A DNA stretch of 36,368 nucleotides from Flavobacteriaceae bacterium (lineage in GTDB: Bacteria; Bacteroidota; Bacteroidia; Flavobacteriales; Flavobacteriaceae): NCBI GenBank assembly GCA_027066745.1, contig JAMONB010000245.1, forward strand, positions 1 through 36,368, written 5' to 3'. Of this stretch, positions 1 to 36,368 are shown piece after piece (the first letter of the stretch is position 1; the number at the start of each line of letters is the position of its first letter). The position numbers and the translations under genes are program-made. A model generated the notes under the pieces. It had not been told where the DNA came from. It searched no databases and saw nothing but the letters and a program-made list of their open reading frames with translations.

Positions 1-55
1 TGACTAAGTTTCTTATATTTACCCATACTACAAAGATAGGCAAAGCCATCAGAAC

Positions 56-1012
56 ATGACCACCTGCAAAGCAGGTGGTTTTATAAGGAAAAATAAAGAA
101 AAAGCATCACTCTTTGGTGTACCGACATCTGATATTGATTTAACCATTCGAACTGCAATGACTGGATATAATGCTGGAAGTTTCTTGACGGAAGACGGAG
201 AAGATTATGCCATAATGCTGAGCTTACCAATTAATAAAAAACGAGATTTTACTGATTTAAGTAAAATTTATGTAGAAAGTATGCTGGGTGAATTTATCCC
301 TTTAAATCAATTAGCAAAAATTGAATTCAACACCAATAAAGGAACAATCACACATTATAACACCACACGTTCTGCAACAATAGGAGCAGATATCGCAAAA
401 GGTGAAAATGTAGCAGATTTAACCAATGCTATTAAAGAAAAATTAAATAAATATAATTTCCCTAAAGGCTATAGTTTTATCATAGCAGGAGAAAGTGAAA
501 ATCAAAAATCAGCATTTGGAGCATTAGCACAATCCGCTTTAATTGCTTTTATAGGTATTTTGTTAGTGTTGCTTTTACAGTTTAAGTCTATAAAACAAAC
601 ATTTATTGTGTTTGCAGCAATTCCGTTAGCATTTACAGGAAGTATATATATGCTAATGATTACAGGAACACCATTTTCATTTATGGCATTTATAGGTTTA
701 ATTGCCCTAATGGGAATAGTGATAAACAACTCAATAATTTTAATAGATTTTGCTAATAAATTACGTGATGAAGGAAAATCAATTTTTAATGCTTTGTTAG
801 AAGCTGGTCAAGTACGATTTACACCAATACTAATAACATCTTTAACAACCATTTGTGGTTTATTACCATTAACACTACAAGGAACAGAGCTGTGGAGCCC
901 TTTAGGCTGGACTATTATTGGTGGATTAACACTTTCCACTTTATTAGTTTTATTAATAATACCAGCATTATACGTGCTATTTACAAAAGAAAAAACAGAA
1001 ACAATTAAATAA
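56..1012 (+). pseudogene. RND efflux pump inner-membrane subunit, C-terminal third only
   Basis: The 318 residues match the C-terminal part of an AcrB/HAE1-type RND transporter, a proton-driven exporter of the inner membrane that works with a periplasmic adaptor and an outer-membrane channel. From about residue 15 (NKEKASLFGVP) it follows the periplasmic DC subdomain, including the usual G-x-x-x-P-L stretch (GEFIPLNQLA). Membrane helices 8 to 12 follow from about residue 155, with the family-typical GIVINNSIILIDFAN and RFTPILITSLTT segments. A full RND protein is about 1000-1050 residues, so roughly 70% of the gene, including the catalytic Asp pair in TM4, is absent. The first ~14 residues look unrelated, and their codons run through a perfect palindrome (59-79) that resembles a mobile-element end. 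The ATG at 56 is therefore probably artificial. I read this as a gene cut by an insertion; the 5' part may lie beyond the left edge. Confidence 0.85.
59..79. repeat. Perfect 9-bp palindrome at the break of the RND gene
   Basis: Two 9-base arms (59-67 and 71-79) are perfectly complementary around an AAA loop and are followed by TTTT. Subterminal hairpins of this kind are what single-strand (Y1/HUH) transposases of the IS200/IS605 and REP families recognise. The position, exactly where RND homology begins, suggests the end of such an element. On its own it could also act as a terminator. Assignment to an element family is inference. Confidence 0.5.
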
Positions 1013-1019
1013 ATATAAA

Positions 1020-1439
1020 ATGAAAAAAATAATAATTATTGCAATACTATTTATTAGTGGAAATCTAATTGCACAAACAGGAACAATTGAACTAACAGTA
1101 TCAGGAATTAATCTTAAAAAAGGAAAGAATATTAAGATTGCTATTTATGATGAAGTAGGTTTCTTAAAAGAAATTAAAATTCAAAAAATAATTCAATCAA
1201 AAGGGAAAGAAATAACAATTGAATTGGATGATATTGAAGTTGGGAAATATGCCATTGGTGTATTTCAAGATGAAAATTCAGATGGTGAAATGAATACCAA
1301 TTATATGGGTAAACCAAAAGAGTTAAATGGTTTTTCAAATGATGTAAAAGGCAATTTTGGTCCACCTGATTTTAATGATGCTTCTTTTGATGTTCTTAAT
1401 GACAAAAGCACCAAGTTAGTTATTCATTTAATGAAGTAA
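1020..1439 (+). CDS. DUF2141 family secreted protein
   Basis: This is a 139-residue protein with an N-terminal signal peptide (hydrophobic residues 4-17, likely cleavage after LIAQ near residue 19). The mature part is a small beta-rich domain carrying the DUF2141 signature: GKYAIGVFQDENSDGEM, then a YMGKPKELNGFSND and GNFGPPDFNDASF block near the C-terminus. The biochemical role of DUF2141 is unknown; members are exported proteins common in Bacteroidota. The gene starts 7 bases after the RND fragment stop and is probably co-transcribed with whatever now drives that fragment. Length is normal for the family. Family assignment is firm; function is open. Confidence 0.88.
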   Translation: MKKIIIIAILFISGNLIAQTGTIELTVSGINLKKGKNIKIAIYDEVGFLKEIKIQKIIQSKGKEITIELDDIEVGKYAIGVFQDENSDGEMNTNYMGKPKELNGFSNDVKGNFGPPDFNDASFDVLNDKSTKLVIHLMK

Positions 1440-1475
1440 AGCAAGATTGGAAAGGTTATTAAGTACAACACAACT

Positions 1476-1483
1476 TAATTTTG
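1476..1483 (+). promoter_or_regulatory. Candidate -7 element (TAATTTTG) for the redox operon
   Basis: The octamer matches the Bacteroidota -7 consensus TAnnTTTG and lies 24 bases before the ATG at 1508. A TTG at 1447-1449 is somewhat farther than usual for a -33 element. A 7-bp inverted repeat (AGTACAA 1462-1468, TTGTACT 1481-1487) overlaps the element and could be an operator. Confidence 0.45.
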
Positions 1484-1507
1484 TACTGTAATTAAAAATA
1501 CAGAAAA

Positions 1508-2899
1508 ATGAATATTATAGTTTTAAACGGAAGTCCACACGGACAAAAAGGAATTACAGCTCAATACACACAGTATTTAGAAATAAAATTTTCTGAATAC
1601 AATTTTGAAACAATCGAGATTTCTCGAAAAATCAATAGATTAGAAAAAAACGAAAAGTATTTAGTTAGCATAATAAATAAAATGGTAGAAGCAGATGTTA
1701 TAACTTGGGCTTTCCCAGTATATACGATGCTTGTTCCTTCTCAACTAAAACTTTTTATAGAGTTGTTGTTTAAGCAAAATGCACAAGAATTATTGCAAGG
1801 TAAAATAGCTACAGGAATTTCATCATCAGCTAATTTTTATGACCATACTGCACATAATTATATGCACGAAATTTCTTCTGATTTAGGATTGCGATATGTA
1901 AGGGGTTTTTCAGCAGAAATGAATGACATTCTTTCGAAAAAAGGACAAAATAACTTTTTAGGATTTGCAAAAGATTTTTTCTGGAAGGTAAATGAAAATG
2001 ATATTATAGAAGATAGAATTATTTCAAAAATTGATTGGAAATCAACAGATATGCATTCAATAGAAATACCTAAAAAGATTACTAAAACAGGGAACAAAAA
2101 AATAGTAATTGTAAGTGATGCTGATGTTGAAGATCAAAATTTAATTAAAATGATACGTTTATTTGAAAACCAAGTTTCACATCCTGTTGAAATTATAGAA
2201 CTTGGTAATACCAAAATTAAAGGCGGATGCATTGGATGTTTAAAATGCGGTGATGGTGATGCTTGTTTTTATAAAGATGAATATGCTGATGCTTTTTCTA
2301 AAGTTAGAAAAGCAGACATTGTTATATATGCTGGAGCAATAAAAGATAGATATTATTCTGCAAGATTTAAAAAATTTATCGATAGATATTTTAGCAATGG
2401 ACATCGGAATGTGTTAAGTGCTGGACTTTTAGGGCATATAGTTTCTGGACCTTTAAACCAAATAGCAAATATGCGAGAAACTTTAGAAGCACATATAGAA
2501 GTTTCTCATTGCCATAGATTGGGAATAGTCTCTGATGACAATTTGGATGCTAAAATGATAGGAAAACACATAAATAATATGGTTAAAACTGTTGAACATT
2601 GGGTTGCTAATGAAGAATGGACAACTGGACAGACTTTTCTGGGAGTTGGTGGTCATAAGGTATTTAGAGATTTAGTATATCATTATCGTGGTGTTATGAC
2701 AGCAGACTATAAGTTTTATAAAGAGAAAAAACTATTAGATTTTCCAACACGAAATTTTTCACAAAGGCTATTTGGATTTTTACTATTAACAATGAAAAAG
2801 ATATTTAAATTGAAATTAAAACCAAAAGAAATGAATGAGCAAAGATTAAAACCATTTAAAAATTTATTAGCAAAAGAACAGTTAGCCATTAACAACTAA
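1508..2899 (+). CDS. Tandem flavodoxin-fold NAD(P)H-dependent oxidoreductase
   Basis: The 463-residue protein contains two flavodoxin-like folds in tandem. The first starts at residue 1 with the FMN-phosphate loop LNGSPHGQKG (6-15) and a WAFPVY segment near residue 67. The second begins near residue 197 (KKIVIVSDAD) and holds a GGCIGCLKCGDGDAC cysteine cluster (C241, C244, C247, C253), as in the NADPH-dependent FMN reductase (iron-sulfur flavoprotein-like) group, followed by the usual substrate-edge motif KADIVIYAGAIKDRYYSARFKKF. The C-terminal ~100 residues are basic. Single-domain relatives are about 180-230 residues, so this looks like a fused duplication. It is the first gene of a tight unit with the small membrane protein and the MDR oxidoreductase. 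The substrate is unknown; quinone, nitro or azo compounds are plausible by family. Confidence 0.82.
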   Translation: MNIIVLNGSPHGQKGITAQYTQYLEIKFSEYNFETIEISRKINRLEKNEKYLVSIINKMVEADVITWAFPVYTMLVPSQLKLFIELLFKQNAQELLQGKIATGISSSANFYDHTAHNYMHEISSDLGLRYVRGFSAEMNDILSKKGQNNFLGFAKDFFWKVNENDIIEDRIISKIDWKSTDMHSIEIPKKITKTGNKKIVIVSDADVEDQNLIKMIRLFENQVSHPVEIIELGNTKIKGGCIGCLKCGDGDACFYKDEYADAFSKVRKADIVIYAGAIKDRYYSARFKKFIDRYFSNGHRNVLSAGLLGHIVSGPLNQIANMRETLEAHIEVSHCHRLGIVSDDNLDAKMIGKHINNMVKTVEHWVANEEWTTGQTFLGVGGHKVFRDLVYHYRGVMTADYKFYKEKKLLDFPTRNFSQRLFGFLLLTMKKIFKLKLKPKEMNEQRLKPFKNLLAKEQLAINN

Positions 2900-2903
2900 G
2901 AAT

Positions 2904-3110
2904 ATGAAAACACAACAAGACGATTTAAGTAAGCCATTAACCATAATATCGAGTATAATACCACCAATCGGGTTTTTCTTATTTTTTAAATATAGAGAAA
3001 AAGCACCAAATAAAGCAAAAAAAGCCTTTGGAGCTGGGTTAATAGGAATTCCTATAGGATTTGTAATGGGACAATATATCTTTCCATTTTTAAAAAATTT
3101 AATACTTTAG
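2904..3110 (+). CDS. Small two-helix membrane protein
   Basis: A 68-residue protein with two predicted membrane helices (about residues 12-28 and 42-65) joined by a basic loop (KYREKAPNKAKKA). It lies 4 bases after the preceding reductase stop and 3 bases before the next start, so it is almost certainly translated as part of the same mRNA. The overall pattern, a charged N-terminus with Pro-Pro-Ile-Gly-Phe in helix 1 and glycine-rich helix 2, recalls small uncharacterised membrane proteins of Flavobacteriaceae. I do not recognise a function; an anchoring role for the neighbouring reductase is speculation. Confidence 0.6.
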   Translation: MKTQQDDLSKPLTIISSIIPPIGFFLFFKYREKAPNKAKKAFGAGLIGIPIGFVMGQYIFPFLKNLIL

Positions 3111-3113
3111 TTT

Positions 3114-4106
3114 ATGAAGGCATTAATGCAAATTGGTTACGGAAGTTTAAAAGAAAACTTACAAATACAAGAAGTAGAAATCCCTAAAATATCTTTAAAT
3201 GAAGTATTGATAAAGGTTCATTCTGCAAGTATCAATCCACACGATTATAAGATAGTTTTAGGGGAGTTTAAAAAAATGGAGAAGTTGAGTTTTCCTACTT
3301 CTGTGGGAAGTGATTTTAGTGGAACAATAATTGAAGTTGGTAAAAACATTGATCATTTTGTAATTGGAGATGAAGTTTTTGGTACTTCTCACGGTACAAT
3401 AGCAGAATTTTGTAAAGCAGATGTATCAACAATATCATTAAAACCAAGAAATAGTTTATTTAACGATATTTCTGTATTACCTGTTGTTGGTATGACTACA
3501 ATACAATCATTTAACCGAATTGGTGGTATTAAAAAAGGAGACAAAATATTAATTCACGCAGGTTCTGGTGGTGTTGGAACTTTCGCCATTCAATATGCAA
3601 AATCAAAAGGAGCGTTTGTTTATACGACAACAAGTGCACAAAATTCTGAATGGGTCAAAAAATTAGGTGCTGATGTAGTTATTGACTATAAAAAAGAAAA
3701 CTATTTAGATATTTGTTCTGATATAGATATTGTATTTGATACCCTTGGAAATCAATATACTTTTGACGCTTTTAAAATAATTAAACAAGGCGGAAATGTG
3801 ATAAGCTTACTTCCAGCAGAAATAAATAAACAAGTAGCCAAAGAATTCAGAATTCCAAAACTTATTGCTTTCTTTCTGTCCTTAAAACCAAGTAAAATTA
3901 AAAAATTGGTTAAAGATAAAAATGCTACTTATGAATTTATTTTTATGCGTCCTAATCAATTATTTTTATTAGAAATTAGTAATTTAGTTAAAAATAATAG
4001 GATAAAACCCATTATAGAAAAAGTCTTTGAATTGAATAATTCAATAGATGCATTTGAACATTTGGCAAAAGGACATACAAAAGGAAAATTAGTCATTAAA
4101 ATTTAG
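3114..4106 (+). CDS. Zinc-less MDR family quinone/alkenal oxidoreductase
   Basis: This 330-residue medium-chain dehydrogenase/reductase has an N-terminal GroES-like domain (SINPHDYKIVLGE, then GSDFSGTIIEVG) and a Rossmann domain with the nucleotide-binding loop HAGSGGVGTFAIQYAKSKGA at about residues 144-163. The C-terminal half closes with the family-typical HLAKGHTKGKLVIKI. The cysteine/histidine ligands for catalytic zinc are absent, which places it with NAD(P)H quinone reductases and related enone reductases rather than alcohol dehydrogenases. It reduces a conjugated or quinone substrate using NAD(P)H by family knowledge; the exact substrate cannot be read from sequence. Its position after a flavodoxin-fold reductase suggests a shared detoxification or redox-stress role. 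Confidence 0.85.
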   Translation: MKALMQIGYGSLKENLQIQEVEIPKISLNEVLIKVHSASINPHDYKIVLGEFKKMEKLSFPTSVGSDFSGTIIEVGKNIDHFVIGDEVFGTSHGTIAEFCKADVSTISLKPRNSLFNDISVLPVVGMTTIQSFNRIGGIKKGDKILIHAGSGGVGTFAIQYAKSKGAFVYTTTSAQNSEWVKKLGADVVIDYKKENYLDICSDIDIVFDTLGNQYTFDAFKIIKQGGNVISLLPAEINKQVAKEFRIPKLIAFFLSLKPSKIKKLVKDKNATYEFIFMRPNQLFLLEISNLVKNNRIKPIIEKVFELNNSIDAFEHLAKGHTKGKLVIKI

Positions 4107-4411
4107 AATATTCTATAGAAGATAAACCTATACAAATTTACAATTAGCTAAAGCCTCCACTCTATCTGAAATGTAAAAAAGACACCTTCCTTGCATTATA
4201 TACCAGATACATCAAAGACATAAAAAAGATAAATATATCTTCACTATCTGATATAGTTAATGGAAGATGACTGGTTAGAATAAATCGGAGAATAAACAGA
4301 TTCTGTATCACCATAAAACCAGAACAATTAGAATACAGAAGCATTTAATCTCAATATCTAAATCACAGATGAGTATTATTCTGTATCTTCACCAAAATTT
4401 TTATAAAAATT
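4107..4411. other. Intergenic stretch of about 300 bases, no gene seen
   Basis: A short palindrome (AGAATATTCT) follows the preceding stop. Farther on there are small inverted repeats (for example AAGATA-AATA-TATCTT) and a repeated TTCTGTATC motif close to the desaturase start. The only open frame (- strand, 60 codons) has the composition of chance translation. No clear TAnnTTTG element is found, although the desaturase promoter must lie here. Confidence 0.5.
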
Positions 4412-5341
4412 ATGGATTTAACCAACCCTTTAATATATGGAGGACCTGCATTTATCGCATTTATTTTATTAGAATTGGCCTATAGTAAAACACATGATAA
4501 TAAGGATTTATATGAATGGAAAGACTTATTTGCAAGTGGTGCCATGGGTATTGGCTCAGCAATTATTGCTCCTTTAGTAAAACTAATTTTTGCTGTTGTT
4601 TTATTTAAATTTTCATATGAATTATTCAACCCTTTAGTTGATGGTGTTCGTACAAATATACTAGGTTATAAATCATTTGGTTGGGCTTGGTACATATGGT
4701 TAATTTGTCAGTTACTTGATGATTTTGCTTATTATTGGTTTCATAGAGCTAATCATGAAATTCGTGTTTTTTGGGCAGCTCATGTTGTACATCATTCTTC
4801 AGACAATTATAATTTAGGTACAGCTATTAGAAATGGATGGTTTACCGTATTGTATAAACCTTTTTTTTACATGTGGATTCCTGCTTTAGGATTTCATTAT
4901 GAGATGTTAGTTTTTTGTCTAGGAATTGAAGCTCTTTGGCAATTCCAACTGCATACCAAATACGTACCTAAATTAGGTTTTCTTGACAAGTTTTTAAATA
5001 CGCACATGCAACACCAAGTCCATCATTCAAAAAATATTGAATACATGGATAAAAATCATGGCGGCTATTTAAACCTTTTCGATAAACTATTTGGGACCTG
5101 GAAAGGATATGATGACACTATTGAAATAGAATTTGGAGTTACGCATCCACCAGAATCATACAATCCTCTAGTCATATTAACTCATGAATATGGTGATATT
5201 TGGAAAGATGTAAAAAAGGCAAAAACCTTTAAAGAACGCTTTATGTATGTATTTGGACCTCCTGGATGGAGTGTAGATGGCAGCTCACAAACCATAAAAC
5301 AAATTCAGCGAGAAATGAAAGCTGAAAGTCAAAAAAAATAA
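4412..5341 (+). CDS. Sterol desaturase / fatty acid hydroxylase superfamily protein
   Basis: A 309-residue integral membrane di-iron enzyme. All three histidine boxes are present: HRANH (H111, H115), HVVHH (H124, H127, H128) and HMQHQVHH (H198, H201, H204, H205), which bind the iron pair in this superfamily. Hydrophobic segments near residues 8-22, 45-70, 92-110 and 150-175 give the membrane core. Such enzymes use O2 to hydroxylate or desaturate lipid chains or sterol-like rings; in Flavobacteria they are often linked to carotenoid or lipid modification, but no such genes lie nearby. Length is normal for the bacterial group. It stands alone, with its stop only 3 bases from the stop of a convergent gene. 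Confidence 0.9.
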   Translation: MDLTNPLIYGGPAFIAFILLELAYSKTHDNKDLYEWKDLFASGAMGIGSAIIAPLVKLIFAVVLFKFSYELFNPLVDGVRTNILGYKSFGWAWYIWLICQLLDDFAYYWFHRANHEIRVFWAAHVVHHSSDNYNLGTAIRNGWFTVLYKPFFYMWIPALGFHYEMLVFCLGIEALWQFQLHTKYVPKLGFLDKFLNTHMQHQVHHSKNIEYMDKNHGGYLNLFDKLFGTWKGYDDTIEIEFGVTHPPESYNPLVILTHEYGDIWKDVKKAKTFKERFMYVFGPPGWSVDGSSQTIKQIQREMKAESQKK

Positions 5342-5344
5342 TAA

Positions 5345-5698
5345 TTAACTGTATTTTTTTCGTAATTTCACTTTTTGATATTCCCTTTGCAAAACATAGT
5401 ATGTCGATTTTTGAGCTATTAGTTCAATAGTATCACTCTTCTGAATAACAATTTTTTGCTCTGCAACATCTATGCGATACAATAACTGTAGGTAGCCATC
5501 AAAATTATTTATTAAAAGATGATAAATTTGCTGATATATTACTTTGATTAAATCTTCTGGTACAATAAATTCATCAAACTCAATGACTAATCCACTTAAT
5601 TCAAAATCTTTCTGAAGTTGCTGTATAACTTCAACATAAAGGTTATTTTCAGAAATTTTATAAATAAATTCTAATACATTTATACCATTCAAATTCAT
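5345..5698 (-). CDS. Unrecognised small cytoplasmic protein
   Basis: A 117-residue protein without signal peptide or membrane segment, rich in Ile, Leu, Gln, Val and Tyr. It appears mostly helical at first (VLEFIYKISENNLYVEVIQQL) with a beta-prone C-terminal part (LLYRIDVAEQKIVIQKS) ending in a basic tail (REYQKVKLRKKYS). It is convergent with the desaturase gene and divergent from the DsrE gene. Frame quality and codon use match the neighbours, and the overlapping frames are closed, so I regard it as a real gene. I recognise no domain and assign no function. Confidence 0.65.
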   Translation of the reverse strand: MNLNGINVLEFIYKISENNLYVEVIQQLQKDFELSGLVIEFDEFIVPEDLIKVIYQQIYHLLINNFDGYLQLLYRIDVAEQKIVIQKSDTIELIAQKSTYYVLQREYQKVKLRKKYS

Positions 5699-5771
5699 CT
5701 AACGAATTTAACCTAAAATAGTATTACTTTCTACCATATATTTTGTAATATTATTCTCTAATTTTTATATA

Positions 5772-6317
5772 ATGAAAAGAATAATAGCACTGCTATTTTT
5801 ATTGAGCTTCTCTTCTATCAATGCTCAAGAAACAGCGACTAAAATGGGACCTATACTTGAAGACTTTGGACAAGTGTTTCAAATCGAAAATCCTGAATTA
5901 CTTTTAGACAAAGACAAGGTTTACAAGGTTATTTTTGATATATATACAGACCCGTCAAAAAAAGAAGGTCAAATAAACCCTTTACTCAATACAGTAGCTA
6001 GGTATTTAAATATGCATGCCCAACATGGAGTTTCTGCCGAAAATATGAAAACAGTTATCATCCTTCATGGTGCTCCAACAAAAAGCACATTGAATGCTAC
6101 AGCCTATAAAAAGAAGTATAGTACCGAAAATTCGAATACTGAATTGATGTCTGCACTTAATAATGTAGGCGTAGAAATATTTGTTTGCGGACAATCATAT
6201 TTGGCAAGCGGATTTGAATTAGAAGATAAATCATCTGATGTAAAACTAGCGTTATCAGCTTTAACAGCTTTGGTGAAATTTCAAAGTGAAGGTTATGAAT
6301 TAATCTCATTCAATTAA
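5772..6317 (+). CDS. Secreted DsrE/DsrF-like protein
   Basis: A 181-residue protein with a Sec signal peptide (residues 1-18, ending SINAQ). The mature domain follows the DsrE-like alpha/beta fold: YKVIFDIYTD near residue 51, KTVIILHGAPT at 93-103, and NNVGVEIFVCGQSYLASGF at 131-148. It contains one cysteine, C139, at the position where DsrE family proteins can carry their sulfur-relay cysteine. Periplasmic relatives of unknown role are common in Bacteroidota. The stop codon overlaps the rmuC start by one base (TAATG), so the two genes are translationally coupled although their functions have no obvious link. A lone cysteine could mean thiol relay or simple metal/thiol binding. Confidence 0.8.
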   Translation: MKRIIALLFLLSFSSINAQETATKMGPILEDFGQVFQIENPELLLDKDKVYKVIFDIYTDPSKKEGQINPLLNTVARYLNMHAQHGVSAENMKTVIILHGAPTKSTLNATAYKKKYSTENSNTELMSALNNVGVEIFVCGQSYLASGFELEDKSSDVKLALSALTALVKFQSEGYELISFN

Positions 6318-7645
6318 TGGAACAGTATTTCATCTTCTTTATCATATTCATTATCGCATTATTGATCGGAGCTTATATAGGAAAACTTGTAACTAAGGTA
6401 TCCTCTGAAAAGGAAAAGTCAAGTCTACAAGAGCGAAACGCAGTATTATTAGAAACGAAGACTACCGCTGAAAAAACCATCTATCAATTGCAATTAGAAC
6501 ACCGAGAGCTCCAAACTGAAAAAGAGAATCTTATCCGTGTAAACATTCAACAAGACGCTGCCATAAAAGGGTTAAATGAGAAATTAACGACTCAAAAACA
6601 AGATTTAGAGAATATTCAAGAAAAATTCACCAAAGAATTTGAAAATTTAGCCAATAAAGTATTGGAAGAAAAATCTGTGAAATTTACAGAACAGAATAGA
6701 GAAAATATCAAACAAATTTTAACTCCCTTACAAGATAAAATTAAGACTTTTGAAGACAAAGTAGATAAAACACACAAAGAAAGTATTGATTATCATGCCG
6801 CTTTACGTCAACAAATAATTGGTTTAAAAGAGTTAAATGAACAAATGAGTAAAGAGGCTCTTAACTTAACCCGTGCTCTAAAAGGAGATAGCAAAACACA
6901 AGGGAATTGGGGTGAATTAATTCTAGAACGTGTGCTTGAAAAATCTGGATTAGAGAAAGACAGAGAATATGTCTTAGAAAAAAGTTTTAATACTGATGAT
7001 GAAAATAAAACCAGACTCAGACCAGACGTTATTATAAATTTACCAGACGGTAAAAAAATGATTGTTGATTCAAAAGTATCTTTAACTGCCTATGAACAAT
7101 ATGTAAATAGTGAGGATGAATCAATAAAATCTCAATTTTTAAAAGATCATATCAACTCCTTAAATAGACATGTTACACAGTTGAGCGATAAAAAATATGA
7201 AGATATTTATGAAATAGAATCGCCAGATTTTGTACTATTATTTGTACCCGTAGAACCTGCATTTGCAGTTGCCATAAACAATGACAATCAACTGTACAAT
7301 AAAGCATTTGAAAAGAATATTGTAATTGTTACACCTTCTACCCTATTGGCTACACTCCGTACTATTGATAGTATGTGGCAAAATGAAAAACAGCGTAACA
7401 ATGCGGTTGAAATTGCCCGTCAAGCTGGTGCCTTATACGATAAATTTGAAGGTTTTGTAATTGATTTGACCAAAGTTGGTAAGAAAATGGACGAAGCAAA
7501 AAGTGAATATAAAGGAGCAATGAATAAGTTGGTAGAAGGTCGTGGAAATTTAATTACCTCTGTAGAGAAAATAAAAAAACTAGGAGCAAAAGCAAAAAAA
7601 TCTTTACCACAAAATATTATTGAAAGAGCCAGCGAAGAAGATTAA
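6317..7645 (+). CDS. rmuC: DNA recombination protein RmuC
   Basis: The 442-residue protein has an N-terminal membrane helix (residues 4-22), a long coiled coil (about 30-185) and the RmuC nuclease-like domain. Core motifs are QGNWGELILERVLEKSG (195-211) and RPDVIINLPDGKKMIVDSK (235-253), which supply the PD-(D/E)XK-type residues E200, D237, D251 and K253. RmuC proteins limit sequence inversions between short repeats and have been linked to phage defence; direct nuclease activity is inferred for the family. Length and architecture are normal. It overlaps the upstream DsrE gene by one base and ends 73 bases before the peptidase gene. Confidence 0.95.
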   Translation: MEQYFIFFIIFIIALLIGAYIGKLVTKVSSEKEKSSLQERNAVLLETKTTAEKTIYQLQLEHRELQTEKENLIRVNIQQDAAIKGLNEKLTTQKQDLENIQEKFTKEFENLANKVLEEKSVKFTEQNRENIKQILTPLQDKIKTFEDKVDKTHKESIDYHAALRQQIIGLKELNEQMSKEALNLTRALKGDSKTQGNWGELILERVLEKSGLEKDREYVLEKSFNTDDENKTRLRPDVIINLPDGKKMIVDSKVSLTAYEQYVNSEDESIKSQFLKDHINSLNRHVTQLSDKKYEDIYEIESPDFVLLFVPVEPAFAVAINNDNQLYNKAFEKNIVIVTPSTLLATLRTIDSMWQNEKQRNNAVEIARQAGALYDKFEGFVIDLTKVGKKMDEAKSEYKGAMNKLVEGRGNLITSVEKIKKLGAKAKKSLPQNIIERASEED

Positions 7646-7718
7646 CAATAAAACATGTAACATCTTTAAAACAATCACTACTAATCAATTAATAATAACA
7701 ATAAAATAAATTTATACA

Positions 7719-9794
7719 ATGAAATATACAAACAAAGCAATGCTAATTGTAGGATTTGCAAGTATCATTTTATTCTCTTCATGTAAAGATGATAAAAAAA
7801 CTATTGCAAATTCTGACAATGCTACAGCACAAATTCCAGGTATCGTATTGGCTAATATGGACACCACAGTGAGTCCAAAAGAAGATTTTTACAACTATGT
7901 AAATGGAAGTTGGATGAAGAACACCAAAATACCTGATGATAGAACGTCATGGGGTGGCTTTGGAGTGCTAAGAAAAAAAACTGATAAAGATGTATTGGCA
8001 ATTTTAGCCAAAGCAAAGAAAAGTGGAAAATATACTGCTGATACTGACCAAGCCAAAGCATTATTTATTTTTGATTCAAAGTTAGATACTCTTTCAAGAA
8101 ATAAATTGGGCGTTACACCTTTGCAACCTGCATTAGCTGCTATTGCTGGTATAAAAAATATCAAAGATTTGCAGACTGTACTTGCAAAAGAAGATGCAGT
8201 TGCATCTCCTTTTGTTGGATTTACAGTTTTTCCAAACCTTAGTGATAGTGATATTAATGCTGGTTATATAACTCCTGGAGGCTTAGGTTTACCCGATCGT
8301 GATTATTATTTGGATCAAGATGCTAAGTCAAAAGAGATTCGCCAACAATACACAGAACATATTACTAGAATGCTACAATTTCTTGGTGACGATAAAGCTG
8401 ATGCTGAAAAACAGGCTAAAACTATTTTAGCCCTAGAAACAAGATTGGCAAAACCTAGATTAGATAAAGTGCAAAGTAGAGATGCTAGAAACTTTAATAA
8501 CCCACGTACTATTAATGAGCTTGATAAAATGGTGTCTGCTATTGATTGGAAGAAAATGATTGTAGACATTGGCATTAAAAAAGAAGTTGATACTGTAATT
8601 GTAATGCAAACCAAATATATGGATGAACTTCAAAAAGCACTAACAGATACAGATATTGAAACATTAAAAACGGTAATGCGTTGGTCAACTTTAAATTCTT
8701 CTGCTGATGCATTAACTACAGAAATTGAAAAAACCAACTGGAATTTTTATAATAAAACTTTAAGTGGTCAGAAAAAACAAAGACCCGCAGATGAAAGGGC
8801 TTTAGCTACTGTTAATGGTACTGTTGGCGAAGCTTTAGGTCAATTGTATGTTGATGAAATGTTTCCTCCTGAAGCAAAAGCAAAAGCTGAATTGATGATT
8901 GCTAATGTTATTGACGCTTATAAGAAACGTATCAAAGCTTTAGATTGGATGGGTGAAGACACAAAAAAACAAGCGATAACTAAGTTAGATAAATTTACAG
9001 TTAAAATAGGTTATCCTGACAAATGGGAAGATTATTCTGAATTAGAAGTTAAAGAAGGTAATAACTATTTTGAAAATATTACAGCAGTGAATAAATGGTC
9101 TTTAGCAAAAAATTTAGCTGATTTTGATGAGCCTGTTGATAAAACAAAATGGGGTATGTCACCACAAACAGTAAATGCATATTTCAATCCTTTATTTAAT
9201 GAAATTGTTTTTCCTGCTGCCATTTTACAACCTCCTTTCTACAACTATACTGCTGATGAAGCTGTAAATTATGGTGGAATTGGTGCTGTTATAGGTCATG
9301 AAATTTCTCACGCTTTTGATGATAGTGGTGCACGTTTTGATGCTAATGGAAATTTAAACAACTGGTGGTCTGACGCTGATTTGAAAGCGTTTACAACAAG
9401 AGGTGATGCGTTAGCTTCACAATACAGTAACTTAGAAGTATTAGATAGTGTATTTGTAAATGGAAAATTTACTTTAGGCGAAAATATTGGTGATTTAGGC
9501 GGCGTATTAGGAGCTTATGATGGTTTGCAAAAATTCTATGCTGACAATAAAAGACCTGATAATATTGATGGCTTTACACCAGAACAGCGTTTCTTTATGT
9601 CTTGGGCTACTGTTTGGAGAACATTAATTAGAGATGAAGCTTTACGTACAAGAATTAAAACTGACCCACATTCACCAGGTAAAATTAGAGCGATACAACC
9701 TTTACTAAATGTTGATGCATTTTATAAAGCATTTGATATTAAAGAAGGTAATGCTATGTATTTGGCTCCTGAAAAACGAGTTCGGATTTGGTAA
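7719..9794 (+). CDS. M13 family metallopeptidase (PepO/neprilysin-like) lipoprotein
   Basis: A 691-residue zinc endopeptidase. The N-terminus is a lipoprotein signal with lipobox LFSSC (lipidated C22) followed directly by KDDK, which resembles the Bacteroidota lipoprotein export signal (K followed by acidic residues), so surface exposure is likely. The M13_N domain starts with DTTVSPKEDFYNYVNGSW. The catalytic domain has NAYFNPLFNEIVFPAAILQ, the zinc site HEISH (H527, E528, H531), the third ligand E588 and D592 in GENIGDLGG, and H651 in DPHSPGKIRAI. All catalytic residues are intact and the length matches the family (about 650-700). It cleaves oligopeptides outside the cytoplasm. Single-gene unit ending at a bidirectional terminator. 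Confidence 0.96.
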   Translation: MKYTNKAMLIVGFASIILFSSCKDDKKTIANSDNATAQIPGIVLANMDTTVSPKEDFYNYVNGSWMKNTKIPDDRTSWGGFGVLRKKTDKDVLAILAKAKKSGKYTADTDQAKALFIFDSKLDTLSRNKLGVTPLQPALAAIAGIKNIKDLQTVLAKEDAVASPFVGFTVFPNLSDSDINAGYITPGGLGLPDRDYYLDQDAKSKEIRQQYTEHITRMLQFLGDDKADAEKQAKTILALETRLAKPRLDKVQSRDARNFNNPRTINELDKMVSAIDWKKMIVDIGIKKEVDTVIVMQTKYMDELQKALTDTDIETLKTVMRWSTLNSSADALTTEIEKTNWNFYNKTLSGQKKQRPADERALATVNGTVGEALGQLYVDEMFPPEAKAKAELMIANVIDAYKKRIKALDWMGEDTKKQAITKLDKFTVKIGYPDKWEDYSELEVKEGNNYFENITAVNKWSLAKNLADFDEPVDKTKWGMSPQTVNAYFNPLFNEIVFPAAILQPPFYNYTADEAVNYGGIGAVIGHEISHAFDDSGARFDANGNLNNWWSDADLKAFTTRGDALASQYSNLEVLDSVFVNGKFTLGENIGDLGGVLGAYDGLQKFYADNKRPDNIDGFTPEQRFFMSWATVWRTLIRDEALRTRIKTDPHSPGKIRAIQPLLNVDAFYKAFDIKEGNAMYLAPEKRVRIW

Positions 9795-9815
9795 ATTAGA
9801 GTTATTCTTTTTAAC

Positions 9816-9853
9816 AAAAAATGAGGCTGCCTAAAAAGACAGCCTCATTTTTT
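9816..9853. terminator. Bidirectional intrinsic terminator
   Basis: A 9-bp GC-containing stem (ATGAGGCTG 9821-9829, CAGCCTCAT 9840-9848) is flanked by A-run and T-run that extend the pairing, giving a U-tail on either strand. It ends both the peptidase gene (+) and the YciI-glyA unit (-), whose last codon it touches. Confidence 0.9.
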
Positions 9854-10130
9854 ATTTATTATTACTAACAACCACCCAAGGTTGGACATGCCATTTGCTA
9901 ATCAATCCATTTTTAACATAAGGGTCATTTTCAGCAAAAGCAATTGCATCAGACTTTTCTTTAAAAACAAGTAGTGCTCCATCTGCTGGTTCTGCTAATG
10001 CTCCAGCCATAATAAGACCTCCATTTTTATATGCAATATGTATTAATGTCAAATGATCTTTACGATATACCTCTCGTTTCAAAAGGTAATCTGCAACTGT
10101 TGTGTAAAAAAGAATAAAATAATGTTTCAT
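9852..10130 (-). CDS. YciI-like (YCII domain) protein
   Basis: A 92-residue alpha+beta ferredoxin-like protein of the YCII family. Visible signatures are the start KHYFILFYT, the conserved RKDHLTLIHIAYKNGGLIMAGALAEPADGALLVF core with the putative active-site His/Asp pair (R-x-D-H near residue 25), and FAENDPYVKNGLISKWHVQPW at the C-terminus. YciI proteins are small cytoplasmic proteins of uncertain enzymatic role, related to muconolactone isomerase-like and dehydrochlorinase folds. Complete and of normal length. It follows glyA by 5 bases and is the last gene of that leftward unit, with its stop inside the terminator hairpin. Confidence 0.9.
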   Translation of the reverse strand: MKHYFILFYTTVADYLLKREVYRKDHLTLIHIAYKNGGLIMAGALAEPADGALLVFKEKSDAIAFAENDPYVKNGLISKWHVQPWVVVSNNK

Positions 10131-10135
10131 ATTAT

Positions 10136-11410
10136 TTACATATTAAACAACTCTCTTTCTCTCATCAATATATTTACTTTTTTTGCTACACTATCTAAAA
10201 CCGTTTCATCTTTATAATTAGAGATTACTTGGTCTATTAAATCAACGATACTTGCCATATCATTTTCTTTAAGACCTCGAGTTGTTACTGCAGCTGATCC
10301 TATTCTAATTCCTGAAGTTACAAATGGTGACTTATCATCAAATGGTACCATGTTTTTATTTACCGTAATATCTGCTTTTACCAACGCATTTTCAGCTTCC
10401 TTACCAGTTATATTCTTATTTCTTAAGTCAATTAGCATCATATGATTATCAGTACCTCCTGAAATAATATGATAATCTTTAGCAACAAATGCTTTTGCCA
10501 AAGCAGCAGCATTCTTTTTTACTTGTACTTGATAGTGTAAAAATTCATCGGTTAATGCTTCACCAAAAGCAATGGCCTTAGCGGCAATAATATGCTCTAA
10601 TGGGCCTCCTTGATTTCCAGGAAAAACAGCAGAATTTAAAAATGAAGACATCATTTTTGGCTTACCATTTTTAAGAGTAATGCCCCACGGGTTTTCAAAA
10701 TCTTGACCCATCATTATCATCCCTCCTCTTGGACCACGTAAGGTTTTGTGTGTTGTTGTAGTAACAACATGGCAATGCGGCATAGGGTCATTTAAAATAC
10801 CTTTAGCTATCAAACCAGCAGGATGCGAAATATCAGCCATTAATAATGCTCCAACATTATCCGCAATAGTTCTAAAACGTTTAAAATCAATATCTCTAGA
10901 ATACGCAGAAGCTCCTGCAATAATTAATTTTGGTTGTTCTTTGTTAGCAATCTCTTGAATTTTATCATAATTCAACACACCAGTTTCTTTTTCTACACCA
11001 TAAAATGAAGTTTTATATAAAGTCCCTGAAAAGTTTACAGGAGAACCATGAGTCAAATGACCACCATGAGACAAATCGAAGCCTAAAATTTTGTCCCCAG
11101 GTTTAATCAATGCAAAGAGCACCGCAGAATTTGCTTGAGATCCTGAATGAGGTTGTACATTAACATACTCTGCTCCAAATAAAGCTTTCGCTCTATCAAT
11201 AGCCAATTGCTCCACAACATCAACTACCTCACAACCACCATAATAACGTTTGTTCGGATATCCTTCTGCATATTTATTAGTCAAAACAGATCCAGCAGCT
11301 TCCATAACTTGGTCACTTACAAAATTTTCAGAAGCTATAAGCTCTAATCCGTTAATCTGTCTTTGTTTTTCCTCTTCAATAAGGTCAAAAATTTGTTGAT
11401 CTCTTTGCAT
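10136..11410 (-). CDS. glyA: Serine hydroxymethyltransferase
   Basis: A 424-residue PLP enzyme that interconverts serine and glycine with tetrahydrofolate, the main cytoplasmic source of one-carbon units. Hallmarks are LIASENFVS (24-32), [17 protein letters not shown] (45-61), [12 protein letters not shown] (83-94), [12 protein letters not shown] (193-204) and the PLP-lysine motif [15 protein letters not shown] (K222). The usual A in HKTLAGPRGG is R here, a common variant in Bacteroidota. Length matches the bacterial family. It sits between the DUF1569 gene (41 bases upstream) and the YciI gene (5 bases downstream), likely on one mRNA started at the promoter near 11935. Assignment is essentially certain. 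Confidence 0.98.
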
Positions 11411-11451
11411 TTTAATTTGTTGTTTTATTTTACTATAATTCCTGTTATTTC

Positions 11452-11904
11452 TTAGACACCAAACTGTTTTAAATGATGGTCAAAATGTTTATACATTAAA
11501 ACATCCCACTCTCTACCTGTCATTTTACCAAAAAACGGATGTACCTTATCATTAAAATCTTCAATTTTCATCATCCCTAATGTAGACAAGACACGTATAA
11601 AATCATCTTTCTCTTTGTTAAAATCCTTTCTACCCTTTACGATTAATCCAGGTACGGTTGGTGAATTTTTTTTCAAAGGGACATCATTTTTTAGAGTTTT
11701 TTTCAAGACAATTCTTCCGAAAATTCGTCCTAAAAACATACGTTTCATCTTTTTAGTACCAATTGCCATTTTAGAAGACTCATTGCAATGCACCAACATT
11801 TGAACTACATCCATCTTTCCCCATCTTGCCTCTGAAAATTGCGTTAAATTACGTACTCTTTGTATTAAAACTTCTGAAGTGTCTTTGTCTAGAATATTAC
11901 TCAT
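11452..11904 (-). CDS. DUF1569 family protein (DinB-like)
   Basis: A 150-residue cytoplasmic protein ending in the DUF1569 signature [19 protein letters not shown] followed by [10 protein letters not shown]. The N-terminal part has [16 protein letters not shown], placing a histidine where DinB/YfiT four-helix-bundle proteins bind metal; with H144/H145 in the C-terminal DHHLKQ a three-histidine site is possible. The biochemical function of the family is not established; the fold relates it to bacillithiol/DinB-type thiol transferases. First gene of the leftward unit with glyA, with a good -7 element 28 bases before its ATG. Confidence 0.85.
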
Positions 11905-11931
11905 TATTAAATTAATATGTTAAAATGAAGT

Positions 11932-11939
11932 CAAAAATA
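11932..11939 (-). promoter_or_regulatory. Candidate -7 element (TATTTTTG) for DUF1569-glyA
   Basis: Reading the - strand, 11939 to 11932 gives TATTTTTG, a full match to the Bacteroidota TAnnTTTG consensus, 28 bases before the start at 11904. No clear -33 TTG is seen. It is arranged divergently, 32 bases from the fumarylacetoacetase element. Confidence 0.55.
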
Positions 11940-11971
11940 CTAATTTCATCTTTCATATACACAGAAACATT

Positions 11972-11979
11972 TATATTTG
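11972..11979 (+). promoter_or_regulatory. Candidate -7 element (TATATTTG) for fahA
   Basis: The octamer is a full TAnnTTTG match, 28 bases before the ATG at 12008. It is divergent from the DUF1569 promoter, so both start sites lie within about 50 bases. Confidence 0.55.
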
Positions 11980-12007
11980 AACAAAAAAATAAAATAAAAT
12001 TTAATAT

Positions 12008-13288
12008 ATGAAAATAACTGCTAACGATCCAAATAGAAAAACGTGGTTAACTGTATCTGATAATTCTGATTTCCCTATTCAAAACATTCCGTTTGGCGTT
12101 TTTTTAACTCGTGATGATATTATTACAATTGGCACAAGAATAGGTGACTTTGCCATTGATTTAGGAGCTTTACATCAATTAGGATATTTTAGTGAAATTC
12201 CATTAACTGATGATATTTTTTTACAAGACACCTTAAATGATTTTATAGCTGATGGTAGGAAAACTTGGAGATTAGTAAGAAATAGAATTGCTGAAATTTT
12301 TGATGAGAAAAATTCTTCTTTAAAAGAGAACATGGCTCATAAGGATAAAATTATCTTTTCAATGGATGAAATAGAAATGCAATTACCTGTAGATGTAGGT
12401 GATTATACAGATTTTTATGCTAGTAAAGAGCATGCAACAAATGTAGGAAGCCTGTTTAGAGATCCTGAAAATGCATTATTACCAAATTGGTTACACATTC
12501 CGATAGGTTATCACGGTAGAAGCTCTTCCATTATACCCTCTGGAACACCAATAAGAAGACCTATTGGACAATCAAGACCGTCTGAGGGTAGTGACACTCC
12601 AAATTTTGGACCATCAAGATTGTTAGATTTTGAATTAGAAATGGCTTTCATTACTACAGACATTAATCATTTAGGTAATTCTATAGCGATTGATGATGCA
12701 AAAAGTTATATTTTCGGATTGGTACTTTTTAACGATTGGAGTGCAAGAGATATACAAGGGTGGGAATATGCACCACTTGGACCGTTTTTAGGGAAAAGTT
12801 TTGCCTCTACAATTTCGCCATGGATAGTCACTTTAGATGCTTTAAAGCCATTTAAAGTAAAAGGGCCTAAACAAGACCCTAAGCCTTTACCCTATCTAAA
12901 ACAAAGTGGTAAGAATAGTTATGACATCCACTTACAAGCATTTATTCAACCTGAAGGTAAGGAAGAAACTTTGGTAAGTCATTCGAACTTTAAATATATG
13001 TATTGGACTATGATTCAACAACTAACACATCATACCAGTAATGGTTGTAATATTAGAGCTGGAGATATGATGGGGTCAGGTACAATATCTGGGCCAACAA
13101 AAGATAGTTATGGTTCTATGCTTGAGCTGACTTGGAGAGGACAAAACCCAATAAAACTAAATGATGGGTCTGAGCGTAAATTCATAGACGATGGTGATAC
13201 AATAATAATGAGAGGTTATTGTGCAAATAATAAAGTTCGTATCGGTTTTGGAAATTGTACAGGTAAAGTTCTACCTGCTTTAAAGTAA
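12008..13288 (+). CDS. fahA: Fumarylacetoacetase
   Basis: A 426-residue hydrolase that splits fumarylacetoacetate into fumarate and acetoacetate, the last step of tyrosine degradation through homogentisate. The N-terminal FAH_N domain (about 15-120) precedes the catalytic domain. Metal and catalytic residues seen by comparison with mammalian FAH are D135 (DYTDF), H142 (KEHATNVG), E209 and E211 (DFELEMAF) and D243 (FNDWSARDIQ); the HIPIGYHGRSSSI stretch (163-175) is also typical. Length matches the eukaryotic/bacterial full-length type rather than the short FAH-fold hydrolases. No other tyrosine-pathway gene is next to it. It has its own promoter and a strong terminator, so is probably a single-gene unit. 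Confidence 0.97.
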   Translation: MKITANDPNRKTWLTVSDNSDFPIQNIPFGVFLTRDDIITIGTRIGDFAIDLGALHQLGYFSEIPLTDDIFLQDTLNDFIADGRKTWRLVRNRIAEIFDEKNSSLKENMAHKDKIIFSMDEIEMQLPVDVGDYTDFYASKEHATNVGSLFRDPENALLPNWLHIPIGYHGRSSSIIPSGTPIRRPIGQSRPSEGSDTPNFGPSRLLDFELEMAFITTDINHLGNSIAIDDAKSYIFGLVLFNDWSARDIQGWEYAPLGPFLGKSFASTISPWIVTLDALKPFKVKGPKQDPKPLPYLKQSGKNSYDIHLQAFIQPEGKEETLVSHSNFKYMYWTMIQQLTHHTSNGCNIRAGDMMGSGTISGPTKDSYGSMLELTWRGQNPIKLNDGSERKFIDDGDTIIMRGYCANNKVRIGFGNCTGKVLPALK

Positions 13289-13309
13289 TTTTTAAATTTA
13301 TTCTCATAA

Positions 13310-13348
13310 AAAATCATCATGCCATAATTATTATGGCATGATGATTTT
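13310..13348 (+). terminator. Strong intrinsic terminator after fahA
   Basis: A perfect 18-bp stem (13310-13327 with 13331-13348) around a 3-base TTA loop. The stem begins with an A-run and ends in TTTT, so it can stop transcription in both directions. Confidence 0.88.
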
Positions 13349-13360
13349 AAATTAAAAGAG

Positions 13361-13368
13361 TAACTTTG
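13361..13368 (+). promoter_or_regulatory. Candidate -7 element (TAACTTTG)
   Basis: A full match to TAnnTTTG, 25 bases before the ATG at 13394 and immediately after the fahA terminator. It implies a short 5' leader of about 20 bases for the lipoprotein gene. Confidence 0.6.
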
Positions 13369-13393
13369 TAATCACCAATAACCGAATCTTATT

Positions 13394-14563
13394 ATGAAGA
13401 ATATACTACTCACATTTTTAGTTCTTTCTATATTGTCTTGTGGAAGTACACAAAAAGCAACTAGTTTAATTCAAACTGGTAATTATACTGAAGCTTTTAA
13501 TACTTCTGCCGAACAACTGAACAAAGACAAAACAAAAAAGTCAAAACAGAAACATATTCCTATTTTAAAAGAAGCATATACAAAAGCTGCAATTCAAGAT
13601 ATAGAAGAAATAAAAAGGTTAAAAAAACAAAGTACACCTGAAAATCTTAAAAAGATTTATGTAAAATACTTAAACCTTGACATTAGACAAGATGAAATAA
13701 AAGCCTTACAACCATTATATTTTGAAGGTAATGAGGTGTCTTTTGATTTTAATGATTATACCAAGAAAGTAAAAACTTCAAGAAATAATTATTCTACAGC
13801 TTTGTATAAAAGTGCCATAGACAAAATAAAAGGAAATCAGTTAGATGCTAGAGTTGCTTATAAGCATATTGAAGATTTAATATATTTAGATCCAACTTAT
13901 AGAAATGATTTAGATGCATTGCTGAAAAAGGCAAAGAACAAAGGAAGTAATTTTGTTTATGTAACACTTAAAAATAATGTAAAAACTATATCAAATGACA
14001 GTATCAAAGATTTCTCTGTGATTAACTCTGTAAATTTCAATAACCCTTGGGTATTGTACCACAACAAGAAAAAGAAAGGGGTTCATTATTCGCATCAAAT
14101 AGATATTGTATTAAATAAATTGATATTTGAACCCGAAAAGACATCTCAGCAAACTGTACCTCAAGAGGCAAAAGTACAAGATGGTTATCAATATAAACTA
14201 GATGGTAATGGCAATGTAATGAAAGATACAAAAGGGAATGATATTAAAATTGCTAAGTACAAAATTGTCAAAGCTGAAGTAGCTTTATACCAACAGAATA
14301 AAGCTTCTAAATTAGATGGCTTAATGACTATTAAAGATTTAAATAAAAAAACTACAATAGCTTCTAACCCAATGTTTGGAGAAGCAAAATTCCAAAATAC
14401 CTATGGTAAATATAGAGGTGATCAACGTGCAATAGAGCAAAAATACCTCAAAGCTTTACAATCAAAGAAAGTTCCTTATCCAAAAGATTATGAATTTGTA
14501 AAATATTCAATAAGTAATTTCAAACAAAAAGTTACAGCTTTATTAAGTCAACAACAATTTTAA
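13394..14563 (+). CDS. Unrecognised TPR-like lipoprotein
   Basis: A 389-residue protein with a lipoprotein signal (lipobox ILSC, lipidated C16); the GSTQK after the cysteine lacks the acidic export signal, so it probably faces the periplasm. The start of the mature part (ATSLIQTGNYTEAFNTSAEQL) reads like a tetratricopeptide helix pair, and lysine-rich helical stretches continue to about residue 190. From about 195 a beta-rich part follows (VYVTLKNNVKTISND, then ALYQQNKASKLDGLMTI), with a WVLYHNKKKKGVHYSHQIDIVLNKL segment in the middle and a Gly/Asn/Lys-rich loop near 275. Such lipoproteins occur in Flavobacteriaceae without known role. It stands as a single unit with its own promoter. I assign no function. 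Confidence 0.75.
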   Translation: MKNILLTFLVLSILSCGSTQKATSLIQTGNYTEAFNTSAEQLNKDKTKKSKQKHIPILKEAYTKAAIQDIEEIKRLKKQSTPENLKKIYVKYLNLDIRQDEIKALQPLYFEGNEVSFDFNDYTKKVKTSRNNYSTALYKSAIDKIKGNQLDARVAYKHIEDLIYLDPTYRNDLDALLKKAKNKGSNFVYVTLKNNVKTISNDSIKDFSVINSVNFNNPWVLYHNKKKKGVHYSHQIDIVLNKLIFEPEKTSQQTVPQEAKVQDGYQYKLDGNGNVMKDTKGNDIKIAKYKIVKAEVALYQQNKASKLDGLMTIKDLNKKTTIASNPMFGEAKFQNTYGKYRGDQRAIEQKYLKALQSKKVPYPKDYEFVKYSISNFKQKVTALLSQQQF

Positions 14564-14593
14564 TTTAAAGTTAGTAAATTCAAATTAATAACT

Positions 14594-14663
14594 GCCCTGT
14601 TTTTTAGGAAAATCCACATTTTCACAATTATATCTAGACCTTTATTTATAAGGAATACAGGGC
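14594..14663. repeat. Interrupted inverted repeat downstream of the lipoprotein gene
   Basis: Arms GCCCTGT (14594-14600) and ACAGGGC (14657-14663) can pair across a 56-base loop, with T-runs following each arm. It may fold in the 3' end of the lipoprotein mRNA. No role can be read from it. Confidence 0.3.
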
Positions 14664-14694
14664 TTTTACCAACTATTTTTGGCACCATTACCCT

Positions 14695-14738
14695 AAAAAA
14701 CGAAGCCCAACTATTATAATAGTTGGGCTTCGTTTTTT
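14695..14738. terminator. Bidirectional terminator at the downstream end of the polysaccharide cluster
   Basis: A perfect palindrome (14701-14732, arms of 16 bases, GC-rich outer part CGAAGCCCAACTA) is flanked by A6 (14695-14700) and T6 (14733-14738). It ends both the rightward lipoprotein unit and the leftward polysaccharide cluster, whose last gene stops at 14762. Confidence 0.93.
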
Positions 14739-14761
14739 CTTTTAAAGATACAAAAGTCTAA

Positions 14762-16150
14762 TTATGCACTTCTTTTCTTTTTGAAAATGATATTATACAT
14801 TGCTTTAAAGAAAAACTTAGTATCTGTTGTATATGGTTTTTCTTTTTTCTCTATGAGATATTCTTTTTCAGCTTGTAACACACTACCAACTGACCCCTTT
14901 CTATCTAATGCTACATAAGGAGGTACACAACCTGGCTTTTGAGTCAAACGCAATTCTTGAATATCTTTAGGGATATCTTGAAAATAACGCTCAGAAACTG
15001 GTCTAACTCCTACTAATTTCAATTCTCCTTTTAATACATTAATTAATTGTGGTAATTCGTCAAACCAATAACGACGCATAAATTTACCCCAAGGAACAAT
15101 TCTAAAATCATCTGCAGGTTTACCTGACTCTGCATACCCATTCAGCTTCAAAACATAATCTTGTAAATATTCTGAATATGGATGCATAGTTCTTAATTTA
15201 TATACACCAATAATTTTACCATTTTTACCTACACGATTCATTTTAAATAATGGTCCATAACTAGGGTTCATATTAAAAGCTGGCTCTTTTACTTTTTCAA
15301 CTACAAAATAATTTATACCATCAATTTCTTTTACGTCAATAATATCAAAACCACACGAAACTAATCTACCTAAAGACTCTGCTTTAGAAAGAAATCTATT
15401 TTTGCCCTTTGTAGAGAAAAAGTACAATTTCTTTAAAATTGGTAACTTTGGAAATACTCTTTTAAATAAAAACTCAAAGCCAAAGTATAAATGCTTTAAA
15501 ACAGGAATCTTATATATAGGATTCTTTTGAGCTATAGAGGTGAAAGTTTCAAAACTACCTAACAGCACGCCACCTATTGGTAACTTAGCGTTAACTTCTT
15601 CAAATTGTTTATTAATTTGTCTGAAATTATTTATTTTATCAAGTAAAATAACATTTTCAATACCATCTATATCATTATAGGCAGACAGTGTTTTATTCTG
15701 TGGAATTACTAAATTCTTTATAGAAGAAATATTAATAAACTTCTTAAAAAAGCTGTAAGCTTCTAGCCCTATCTCATCAACAATTGTATTCTTATTGTTA
15801 GTATTTAAAGCTCTTTGTAATATTTCAATTTCAGAATATTTATTAAATGCATCTAAAAATTCTTCTTTCCAATTAGAATATGTTTTAAGTGAAATGCCTT
15901 CTTTTTTACAAATCTCTTTTTCACTTTCTAAACCTACAAGTCCATCAACAACTATTTTAATTCTTTCTAGTGATGAGAAATCTGTAGCTTTTTTATATTT
16001 TAAAAGACGAGGTTTTAATGAAGTGTTTTTTTGCTTAACTAGAGGTTTAGCTATAGCAACAGACTTTAAGAATTCTTCAAGACTATCTTCATTTTTCAAC
16101 TTAAAATAATCTTTAAATTGAAATGCGTTGGTTGGGGAGTTATTAATCAT
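14762..16150 (-). CDS. Initiating sugar-phosphate transferase with N-terminal HTH-like domain
   Basis: A 462-residue protein whose C-terminal ~180 residues are a bacterial sugar transferase (WbaP/PglC-like), the enzyme that moves a sugar phosphate to undecaprenyl phosphate at the inner membrane and starts repeat-unit assembly. Visible motifs are FKMNRVGKNGKIIGVYKLRT, the DELPQLINVLKGELKLVGVRP catalytic block and TQKPGCVPPYVALDRKG. A middle segment (about 225-300) with LKHLYFGFEFLFKRVFPKL is the likely membrane-associated part. Residues ~55-100 (ERIKIVVDGLVGLES, EICKKEGISLKTYSNWKEEF) resemble the helix-turn-helix of IS3-type OrfA transposase subunits, which I would not expect here. It is the last gene of the cluster, typical for initiating transferases in Bacteroidota loci. 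Catalytic assignment is strong; the HTH reading is by eye. Confidence 0.88.
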   Translation of the reverse strand: MINNSPTNAFQFKDYFKLKNEDSLEEFLKSVAIAKPLVKQKNTSLKPRLLKYKKATDFSSLERIKIVVDGLVGLESEKEICKKEGISLKTYSNWKEEFLDAFNKYSEIEILQRALNTNNKNTIVDEIGLEAYSFFKKFINISSIKNLVIPQNKTLSAYNDIDGIENVILLDKINNFRQINKQFEEVNAKLPIGGVLLGSFETFTSIAQKNPIYKIPVLKHLYFGFEFLFKRVFPKLPILKKLYFFSTKGKNRFLSKAESLGRLVSCGFDIIDVKEIDGINYFVVEKVKEPAFNMNPSYGPLFKMNRVGKNGKIIGVYKLRTMHPYSEYLQDYVLKLNGYAESGKPADDFRIVPWGKFMRRYWFDELPQLINVLKGELKLVGVRPVSERYFQDIPKDIQELRLTQKPGCVPPYVALDRKGSVGSVLQAEKEYLIEKKEKPYTTDTKFFFKAMYNIIFKKKRSA

Positions 16151-16164
16151 AGCAATATTTTTAA

Positions 16165-16365
16165 TTAAACATTATCTTTTAAATAACAATCATGTGGACT
16201 TGCTCCAATGACGTGAATTAATTTGGGTTTAGTTAAAGATAAATAGTTGAAAGAAAAATATACTATATTTAAAAGGGTAAAAAATGTACCATTCTCAAGT
16301 TTTCGAAATAAAACTGAAAAATTAGTATTCCATTTTTCAATATACTTATAAGTTGTAAGTATCAT
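16165..16365 (-). other. Possible small gene or glycosyltransferase remnant (66 codons)
   Basis: An open frame of 66 residues starts 33 bases after a good -7 element and ends 14 bases before the sugar transferase start. Its end (LTKPKLIHVIGASPHDCYL) resembles the KPDxIHVH segment found about 90 residues into GT4 glycosyltransferases, but the rest of such a protein is missing. It could be a decayed glycosyltransferase fragment, a real small protein, or a leader for the downstream gene. Evidence for any of these is weak. Confidence 0.3.
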
Positions 16366-16397
16366 TTTTAAGGGGTTTCTTTTTTATATAGCTTTTG

Positions 16398-16430
16398 CAA
16401 ATATAATATAATTATTTAATATAACGCAAA
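16398..16430 (-). promoter_or_regulatory. Candidate promoter for the terminal sugar transferase unit
   Basis: On the - strand, TTTG at 16430-16427 is followed after 21 bases by TATATTTG (16405-16398), matching the Bacteroidota -33/-7 pattern. Transcription would begin near 16391, giving a leader of about 240 bases before the sugar transferase, or about 26 before the small 66-codon frame. Confidence 0.55.
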
Positions 16431-16530
16431 TTATCTGCAAAAATTACATTTAAAGTAACCTTCTGATTTAAAAGGATTTAATTAGAGATCGCTTTAATCC
16501 TAAAAAAAATTATTTAGAGGGTATTCATTG

Positions 16531-17325
16531 TCAAGAAAAAAATGATTTTATTCGTTTTTTTCTATACTGAATTGCTTCATTTAGATTTGGTGTTGTATTG
16601 TAAGTAGCTTTATCATCATCATTTGAAATATAATTAAATTCTTCTTTTTCTAAAATGTCTAAAGCCTCTATCATTGCCTTTGCTGCAATAGTATAATTTT
16701 TCTTGACAATTGAATTGAAATTATCTCTTTTTTTAACTTCATACTTCTTTTGTACAACAATATCTCCTGAGTCAATACCTTCTTCAACAAAATGTATTGA
16801 GACACCTGTTTCTGTTTCACCATTCAAAGCTACCCAAAAAGGTGTTAGCCTGCCTCTGTTTTTTGGCAACAAAGCATTATGTCTATTTAAGACACCTATT
16901 TTTGGAATACTCAACAGTTCTTTTTTTACTATGTTTTGGCTTTGATTTATAATAACATCTATATCAAGAGTTTCTAAATGTGTTCTGAATTTCTTACTGT
17001 TAGGTGTGGTTATCGATAAGGTTGGTATACCATTAGATTCTGCATAAGCTGCTATAGAAGGATCCTTTGAAATTCCCAAAGCAAATAATTTCTTTTTTAT
17101 TTTATGAAATACTGTTTTGACAGAAGTTTTAAAAAAATGCCATGGCCCCATGATTAATAATAATGAAAGAACATAAGTATATTTAGATTTTCCTTTTGAA
17201 AGAGTTAACCTATTTCCTTTAGGGATTGCTAATCCAACAATTTCATCTTTTTTTGCATCAATAATTTCTTTAATAAAATCGTAGGTTTGGATAGGGTCAT
17301 CCATTGTAATAATATATATTCTCAT
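16531..17325 (-). CDS. Formyltransferase, probably acting on a nucleotide amino sugar
   Basis: A 264-residue member of the N10-formyl-tetrahydrofolate-dependent formyltransferase fold. The catalytic triad is present as N147, H149 and D185 (LNRHNALLPKNRG, then EEGIDSGDIV), with the same 38-residue spacing as N108/D146 in E. coli methionyl-tRNA formyltransferase. It lacks the C-terminal tRNA-binding domain of that enzyme (about 315 residues), and the N-terminus (IIDAKKDEIVGLAIPKGNR) matches sugar-type formyltransferases. In a polysaccharide locus it likely makes an N-formyl amino sugar on a nucleotide carrier. Its ATG overlaps the stop of the upstream deacetylase by one base (TAATG), so the two are coupled. 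Last gene of the nine-gene run; 165 bases of non-coding DNA follow. Substrate is inferred. Confidence 0.85.
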   Translation of the reverse strand: MRIYIITMDDPIQTYDFIKEIIDAKKDEIVGLAIPKGNRLTLSKGKSKYTYVLSLLLIMGPWHFFKTSVKTVFHKIKKKLFALGISKDPSIAAYAESNGIPTLSITTPNSKKFRTHLETLDIDVIINQSQNIVKKELLSIPKIGVLNRHNALLPKNRGRLTPFWVALNGETETGVSIHFVEEGIDSGDIVVQKKYEVKKRDNFNSIVKKNYTIAAKAMIEALDILEKEEFNYISNDDDKATYNTTPNLNEAIQYRKKRIKSFFS

Positions 17326-18245
17326 TATAGTAAGCCTTTTTGTTTACAAAACTCTTTTATTGTACAAAATTTAAATTCATGTTTCTCAAAATATTTAATC
17401 TCTCTTTCATATATTTTAATACCTTTAATTCCTAAATTTTTAACTTTAAGTTTTGACCTTAAAGTATCTTGTAAAAAAGCAGCTAAAAAGTTTTTTGATC
17501 TTTTATTAATTTGTCTCTCTTCATCACTTTCATCAATAAATTCATTTGGATGTGTATCAAATACAATAGGTTTTCCTGTTATTGAAGACTCAAAAGCCAT
17601 TACCCTGCGTTGAAGTGCTGTAAGCGTTGGAAATATTCGCATAGTAGTACTTAAATACGGTAAGATTGAAGCTGTTAAAGGCACTTCTATAATTTGCCCC
17701 TCTCCCTTCTTAAAAAGGGAATTTTCACTTGTACGGTAAGGCAATCTAGGAGCAGTTAGCCAATTCAACTTTTTTAATCCGCCAAATGACATAAACATAT
17801 CAAATCGTTGAGAAGCAACTGAACTGTCAATTTTATAATTAGTTTCTGCCAATGCAATTGCAGTATCATTGTTTACTCTGAGAGCTGGAGCTCTAAACGA
17901 AATAATTTCTTCACCTATAATATTTTCAATAATATCTTTAGATTCTTTCAAGTGATTTATCTGTTTTTGCAATGGCATTACATCAAATCCATTTTCTTTT
18001 GTATGAGATAAACCATGGCTTCCAACTTCATGACCGTAAGGAACAACCATTTTAACAATTTCAGGATATAATTTTGCGATATAACCTGTAAAATAAAAAG
18101 TAGATTTTACATTGTATTTTGCATATAAGTCTAACAATAAAGGCATCCCTTCTTTCAAAACCTTATAACCGGTTTCATCTCTTAATGAATTGTGCCAAAT
18201 GGATGTCGTTTCTACATCATTTGATAATAAACAGTATTTATTCAT
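17325..18245 (-). CDS. Polysaccharide deacetylase (NodB/CE4 family)
   Basis: A 306-residue NodB-homology protein without signal peptide. Motif 1 is SNDVE (D10, E12), motif 2 GHEVGSHGLSH (H77 and H81, the metal histidines), motif 3 FRAPALR near residue 117, and a later DTHPNEFID supplies the motif-5-like histidine. It resembles the cytoplasmic group that removes N-acyl groups from sugars or lipid-linked precursors. It is separated by one base from the WbmS-like gene upstream and overlaps the formyltransferase downstream by one base. The pairing suggests that a freed amine made by deacetylation is then formylated; this is inference from order alone. Confidence 0.85.
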   Translation of the reverse strand: MNKYCLLSNDVETTSIWHNSLRDETGYKVLKEGMPLLLDLYAKYNVKSTFYFTGYIAKLYPEIVKMVVPYGHEVGSHGLSHTKENGFDVMPLQKQINHLKESKDIIENIIGEEIISFRAPALRVNNDTAIALAETNYKIDSSVASQRFDMFMSFGGLKKLNWLTAPRLPYRTSENSLFKKGEGQIIEVPLTASILPYLSTTMRIFPTLTALQRRVMAFESSITGKPIVFDTHPNEFIDESDEERQINKRSKNFLAAFLQDTLRSKLKVKNLGIKGIKIYEREIKYFEKHEFKFCTIKEFCKQKGLL

Positions 18246-18246
18246 C

Positions 18247-19005
18247 TTATTTTCTATATTTCACCAACATAGCTTTAACTACATTTTTAATGTTTTGCAT
18301 AACCAATTCAACAAACCATAATCCACCAACATCAAACCATCTATGAGGGTGTGTACTAATAATTAACTTATTGGGTAATTTATCTTGTTTAATCAATTCC
18401 ATCATATGATCGATACTCTTAATTGGAATATCATATTTTGTATCTACTTTATCTCTTAAAATAACACTTTTTTTATTCCAAGCTCTACCTGTATCTGTAA
18501 TATAAAAAACTTCATCATAATCGACATCAAAATAAGGTTCTGCTATAATTCCATTTTCTTTGTAATTATATTTTTCCCATATTTGACGATTGTCAATACT
18601 ATTTTCAGGACTTCCATGCATACAAACTGTTGTAATTGGATAAAAAGTGCGAAAGTATTCTAAATTCTTTTGATATAAACTAAAAGCTTTTTCAAAATCA
18701 CCTTTAGCCATTCCTAAATCTTCGTAGTGATAACCTAGCTCATGCCCCATTGAGACAACTTCTTTAATTACATTTTGATCATTACTTTCTGGCACAATTC
18801 TAAAATAATAACTTCCTTTTACATTTAAAGAATGTTCAATCTTAGCAAGCCAAGTCGCATTTATTGATCTTCTATCAACATCATGTCTTAAAACAACTAC
18901 CTTATCTTTAGGGTTCTGAATAAAATCTTCAAAAGTTTGAACATTGTAATTCTTTTCAATTAAAACTTCAAGTAACTGTTTATATTTTTTTAATGTAAAG
19001 TCCAT
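18247..19005 (-). CDS. WbmS-like NodB-fold protein
   Basis: A 252-residue protein related to the WbmS-like branch of the NodB (polysaccharide deacetylase) fold, known from the Bordetella O-antigen locus. Seen motifs: VVLRHDVDRR (H41, D42, D44), KGSYYFRI, MGHELGYHYEDL (H88, H93), TVCMHGSPEN and STHPHRWFD. The second histidine of the standard HxxxH metal site is not present (L97 at that position), so metal binding, if any, uses other ligands; this seems a trait of the branch. No signal peptide. Gaps to neighbours are 1 and 3 bases, so it belongs to the same translation run. Activity of the branch is not firmly established. Confidence 0.78.
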   Translation of the reverse strand: MDFTLKKYKQLLEVLIEKNYNVQTFEDFIQNPKDKVVVLRHDVDRRSINATWLAKIEHSLNVKGSYYFRIVPESNDQNVIKEVVSMGHELGYHYEDLGMAKGDFEKAFSLYQKNLEYFRTFYPITTVCMHGSPENSIDNRQIWEKYNYKENGIIAEPYFDVDYDEVFYITDTGRAWNKKSVILRDKVDTKYDIPIKSIDHMMELIKQDKLPNKLIISTHPHRWFDVGGLWFVELVMQNIKNVVKAMLVKYRK

Positions 19006-19008
19006 TTA

Positions 19009-20052
19009 TTATTTATTAATCTGTTTGTGAATTGATGAGAAAAATATATCATTTAACTCTGATACTTTAGTTTTGTCTAAGTCTTTGTTCAATTCAAGTT
19101 TTATTGCTTTAAATTTTTCTAGAAATTTTTCTGGCTCAGAATAGAAAATTCCTCCATAATCATTATCTAAATAAAAATCTAGACTCCCATAATTTGAAGT
19201 TAAGACAGGTACACCACAAGCTCTAGCTTCTAAAACTGATAAAGGCATACCTATAGAGCTGTTTTTCTTTACTACAGGAAAGATATATAAATCACTTAAT
19301 TGGTAAATCTCTTCTATGTTTTCTATATATCTATCAATAATTATAATCCCAGAGTTGAGCAATTCATCTTTTAATGTTTCTTTTCCATAAGCATCAATTG
19401 GTGTAGAACTACTTCCAACCACAACGACCTGTACACCATATTTTTGTAAGGGTATTAATGTTTTTAAATTTCGTCCTTCATTAAGGTGCCCCATATGTGT
19501 AATAATAAAAGCTTCTGCTGAAAGGTTATATTTTAACCTTAATGATTTCTTTTTACCGTTATCTGCCAAAGGTTTAAAAATAGATAAATCTGTCAATAAT
19601 GGTATTAATTCATTTTTAACCCCCATACTATTCCAAATGGTATGAAGAGCGGGAGATGGCGTAAATGCTACTTTAGGCTTAATCATTCTTATAATGACCT
19701 TTTGCCAAGTCTTAATTGGTTTTGGCTGTAGAGCTATAAATATGATATTAGCTTTTTTAGCTAAAAAAGAGAACACTTTTAACCTCAAATAACTAGCAAA
19801 TGTACTTGACTGAAAAGGTAAATAAACAATTGATTCTGGGGAAAAATTTTTAATAATTGACTTAACTTCCCTTGAATAAAATAAAGGGTTTGTATTTACA
19901 ATGTGAATATTATCTTTCTCAAAACCATGACGACAAATGACTTTTAAGTCATAATTATCATCTAAGTCTAGAAATAAATTATAAACGGTCTTTTTAATCC
20001 CCTCATCATAAGGTGGATTTAAATATTCTGATATAAATAAAACTTTTTTCAA
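19009..20052 (-). CDS. Glycosyltransferase family 4 (GT-B)
   Basis: A 347-residue GT-B enzyme. The N-terminal domain begins KKVLFISEYLNPPYDEGIKK (acceptor side). The C-terminal donor domain has IITHMGHLNEGRNLKTLI and MPLSVLEARACGVPVLTSN, the position of the GT4 nucleotide-sugar site, although the first Glu of the usual E-x7-E pair is replaced (SSIGMPLSVLE). Acts on the cytoplasmic face of the inner membrane to add one sugar to the lipid-linked repeat unit. Spacing of 3 and 9 bases to neighbours shows it is part of the nine-gene run. Donor and linkage cannot be told from sequence. Confidence 0.87.
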   Translation of the reverse strand: MKKVLFISEYLNPPYDEGIKKTVYNLFLDLDDNYDLKVICRHGFEKDNIHIVNTNPLFYSREVKSIIKNFSPESIVYLPFQSSTFASYLRLKVFSFLAKKANIIFIALQPKPIKTWQKVIIRMIKPKVAFTPSPALHTIWNSMGVKNELIPLLTDLSIFKPLADNGKKKSLRLKYNLSAEAFIITHMGHLNEGRNLKTLIPLQKYGVQVVVVGSSSTPIDAYGKETLKDELLNSGIIIIDRYIENIEEIYQLSDLYIFPVVKKNSSIGMPLSVLEARACGVPVLTSNYGSLDFYLDNDYGGIFYSEPEKFLEKFKAIKLELNKDLDKTKVSELNDIFFSSIHKQINK

Positions 20053-20061
20053 ATCAATAAA

Positions 20062-20751
20062 TTATTTTTCTCCATTTAAAATTTGAGCTTCTTCAATACT
20101 AAGACTTAATTTGTCTGGATAAAAAACATCAATTTTATTTTCATGATCAATCATCACAATAGGATTTTTTTGCCTTTTTGATCTCTGTATGCAATTTTCA
20201 GGTGTATCAGAGATAAAGATATCTAATGGCACCCCTTTTAAATCAGCATATTTTTTCTCTTTTACATAAAATATAATAGAATGAATTAAGTTTCTAAAAC
20301 CTGGTTTTCTTATTAACGTAACATCAATATCTGAGTGTTCATTTAATGTCCCTTTACAAATACCACCAAGCGAAACACTATACAACAACCAGTCTTTGTT
20401 AGGTAGTTTTTCAAGCCTTTCTTGAATATCATATAATTGATTAAAAAGTTCTGATTTTGTGGTTTTTAACCATTTTATTCTATGTACAAATAATACATAA
20501 AAATTGCAATTAATAAACCAGTTTATAGTATGTGCAATTACAAAACCTAAGAACAGACTTCTATTGAGCTTCCAGCTTAATCCAAAAAACAAAACACAAG
20601 TAATAATAATCCAGAAAAAAACTGTAAAAAGTATTTTATATGCTTTTTCTGACTTATCTGCATGTAAAATTCCCTGCATAAGCCAATTTGTAAAAATTTG
20701 CAACCAACTAAAATATCTATTTTCTAAAATTGAATCTTTTAAATTACTCAT
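20062..20751 (-). CDS. Membrane-anchored nucleotidyltransferase (pol-beta superfamily)
   Basis: A 229-residue protein with two hydrophobic segments (about 38-58 and 64-90), then a nucleotidyltransferase domain. The pol-beta-type signature is seen as SLGGICKGTLNEHSDIDV (G129, G130, D141, D143), with a third acidic residue D177 in GVPLDIFIS, so the metal-binding triad appears complete. The membrane part precedes the catalytic part and would place it on the cytoplasmic face. Small MNT proteins are usually soluble and about 100 residues, often paired with HEPN toxins; neither applies here. It overlaps the kinase gene upstream by 8 bases. A role in transferring a nucleotide to a membrane-bound or sugar substrate is inferred from the neighbourhood. 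No characterised match is known to me. Confidence 0.72.
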   Translation of the reverse strand: MSNLKDSILENRYFSWLQIFTNWLMQGILHADKSEKAYKILFTVFFWIIITCVLFFGLSWKLNRSLFLGFVIAHTINWFINCNFYVLFVHRIKWLKTTKSELFNQLYDIQERLEKLPNKDWLLYSVSLGGICKGTLNEHSDIDVTLIRKPGFRNLIHSIIFYVKEKKYADLKGVPLDIFISDTPENCIQRSKRQKNPIVMIDHENKIDVFYPDKLSLSIEEAQILNGEK

Positions 20752-21373
20752 TTAAATAATTATTTATATCTTTTTTAACTATTTCTAACGCTCTATTATT
20801 ATCAATTACTTTTAATCCTAAATCTTGACTTAAAATCTTATAGACTTTTATTTTTAAAGCCAAGTTTTCATCGTGAACCGTATCTTTCTTACGACTTCTT
20901 ATCACATCCTCATCTACGTGTAAAATTATTGTTTTCATATTCTTTGGCAACATTTTTATAAATGATTTACCAATACTTGTTTTATGTAAATCTAGTAAAT
21001 GCGTGTCAACCATTAAATCGGCCAATGTATCTAAGCTAAATCTATCAAATAAAACAATTTCATTTTCTTTTATTTTTTTTCTCTCTAAATACCATTTAAT
21101 TTTAAAATCTAGCAATTGTAATTTTGGAAATACCCACGAAACAAATTTTGATTTATAGAATTTATGTGTGCTATAAGCAATTTCATCAATAGTCTCTCTT
21201 TTTGTTAAACCAACTAATCTACAATATGCCATTAAAGGCTTTGAAGTTATTTTTGGTGACCTAATCCAAACATGCTTGGTTTTTTTATTACCATTAATAA
21301 GGTCTTTCTCAATATCAAGCAAGTAAGTAGTTTTACCTATACCATCAGGTCCTGCAATGTAAATATAATCCAC
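20744..21373 (-). CDS. Thymidylate-kinase-like P-loop kinase
   Basis: A 209-residue P-loop kinase of the dNK/TMK group. The Walker A loop is GPDGIGKTT (8-16), and LFDRFSLDTLAD (108-119) holds the DR pair typical for thymidylate kinase. A lid-like basic segment (RSRKKDTVHDENLALK) follows near residue 160. True Tmk is a housekeeping gene found outside such loci, and the nucleoside-binding pattern is altered here, so a different phosphoryl acceptor is likely, perhaps a sugar or nucleoside linked to the polysaccharide. Its 3' end overlaps the nucleotidyltransferase start by 8 bases, so the two are translationally coupled. TMK-like proteins have been seen in polysaccharide loci, but their substrate is unknown to me. 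Confidence 0.8.
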   Translation of the reverse strand: MDYIYIAGPDGIGKTTYLLDIEKDLINGNKKTKHVWIRSPKITSKPLMAYCRLVGLTKRETIDEIAYSTHKFYKSKFVSWVFPKLQLLDFKIKWYLERKKIKENEIVLFDRFSLDTLADLMVDTHLLDLHKTSIGKSFIKMLPKNMKTIILHVDEDVIRSRKKDTVHDENLALKIKVYKILSQDLGLKVIDNNRALEIVKKDINNYLNE

Positions 21374-21384
21374 AGTTTTTCTTT

Positions 21385-22503
21385 TTATGATTGATTATAA
21401 ATTGTTAACGTCTTTTTACCCATTAGCATATGACTAAATAAATTTGGTGCTTTATTTATATCCCAATTCTCTTTACTTAATACTTTATCTACTGCATTAA
21501 CAAAACTACTGGTTGTAAATTCAATAATTTCTCCTCCATCAACTAAACTAAGAACCTCTTTAACATCGCCAACATCAGTTGAAACTACAGGCACATTACA
21601 ACATAATGCTTCTTTTACAACTGTTGGACTTCCTTCAAAAATAGATGCCAATAAAAGTAAATCAGAGCTATTGAGTAAATCAGGAATTAGAGTATTATCA
21701 ATTTCTCCTAAAAAGTCAATATCATAGCTATGTAAACATGCTAGCTTTTTTAATTTCGATTCTAATGAACCCGCACCCACAATTACTAATTTATAGTGAT
21801 TGTTCTTAATATTATTAAAACTATTTATTATAAACTCAACATTTTTTTCATACTCTAACCTTCCAATAAAAAGGAGTATTTTCTTATCTAATGAAAAACT
21901 GAATTTAGCTTTACATTCAATTTTATTTTTTGGATAAAATTTATTAGTATCGACTGAAATAGGAATTAAATTAATTTTCTTTTTAATCCATGAATATTTC
22001 TGAATATACCTTTCATGATTTTTTTTATCAACAACAATCAATTCATCAACCATAACAAAAGCTATGTATTGCAAAATTGAATAAAAAAAAGCTATAACTC
22101 TTCCTTTTTTCTTTAGGACTGCTAGATCTTGACCTCCATGAAGTGTACAAATAATTTTATTCTGTTTTCTCAACGCTAATGGTATTACCATTTCTGGACG
22201 TTGAACATGAATAATATCATTCTTATTTATGTTTTTTAACTGACTAGTCTTAAAAAGTTTAATTAAAAATTTCAGATTATTTACTGCTGGGTTTTCTGAT
22301 ATAGAAAAATATTTTGAAAACTTACAATTTGATTTGTTATCACCTAAGGCCTTACCGCTACCAATAAGTGTTGTTGATAAGCCTATACTCATGAAATATG
22401 ACGAGAGGTTTATAATATAACTCATCACTCCGCCTGAAGAATCTCTATTTATATCTTCATTCTCAATAAAAATTATATTAGAATTTTTGTTACTTAAAGG
22501 CAT
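21385..22503 (-). CDS. Glycosyltransferase family 4 (GT-B)
   Basis: A 372-residue GT-B glycosyltransferase. The glycine-rich acceptor loop NRDSSGGVMSYIINLSSYF (19-37) and NDIIHVQRPEM lie in the N-terminal domain. The donor domain carries LLFIGRLEYEKNVEFIINSF and FEGSPTVVKEALCCNVPVVS with an intact E-x7-E pair. Length is normal. It overlaps the upstream DUF354 gene by 14 bases, which indicates tight co-expression. It should add a sugar to the lipid-linked intermediate; donor unknown. Confidence 0.9.
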   Translation of the reverse strand: MPLSNKNSNIIFIENEDINRDSSGGVMSYIINLSSYFMSIGLSTTLIGSGKALGDNKSNCKFSKYFSISENPAVNNLKFLIKLFKTSQLKNINKNDIIHVQRPEMVIPLALRKQNKIICTLHGGQDLAVLKKKGRVIAFFYSILQYIAFVMVDELIVVDKKNHERYIQKYSWIKKKINLIPISVDTNKFYPKNKIECKAKFSFSLDKKILLFIGRLEYEKNVEFIINSFNNIKNNHYKLVIVGAGSLESKLKKLACLHSYDIDFLGEIDNTLIPDLLNSSDLLLLASIFEGSPTVVKEALCCNVPVVSTDVGDVKEVLSLVDGGEIIEFTTSSFVNAVDKVLSKENWDINKAPNLFSHMLMGKKTLTIYNQS

Positions 22504-23506
22504 TTATTTGATTTAAAATTACTTCAGTAGTATCATCCCAATTATTTTCAACAAGATTTAATACATTATTTTGAATCTCTTGTTTTTTTTCTATAGTTAT
22601 GTTTTCAATAAATTCTACAATCTTTTTTAGATCTGTCAATTCAAACATAGATCCTGCTTTGACCAAATCTTTATTTACAACCATTTCTCTTCCTCCAGTA
22701 TATATTGTTGGTATACCTAACAAAGCTGTTTCTCTTGCTACAGTATCTCCTGAAGATATTGCATAAAGAGCGAAATACATTAAAGAGTATATATCTTCAA
22801 CTGGCTCTTCTAAAACTTTACAACCTTTGCTCGTATAAAATTCATGTAAATCTTTGTTCTCTAAAGAAATTAGAAGTGTTAATCCTTTCTTTTGAACAAC
22901 TTCGATTAATTGGTTTAAAATTGTATTATTCTCTTTATAATTTAAGCTAACATTAGATATTTCTCTAACAAATATATATTCATTTGGCTTTACTGAATAT
23001 GCATTTAAAACTTCATCAGACACGCTTAAATACTTAGGATGCAAATAAGCCAACTCTTTAAATCCATGATATTTTACGGTTTTAGAATTGAAAAAAGTGA
23101 TTGTATCAGGATAGATATGTTTTGTAGAAAACCAATTGGCATGATAAAAAGGAATTTTATATTCAAAATCATCATCAAAAGCTAAATATGGCTTACGACA
23201 ATACCATGTTGAAATTGCAGCCGTTGCACCAAAACAGACTACTAAATCAATTTTATTCTTTTTAATAAAAGGGATTATTTTATAATCTCTCTGTAATTGT
23301 GACGTTACCTTATTTATAAAACCTTTTTTATGAGTGCCAATCATTGTTATTGAAAATTGGCTAAGTTCATATCTCAAGATTTTCTCTAGTTTTCCCCTAC
23401 CTCTAAAAATTATATGTATACTATGCCCATTTTGATGTAAAATGTCCATTGAATTTTTAAAAAAATTCACATCTACAGGGTGATTGATATCAAAAAGTAT
23501 ATTCAT
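22490..23506 (-). CDS. DUF354 family GT-B-fold protein
   Basis: A 338-residue protein matching DUF354. It starts MNILFDINHPVDVNFFKN, followed by GHSIHIIFRGRGKLEKIL, VVCFGATAAISTWYCRKP near residue 90, and a C-terminal SSGDTVARETALLGIPTIYTGG segment typical of GT-B sugar-nucleotide sites. DUF354 proteins resemble UDP-GlcNAc 2-epimerase and glycosyltransferase folds and are frequent in surface-polysaccharide loci, but none has a clear function that I know. It shares 14 bases with the GT4 that follows and starts 28 bases after the FemAB-like gene, so is embedded in the run. Glycosyltransferase is the best guess. Confidence 0.85.
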   Translation of the reverse strand: MNILFDINHPVDVNFFKNSMDILHQNGHSIHIIFRGRGKLEKILRYELSQFSITMIGTHKKGFINKVTSQLQRDYKIIPFIKKNKIDLVVCFGATAAISTWYCRKPYLAFDDDFEYKIPFYHANWFSTKHIYPDTITFFNSKTVKYHGFKELAYLHPKYLSVSDEVLNAYSVKPNEYIFVREISNVSLNYKENNTILNQLIEVVQKKGLTLLISLENKDLHEFYTSKGCKVLEEPVEDIYSLMYFALYAISSGDTVARETALLGIPTIYTGGREMVVNKDLVKAGSMFELTDLKKIVEFIENITIEKKQEIQNNVLNLVENNWDDTTEVILNQINAFK

Positions 23507-23534
23507 AATTATTAATTTTATTTTTTAACAATAA

Positions 23535-24533
23535 TCACTTAATCTTTGATAATAGTTTCAATCCCCAGATTCCAAAATTGTATAATAGTGGTTTAAATAT
23601 AACCTTGAACCTTCCATCTTTTACTAAGTCACCACCAAACCTCATTTTATAATCTCTTACACCATATTCTGTATCTGGTTTACCTGCTCCCATAAAATCT
23701 ACTACTTTCAATTTATTATCAATGCCAAATTTAATAGCACCTAACAATGCAATATGTGCAGGGTATATTTTTTTATGATACCCTCTAATGTCAGTATAAT
23801 AGAATGTATTCATTGTCGTATTAGGGTAAAAAACACAGAATACACCTCCTATAACTTTTTCATTATGAATTGTTACAAAAACTTTACCTATTTTACTTTT
23901 AAATAAATTTAAAAAAAATTCATACGGAAATAAAGGTAATTTTACTTTCTCTACATACATTATTTTTAGAATTTTATATAATGCAATTACCTCATTCTCA
24001 TCTTTAGCTTCTCTTGCAATTGCTCCCTCTTTATATGTTTGTTTAATTTGACGCCTTCGGGTAGAATTCATACCTGACATGACTGTCTCTAAATCTACAT
24101 TTTCAATTGGCAATTGAACATTGAGGTGTTCTTCAAAGGTATAACCTCTTTGTTTAAACGTAGAAGAAAAAAAGCTGTAATCAAAATGATTTCTAATTTC
24201 AAGATAGATTAACTTTCGTTTATAAAATTCTTTTACTTTCTTTAGTAAAAAATCTAAACTCTCCGGTTCAGAACCTAAAACTAAGGGACCGGCATACACA
24301 ACCCCTCGTTTTGAAAAATATCCCTTTACCCCTTTCTCTTTTTGAATTGTCACCACAAGTAGAGAAGTATATATACCTTTCTCTTCTACAGCAAAAACAT
24401 CAGAAAAATATCCGTCAATAGAATTAAACAACTCATAATATTCTAATGTTTGAAATGGACTAGAAAATTTACTCTTATCAAGAAGCTCAAGCCATCTATC
24501 TTTAACTAATTCTTTATTCTTAAGTAATTTCAT
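23535..24533 (-). CDS. FemAB-like GNAT acyltransferase
   Basis: A 332-residue protein with two GNAT folds in the FemAB arrangement. The start PFQTLEYYELFNSIDGY, the mid SGMNSTRRRQIKQTYKEGA, and the C-terminal HIALLGAIKFGIDNKLKVVDFMGAGKP with YGVRDYKMRFGGDLV are the family marks. FemAB proteins transfer aminoacyl groups from tRNA to peptidoglycan precursors; relatives in polysaccharide loci are thought to acylate or aminoacylate sugars, a less well-proven role. First gene of the nine-gene leftward run, downstream of a long hairpin (24597-24661). No signal peptide or membrane helix, so cytoplasmic. Acyl donor unknown. Confidence 0.85.
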   Translation of the reverse strand: MKLLKNKELVKDRWLELLDKSKFSSPFQTLEYYELFNSIDGYFSDVFAVEEKGIYTSLLVVTIQKEKGVKGYFSKRGVVYAGPLVLGSEPESLDFLLKKVKEFYKRKLIYLEIRNHFDYSFFSSTFKQRGYTFEEHLNVQLPIENVDLETVMSGMNSTRRRQIKQTYKEGAIAREAKDENEVIALYKILKIMYVEKVKLPLFPYEFFLNLFKSKIGKVFVTIHNEKVIGGVFCVFYPNTTMNTFYYTDIRGYHKKIYPAHIALLGAIKFGIDNKLKVVDFMGAGKPDTEYGVRDYKMRFGGDLVKDGRFKVIFKPLLYNFGIWGLKLLSKIK

Positions 24534-24596
24534 TTTTGGTCAAGAAAAGATTATACACTTTGATAATGATTATATCAAGAAATGCTTAATTATGGC

Positions 24597-24661
24597 AATT
24601 TAAATTCAATATGTGTAATATCTTATAATACATAAGATATTACACATATTGAATTTAAATT
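24597..24661. repeat. Perfect 30-bp inverted repeat (long hairpin)
   Basis: Arms 24597-24626 and 24632-24661 are perfectly complementary with a 5-base loop (AATAC). It lies between the GT2 gene and the FemAB-like gene, both on the - strand. The stem has only a few G-C pairs, unlike the compact GC-rich terminators elsewhere in the window. It may stop or attenuate read-through into the nine-gene run, or be a relic of a small palindromic element. Confidence 0.85.
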
Positions 24662-24668
24662 TATAAAA

Positions 24669-25733
24669 TTATAATTGATATTTGTATTTCTTTTTTCTAA
24701 GAAAATTTAATTTCAGATTAAATACATTTATAAGATAAGAAGGAATCAAGAAAAGCAAAGCTAAAATTTTACTTTTTGTTCTTTTCAATTGTTTTAAAAC
24801 TTGTGATACAGAAACTTTTCCTTTAAATGCTGAAATCCAAAGAAAGACATACATTTCATAAGATTCACTCAAGGTAAGATACTCTTTAACATTAGGAAAA
24901 ACATAATTTATCTTCCATAGTGTATAGAAGTTTTTCATTTTCATAAAATCTTCAGAGACGTTTTTTTCTTTCATTATTTGGTTACCTGCATCTTGAAAAT
25001 ATGTTCTCAATGGCTCGTTAACATATACCGTTTTATAGTTAAAACCTATTTGATCCCAAACATAAGCATCTGGAAAATATTTTACATTAAAATTGGTTGG
25101 AAAAGGATATTTCTTTAATACATCAACTCTAATACAGCCCCATTTTTCACCTCCAACTTTATGCTTATAAAGAATGTCCTTATAGGTTGAAATACCTTCG
25201 TCAAAAGGAAATTTCTCTCCTACAATTTCACCATCTTCATCTTTACATAACATGGTTATACCTGACACGTCATCTGCTTTGTATTTTGCCCAAATCTCAT
25301 TCATTCTTTCTATAAGATTAGGCTCAAAAGTATCATCAGAATCTGCAGGAAATAACAATTCTCCTTTAGCTAAATCAAGTACTCTATTAAATGCGATGTA
25401 CTTTCCTTTATTCTCTTGTTTATATATTTTGACAGTAAAATCTGCTTTTGATTTATACTCCTCAAGTAAAGGTAAAACATTGTCTTCTGAACCATTATCA
25501 ATAAGAATCCATTCAAAATTCTTATTAGTCTGGTTTTTCAAACTCTCCCAAACCCTATGTATTGTATGCTTTCTATTATAAATGGGTGTGAAAATAGTAA
25601 AAAATGTTTGAGGTATTGAATCAGGGCTACTACTTGCCAAATCTGATATTGACATTTTTCTTTGATCTATTAGTTGATTTTTAGTCTCTCCATCAATCAA
25701 TTTTGCTGTATTAATAAAGGAATCTTTTTTCAT
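24669..25733 (-). CDS. Glycosyltransferase family 2
   Basis: A 354-residue GT-A enzyme. The donor domain starts at residue 43 (TFFTIFTPIYNRKHTI), continues with FEWILIDNGSEDN (73-85) and the metal-binding DxD as PADSDDTF (D131, D133). A WDQIGFNYKTVYVNEPLRTY block near residue 228 is the usual acceptor-side segment. The first ~42 residues are extra relative to a typical GT2, rich in Asp/Ser and not clearly a domain; a later start (Met27) is possible. It has a 217-base leader region with its own candidate promoter and is followed by a long hairpin, so may be a separate transcription unit. Sugar donor unknown. Confidence 0.9.
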   Translation of the reverse strand: MKKDSFINTAKLIDGETKNQLIDQRKMSISDLASSSPDSIPQTFFTIFTPIYNRKHTIHRVWESLKNQTNKNFEWILIDNGSEDNVLPLLEEYKSKADFTVKIYKQENKGKYIAFNRVLDLAKGELLFPADSDDTFEPNLIERMNEIWAKYKADDVSGITMLCKDEDGEIVGEKFPFDEGISTYKDILYKHKVGGEKWGCIRVDVLKKYPFPTNFNVKYFPDAYVWDQIGFNYKTVYVNEPLRTYFQDAGNQIMKEKNVSEDFMKMKNFYTLWKINYVFPNVKEYLTLSESYEMYVFLWISAFKGKVSVSQVLKQLKRTKSKILALLFLIPSYLINVFNLKLNFLRKKKYKYQL

Positions 25734-25828
25734 GTAACAATTAATTTGGGTTGTTTTATTTTAACATAGCTAGCTTTTATGGTAACGAAAATTACCTCTG
25801 TAAATTGTAAAATAATCACTTAAAAGTA

Positions 25829-25844
25829 AGTTGAGTACTCAACT
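25829..25844. promoter_or_regulatory. 16-bp perfect palindrome, possible operator
   Basis: AGTTGAGTACTCAACT is a perfect two-fold palindrome 96-111 bases before the GT2 start codon. It sits immediately downstream (- strand sense) of the candidate -7 element at 25848-25855, so a bound dimeric regulator would cover the transcription start. Confidence 0.45.
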
Positions 25845-25847
25845 ATC

Positions 25848-25855
25848 CAAAAATA
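25848..25855 (-). promoter_or_regulatory. Candidate -7 element (TATTTTTG) upstream of the GT2 gene
   Basis: On the - strand the octamer matches TAnnTTTG. It would give a 5' leader of about 105-110 bases. A TTG at 25885-25883 is a little far for a -33 element. This is the only full consensus match I found in the 217-base gap. Confidence 0.4.
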
Positions 25856-25950
25856 TCATATTTTCATTTATAAATTAGAGTTCAAATAACATTTTATCAT
25901 CTAGTTATCAACACTTAAAGCTTATTTTCTTAGACTCAAGCTAAACTATA

Positions 25951-27063
25951 TTATTTAAGAATAAGAGAGTCAGCATAGAGTTGAAAAAATTGTTCGATCA
26001 TAACATCAATTGAAAAATGATTTTCTATTCTTTTTTTTCCTTTTACTCCCATTTCAGTTGCTGTTTTTGGGTTTTCTAGTAAAAATTCAATTTTTTCAGC
26101 CATATGATTGGCATTATCTTCTTCAACTAAAAAACCTGTTTCATTATTTATAACCAACTCACTAGTACCCCCACCATCAGTTGCTATAACTGGTTTTTCA
26201 AACATCATATACTCCATAATAGAATTTGAAATTCCTTCACCATGGCATTTCATATTACTGGATAATATACCAATATCAAAGATATTTACAATAGAATCAA
26301 CGTCTACTTGCTTTCCGACAAATCTAAAATTAGGCATGTAATCATCATTCACACTATCCATAACTTTCTTTAAATTAGGGCCATCTCCAATAGCTAAAAA
26401 AGTAATATCTTTTCTGCTTTTTAAGACTAACTGACCTGCTTCAACAAATGTTTTATAATCTTTTCTGTCATAAAAACCTCCAGACATTCCGACAACATAA
26501 GTTGTAGAAATATCAAATTTTTCACGAACGTTATCTTTTGTAAGCTTTATTTTTTCTCTATTAAAATCAAAACCATTATAAATACATTTTCCTTTACTTT
26601 TTGGAACTCTAAATGATTCTAGACCTGCATTACAGTTTGCTAAAATCACATCACTAAAGGGATATGAGAGTGCCGTAGCAATATATCTTTTAGAAAAAGT
26701 TTTAACTAAATTTGCTGGTGGTGCTGTTGAAATCATCGAATTTAAAAACGGAATTCTTTTTAATTTACAGAGTGGTCCAAAATGTATGGCCGCAATATTA
26801 TCCCAGCAGTGTACAATATCTGGTTTAAAGTTTTTTAAAATTCTATTAAACTTAGAAAGTATTTTAATATCTTTTTTTATATTTCTTTTTAATAAATGAA
26901 CTTTAATATTAAAATCATAAATTTCTTTATAATGTATATCTTCTGATAAAATTATAATTTCAATTTCTACATTATCTCGTAGAACTAATTCTTTAATCAA
27001 GGAGATTAGTCTTCGTTCTTTGCCTCCATGAGTTAAGGATTCAATTACATATAATATTTTCAT
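25951..27063 (-). CDS. Glycosyltransferase family 4 (GT-B)
   Basis: A 370-residue GT4. The N-terminal domain starts KILYVIESLTHGGKERRL (the glycine-rich acceptor loop) and has FKPDIVHCWDNIAAIH. The donor domain carries VVGMSGGFYDRKDYKTFVEA, FRFVGKQVDVDSIV and the HGEGISNSIMEYMMFEKPVIAT block with an intact E-x7-E pair. The C-terminus ends in the usual helix (RIENHFSIDVMIEQFFQLY). It is the last gene of the five-gene unit with the deacetylase, ATP-grasp, AsnB and another GT4, 10 bases after the deacetylase. Donor unknown. Confidence 0.92.
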   Translation of the reverse strand: MKILYVIESLTHGGKERRLISLIKELVLRDNVEIEIIILSEDIHYKEIYDFNIKVHLLKRNIKKDIKILSKFNRILKNFKPDIVHCWDNIAAIHFGPLCKLKRIPFLNSMISTAPPANLVKTFSKRYIATALSYPFSDVILANCNAGLESFRVPKSKGKCIYNGFDFNREKIKLTKDNVREKFDISTTYVVGMSGGFYDRKDYKTFVEAGQLVLKSRKDITFLAIGDGPNLKKVMDSVNDDYMPNFRFVGKQVDVDSIVNIFDIGILSSNMKCHGEGISNSIMEYMMFEKPVIATDGGGTSELVINNETGFLVEEDNANHMAEKIEFLLENPKTATEMGVKGKKRIENHFSIDVMIEQFFQLYADSLILK

Positions 27064-27073
27064 AAAACATTTA

Positions 27074-27937
27074 TTAATTTTGCTTTTTTCCTGCTAAAGA
27101 TTTGAGGAAATACCATAAACCACTAGATTTAACAATCAGTTCATTTATATCTGCTGTATCGTTAGTGCTAAATCTTTTCAAATGAAATAAATCTGAATTT
27201 AATGTGTTATATCCTCCATCTACAGTAATAGCACACTGATAACCTGCTTCTTTTGTTAGAGAAATGTCTCTTTCAGAATAATCTCCATTTGGATATGCAA
27301 TTGCATTGATATGAAATCCATATTCTTTTTCAAGAAATTGTTTAGCTCCATAAATTTCTTCTTTTGCAACATCATCTCCACACATAGGTAAGCATGGGTG
27401 AAATTTTGTATGTGCCTGCATATTTACAAATTGTGACATGTCAATAATTTGATTTTTTGACATTGCATGAGGCTTTCCATATTCTTTATCTTGAATAAAA
27501 CCATCTTTAGCCAATTCACTTAATCGTTTTTGATTTGGAAGAGTTTTATAGTATGCTAACGGTTTTGACAAACCTTGATGTTTATACCAATAATGCCTAT
27601 TTGTATTAATTATTGAAGAACATAAAAAAAGGGTAACTGGGGTTTTGTATTTTTTTATAATTGGAAGCATCTCATAATTTTGTAAGAGACCGTCATCAAA
27701 CGTAATAATTAGAGCTTTTTTAGGAATTTTAGTTTTGTCATTATTTACGATTGCATTAATGAAATCATTTAAATTAATGAGATTATATTTTTTATGTAAA
27801 TACGAAAAAGTTTGTTCAGCAGTTTCTTTACTAACTTCATGAAACATTAAAATAGTAACCTTGTTATTTTGAATAATTTGACGAAATAACCAAGGTAAAC
27901 CAGAAAATCTTAATATTTTAAAAATAATTTTATTCAC
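27074..27937 (-). CDS. Polysaccharide deacetylase (NodB/CE4 family)
   Basis: A 287-residue CE4 protein. Motif 1 is ALIITFDDG (D81, D82), motif 2 QAHTKFHP (H176, H180) and motif 3 AYPNGDYSERD, with RFSTND near the C-terminus. All core metal ligands are visible (D82, H176, H180). The N-terminal segment (KILRFSGLPWLFRQII) is amphipathic/basic and is not a clear signal peptide, so it may be cytoplasmic or membrane-associated. It is more similar to typical PgaB/IcaB-like N-deacetylases than the other two NodB proteins in this cluster. Expected to remove N-acetyl groups from a glycan or lipid-linked sugar. Lies 10 bases before the GT4 and 20 bases after the ATP-grasp gene. Confidence 0.9.
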   Translation of the reverse strand: MNKIIFKILRFSGLPWLFRQIIQNNKVTILMFHEVSKETAEQTFSYLHKKYNLINLNDFINAIVNNDKTKIPKKALIITFDDGLLQNYEMLPIIKKYKTPVTLFLCSSIINTNRHYWYKHQGLSKPLAYYKTLPNQKRLSELAKDGFIQDKEYGKPHAMSKNQIIDMSQFVNMQAHTKFHPCLPMCGDDVAKEEIYGAKQFLEKEYGFHINAIAYPNGDYSERDISLTKEAGYQCAITVDGGYNTLNSDLFHLKRFSTNDTADINELIVKSSGLWYFLKSLAGKKQN

Positions 27938-27957
27938 TTCTTTTCTTTTTACCTAGA

Positions 27958-29073
27958 TTATAAAATCAATTTTGATTTTGACTGGTATATAAAATAACCT
28001 GATCTATCTGCACTTTGCTTAAGTTCTTCTTTTAATTTATCATCAAAACTGTACTGCACAATGTTTTCGCTATATTCTATGTAAGCATCTTTTACATTTT
28101 CAGTTAGACTAGAGTAAAAATAGACGCCTGAATAATCTACATTATCAAGTATAGGGATATTAAATTTTCCTAATGAGACTTCAATGACTCCAGATAAATA
28201 ATCATATCCTGTAGATAGACGAACCAAATCGGATCCAATAAAGTCTCCCCCCATTCTTGCACCGATTTCAGTTAAATAAATATCTTTATCTTTAGTAATT
28301 ATAAGTTCTGAATGTGAAGCTCCATTTTTTATTAGTAAACTATTTAATCCATTTAAAACTATATTTCTTATTTTTTTACTAATATCAGAATTAAAAAATT
28401 TTGAAGGCTGATGATGTTCTAGTTCTACAAAATGTGGAAAATTTGAAGTAACTTTATCTGTATAGGTGATAATACGGTGATTTCCATTAAATGAAATTGC
28501 TTCAACACTTATTTCCTCTCCATGAATAAACTCTTCTAAAATAACTTTTTTTATAAATGATTCATTTAGAGCATAATTTACAGCTTGATCAATTCCTTTA
28601 TAAGAATTTAAAACTGTTATTCCTTTACTTCCAGATCTGTCTACAGGTTTGATTATAATTGGAAATTTTAGTTTTTTTATTTCATCAATATTATAATTAT
28701 CTCCAACTTCAATAAATGATGGTATTAAAATATTTGCCTCTTTAAACACTTGCCGCATTAAATATTTATTAGTGCTTAATCTACTACTTTCAATGGAATT
28801 ACCCACCAAATTTAATTTATTTGCTACATAATTTATTGTGACTACAGCTACATCTGAAGCAATTGAAATAATTCCGTCAATTTTCAAATCATCACAAATT
28901 TTTAGTATTTTCTCTTTTTCAGTTATTGAAATTGGAAAAAACTCATGGCATATTTCTTTACAAACAGCTCCTTCTTCCCAAGCAAAACAAATTGTATACA
29001 AACCCATTTCCTTTGCTCTAATCACTAACGGCTTTTGCAAATAACTAGCACCAATGATTGCTATTTTCTTCAT
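27958..29073 (-). CDS. ATP-grasp ligase
   Basis: A 371-residue ATP-grasp enzyme. A PreATP-grasp domain (residues 1-100, KKIAIIGASYLQKPLVIRA at the start) precedes the ATP-grasp domain: FPIIIKPVDRSGSKGITVL (about 137-155) provides the ATP-binding lysine and glycine loop, VILEEFIHGEEISVEAISF the second lysine-side block, and LTEIGARMGGDF the metal-binding Glu. This layout resembles carbamoyl-phosphate-synthase-like/PurK-like carboxylate-amine ligases, which form amide or peptide bonds through an acyl phosphate. In this locus it probably couples an amino acid or small acid to an amino sugar or sugar acid. It sits 14 bases downstream of asnB. Substrates are inference. Confidence 0.85.
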   Translation of the reverse strand: MKKIAIIGASYLQKPLVIRAKEMGLYTICFAWEEGAVCKEICHEFFPISITEKEKILKICDDLKIDGIISIASDVAVVTINYVANKLNLVGNSIESSRLSTNKYLMRQVFKEANILIPSFIEVGDNYNIDEIKKLKFPIIIKPVDRSGSKGITVLNSYKGIDQAVNYALNESFIKKVILEEFIHGEEISVEAISFNGNHRIITYTDKVTSNFPHFVELEHHQPSKFFNSDISKKIRNIVLNGLNSLLIKNGASHSELIITKDKDIYLTEIGARMGGDFIGSDLVRLSTGYDYLSGVIEVSLGKFNIPILDNVDYSGVYFYSSLTENVKDAYIEYSENIVQYSFDDKLKEELKQSADRSGYFIYQSKSKLIL

Positions 29074-29087
29074 TACAACATTTTTAG

Positions 29088-30935
29088 TTAACTATTTTGA
29101 TTTAGCCATTCATTTAAAAATAATAATGTCCAAATTTTCTCACTATAATCTCTCATCCCTTTTTGATGATTATCTAAAATCATTTCTATATGTTTTTTAT
29201 CCAAAAAATTATATAATTTTTTGCTGCTTCTCAATGAATCATTGGCATAATCTTTTAAATCTCCTTTAAACCAAATACTCAAAGGAACTGCAAAACCTTG
29301 TTTTTTATGTGATATTATCTCTGGCGGTAAAATTTTTGAAAACGTTTCTTTTAAAATATATTTTTTGACGTTTCCTTTCATTTTAAATTCTGAAGGAATA
29401 GTAAAACTCAATTCAGCAAATTTATGATCAAGTATAGGTACTCTGGCTTCTAACGATGTCATCATTGAAGCTCGATCTACCTTAGTCAAAATATCATCAA
29501 CCATATAAGTTTGCATGTCTAATTGTTGCATTTTTGTCAAAAAATCACCAGAAGCTTCGTTAATAAGTTGAATTTTATAATTCTCTGAATAATTATTCTC
29601 TAATTTTGATTTAATTTCTGGCAAGAATACTTTTTGTCTTTCATAATCTTTCCACAAACAAAAATAGGCTCCAATAGTATCTTTATTTTTAGATAAGTAG
29701 TAACTCATTCCCTTACCATACATATGGTCAGGTAACATTTTATTAAGAGCTGAAAATATAGATTTAGGGTAATGTTTCTTACTATTCAACATCTTCATTT
29801 TATCATAAGAGCCATAACCTGCAAAAAGCTCATCACCTCCATCTCCAGAAAGTGCAACAGTCACATGGTCTCTTGTATATTTTGAAACATAATAAGTTGG
29901 TATTGCAGAACTATCAGCAAATGGCTCATCGTAAGCCTTAACTAAATCTGGTAATAATTCAATAGATTGAGGTTCAACAATGAATTCATGATGATCTGTC
30001 TTATAGGCATCAGCAATCAGACGTGCATATTGTAATTCATTATACTTTTCTTCTTTAAAACCAATAGAAAATGTTTTTATGGGCTGGTCAGAATTCAATG
30101 CCATTAAAGCTACCACTGTACTTGAATCTACACCTCCGCTTAAAAAAGCACCCAATGGCACATCACTTATCATTCTCATTTTTACTGCTTCACTCAGTGA
30201 CTCATACAAAGCTTCTTTCCAATAACTTTCTGATTTTGAATAATCTGGGGTATAATAAACTTCCCAATACTTTTTAATTGTCAATTTATCTTTTTCATAG
30301 GGTTTAAAAATAAACGAATGACCAGGTTTTAATTTTTCAATTTGATTATAGATAGATTTTGTCCTTGGTGTGTAGCCATAAGCAAAATAATAATCTAATG
30401 ATTCTAAACTGATATCTGTTTTTACATTATCAGAGGCAACAATAGATTTCATTTCAGAACCCCAAATAAACTTTTCATCATCTATATAATAATGAAAGGG
30501 TTTAATTCCGAATCTATCTCTTGCCCCGAAAAGTTGTTTTTTATTATCATCCCATATTACAAAAGCAAACATACCTCTCAAATAGTCGACACAATTTTCG
30601 CCATACTCTTGATAGAGATTAACAATAACTTCAGTATCTGTATTTGTTTTAAACTGATATCCTTTTTTTTCAAGAGAAATACGCTGTTCTTTAAAATTAT
30701 AGATTTCTCCATTAAAGGTTATCCAAAGGGTATCATTATGATTAGATAAAGGCTGATGCCCGGTGTGTAAATCTATAATACTCAACCTTCTAAAGCCTAA
30801 ACCAACATTGTTATTGATATAATGACCTTCATCATCGGGACCACGATGTGAAATGACATCAGACATTTTCTTTAATTCGTTTAAAGAAATTTTTCTGTCT
30901 TTGTTAAAAAATATTTTACCTGCTATTCCGCACAT
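29088..30935 (-). CDS. asnB: AsnB-type glutamine amidotransferase (asparagine synthase-like)
   Basis: A 615-residue two-domain enzyme. The N-terminal class II glutaminase begins MCGIAGKIFF with the catalytic C2, SHRGPDDEGHY (29-39) and FNGEIYNF (74-81). The C-terminal ATP-pyrophosphatase domain has LSGGVDSS (265-272), ALSGDGGDELFAGY and SLEARVPILDHKF. All catalytic motifs are intact. In polysaccharide loci such proteins commonly amidate a sugar carboxylate to a uronamide (as for WbpS in Pseudomonas and WbmE in Bordetella) rather than making asparagine. It overlaps the upstream GT4 by one base and lies next to the ATP-grasp ligase, consistent with a dedicated role here. A housekeeping asparagine synthase is not excluded. 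Confidence 0.93.
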   Translation of the reverse strand: MCGIAGKIFFNKDRKISLNELKKMSDVISHRGPDDEGHYINNNVGLGFRRLSIIDLHTGHQPLSNHNDTLWITFNGEIYNFKEQRISLEKKGYQFKTNTDTEVIVNLYQEYGENCVDYLRGMFAFVIWDDNKKQLFGARDRFGIKPFHYYIDDEKFIWGSEMKSIVASDNVKTDISLESLDYYFAYGYTPRTKSIYNQIEKLKPGHSFIFKPYEKDKLTIKKYWEVYYTPDYSKSESYWKEALYESLSEAVKMRMISDVPLGAFLSGGVDSSTVVALMALNSDQPIKTFSIGFKEEKYNELQYARLIADAYKTDHHEFIVEPQSIELLPDLVKAYDEPFADSSAIPTYYVSKYTRDHVTVALSGDGGDELFAGYGSYDKMKMLNSKKHYPKSIFSALNKMLPDHMYGKGMSYYLSKNKDTIGAYFCLWKDYERQKVFLPEIKSKLENNYSENYKIQLINEASGDFLTKMQQLDMQTYMVDDILTKVDRASMMTSLEARVPILDHKFAELSFTIPSEFKMKGNVKKYILKETFSKILPPEIISHKKQGFAVPLSIWFKGDLKDYANDSLRSSKKLYNFLDKKHIEMILDNHQKGMRDYSEKIWTLLFLNEWLNQNS

Positions 30936-32110
30936 TAGTTAAAAAAATTTAAAATATTTTTAGTTTGATTTATATTGTTGAAATAAGTTTCTGCAGCTTT
31001 TCTTCCGTTTATACCTACTTCTTTTGCTAGATCATAATTTTCAACAATTTCTAATAATTTTTTTTCTAGACTTCTTACATCTCCTGGTATTGCCATAAAT
31101 GTATTCTCTCTATCAATTAAATAATCGGGTATCTCACCTACACTTGTTACTAAAGTGGGATTTCCAGAAGCTAAATACTCTCCTAATTTAGTTGGAAACC
31201 CATTTTGTGCTTGTAAACTATCAGGTCTTGGTAAGACTAATAACCTAGCATTCAAAACTTTTTCTGTAATAACTTCTCTAGTGACCAAACCTTCAAAATG
31301 AACATGTTTAGATATTCCTAAACCTTCAACTAAATCATAATATTTCTGCATACTCTCTTCAGATTTAGCAGGTCCATATAAATATAAATGATATGAAGAA
31401 TGTTTTTCTACAATAGTAGCAAAAGCATTAAGTAAAATATCTACTCCATCTTTATTATCATCTAACTGTCCTGTATAGAGAATTTTATTTATTTTTGAAT
31501 GATGCTTTCTTAAATTTGGATCAAACCTTTTTAAATCAACAGTCATAGGAACATGCAATACCGGAATTTTAGAAATATCCTTAAAATAAGAAATTAAATT
31601 TTTTGTCATTAATAAATGAACATCAAATAATTGATATTGAATTTTTTTAAAAAGAATTTTTGAAATCAATCCTTTTCCTTTTACATATACTTCAGGATGC
31701 TCACTTTCTTCTTTTAAAAGCTTTCCTCCTTTAATTTTATTTGTCAGCCATAATATCATTGCTGGTATGGTATGACTTGAATAATAAATTGATATTGTCA
31801 AATTGTCTATATTTCTTAAACTGTAAAAAAACAAAAGTATATTTGAATAAGTATTTCTTACTCTCTTCTGTACGAATCCTTCAGGTTTTATTGTGCTATT
31901 TGATAGGTATCTATAATTCATATCGTCATAAACACCATTGATATCATTATTTTTAACATTATCTTTAATTTCAGTACTTCTTAAACATATCACTCGAGCC
32001 TTTACATTATGATGCGTAAAACCTTTTATGTAGGAAATAATCCTATTGGTAGCTGCCATACCATGTGGAAATGCTTCATCAGTAAATATGATAACTTTAT
32101 TGATTTTCAT
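30935..32110 (-). CDS. Glycosyltransferase family 4 (GT-B)
   Basis: A 391-residue GT-B protein. The N-terminal start KINKVIIFTDEAFPHGMAATNRI follows the wbuB-like GT4 pattern. The donor domain shows ILYTGQLDDNKDGVDILLNAF, HVHFEGLVTREVITEK and NGFPTKLGEYLASGNPTLVT; the first Glu of the E-x7-E pair is replaced by Asn (NGFPTKLGE). First gene of the five-gene unit, coupled to asnB by a one-base overlap. Upstream lies the 640-base hairpin-rich gap, which must hold its promoter, though no clear -7 match was found. Likely uses a nucleotide sugar to extend the repeat unit. Confidence 0.87.
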   Translation of the reverse strand: MKINKVIIFTDEAFPHGMAATNRIISYIKGFTHHNVKARVICLRSTEIKDNVKNNDINGVYDDMNYRYLSNSTIKPEGFVQKRVRNTYSNILLFFYSLRNIDNLTISIYYSSHTIPAMILWLTNKIKGGKLLKEESEHPEVYVKGKGLISKILFKKIQYQLFDVHLLMTKNLISYFKDISKIPVLHVPMTVDLKRFDPNLRKHHSKINKILYTGQLDDNKDGVDILLNAFATIVEKHSSYHLYLYGPAKSEESMQKYYDLVEGLGISKHVHFEGLVTREVITEKVLNARLLVLPRPDSLQAQNGFPTKLGEYLASGNPTLVTSVGEIPDYLIDRENTFMAIPGDVRSLEKKLLEIVENYDLAKEVGINGRKAAETYFNNINQTKNILNFFN

Positions 32111-32754
32111 GAAATCTAACTTCTAGTTTTTTTTAAGAAAATATTTGTAATACTTTTACTTGGGTACAAGCTGGTAGATTTGATTTCAGCCCATTTTATA
32201 TTTTAGTAAACTTAAAACCTTCACTTAATGGCAATAGATTATCCTATCCTCAAAATTGAAAATAAAAAATTTATTAAAACCAACTATCCCCGAGGCAAGC
32301 CATAAGGGGTATTTCGTTGGTTTCATACCCAGTCAAGCTGGGTACAAGCTTTCACCTTAGGGTCAAAAATCGAAATTTGGTCTTTTACCTCACCTGAAAC
32401 TGCCTTTCTGCAGTTTCGACCTCTCTCAAGGAGAGGTGAATCGGAAACCTCGAGGCCTTCTTTCGCCGAAATGGCTACATGAAGGCGTGAAAGAGCCTAG
32501 AGGAATTCTTTTCGATTAATATAATGAGGTTACTATTTAAATTTTAAGTTTGTATAGAGTAATAAGTATTTGTAGGTTTATTTACTCAATGTCCATTTGT
32601 TTATAGAACGTAAACACAGTATTAATCGTGTTAAAAAAACATTAATCTATAAAATAGTCTGCATTTAAAAATTGATTAACGTGAATATCTCATACCCATC
32701 TATTTTAAATGCAGATTATATTATTTTACCACAAAAAATGTTCTTCTACATTTA
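32111..32754. other. Long non-coding interval with hairpins, GC-richer core
   Basis: Between two leftward units lie about 640 bases without a credible gene. The ends are A+T rich. The core, about 32278-32515, is clearly richer in G+C and built from short hairpins: AAACCAAC/GTTGGTTT (32277-32284, 32316-32323), TACCCAG/CTGGGTA (32326-32332, 32338-32344), GAAACTGC/GCAGTTTC (32396-32403, 32410-32417), ACCTCTC/GAGAGGT (32419-32425, 32431-32437) and the palindrome CCTCGAGG (32448-32455). TGGGTACAAGCT occurs twice as a direct repeat (32161-32172, 32339-32350). The pattern resembles dispersed intergenic repeats of Flavobacteriaceae; a link to transposition or cassette exchange is inference. Confidence 0.6.
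32658..32715. repeat. 13-bp inverted repeat with a 32-base loop
   Basis: Arms TCTGCATTTAAAA (32658-32670) and TTTTAAATGCAGA (32703-32715) pair perfectly, about 40 bases past the stop of the epimerase gene. A T-run follows some 20 bases later on the - strand. It may contribute to termination of the epimerase unit, but the loop is long. Confidence 0.5.
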
Positions 32755-33705
32755 TTATAACCTATAATAGTCTCTCATCCAATCAATTGTCTTTTTAACT
32801 CCTGCATCTAAAGAAATTGACTCTTTATGATCTAATTCTTTCACAGATAAATCATTATTCAATTTTTTGATTTTGGTTGTCAACATTTCTGCTTCTTTAT
32901 ACTCTATTAAATCAGGATTTGCTCCTGTATAATCCCAAATAGTTTTTGCTAAAGTTTCAATATCATGAAATTGATTACTTCCAATATTATAAGCTCTACC
33001 AGGTATAAAATTCTCACTAATATTAGCAATAGTTCTCACACAGTCATCAATATAAGTACTAGATCTAAAATAACCTTTATAAACCGTTATAGGTAAGTTA
33101 TGCAATGCATGGTAACAGAATTTACAATTTACTGATCTATACGGATGGTAGTATTCACCATCTCCATAAGTGTTAAAAAGGCGTACTACAACTGTCTCAG
33201 TTCCAAATACAGCTCTAGAATTAGCTATTTGCATTTCATTCGCCCATTTAGAAATTGCATAATCATTCATCTGCTTAATTTCAATATTATCCATTACGGT
33301 CTCTTTCATTTCTCCTTCATAATCTCCATATACTTCAGAACTTGAAAAGTGAACTAACTTGAATTTATGCTCTTCTTGTAAGCGAATAATATTTTTTAAT
33401 CCGATTAAATTAGATTTCCACATTTGTTCAAAATAATCTTCACCATTCCATCTCCCAAATTCAGCGGCACAGTTATAGATTAAATCAAAAGGGCCTGCTT
33501 TTTCAATTACTCTTTCAATTTGACGAAATTCACCAATATCACATCTTGAATATGTCCATTCTTCATTACTCATATTTTGAATATATCCTACTTCACCTGG
33601 ATGATGTTGTATATCAACTCCAAATACTGAATTACCTCTTGCTTTTAGGTCTTTTACTAATTTTTGACCTACTACACCTTTTGATCCTGTTACTAAAATT
33701 CTCAT
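32755..33705 (-). CDS. NAD-dependent epimerase/dehydratase (extended SDR)
   Basis: A 316-residue extended short-chain dehydrogenase. The NAD-binding loop is VTGSKGVVG (5-13), the SSS active-site serine block is 121-123 (HFSSSEVYGDYEG), and YAISK gives Y149 and K153. RLFNTYGDGEYYHPYRSV is the typical sugar-nucleotide part, with RSSTYIDDCVRTI and RAYNIGSNQFHDI later. It should epimerise, dehydrate or reduce a nucleotide sugar in the cytoplasm. It follows the RffA-like aminotransferase by 147 bases; the two may supply a dedicated sugar donor. The exact reaction cannot be told without closer comparison. Confidence 0.9.
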   Translation of the reverse strand: MRILVTGSKGVVGQKLVKDLKARGNSVFGVDIQHHPGEVGYIQNMSNEEWTYSRCDIGEFRQIERVIEKAGPFDLIYNCAAEFGRWNGEDYFEQMWKSNLIGLKNIIRLQEEHKFKLVHFSSSEVYGDYEGEMKETVMDNIEIKQMNDYAISKWANEMQIANSRAVFGTETVVVRLFNTYGDGEYYHPYRSVNCKFCYHALHNLPITVYKGYFRSSTYIDDCVRTIANISENFIPGRAYNIGSNQFHDIETLAKTIWDYTGANPDLIEYKEAEMLTTKIKKLNNDLSVKELDHKESISLDAGVKKTIDWMRDYYRL

Positions 33706-33852
33706 TTTTCCTTTTTTTTGTTAGTATTTATATTTAATTGGTTGTTAAAATTACATTTTATGATATCTTTTGTTTAAAAAATGTATTTGATTTAATGTTT
33801 TCATACTTTCATAATATATTCATCTCACTATTTGTGTGAGTAAAAGTATTTT
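33706..33852. other. 147-base A+T-rich spacer between aminotransferase and epimerase genes
   Basis: Very A+T rich. It holds a small inverted repeat (CTCAC 33824-33828, GTGAG 33836-33840) just past the aminotransferase stop, without a T-tail on the - strand. No full consensus -7 element was found for the epimerase, so read-through from upstream is likely. Confidence 0.4.
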
Positions 33853-34983
33853 TTAATCAAAAAAGTCTATAATATGCTTTATAATTCTATTGATTTCGTT
33901 ATCTTTTAATTCAAAATAAAAAGGCAATCTCAACAGATGATCTGTATAATAATCACTCATAGGTAATTCTTCTCCTTCGTAAATATTATTATAAAATTCA
34001 CTTTTATGTAGACTTAGATAATGAAAAACACTTAATATTCCTCTTTCTTTTAAATAGAAAATTAGGTTCTTTCTCTCTTCCAAAGATTTACACAAAATAT
34101 AAAACATATGCCCATTATTTGTTGAATACTCAGGTACAATTGGAAGTTTAATTTTACCTTGTTCAGACAAATGTAATAAACCGTTATAATAGAGATTCCA
34201 AATGTATGTTCTCTTTCTTTGAATCATATCCATTTTCTCTAACTGAGCATATAAAAACGCCGCTGTAATTTCAGAAGGAAGAAAGGATGATCCTGTATCT
34301 ACCCATCCATATTTATTAACTTCACCTCTAAAGAAAGAAGCTCTATTGGTGCCTTTTTCCCAAATAATTTCTGCTCTTTCAGCTAATTTTTCATCATTGA
34401 TTATAAGTAATCCCCCTTCGCCAGATATAATATTTTTGGTTTCATGAAAGGAAAATGCACCTAGGTGTCCAATACCACCTAATGGTTTTCCTTTATAGAA
34501 AGTATTTATGGCCTGGGCGGCATCTTCTATTACAAAAATATTATATTTATCGGCTAATGCCATAACCTTATCCATATCTACAGCCATACTTGCATAGTGA
34601 ACAGGAACAATCGCTCTAGTTTTTTTTGTAATTAGACTTTCAAGTTTATCAACATCTAAATTTGGATGATTAACAGATGAATCTGCGAAAATAACTTTAG
34701 CACCTTGCCTTACAAAAGCTAAAGCTGTAGAAACAAAAGTGTAAGAAGGTACAATAACTTCATCACCAGGTTTTATATCTATCAATAATGCACACATTTC
34801 AAGAGCATCTGTACAGGATGTTGTAAGTAATACTTTATGAAATTCATACTTTTCTTGAAAGAAATTATGACATTTTTTAGTGAATACTCCATTACCTGAA
34901 ATATGTCCTGAATTAACAGCATCAACGATGTAATCTGTCTCTTTTCCTGTTAAAAATGGTTTGTTAAATGGTATCATATTCAT
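33853..34983 (-). CDS. rffA: DegT/DnrJ/EryC1 aminotransferase, WecE/RffA-like
   Basis: A 376-residue PLP-dependent sugar aminotransferase. It closely follows E. coli WecE (RffA), which makes dTDP-4-amino-4,6-dideoxygalactose (dTDP-Fuc4N) from the 4-keto sugar. Marks are IPFNKPFLTGKETDYI at the start, PGDEVIVPSYTFVSTA (72-87), VIEDAAQ (D154, pyridine-N contact), and FSFHETKNIISGEGG with the PLP lysine K183. EKGTNRASFFRGEVNKYGW and MFYILCKSLEERKN also match. Length equals the family. It provides a 4-amino sugar that the acyl-, formyl- or aminoacyl-transferases downstream could decorate. 52 bases separate it from the upstream GT4. Confidence 0.92.
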   Translation of the reverse strand: MNMIPFNKPFLTGKETDYIVDAVNSGHISGNGVFTKKCHNFFQEKYEFHKVLLTTSCTDALEMCALLIDIKPGDEVIVPSYTFVSTALAFVRQGAKVIFADSSVNHPNLDVDKLESLITKKTRAIVPVHYASMAVDMDKVMALADKYNIFVIEDAAQAINTFYKGKPLGGIGHLGAFSFHETKNIISGEGGLLIINDEKLAERAEIIWEKGTNRASFFRGEVNKYGWVDTGSSFLPSEITAAFLYAQLEKMDMIQRKRTYIWNLYYNGLLHLSEQGKIKLPIVPEYSTNNGHMFYILCKSLEERKNLIFYLKERGILSVFHYLSLHKSEFYNNIYEGEELPMSDYYTDHLLRLPFYFELKDNEINRIIKHIIDFFD

Positions 34984-35035
34984 TATTATTACAACTTTTG
35001 ATAAGTAAATTAAATTTTAAAACGATTCATTTAAA

Positions 35036-36325
35036 TTAGTGCTTTTTTGTTGATATTACTTTTTCAAAATTATCAACAAAGCTATCTAGCTTTAATTTTT
35101 CAAGCCCTAATTTTCTACACTTTATTGACATTTCCTTTAGCTTATCATTTTTTAAAGAGTTTGCTTTGATAATGTTATTGGCTAAATCATCTATGTTTTT
35201 TAACTCAGCTAAAAAACCTGTTTCATTAGGAATAACTAAATCTAGAGCAATGCCTAACTCAAATGACACTACAGGAGTACCACACATGACAGATTGATTA
35301 ATCATAAAAGGTCCTGCATCTTCTATTGAAGGACATATAAAAAAATCGGATGCTTGAAATGCTGATGCTAATTGATGATTATTTTCTAAATTTCCTAAAT
35401 ATTTATAGTTAAATGGTAATTTTCCGTCAATAAAATCAAATCGTTTACCAGCTATTAAAAGAAATAAATTAATATTTTCATCTTTCTTTTTGATAATTTT
35501 TAGTGCCTTAACTAAATCCATTATTCCTTTTCTTTTATCAGATAAATCTGCACTGCCAAAAAAGAAAATCATTTCATCTTTTGGTAAATCTAACTTATCT
35601 CTAACCATGTCTTTTGAAACTGGTTTGAAAATTGAATAATCTACTGGAAGGAATATTTTATGTACTTGCTTATTTCTAAATAACAAACTTTTTTTTGTAC
35701 GCTCTAAGTCAATTTTTGTTCCAGTAATAATACTAAGGTCGGTTTTATCAATAAATTTCTTTTTAAATTCAAAATTAATCTTTGATTGATCATTTTCTTC
35801 TTTAGAATACATACCTGGACATTTCCCACATCCCGTTAGATAGCGATTACAATCCCAAAAATAGTGACAACCTCCCGTCAATAATGCAGGATCCATAGAA
35901 TACCAAAAAATAGGAGCTCCAGTATATTGGTTTAATTCATATAAATTTTCTACATTTAAAAACCACTGAGGAAATAAATACAATATTATATCTGGTTTAA
36001 AATCAAGATGTTTTAAAATTTCACTTGTTTTATAATATTTCTTTGTTAAATCATAATCATGTATTGTATAATCATCATCTAAAAGAACTTTTGATTTTTC
36101 AATATTAAAGTATTTTTTTAGTATTCTTTGTAGTTTATTTTTAATTTTAACTCTGATTACATCTGACCACTTATCAATATTAATAATTCCTTCTTCATAT
36201 TTTCCGTATTCTCGAACAATAATCTTTGTATAGTGCCCTTTCTCTTTTAGCCCAGTAAACAAATTATGTGCAACAACACCTGCTGTAACATATGGATTAG
36301 AACTTGTTAAAATTAATATTTTCAT
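35036..36325 (-). CDS. Glycosyltransferase family 4, WcaC-like
   Basis: A 429-residue GT-B glycosyltransferase. The insertion ALLTGGCHYFWDCNRYLTG with a following CGKCPGM resembles the cysteine-containing segment of colanic-acid WcaC-type enzymes (ALTGHC...DC...TGCGKCP). The N-terminal loop NPYVTAGVVAHNLFTGLKEKG binds the acceptor side; the donor domain has FFFGSADLSDKRKGIMDLVKAL and SIEDAGPFMINQSVMCGTPVVS, in which the second Glu of E-x7-E is Asn. Cytoplasmic or inner-membrane peripheral. First complete gene of the cluster in this window; more cluster genes probably lie beyond the right edge. Confidence 0.9.
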   Translation of the reverse strand: MKILILTSSNPYVTAGVVAHNLFTGLKEKGHYTKIIVREYGKYEEGIINIDKWSDVIRVKIKNKLQRILKKYFNIEKSKVLLDDDYTIHDYDLTKKYYKTSEILKHLDFKPDIILYLFPQWFLNVENLYELNQYTGAPIFWYSMDPALLTGGCHYFWDCNRYLTGCGKCPGMYSKEENDQSKINFEFKKKFIDKTDLSIITGTKIDLERTKKSLLFRNKQVHKIFLPVDYSIFKPVSKDMVRDKLDLPKDEMIFFFGSADLSDKRKGIMDLVKALKIIKKKDENINLFLLIAGKRFDFIDGKLPFNYKYLGNLENNHQLASAFQASDFFICPSIEDAGPFMINQSVMCGTPVVSFELGIALDLVIPNETGFLAELKNIDDLANNIIKANSLKNDKLKEMSIKCRKLGLEKLKLDSFVDNFEKVISTKKH

Positions 36326-36368
36326 GTATACTTATTTATTCCAAATGCCTGAGGCCTTCTTGTTAATT
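36326..36368 (-). other. Possible 3' end of the next upstream gene
   Basis: Two - strand frames run in from the window edge and stop just before or across the GT4 start: one ends at TAA (36334-36332), the other at TGA overlapping the ATG (36324-36322). Either could be the last 11-14 codons of a cluster gene. The stretch is too short to identify. Confidence 0.2.

Follow-up and report, generated by a model that had tools for sequence, protein, structure and literature searches.

A phosphoglycosyl transferase-like protein bearing an IS3 OrfA-type helix-turn-helix in a flavobacterial polysaccharide locus

The locus and its 462-residue protein

The window, the whole 36,368-nucleotide stretch of flavobacterial DNA analysed here, carries on its minus strand a single uninterrupted open reading frame (ORF) of 462 amino acids (Table 1), in which a helix-turn-helix (HTH) and a sugar-phosphate transferase domain stand in one frame, as a sequence-only reading of this DNA had claimed. 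The gene is the last of a minus-strand run of a surface-polysaccharide locus. The host appears to be an Aureibaculum-type flavobacterium, the assignment to genus being probable; one relative of the gene, L004, is from Aureibaculum flavum.

Table 1 Features of the transferase-like gene, its leader and the neighbouring genes. Residue numbers refer to the encoded protein.
Feature	Position	Strand	Basis or content
HTH / methyltransferase-like / phosphoglycosyl transferase (PGT)-core protein, 462 aa	14762..16150	-	ORF; Pfam Bac_transf 87.6 bits; genus relatives in 14/17 genomes
N-terminal tail, residues 1-52, fast-evolving	15995..16150	-	pLDDT < 50 at 1-21 and 33-50
HTH of IS3 OrfA (HTH_Tnp_1) type by sequence, residues 56-100	15851..15985	-	
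Long helix, residues 88-127	15770..15889	-	AlphaFold2 whole-protein model; also HTH-only model (helix 45-83 of 84)
Methyltransferase-like Rossmann domain without SAM motif (pseudo-methyltransferase), residues 124-289	15284..15781	-	VIA structure match
Hydrophobic helix-break-helix, residues 218-247	15410..15499	-	Helices 218-235 and 237-247 (AlphaFold2)
PGT catalytic core without reentrant membrane helix, residues 294-457	14780..15271	-	WbaP/PglC structure matches; Bac_transf model positions 34-174
D364-E365 pair	15056..15061	-	42/42 rows; aligns with DE of WbaP
Leader, block-conserved among close relatives	16151..16410	-	TATATTTGC promoter-like box, CCCCT block, palindrome-like ATACTTACAACTTATAAGTAT (by eye), CTTTCAACTATTTWTCTTTAACTAA
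Leader element CTTTCAACTATTTWTCTTTAACTAA, 25 bp	16229-16253		Two CTTT(C)AACTA-like repeats (by eye)
Upstream polysaccharide-locus genes	16531..19005	-	Formyl transferase, polysaccharide deacetylase, 252-aa ORF
Formyl transferase gene	16531-17325	-	Pfam Formyl_trans_N 72.1 bits
Polysaccharide deacetylase gene	17325-18245	-	Pfam Polysacc_deac_1 63.9 bits
252-aa ORF, deacetylase-like by eye only	18247-19005	-	No Pfam match at E<=0.001

In the seven regions that we examined by eye, the gene comes last or nearly last, in the downstream direction, in a run of polysaccharide-type genes. An ORF of about 800 residues with a GYGYG tail adjoins it in five of the seven (L083-L087); the four that we took by eye to be Wzc-like (L083, L084, L085 and L087) all match GNVR, Wzz and AAA_31, as Wzc-type kinases do, the Wzz match of L083 falling just below its cut-off. 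On the other side, the window, L082 and L088 hold fumarylacetoacetase-like and other housekeeping genes (by eye).

An AlphaFold2 model built on a 42-sequence alignment has a mean pLDDT of 80.2 and places helices at residues 60-72, 77-84 and 88-127 in the HTH region (block pLDDT 79-88 for residues 51-100); the last of these opens as the third, or recognition, helix of the HTH and extends towards the next domain. The family was assembled as 57 records, eight of them identical to another record and five shorter than 300 residues after trimming to the first methionine (L049, L017, L018, L036 and the second ORF of L038), leaving 44 references; identical proteins are encoded by L002-L005 and by L039, L040, L043 and L044, whose contigs have the same length. 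Alignment A3 holds 42 of the 44, without L035 and L037, and in it the window protein stands for L001. At the edges of the family, L037 (G534:C93; 432 residues) has another N terminus, resembling by eye the winged-helix dimerisation domain of O-methyltransferases, and L038/L026 (G566:C111) comprises a family gene followed by a second, partial copy that reaches the contig end. A further eight relatives (L020, L023-L025 and L029-L032) are about 650-680 residues long; in place of the HTH they have an N-terminal region of membrane-spanning appearance (by eye), and they form one group in the tree of the enzyme part (support 100/100).

The leader of about 260 bp aligns between the window, L002-L004, L006, L007, L041 and L042. 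Its element CTTTCAACTATTTWTCTTTAACTAA lies upstream of the gene in 8 of the 17 genomes of the genus, unchanged except at one W position; four genomes with an HTH-bearing copy (G781 and G784-G786) yielded no match to it. The first 16 bases recur at three mismatches in four genomes (L109-L112), upstream of a 213-219-codon open frame that looks unconnected with polysaccharides, and a backwards control pattern at three mismatches gave one match in each of two genomes; because the partial copy precedes an unrelated frame and the control also matched, we rejected the element as a marker of a polysaccharide regulon. A small upstream ORF (66-69 residues, MILTTYKY...FSFNYFSLTK), open in eight sequences including the window, was likewise rejected as a protein, since its dN of 0.11-0.35 is near its dS of 0.14-0.41 in five pairs; we therefore read its conservation as that of a DNA or RNA element. 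Rfam at gathering thresholds, run on five sources including the window leader, returned one tRNA in L082 and nothing else.

Two further features of the leaders were seen. Those of L050, L051 and L053 carry CCCC early and a second time some 20 bases ahead of the start codon, and GGGG lies between the two, an arrangement in which alternative pairings are possible (by eye). Across genera, TTTGCT or ATTGCT stands immediately before the ATG in 13 of the 19 leaders compared, which are those of the HTH-bearing genes and L048. Past the start codon, the first 52 codons of L004, L041 and L042 show synonymous divergence of 0.06-0.13, against 0.44-1.51 in the other domains, reflecting either nucleotide-level constraint or local recombination.

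The transferase core and its association with the membrane

The C-terminal domain matches solved PGT structures (WbaP 8t53, Z 13.2; PglC 8e37, Z 11.3), and the Pfam Bac_transf (PF02397) match at residues 299-451 lies above its curated cut-off of 27 bits. Residues D364, E365, R320, R350, R359, R383 and P384 are invariant in all 42 aligned rows; we take D364-E365 to correspond to the Asp-Glu pair of PglC, catalytic in that enzyme. Ahead of this core, residues 125-289 match 3cc8 (VIA; Z 12.0, rmsd 3.3, 132 residues aligned) and, among the 50 rows listed, class I SAM-dependent methyltransferases at Z of about 9.4-12, while SAM motif I, [DE]xGxGxG, occurs in none of the 42 rows when the C-terminal 230 residues of each are left out. 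These matches point to a PglC/WbaP-like catalytic core that rides on a methyltransferase-like Rossmann domain devoid of its SAM motif.

The sequence-only reading had described a complete membrane transferase, and this does not hold: the Bac_transf match starts at position 34 of the 179 of the model, and the reentrant membrane helix is absent. Consistent with this, the PglC alignment covers PglC from residue 38 onward only. PF02397 matches occur in 16 of the 17 genus genomes; all 14 copies of the present gene in the genus start at model position 34-35, as do the HTH-less relatives L014, L016 and L030 at 34-36, in contrast to the other 23 PF02397 matches of the genus, which without exception start at position 1. 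Hydropathy gives the same picture: the Kyte-Doolittle maximum of the window protein over 19-residue windows is 1.01, against peaks of 2.62, 2.98, 3.09 and 3.43 in four other PF02397 proteins of the genus, about 76-79 residues before the DELP motif (the peaks were placed by distance to DELP, as the GPxF anchor matched nothing). Across the 42 rows, with the long forms cut to their last 400 residues, no value exceeds 1.71 and L031 alone exceeds 1.6. PF13727 is absent from the three Pfam families that match the window protein at E<=10, and the protein has no segment of transmembrane grade.

PMC6133551 describes the reentrant membrane helix as a conserved feature of the monotopic PGT superfamily that is thought to bind polyprenol; the helix is reported to anchor PglC and probably to bind its lipid substrate. 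A protein without such a helix might use a different acceptor or be inactive. The latter would fit a protein that is no longer a PGT and acts instead as a soluble protein that binds nucleotide sugars and regulates the polysaccharide machinery, as would the hydropathy of the family and the sequence KPGxxPP... that by eye takes the place of the PglC-type C-terminal motif. So would the company that the gene keeps, as 13 of the 14 genus genomes with the gene hold one or two further PF02397 matches, from which it follows that it need not be the sole initiator, or that of its locus. The invariance of the checked core residues speaks against this regulator, however, as do the eight long relatives, whose membrane-like N-terminal regions suggest work at the membrane, and the window's own draft genome (91% complete), which holds no further PF02397 match; we consider it improbable.

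We favour an active, if divergent, enzyme that would transfer sugar-1-phosphate to polyprenyl phosphate, as far as sequence can tell. Because the reentrant helix is missing, we presume that such an enzyme would be held at the membrane surface by hydrophobic helices of its own. Residues 218-247 are the candidates: the two predicted helices have mean hydrophobicity of 0.69 and 0.79, and R231, P234 and K235 are kept in 42, 39 and 41 of the 42 rows, so these helices may replace the reentrant one as a peripheral membrane anchor.

Kinship and distribution of the helix-turn-helix

The sequence-only reading had placed a transposase OrfA-type HTH at residues of about 55-100 and proposed a profile search of the N terminus as a check. 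On the window protein alone, this search stayed below the Pfam curated cut-offs, both for HTH_Tnp_1 (residues 58-99, 14.0 bits, E 0.059, cut-off 24.1) and for HTH_23 (residues 62-98, E 0.048). With the relatives it became significant: among 42 family members, of which 18 bear the HTH, 15 match HTH_Tnp_1 at E<=0.1; the best E is 1.6e-7, and one relative, L055, is above the cut-off at 27.2 bits. DUF1153, the other family named, fared poorly, with one match below cut-off (L051, E 0.1).

Searching 296 genomes of the phylum with a profile of 21 fused HTHs (alignment A2), we found matches at E<=1e-4 in 19 genomes. The best unfused matches are the short ORFs L058, L060 and L061 (E 6.1e-22, 1.5e-20 and 2.5e-18), which are above the HTH_Tnp_1 cut-off themselves (53.0, 55.9 and 58.4 bits) and each adjoin an ORF with an rve integrase core, that is, OrfB. 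In the reverse direction, a profile of ten stand-alone OrfA segments gave E 3.8e-11 for the window protein and no worse than 3.3e-7 for any HTH-bearing record; the 24 of 57 family records matched are exactly the HTH-bearing ones, duplicates included, and no match was reported among 5700 shuffled and 57 reversed decoy sequences. This reverse profile is not fully independent, because its ten OrfAs had been picked with the fused-HTH profile and thus selected for similarity; the Pfam and plasmid results are independent of it. Among plasmids, tblastn of the N-terminal 132 residues matched 400 records, and of the 20 listed 13 are annotated 'IS3 family transposase' (their best E 3e-6), one is traR, and six have no feature at the site, including the best row (E 5e-7).

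Modelled alone, the HTH segment (84 residues) reached a pLDDT of 84.6. Foldseek of this model against the PDB gave no match at E<=0.001, and VIA gave a best Z of 6.5, with TnpE (2rn7), which we take to be an IS3-type OrfA, at 5.2 and IstA at 5.3-5.4; this comparison is consistent with an HTH and short of decisive. With the helices of the AlphaFold2 model and the OrfA profile match, the OrfA-type HTH is borne out, and on sequence grounds residues 56-100 are an HTH of IS3 OrfA type. A native HTH of no transposon origin, whose OrfA likeness arose by convergence or by descent in the reverse direction, would sit well with the sub-threshold Pfam scores of the window alone and with the structure searches of the HTH, in which numerous unrelated proteins, whether HTH, homeodomain-like or otherwise helical, appear at similar scores. 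This reading is already disfavoured, and we think it highly improbable, since the best sequence relatives outside the fusions are precisely the OrfAs with rve neighbours.

Little else of the parental element was seen. In OrfA a dimerising zipper comes after the HTH region; by eye, no such region was recognisable in the fused proteins. No OrfB (rve) was seen by eye among the window ORFs of at least 150 residues, the frame running instead into the transferase. A script test for inverted repeats on the flanks of L060 and L061 returned nothing; when the flanks of L060, L061 and L075 were inspected by eye, those of L061 and L075 shared a left boundary, and no copies of these ends were seen by eye in the leader of the fused gene.

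The HTH-bearing form occurs in a small group of marine bacteria. The gene is present in 14 of the 17 genomes of the window's genus, including all 11 that reach 90% completeness with no more than 5% contamination. One copy, L049, is ended by the contig end; of the 13 whose N terminus is complete, 12 carry a single HTH, and the exception, L048, lacks it yet remains in frame, with none visible by eye in its other two frames. A search for the fusion in other Bacteroidota had likewise been proposed beforehand: a second genus of the family, g26, has the gene in 5 of 22 genomes, all five copies carrying two tandem HTHs, and beyond these genera we found it in at least one sampled genome, from family f33 (L050 of G498; gene in 1 of 54 genomes, one HTH). 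In even samples, relatives at E<=1e-30 occur in at least 8 of 397 family, 26 of 395 phylum and 8 of 395 order genomes, of which at least four, three and two, respectively, bear the HTH; these belong to the window's genus or to g26, or are G498. Alignments to the HTH-less relatives begin past the HTH, at query residue 104 or later in the family and phylum samples and, in the order sample, at residue 165 or later of a two-HTH query.

The enzyme part of 42 rows, of which the long forms were reduced to their C-terminal 400 residues, gave a maximum-likelihood tree over 324 columns in which the 18 HTH-bearing rows and the HTH-less L048 form one group of 19 (support 100/100, branch 0.91); a single capture is thus the simplest history suggested by this tree. 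Within the group, L050 with its one HTH falls among the two-HTH copies at modest support (88/88), so at least two changes in HTH number are probable. The tree of the HTHs themselves (28 sequences, 68 columns) separates OrfA, Aureibaculum, first g26 and second g26 copies, with a weak base at which the order of the tandem copies relative to OrfA is without support.

The role of the helix-turn-helix and comparison with known systems

Purifying selection acts on the HTH codons: seven of the eight pairs compared have an HTH dN of 0.008-0.19 against a dS of 0.44-0.82 or saturated; the weakest pair, the window and L002, has dN 0.134 against dS 0.298. Residues V67, S76, C81 and E84 are identical in all 18 fused rows and W94 in 15. 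The sequence-only reading's claim that a transposase fragment was captured and domesticated is, with the OrfA kinship and the single tree group, well supported. Selection that preserves a fold is no proof that the HTH has a function, and constraint on the HTH is looser than on the PGT core, the HTH dN being the higher in seven of eight pairs. A tolerated relic of in-frame capture with no role beyond folding would fit this laxity, the fast-evolving tail that flanks the HTH, the HTH-less but in-frame L048, and the lack of the HTH from the rest of the sampled family. We doubt it, as the low dN/dS, the retention of the HTH in nearly every full-length genus copy, and its doubling and upkeep throughout the g26 copies all point the other way.

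What the HTH would do is suggested by its surface. Third-helix positions 88, 89, 92 and 93, whose exposure we took from the HTH pattern, vary among the 18 fused rows, also within the genus. The net charge of segments of about 50 residues ranges from -3 to +3 in the 18 fused HTHs and from +1 to +7 in nine OrfAs; these ranges overlap, and K or R stands at position 89 in 9 of the 18 fused rows, so some DNA binding may have been retained. Contact positions may also differ between OrfAs of different elements. The sequence-only reading had raised, as its other option, a module binding DNA or protein that could couple the start of polysaccharide synthesis to regulation. Taken as sequence evidence, charge and third helix lean against sequence-specific DNA binding, and because of them we judge docking or oligomerisation likelier than operator binding.

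BirA and PutA are trigger enzymes in other pathways, and by analogy the HTH might still bind DNA, the same polypeptide initiating the polysaccharide and regulating its own leader or locus. The purifying selection that has kept the core of the HTH, the lack of any transmembrane-grade segment that would bar access to DNA, the leader element upstream of the gene in 8 of the 17 genus genomes and the K or Q before the Trp in all five first HTHs of g26 could be read this way. On the other hand, the exposed third-helix positions differ between congeners although the leader element is constant, the net charge tends lower than in OrfAs, the element was not found in the four HTH-keeping genomes named above, and it recurs in part near an unrelated frame, at a mismatch level at which the control pattern also matched. 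We hold such an enzyme to be unlikely; a dual-function form, in which one or two HTH copies would bind the leader or locus and substrate occupancy would directly set polysaccharide gene expression, is distinctly unlikely.

We therefore prefer a divergent initiating PGT with a captured OrfA HTH whose present role would be that of a folded module for docking or oligomerisation, not that of a sequence-specific DNA binder, an explanation to which, taken whole, we give a probability of about 0.6. On this explanation, the N terminus would have received the OrfA HTH of an IS3-family element by in-frame fusion, in the simplest case a single time, in the common ancestor of the tree group described above; afterwards one genus would have doubled the HTH in tandem and at least one species would have lost it. 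The apparent stages of recruitment are still visible as unfused OrfA, single fusion, tandem duplication and loss, making this a traceable recruitment of a bacterial transposase domain into a metabolic enzyme. It also draws attention to a PGT-like family of Bacteroidota that, where checked, lacks the reentrant helix on an otherwise intact core and whose N termini differ (short, membrane-like, one HTH or two HTHs); in such a family, either the lipid is bound otherwise or the reaction differs.

Searches of open full-text papers listed no fusion of a PGT with a transposase HTH, in agreement with the sequence-only reading, according to which no enzyme of this design is known to have been characterised. 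The 'helix-turn-helix' of WbaP in PMC10942596 is a structural motif near the active site and not the domain described here.

Both parts of the protein are known, and it is the combination of HTH and PGT, together with the helix-less core, that is unusual. Like monotopic PGTs (PglC, WbaP; PF02397), it has the catalytic core fold and the conserved residues, the Asp-Glu pair among them, but it lacks the reentrant membrane helix and has an extra HTH; where large PGTs of the WbaP type have a four-helix bundle and PF13727, it has a methyltransferase-like domain, whose Rossmann-like fold is that of class I SAM-dependent methyltransferases although their [DE]xGxGxG motif is missing. Its HTH shares sequence and predicted fold with that of IS3-family OrfA (PF01527, HTH_Tnp_1), but is fused to an enzyme-like protein, has no adjoining OrfB and tends to lower charge. 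In EpsZ/EpsW of Myxococcus xanthus (PMC12802240), a separate single-domain response regulator binds the initiating PGT, so that regulatory input falls directly on that enzyme; here, a transposase-derived module is instead covalently fused to the PGT-like protein.
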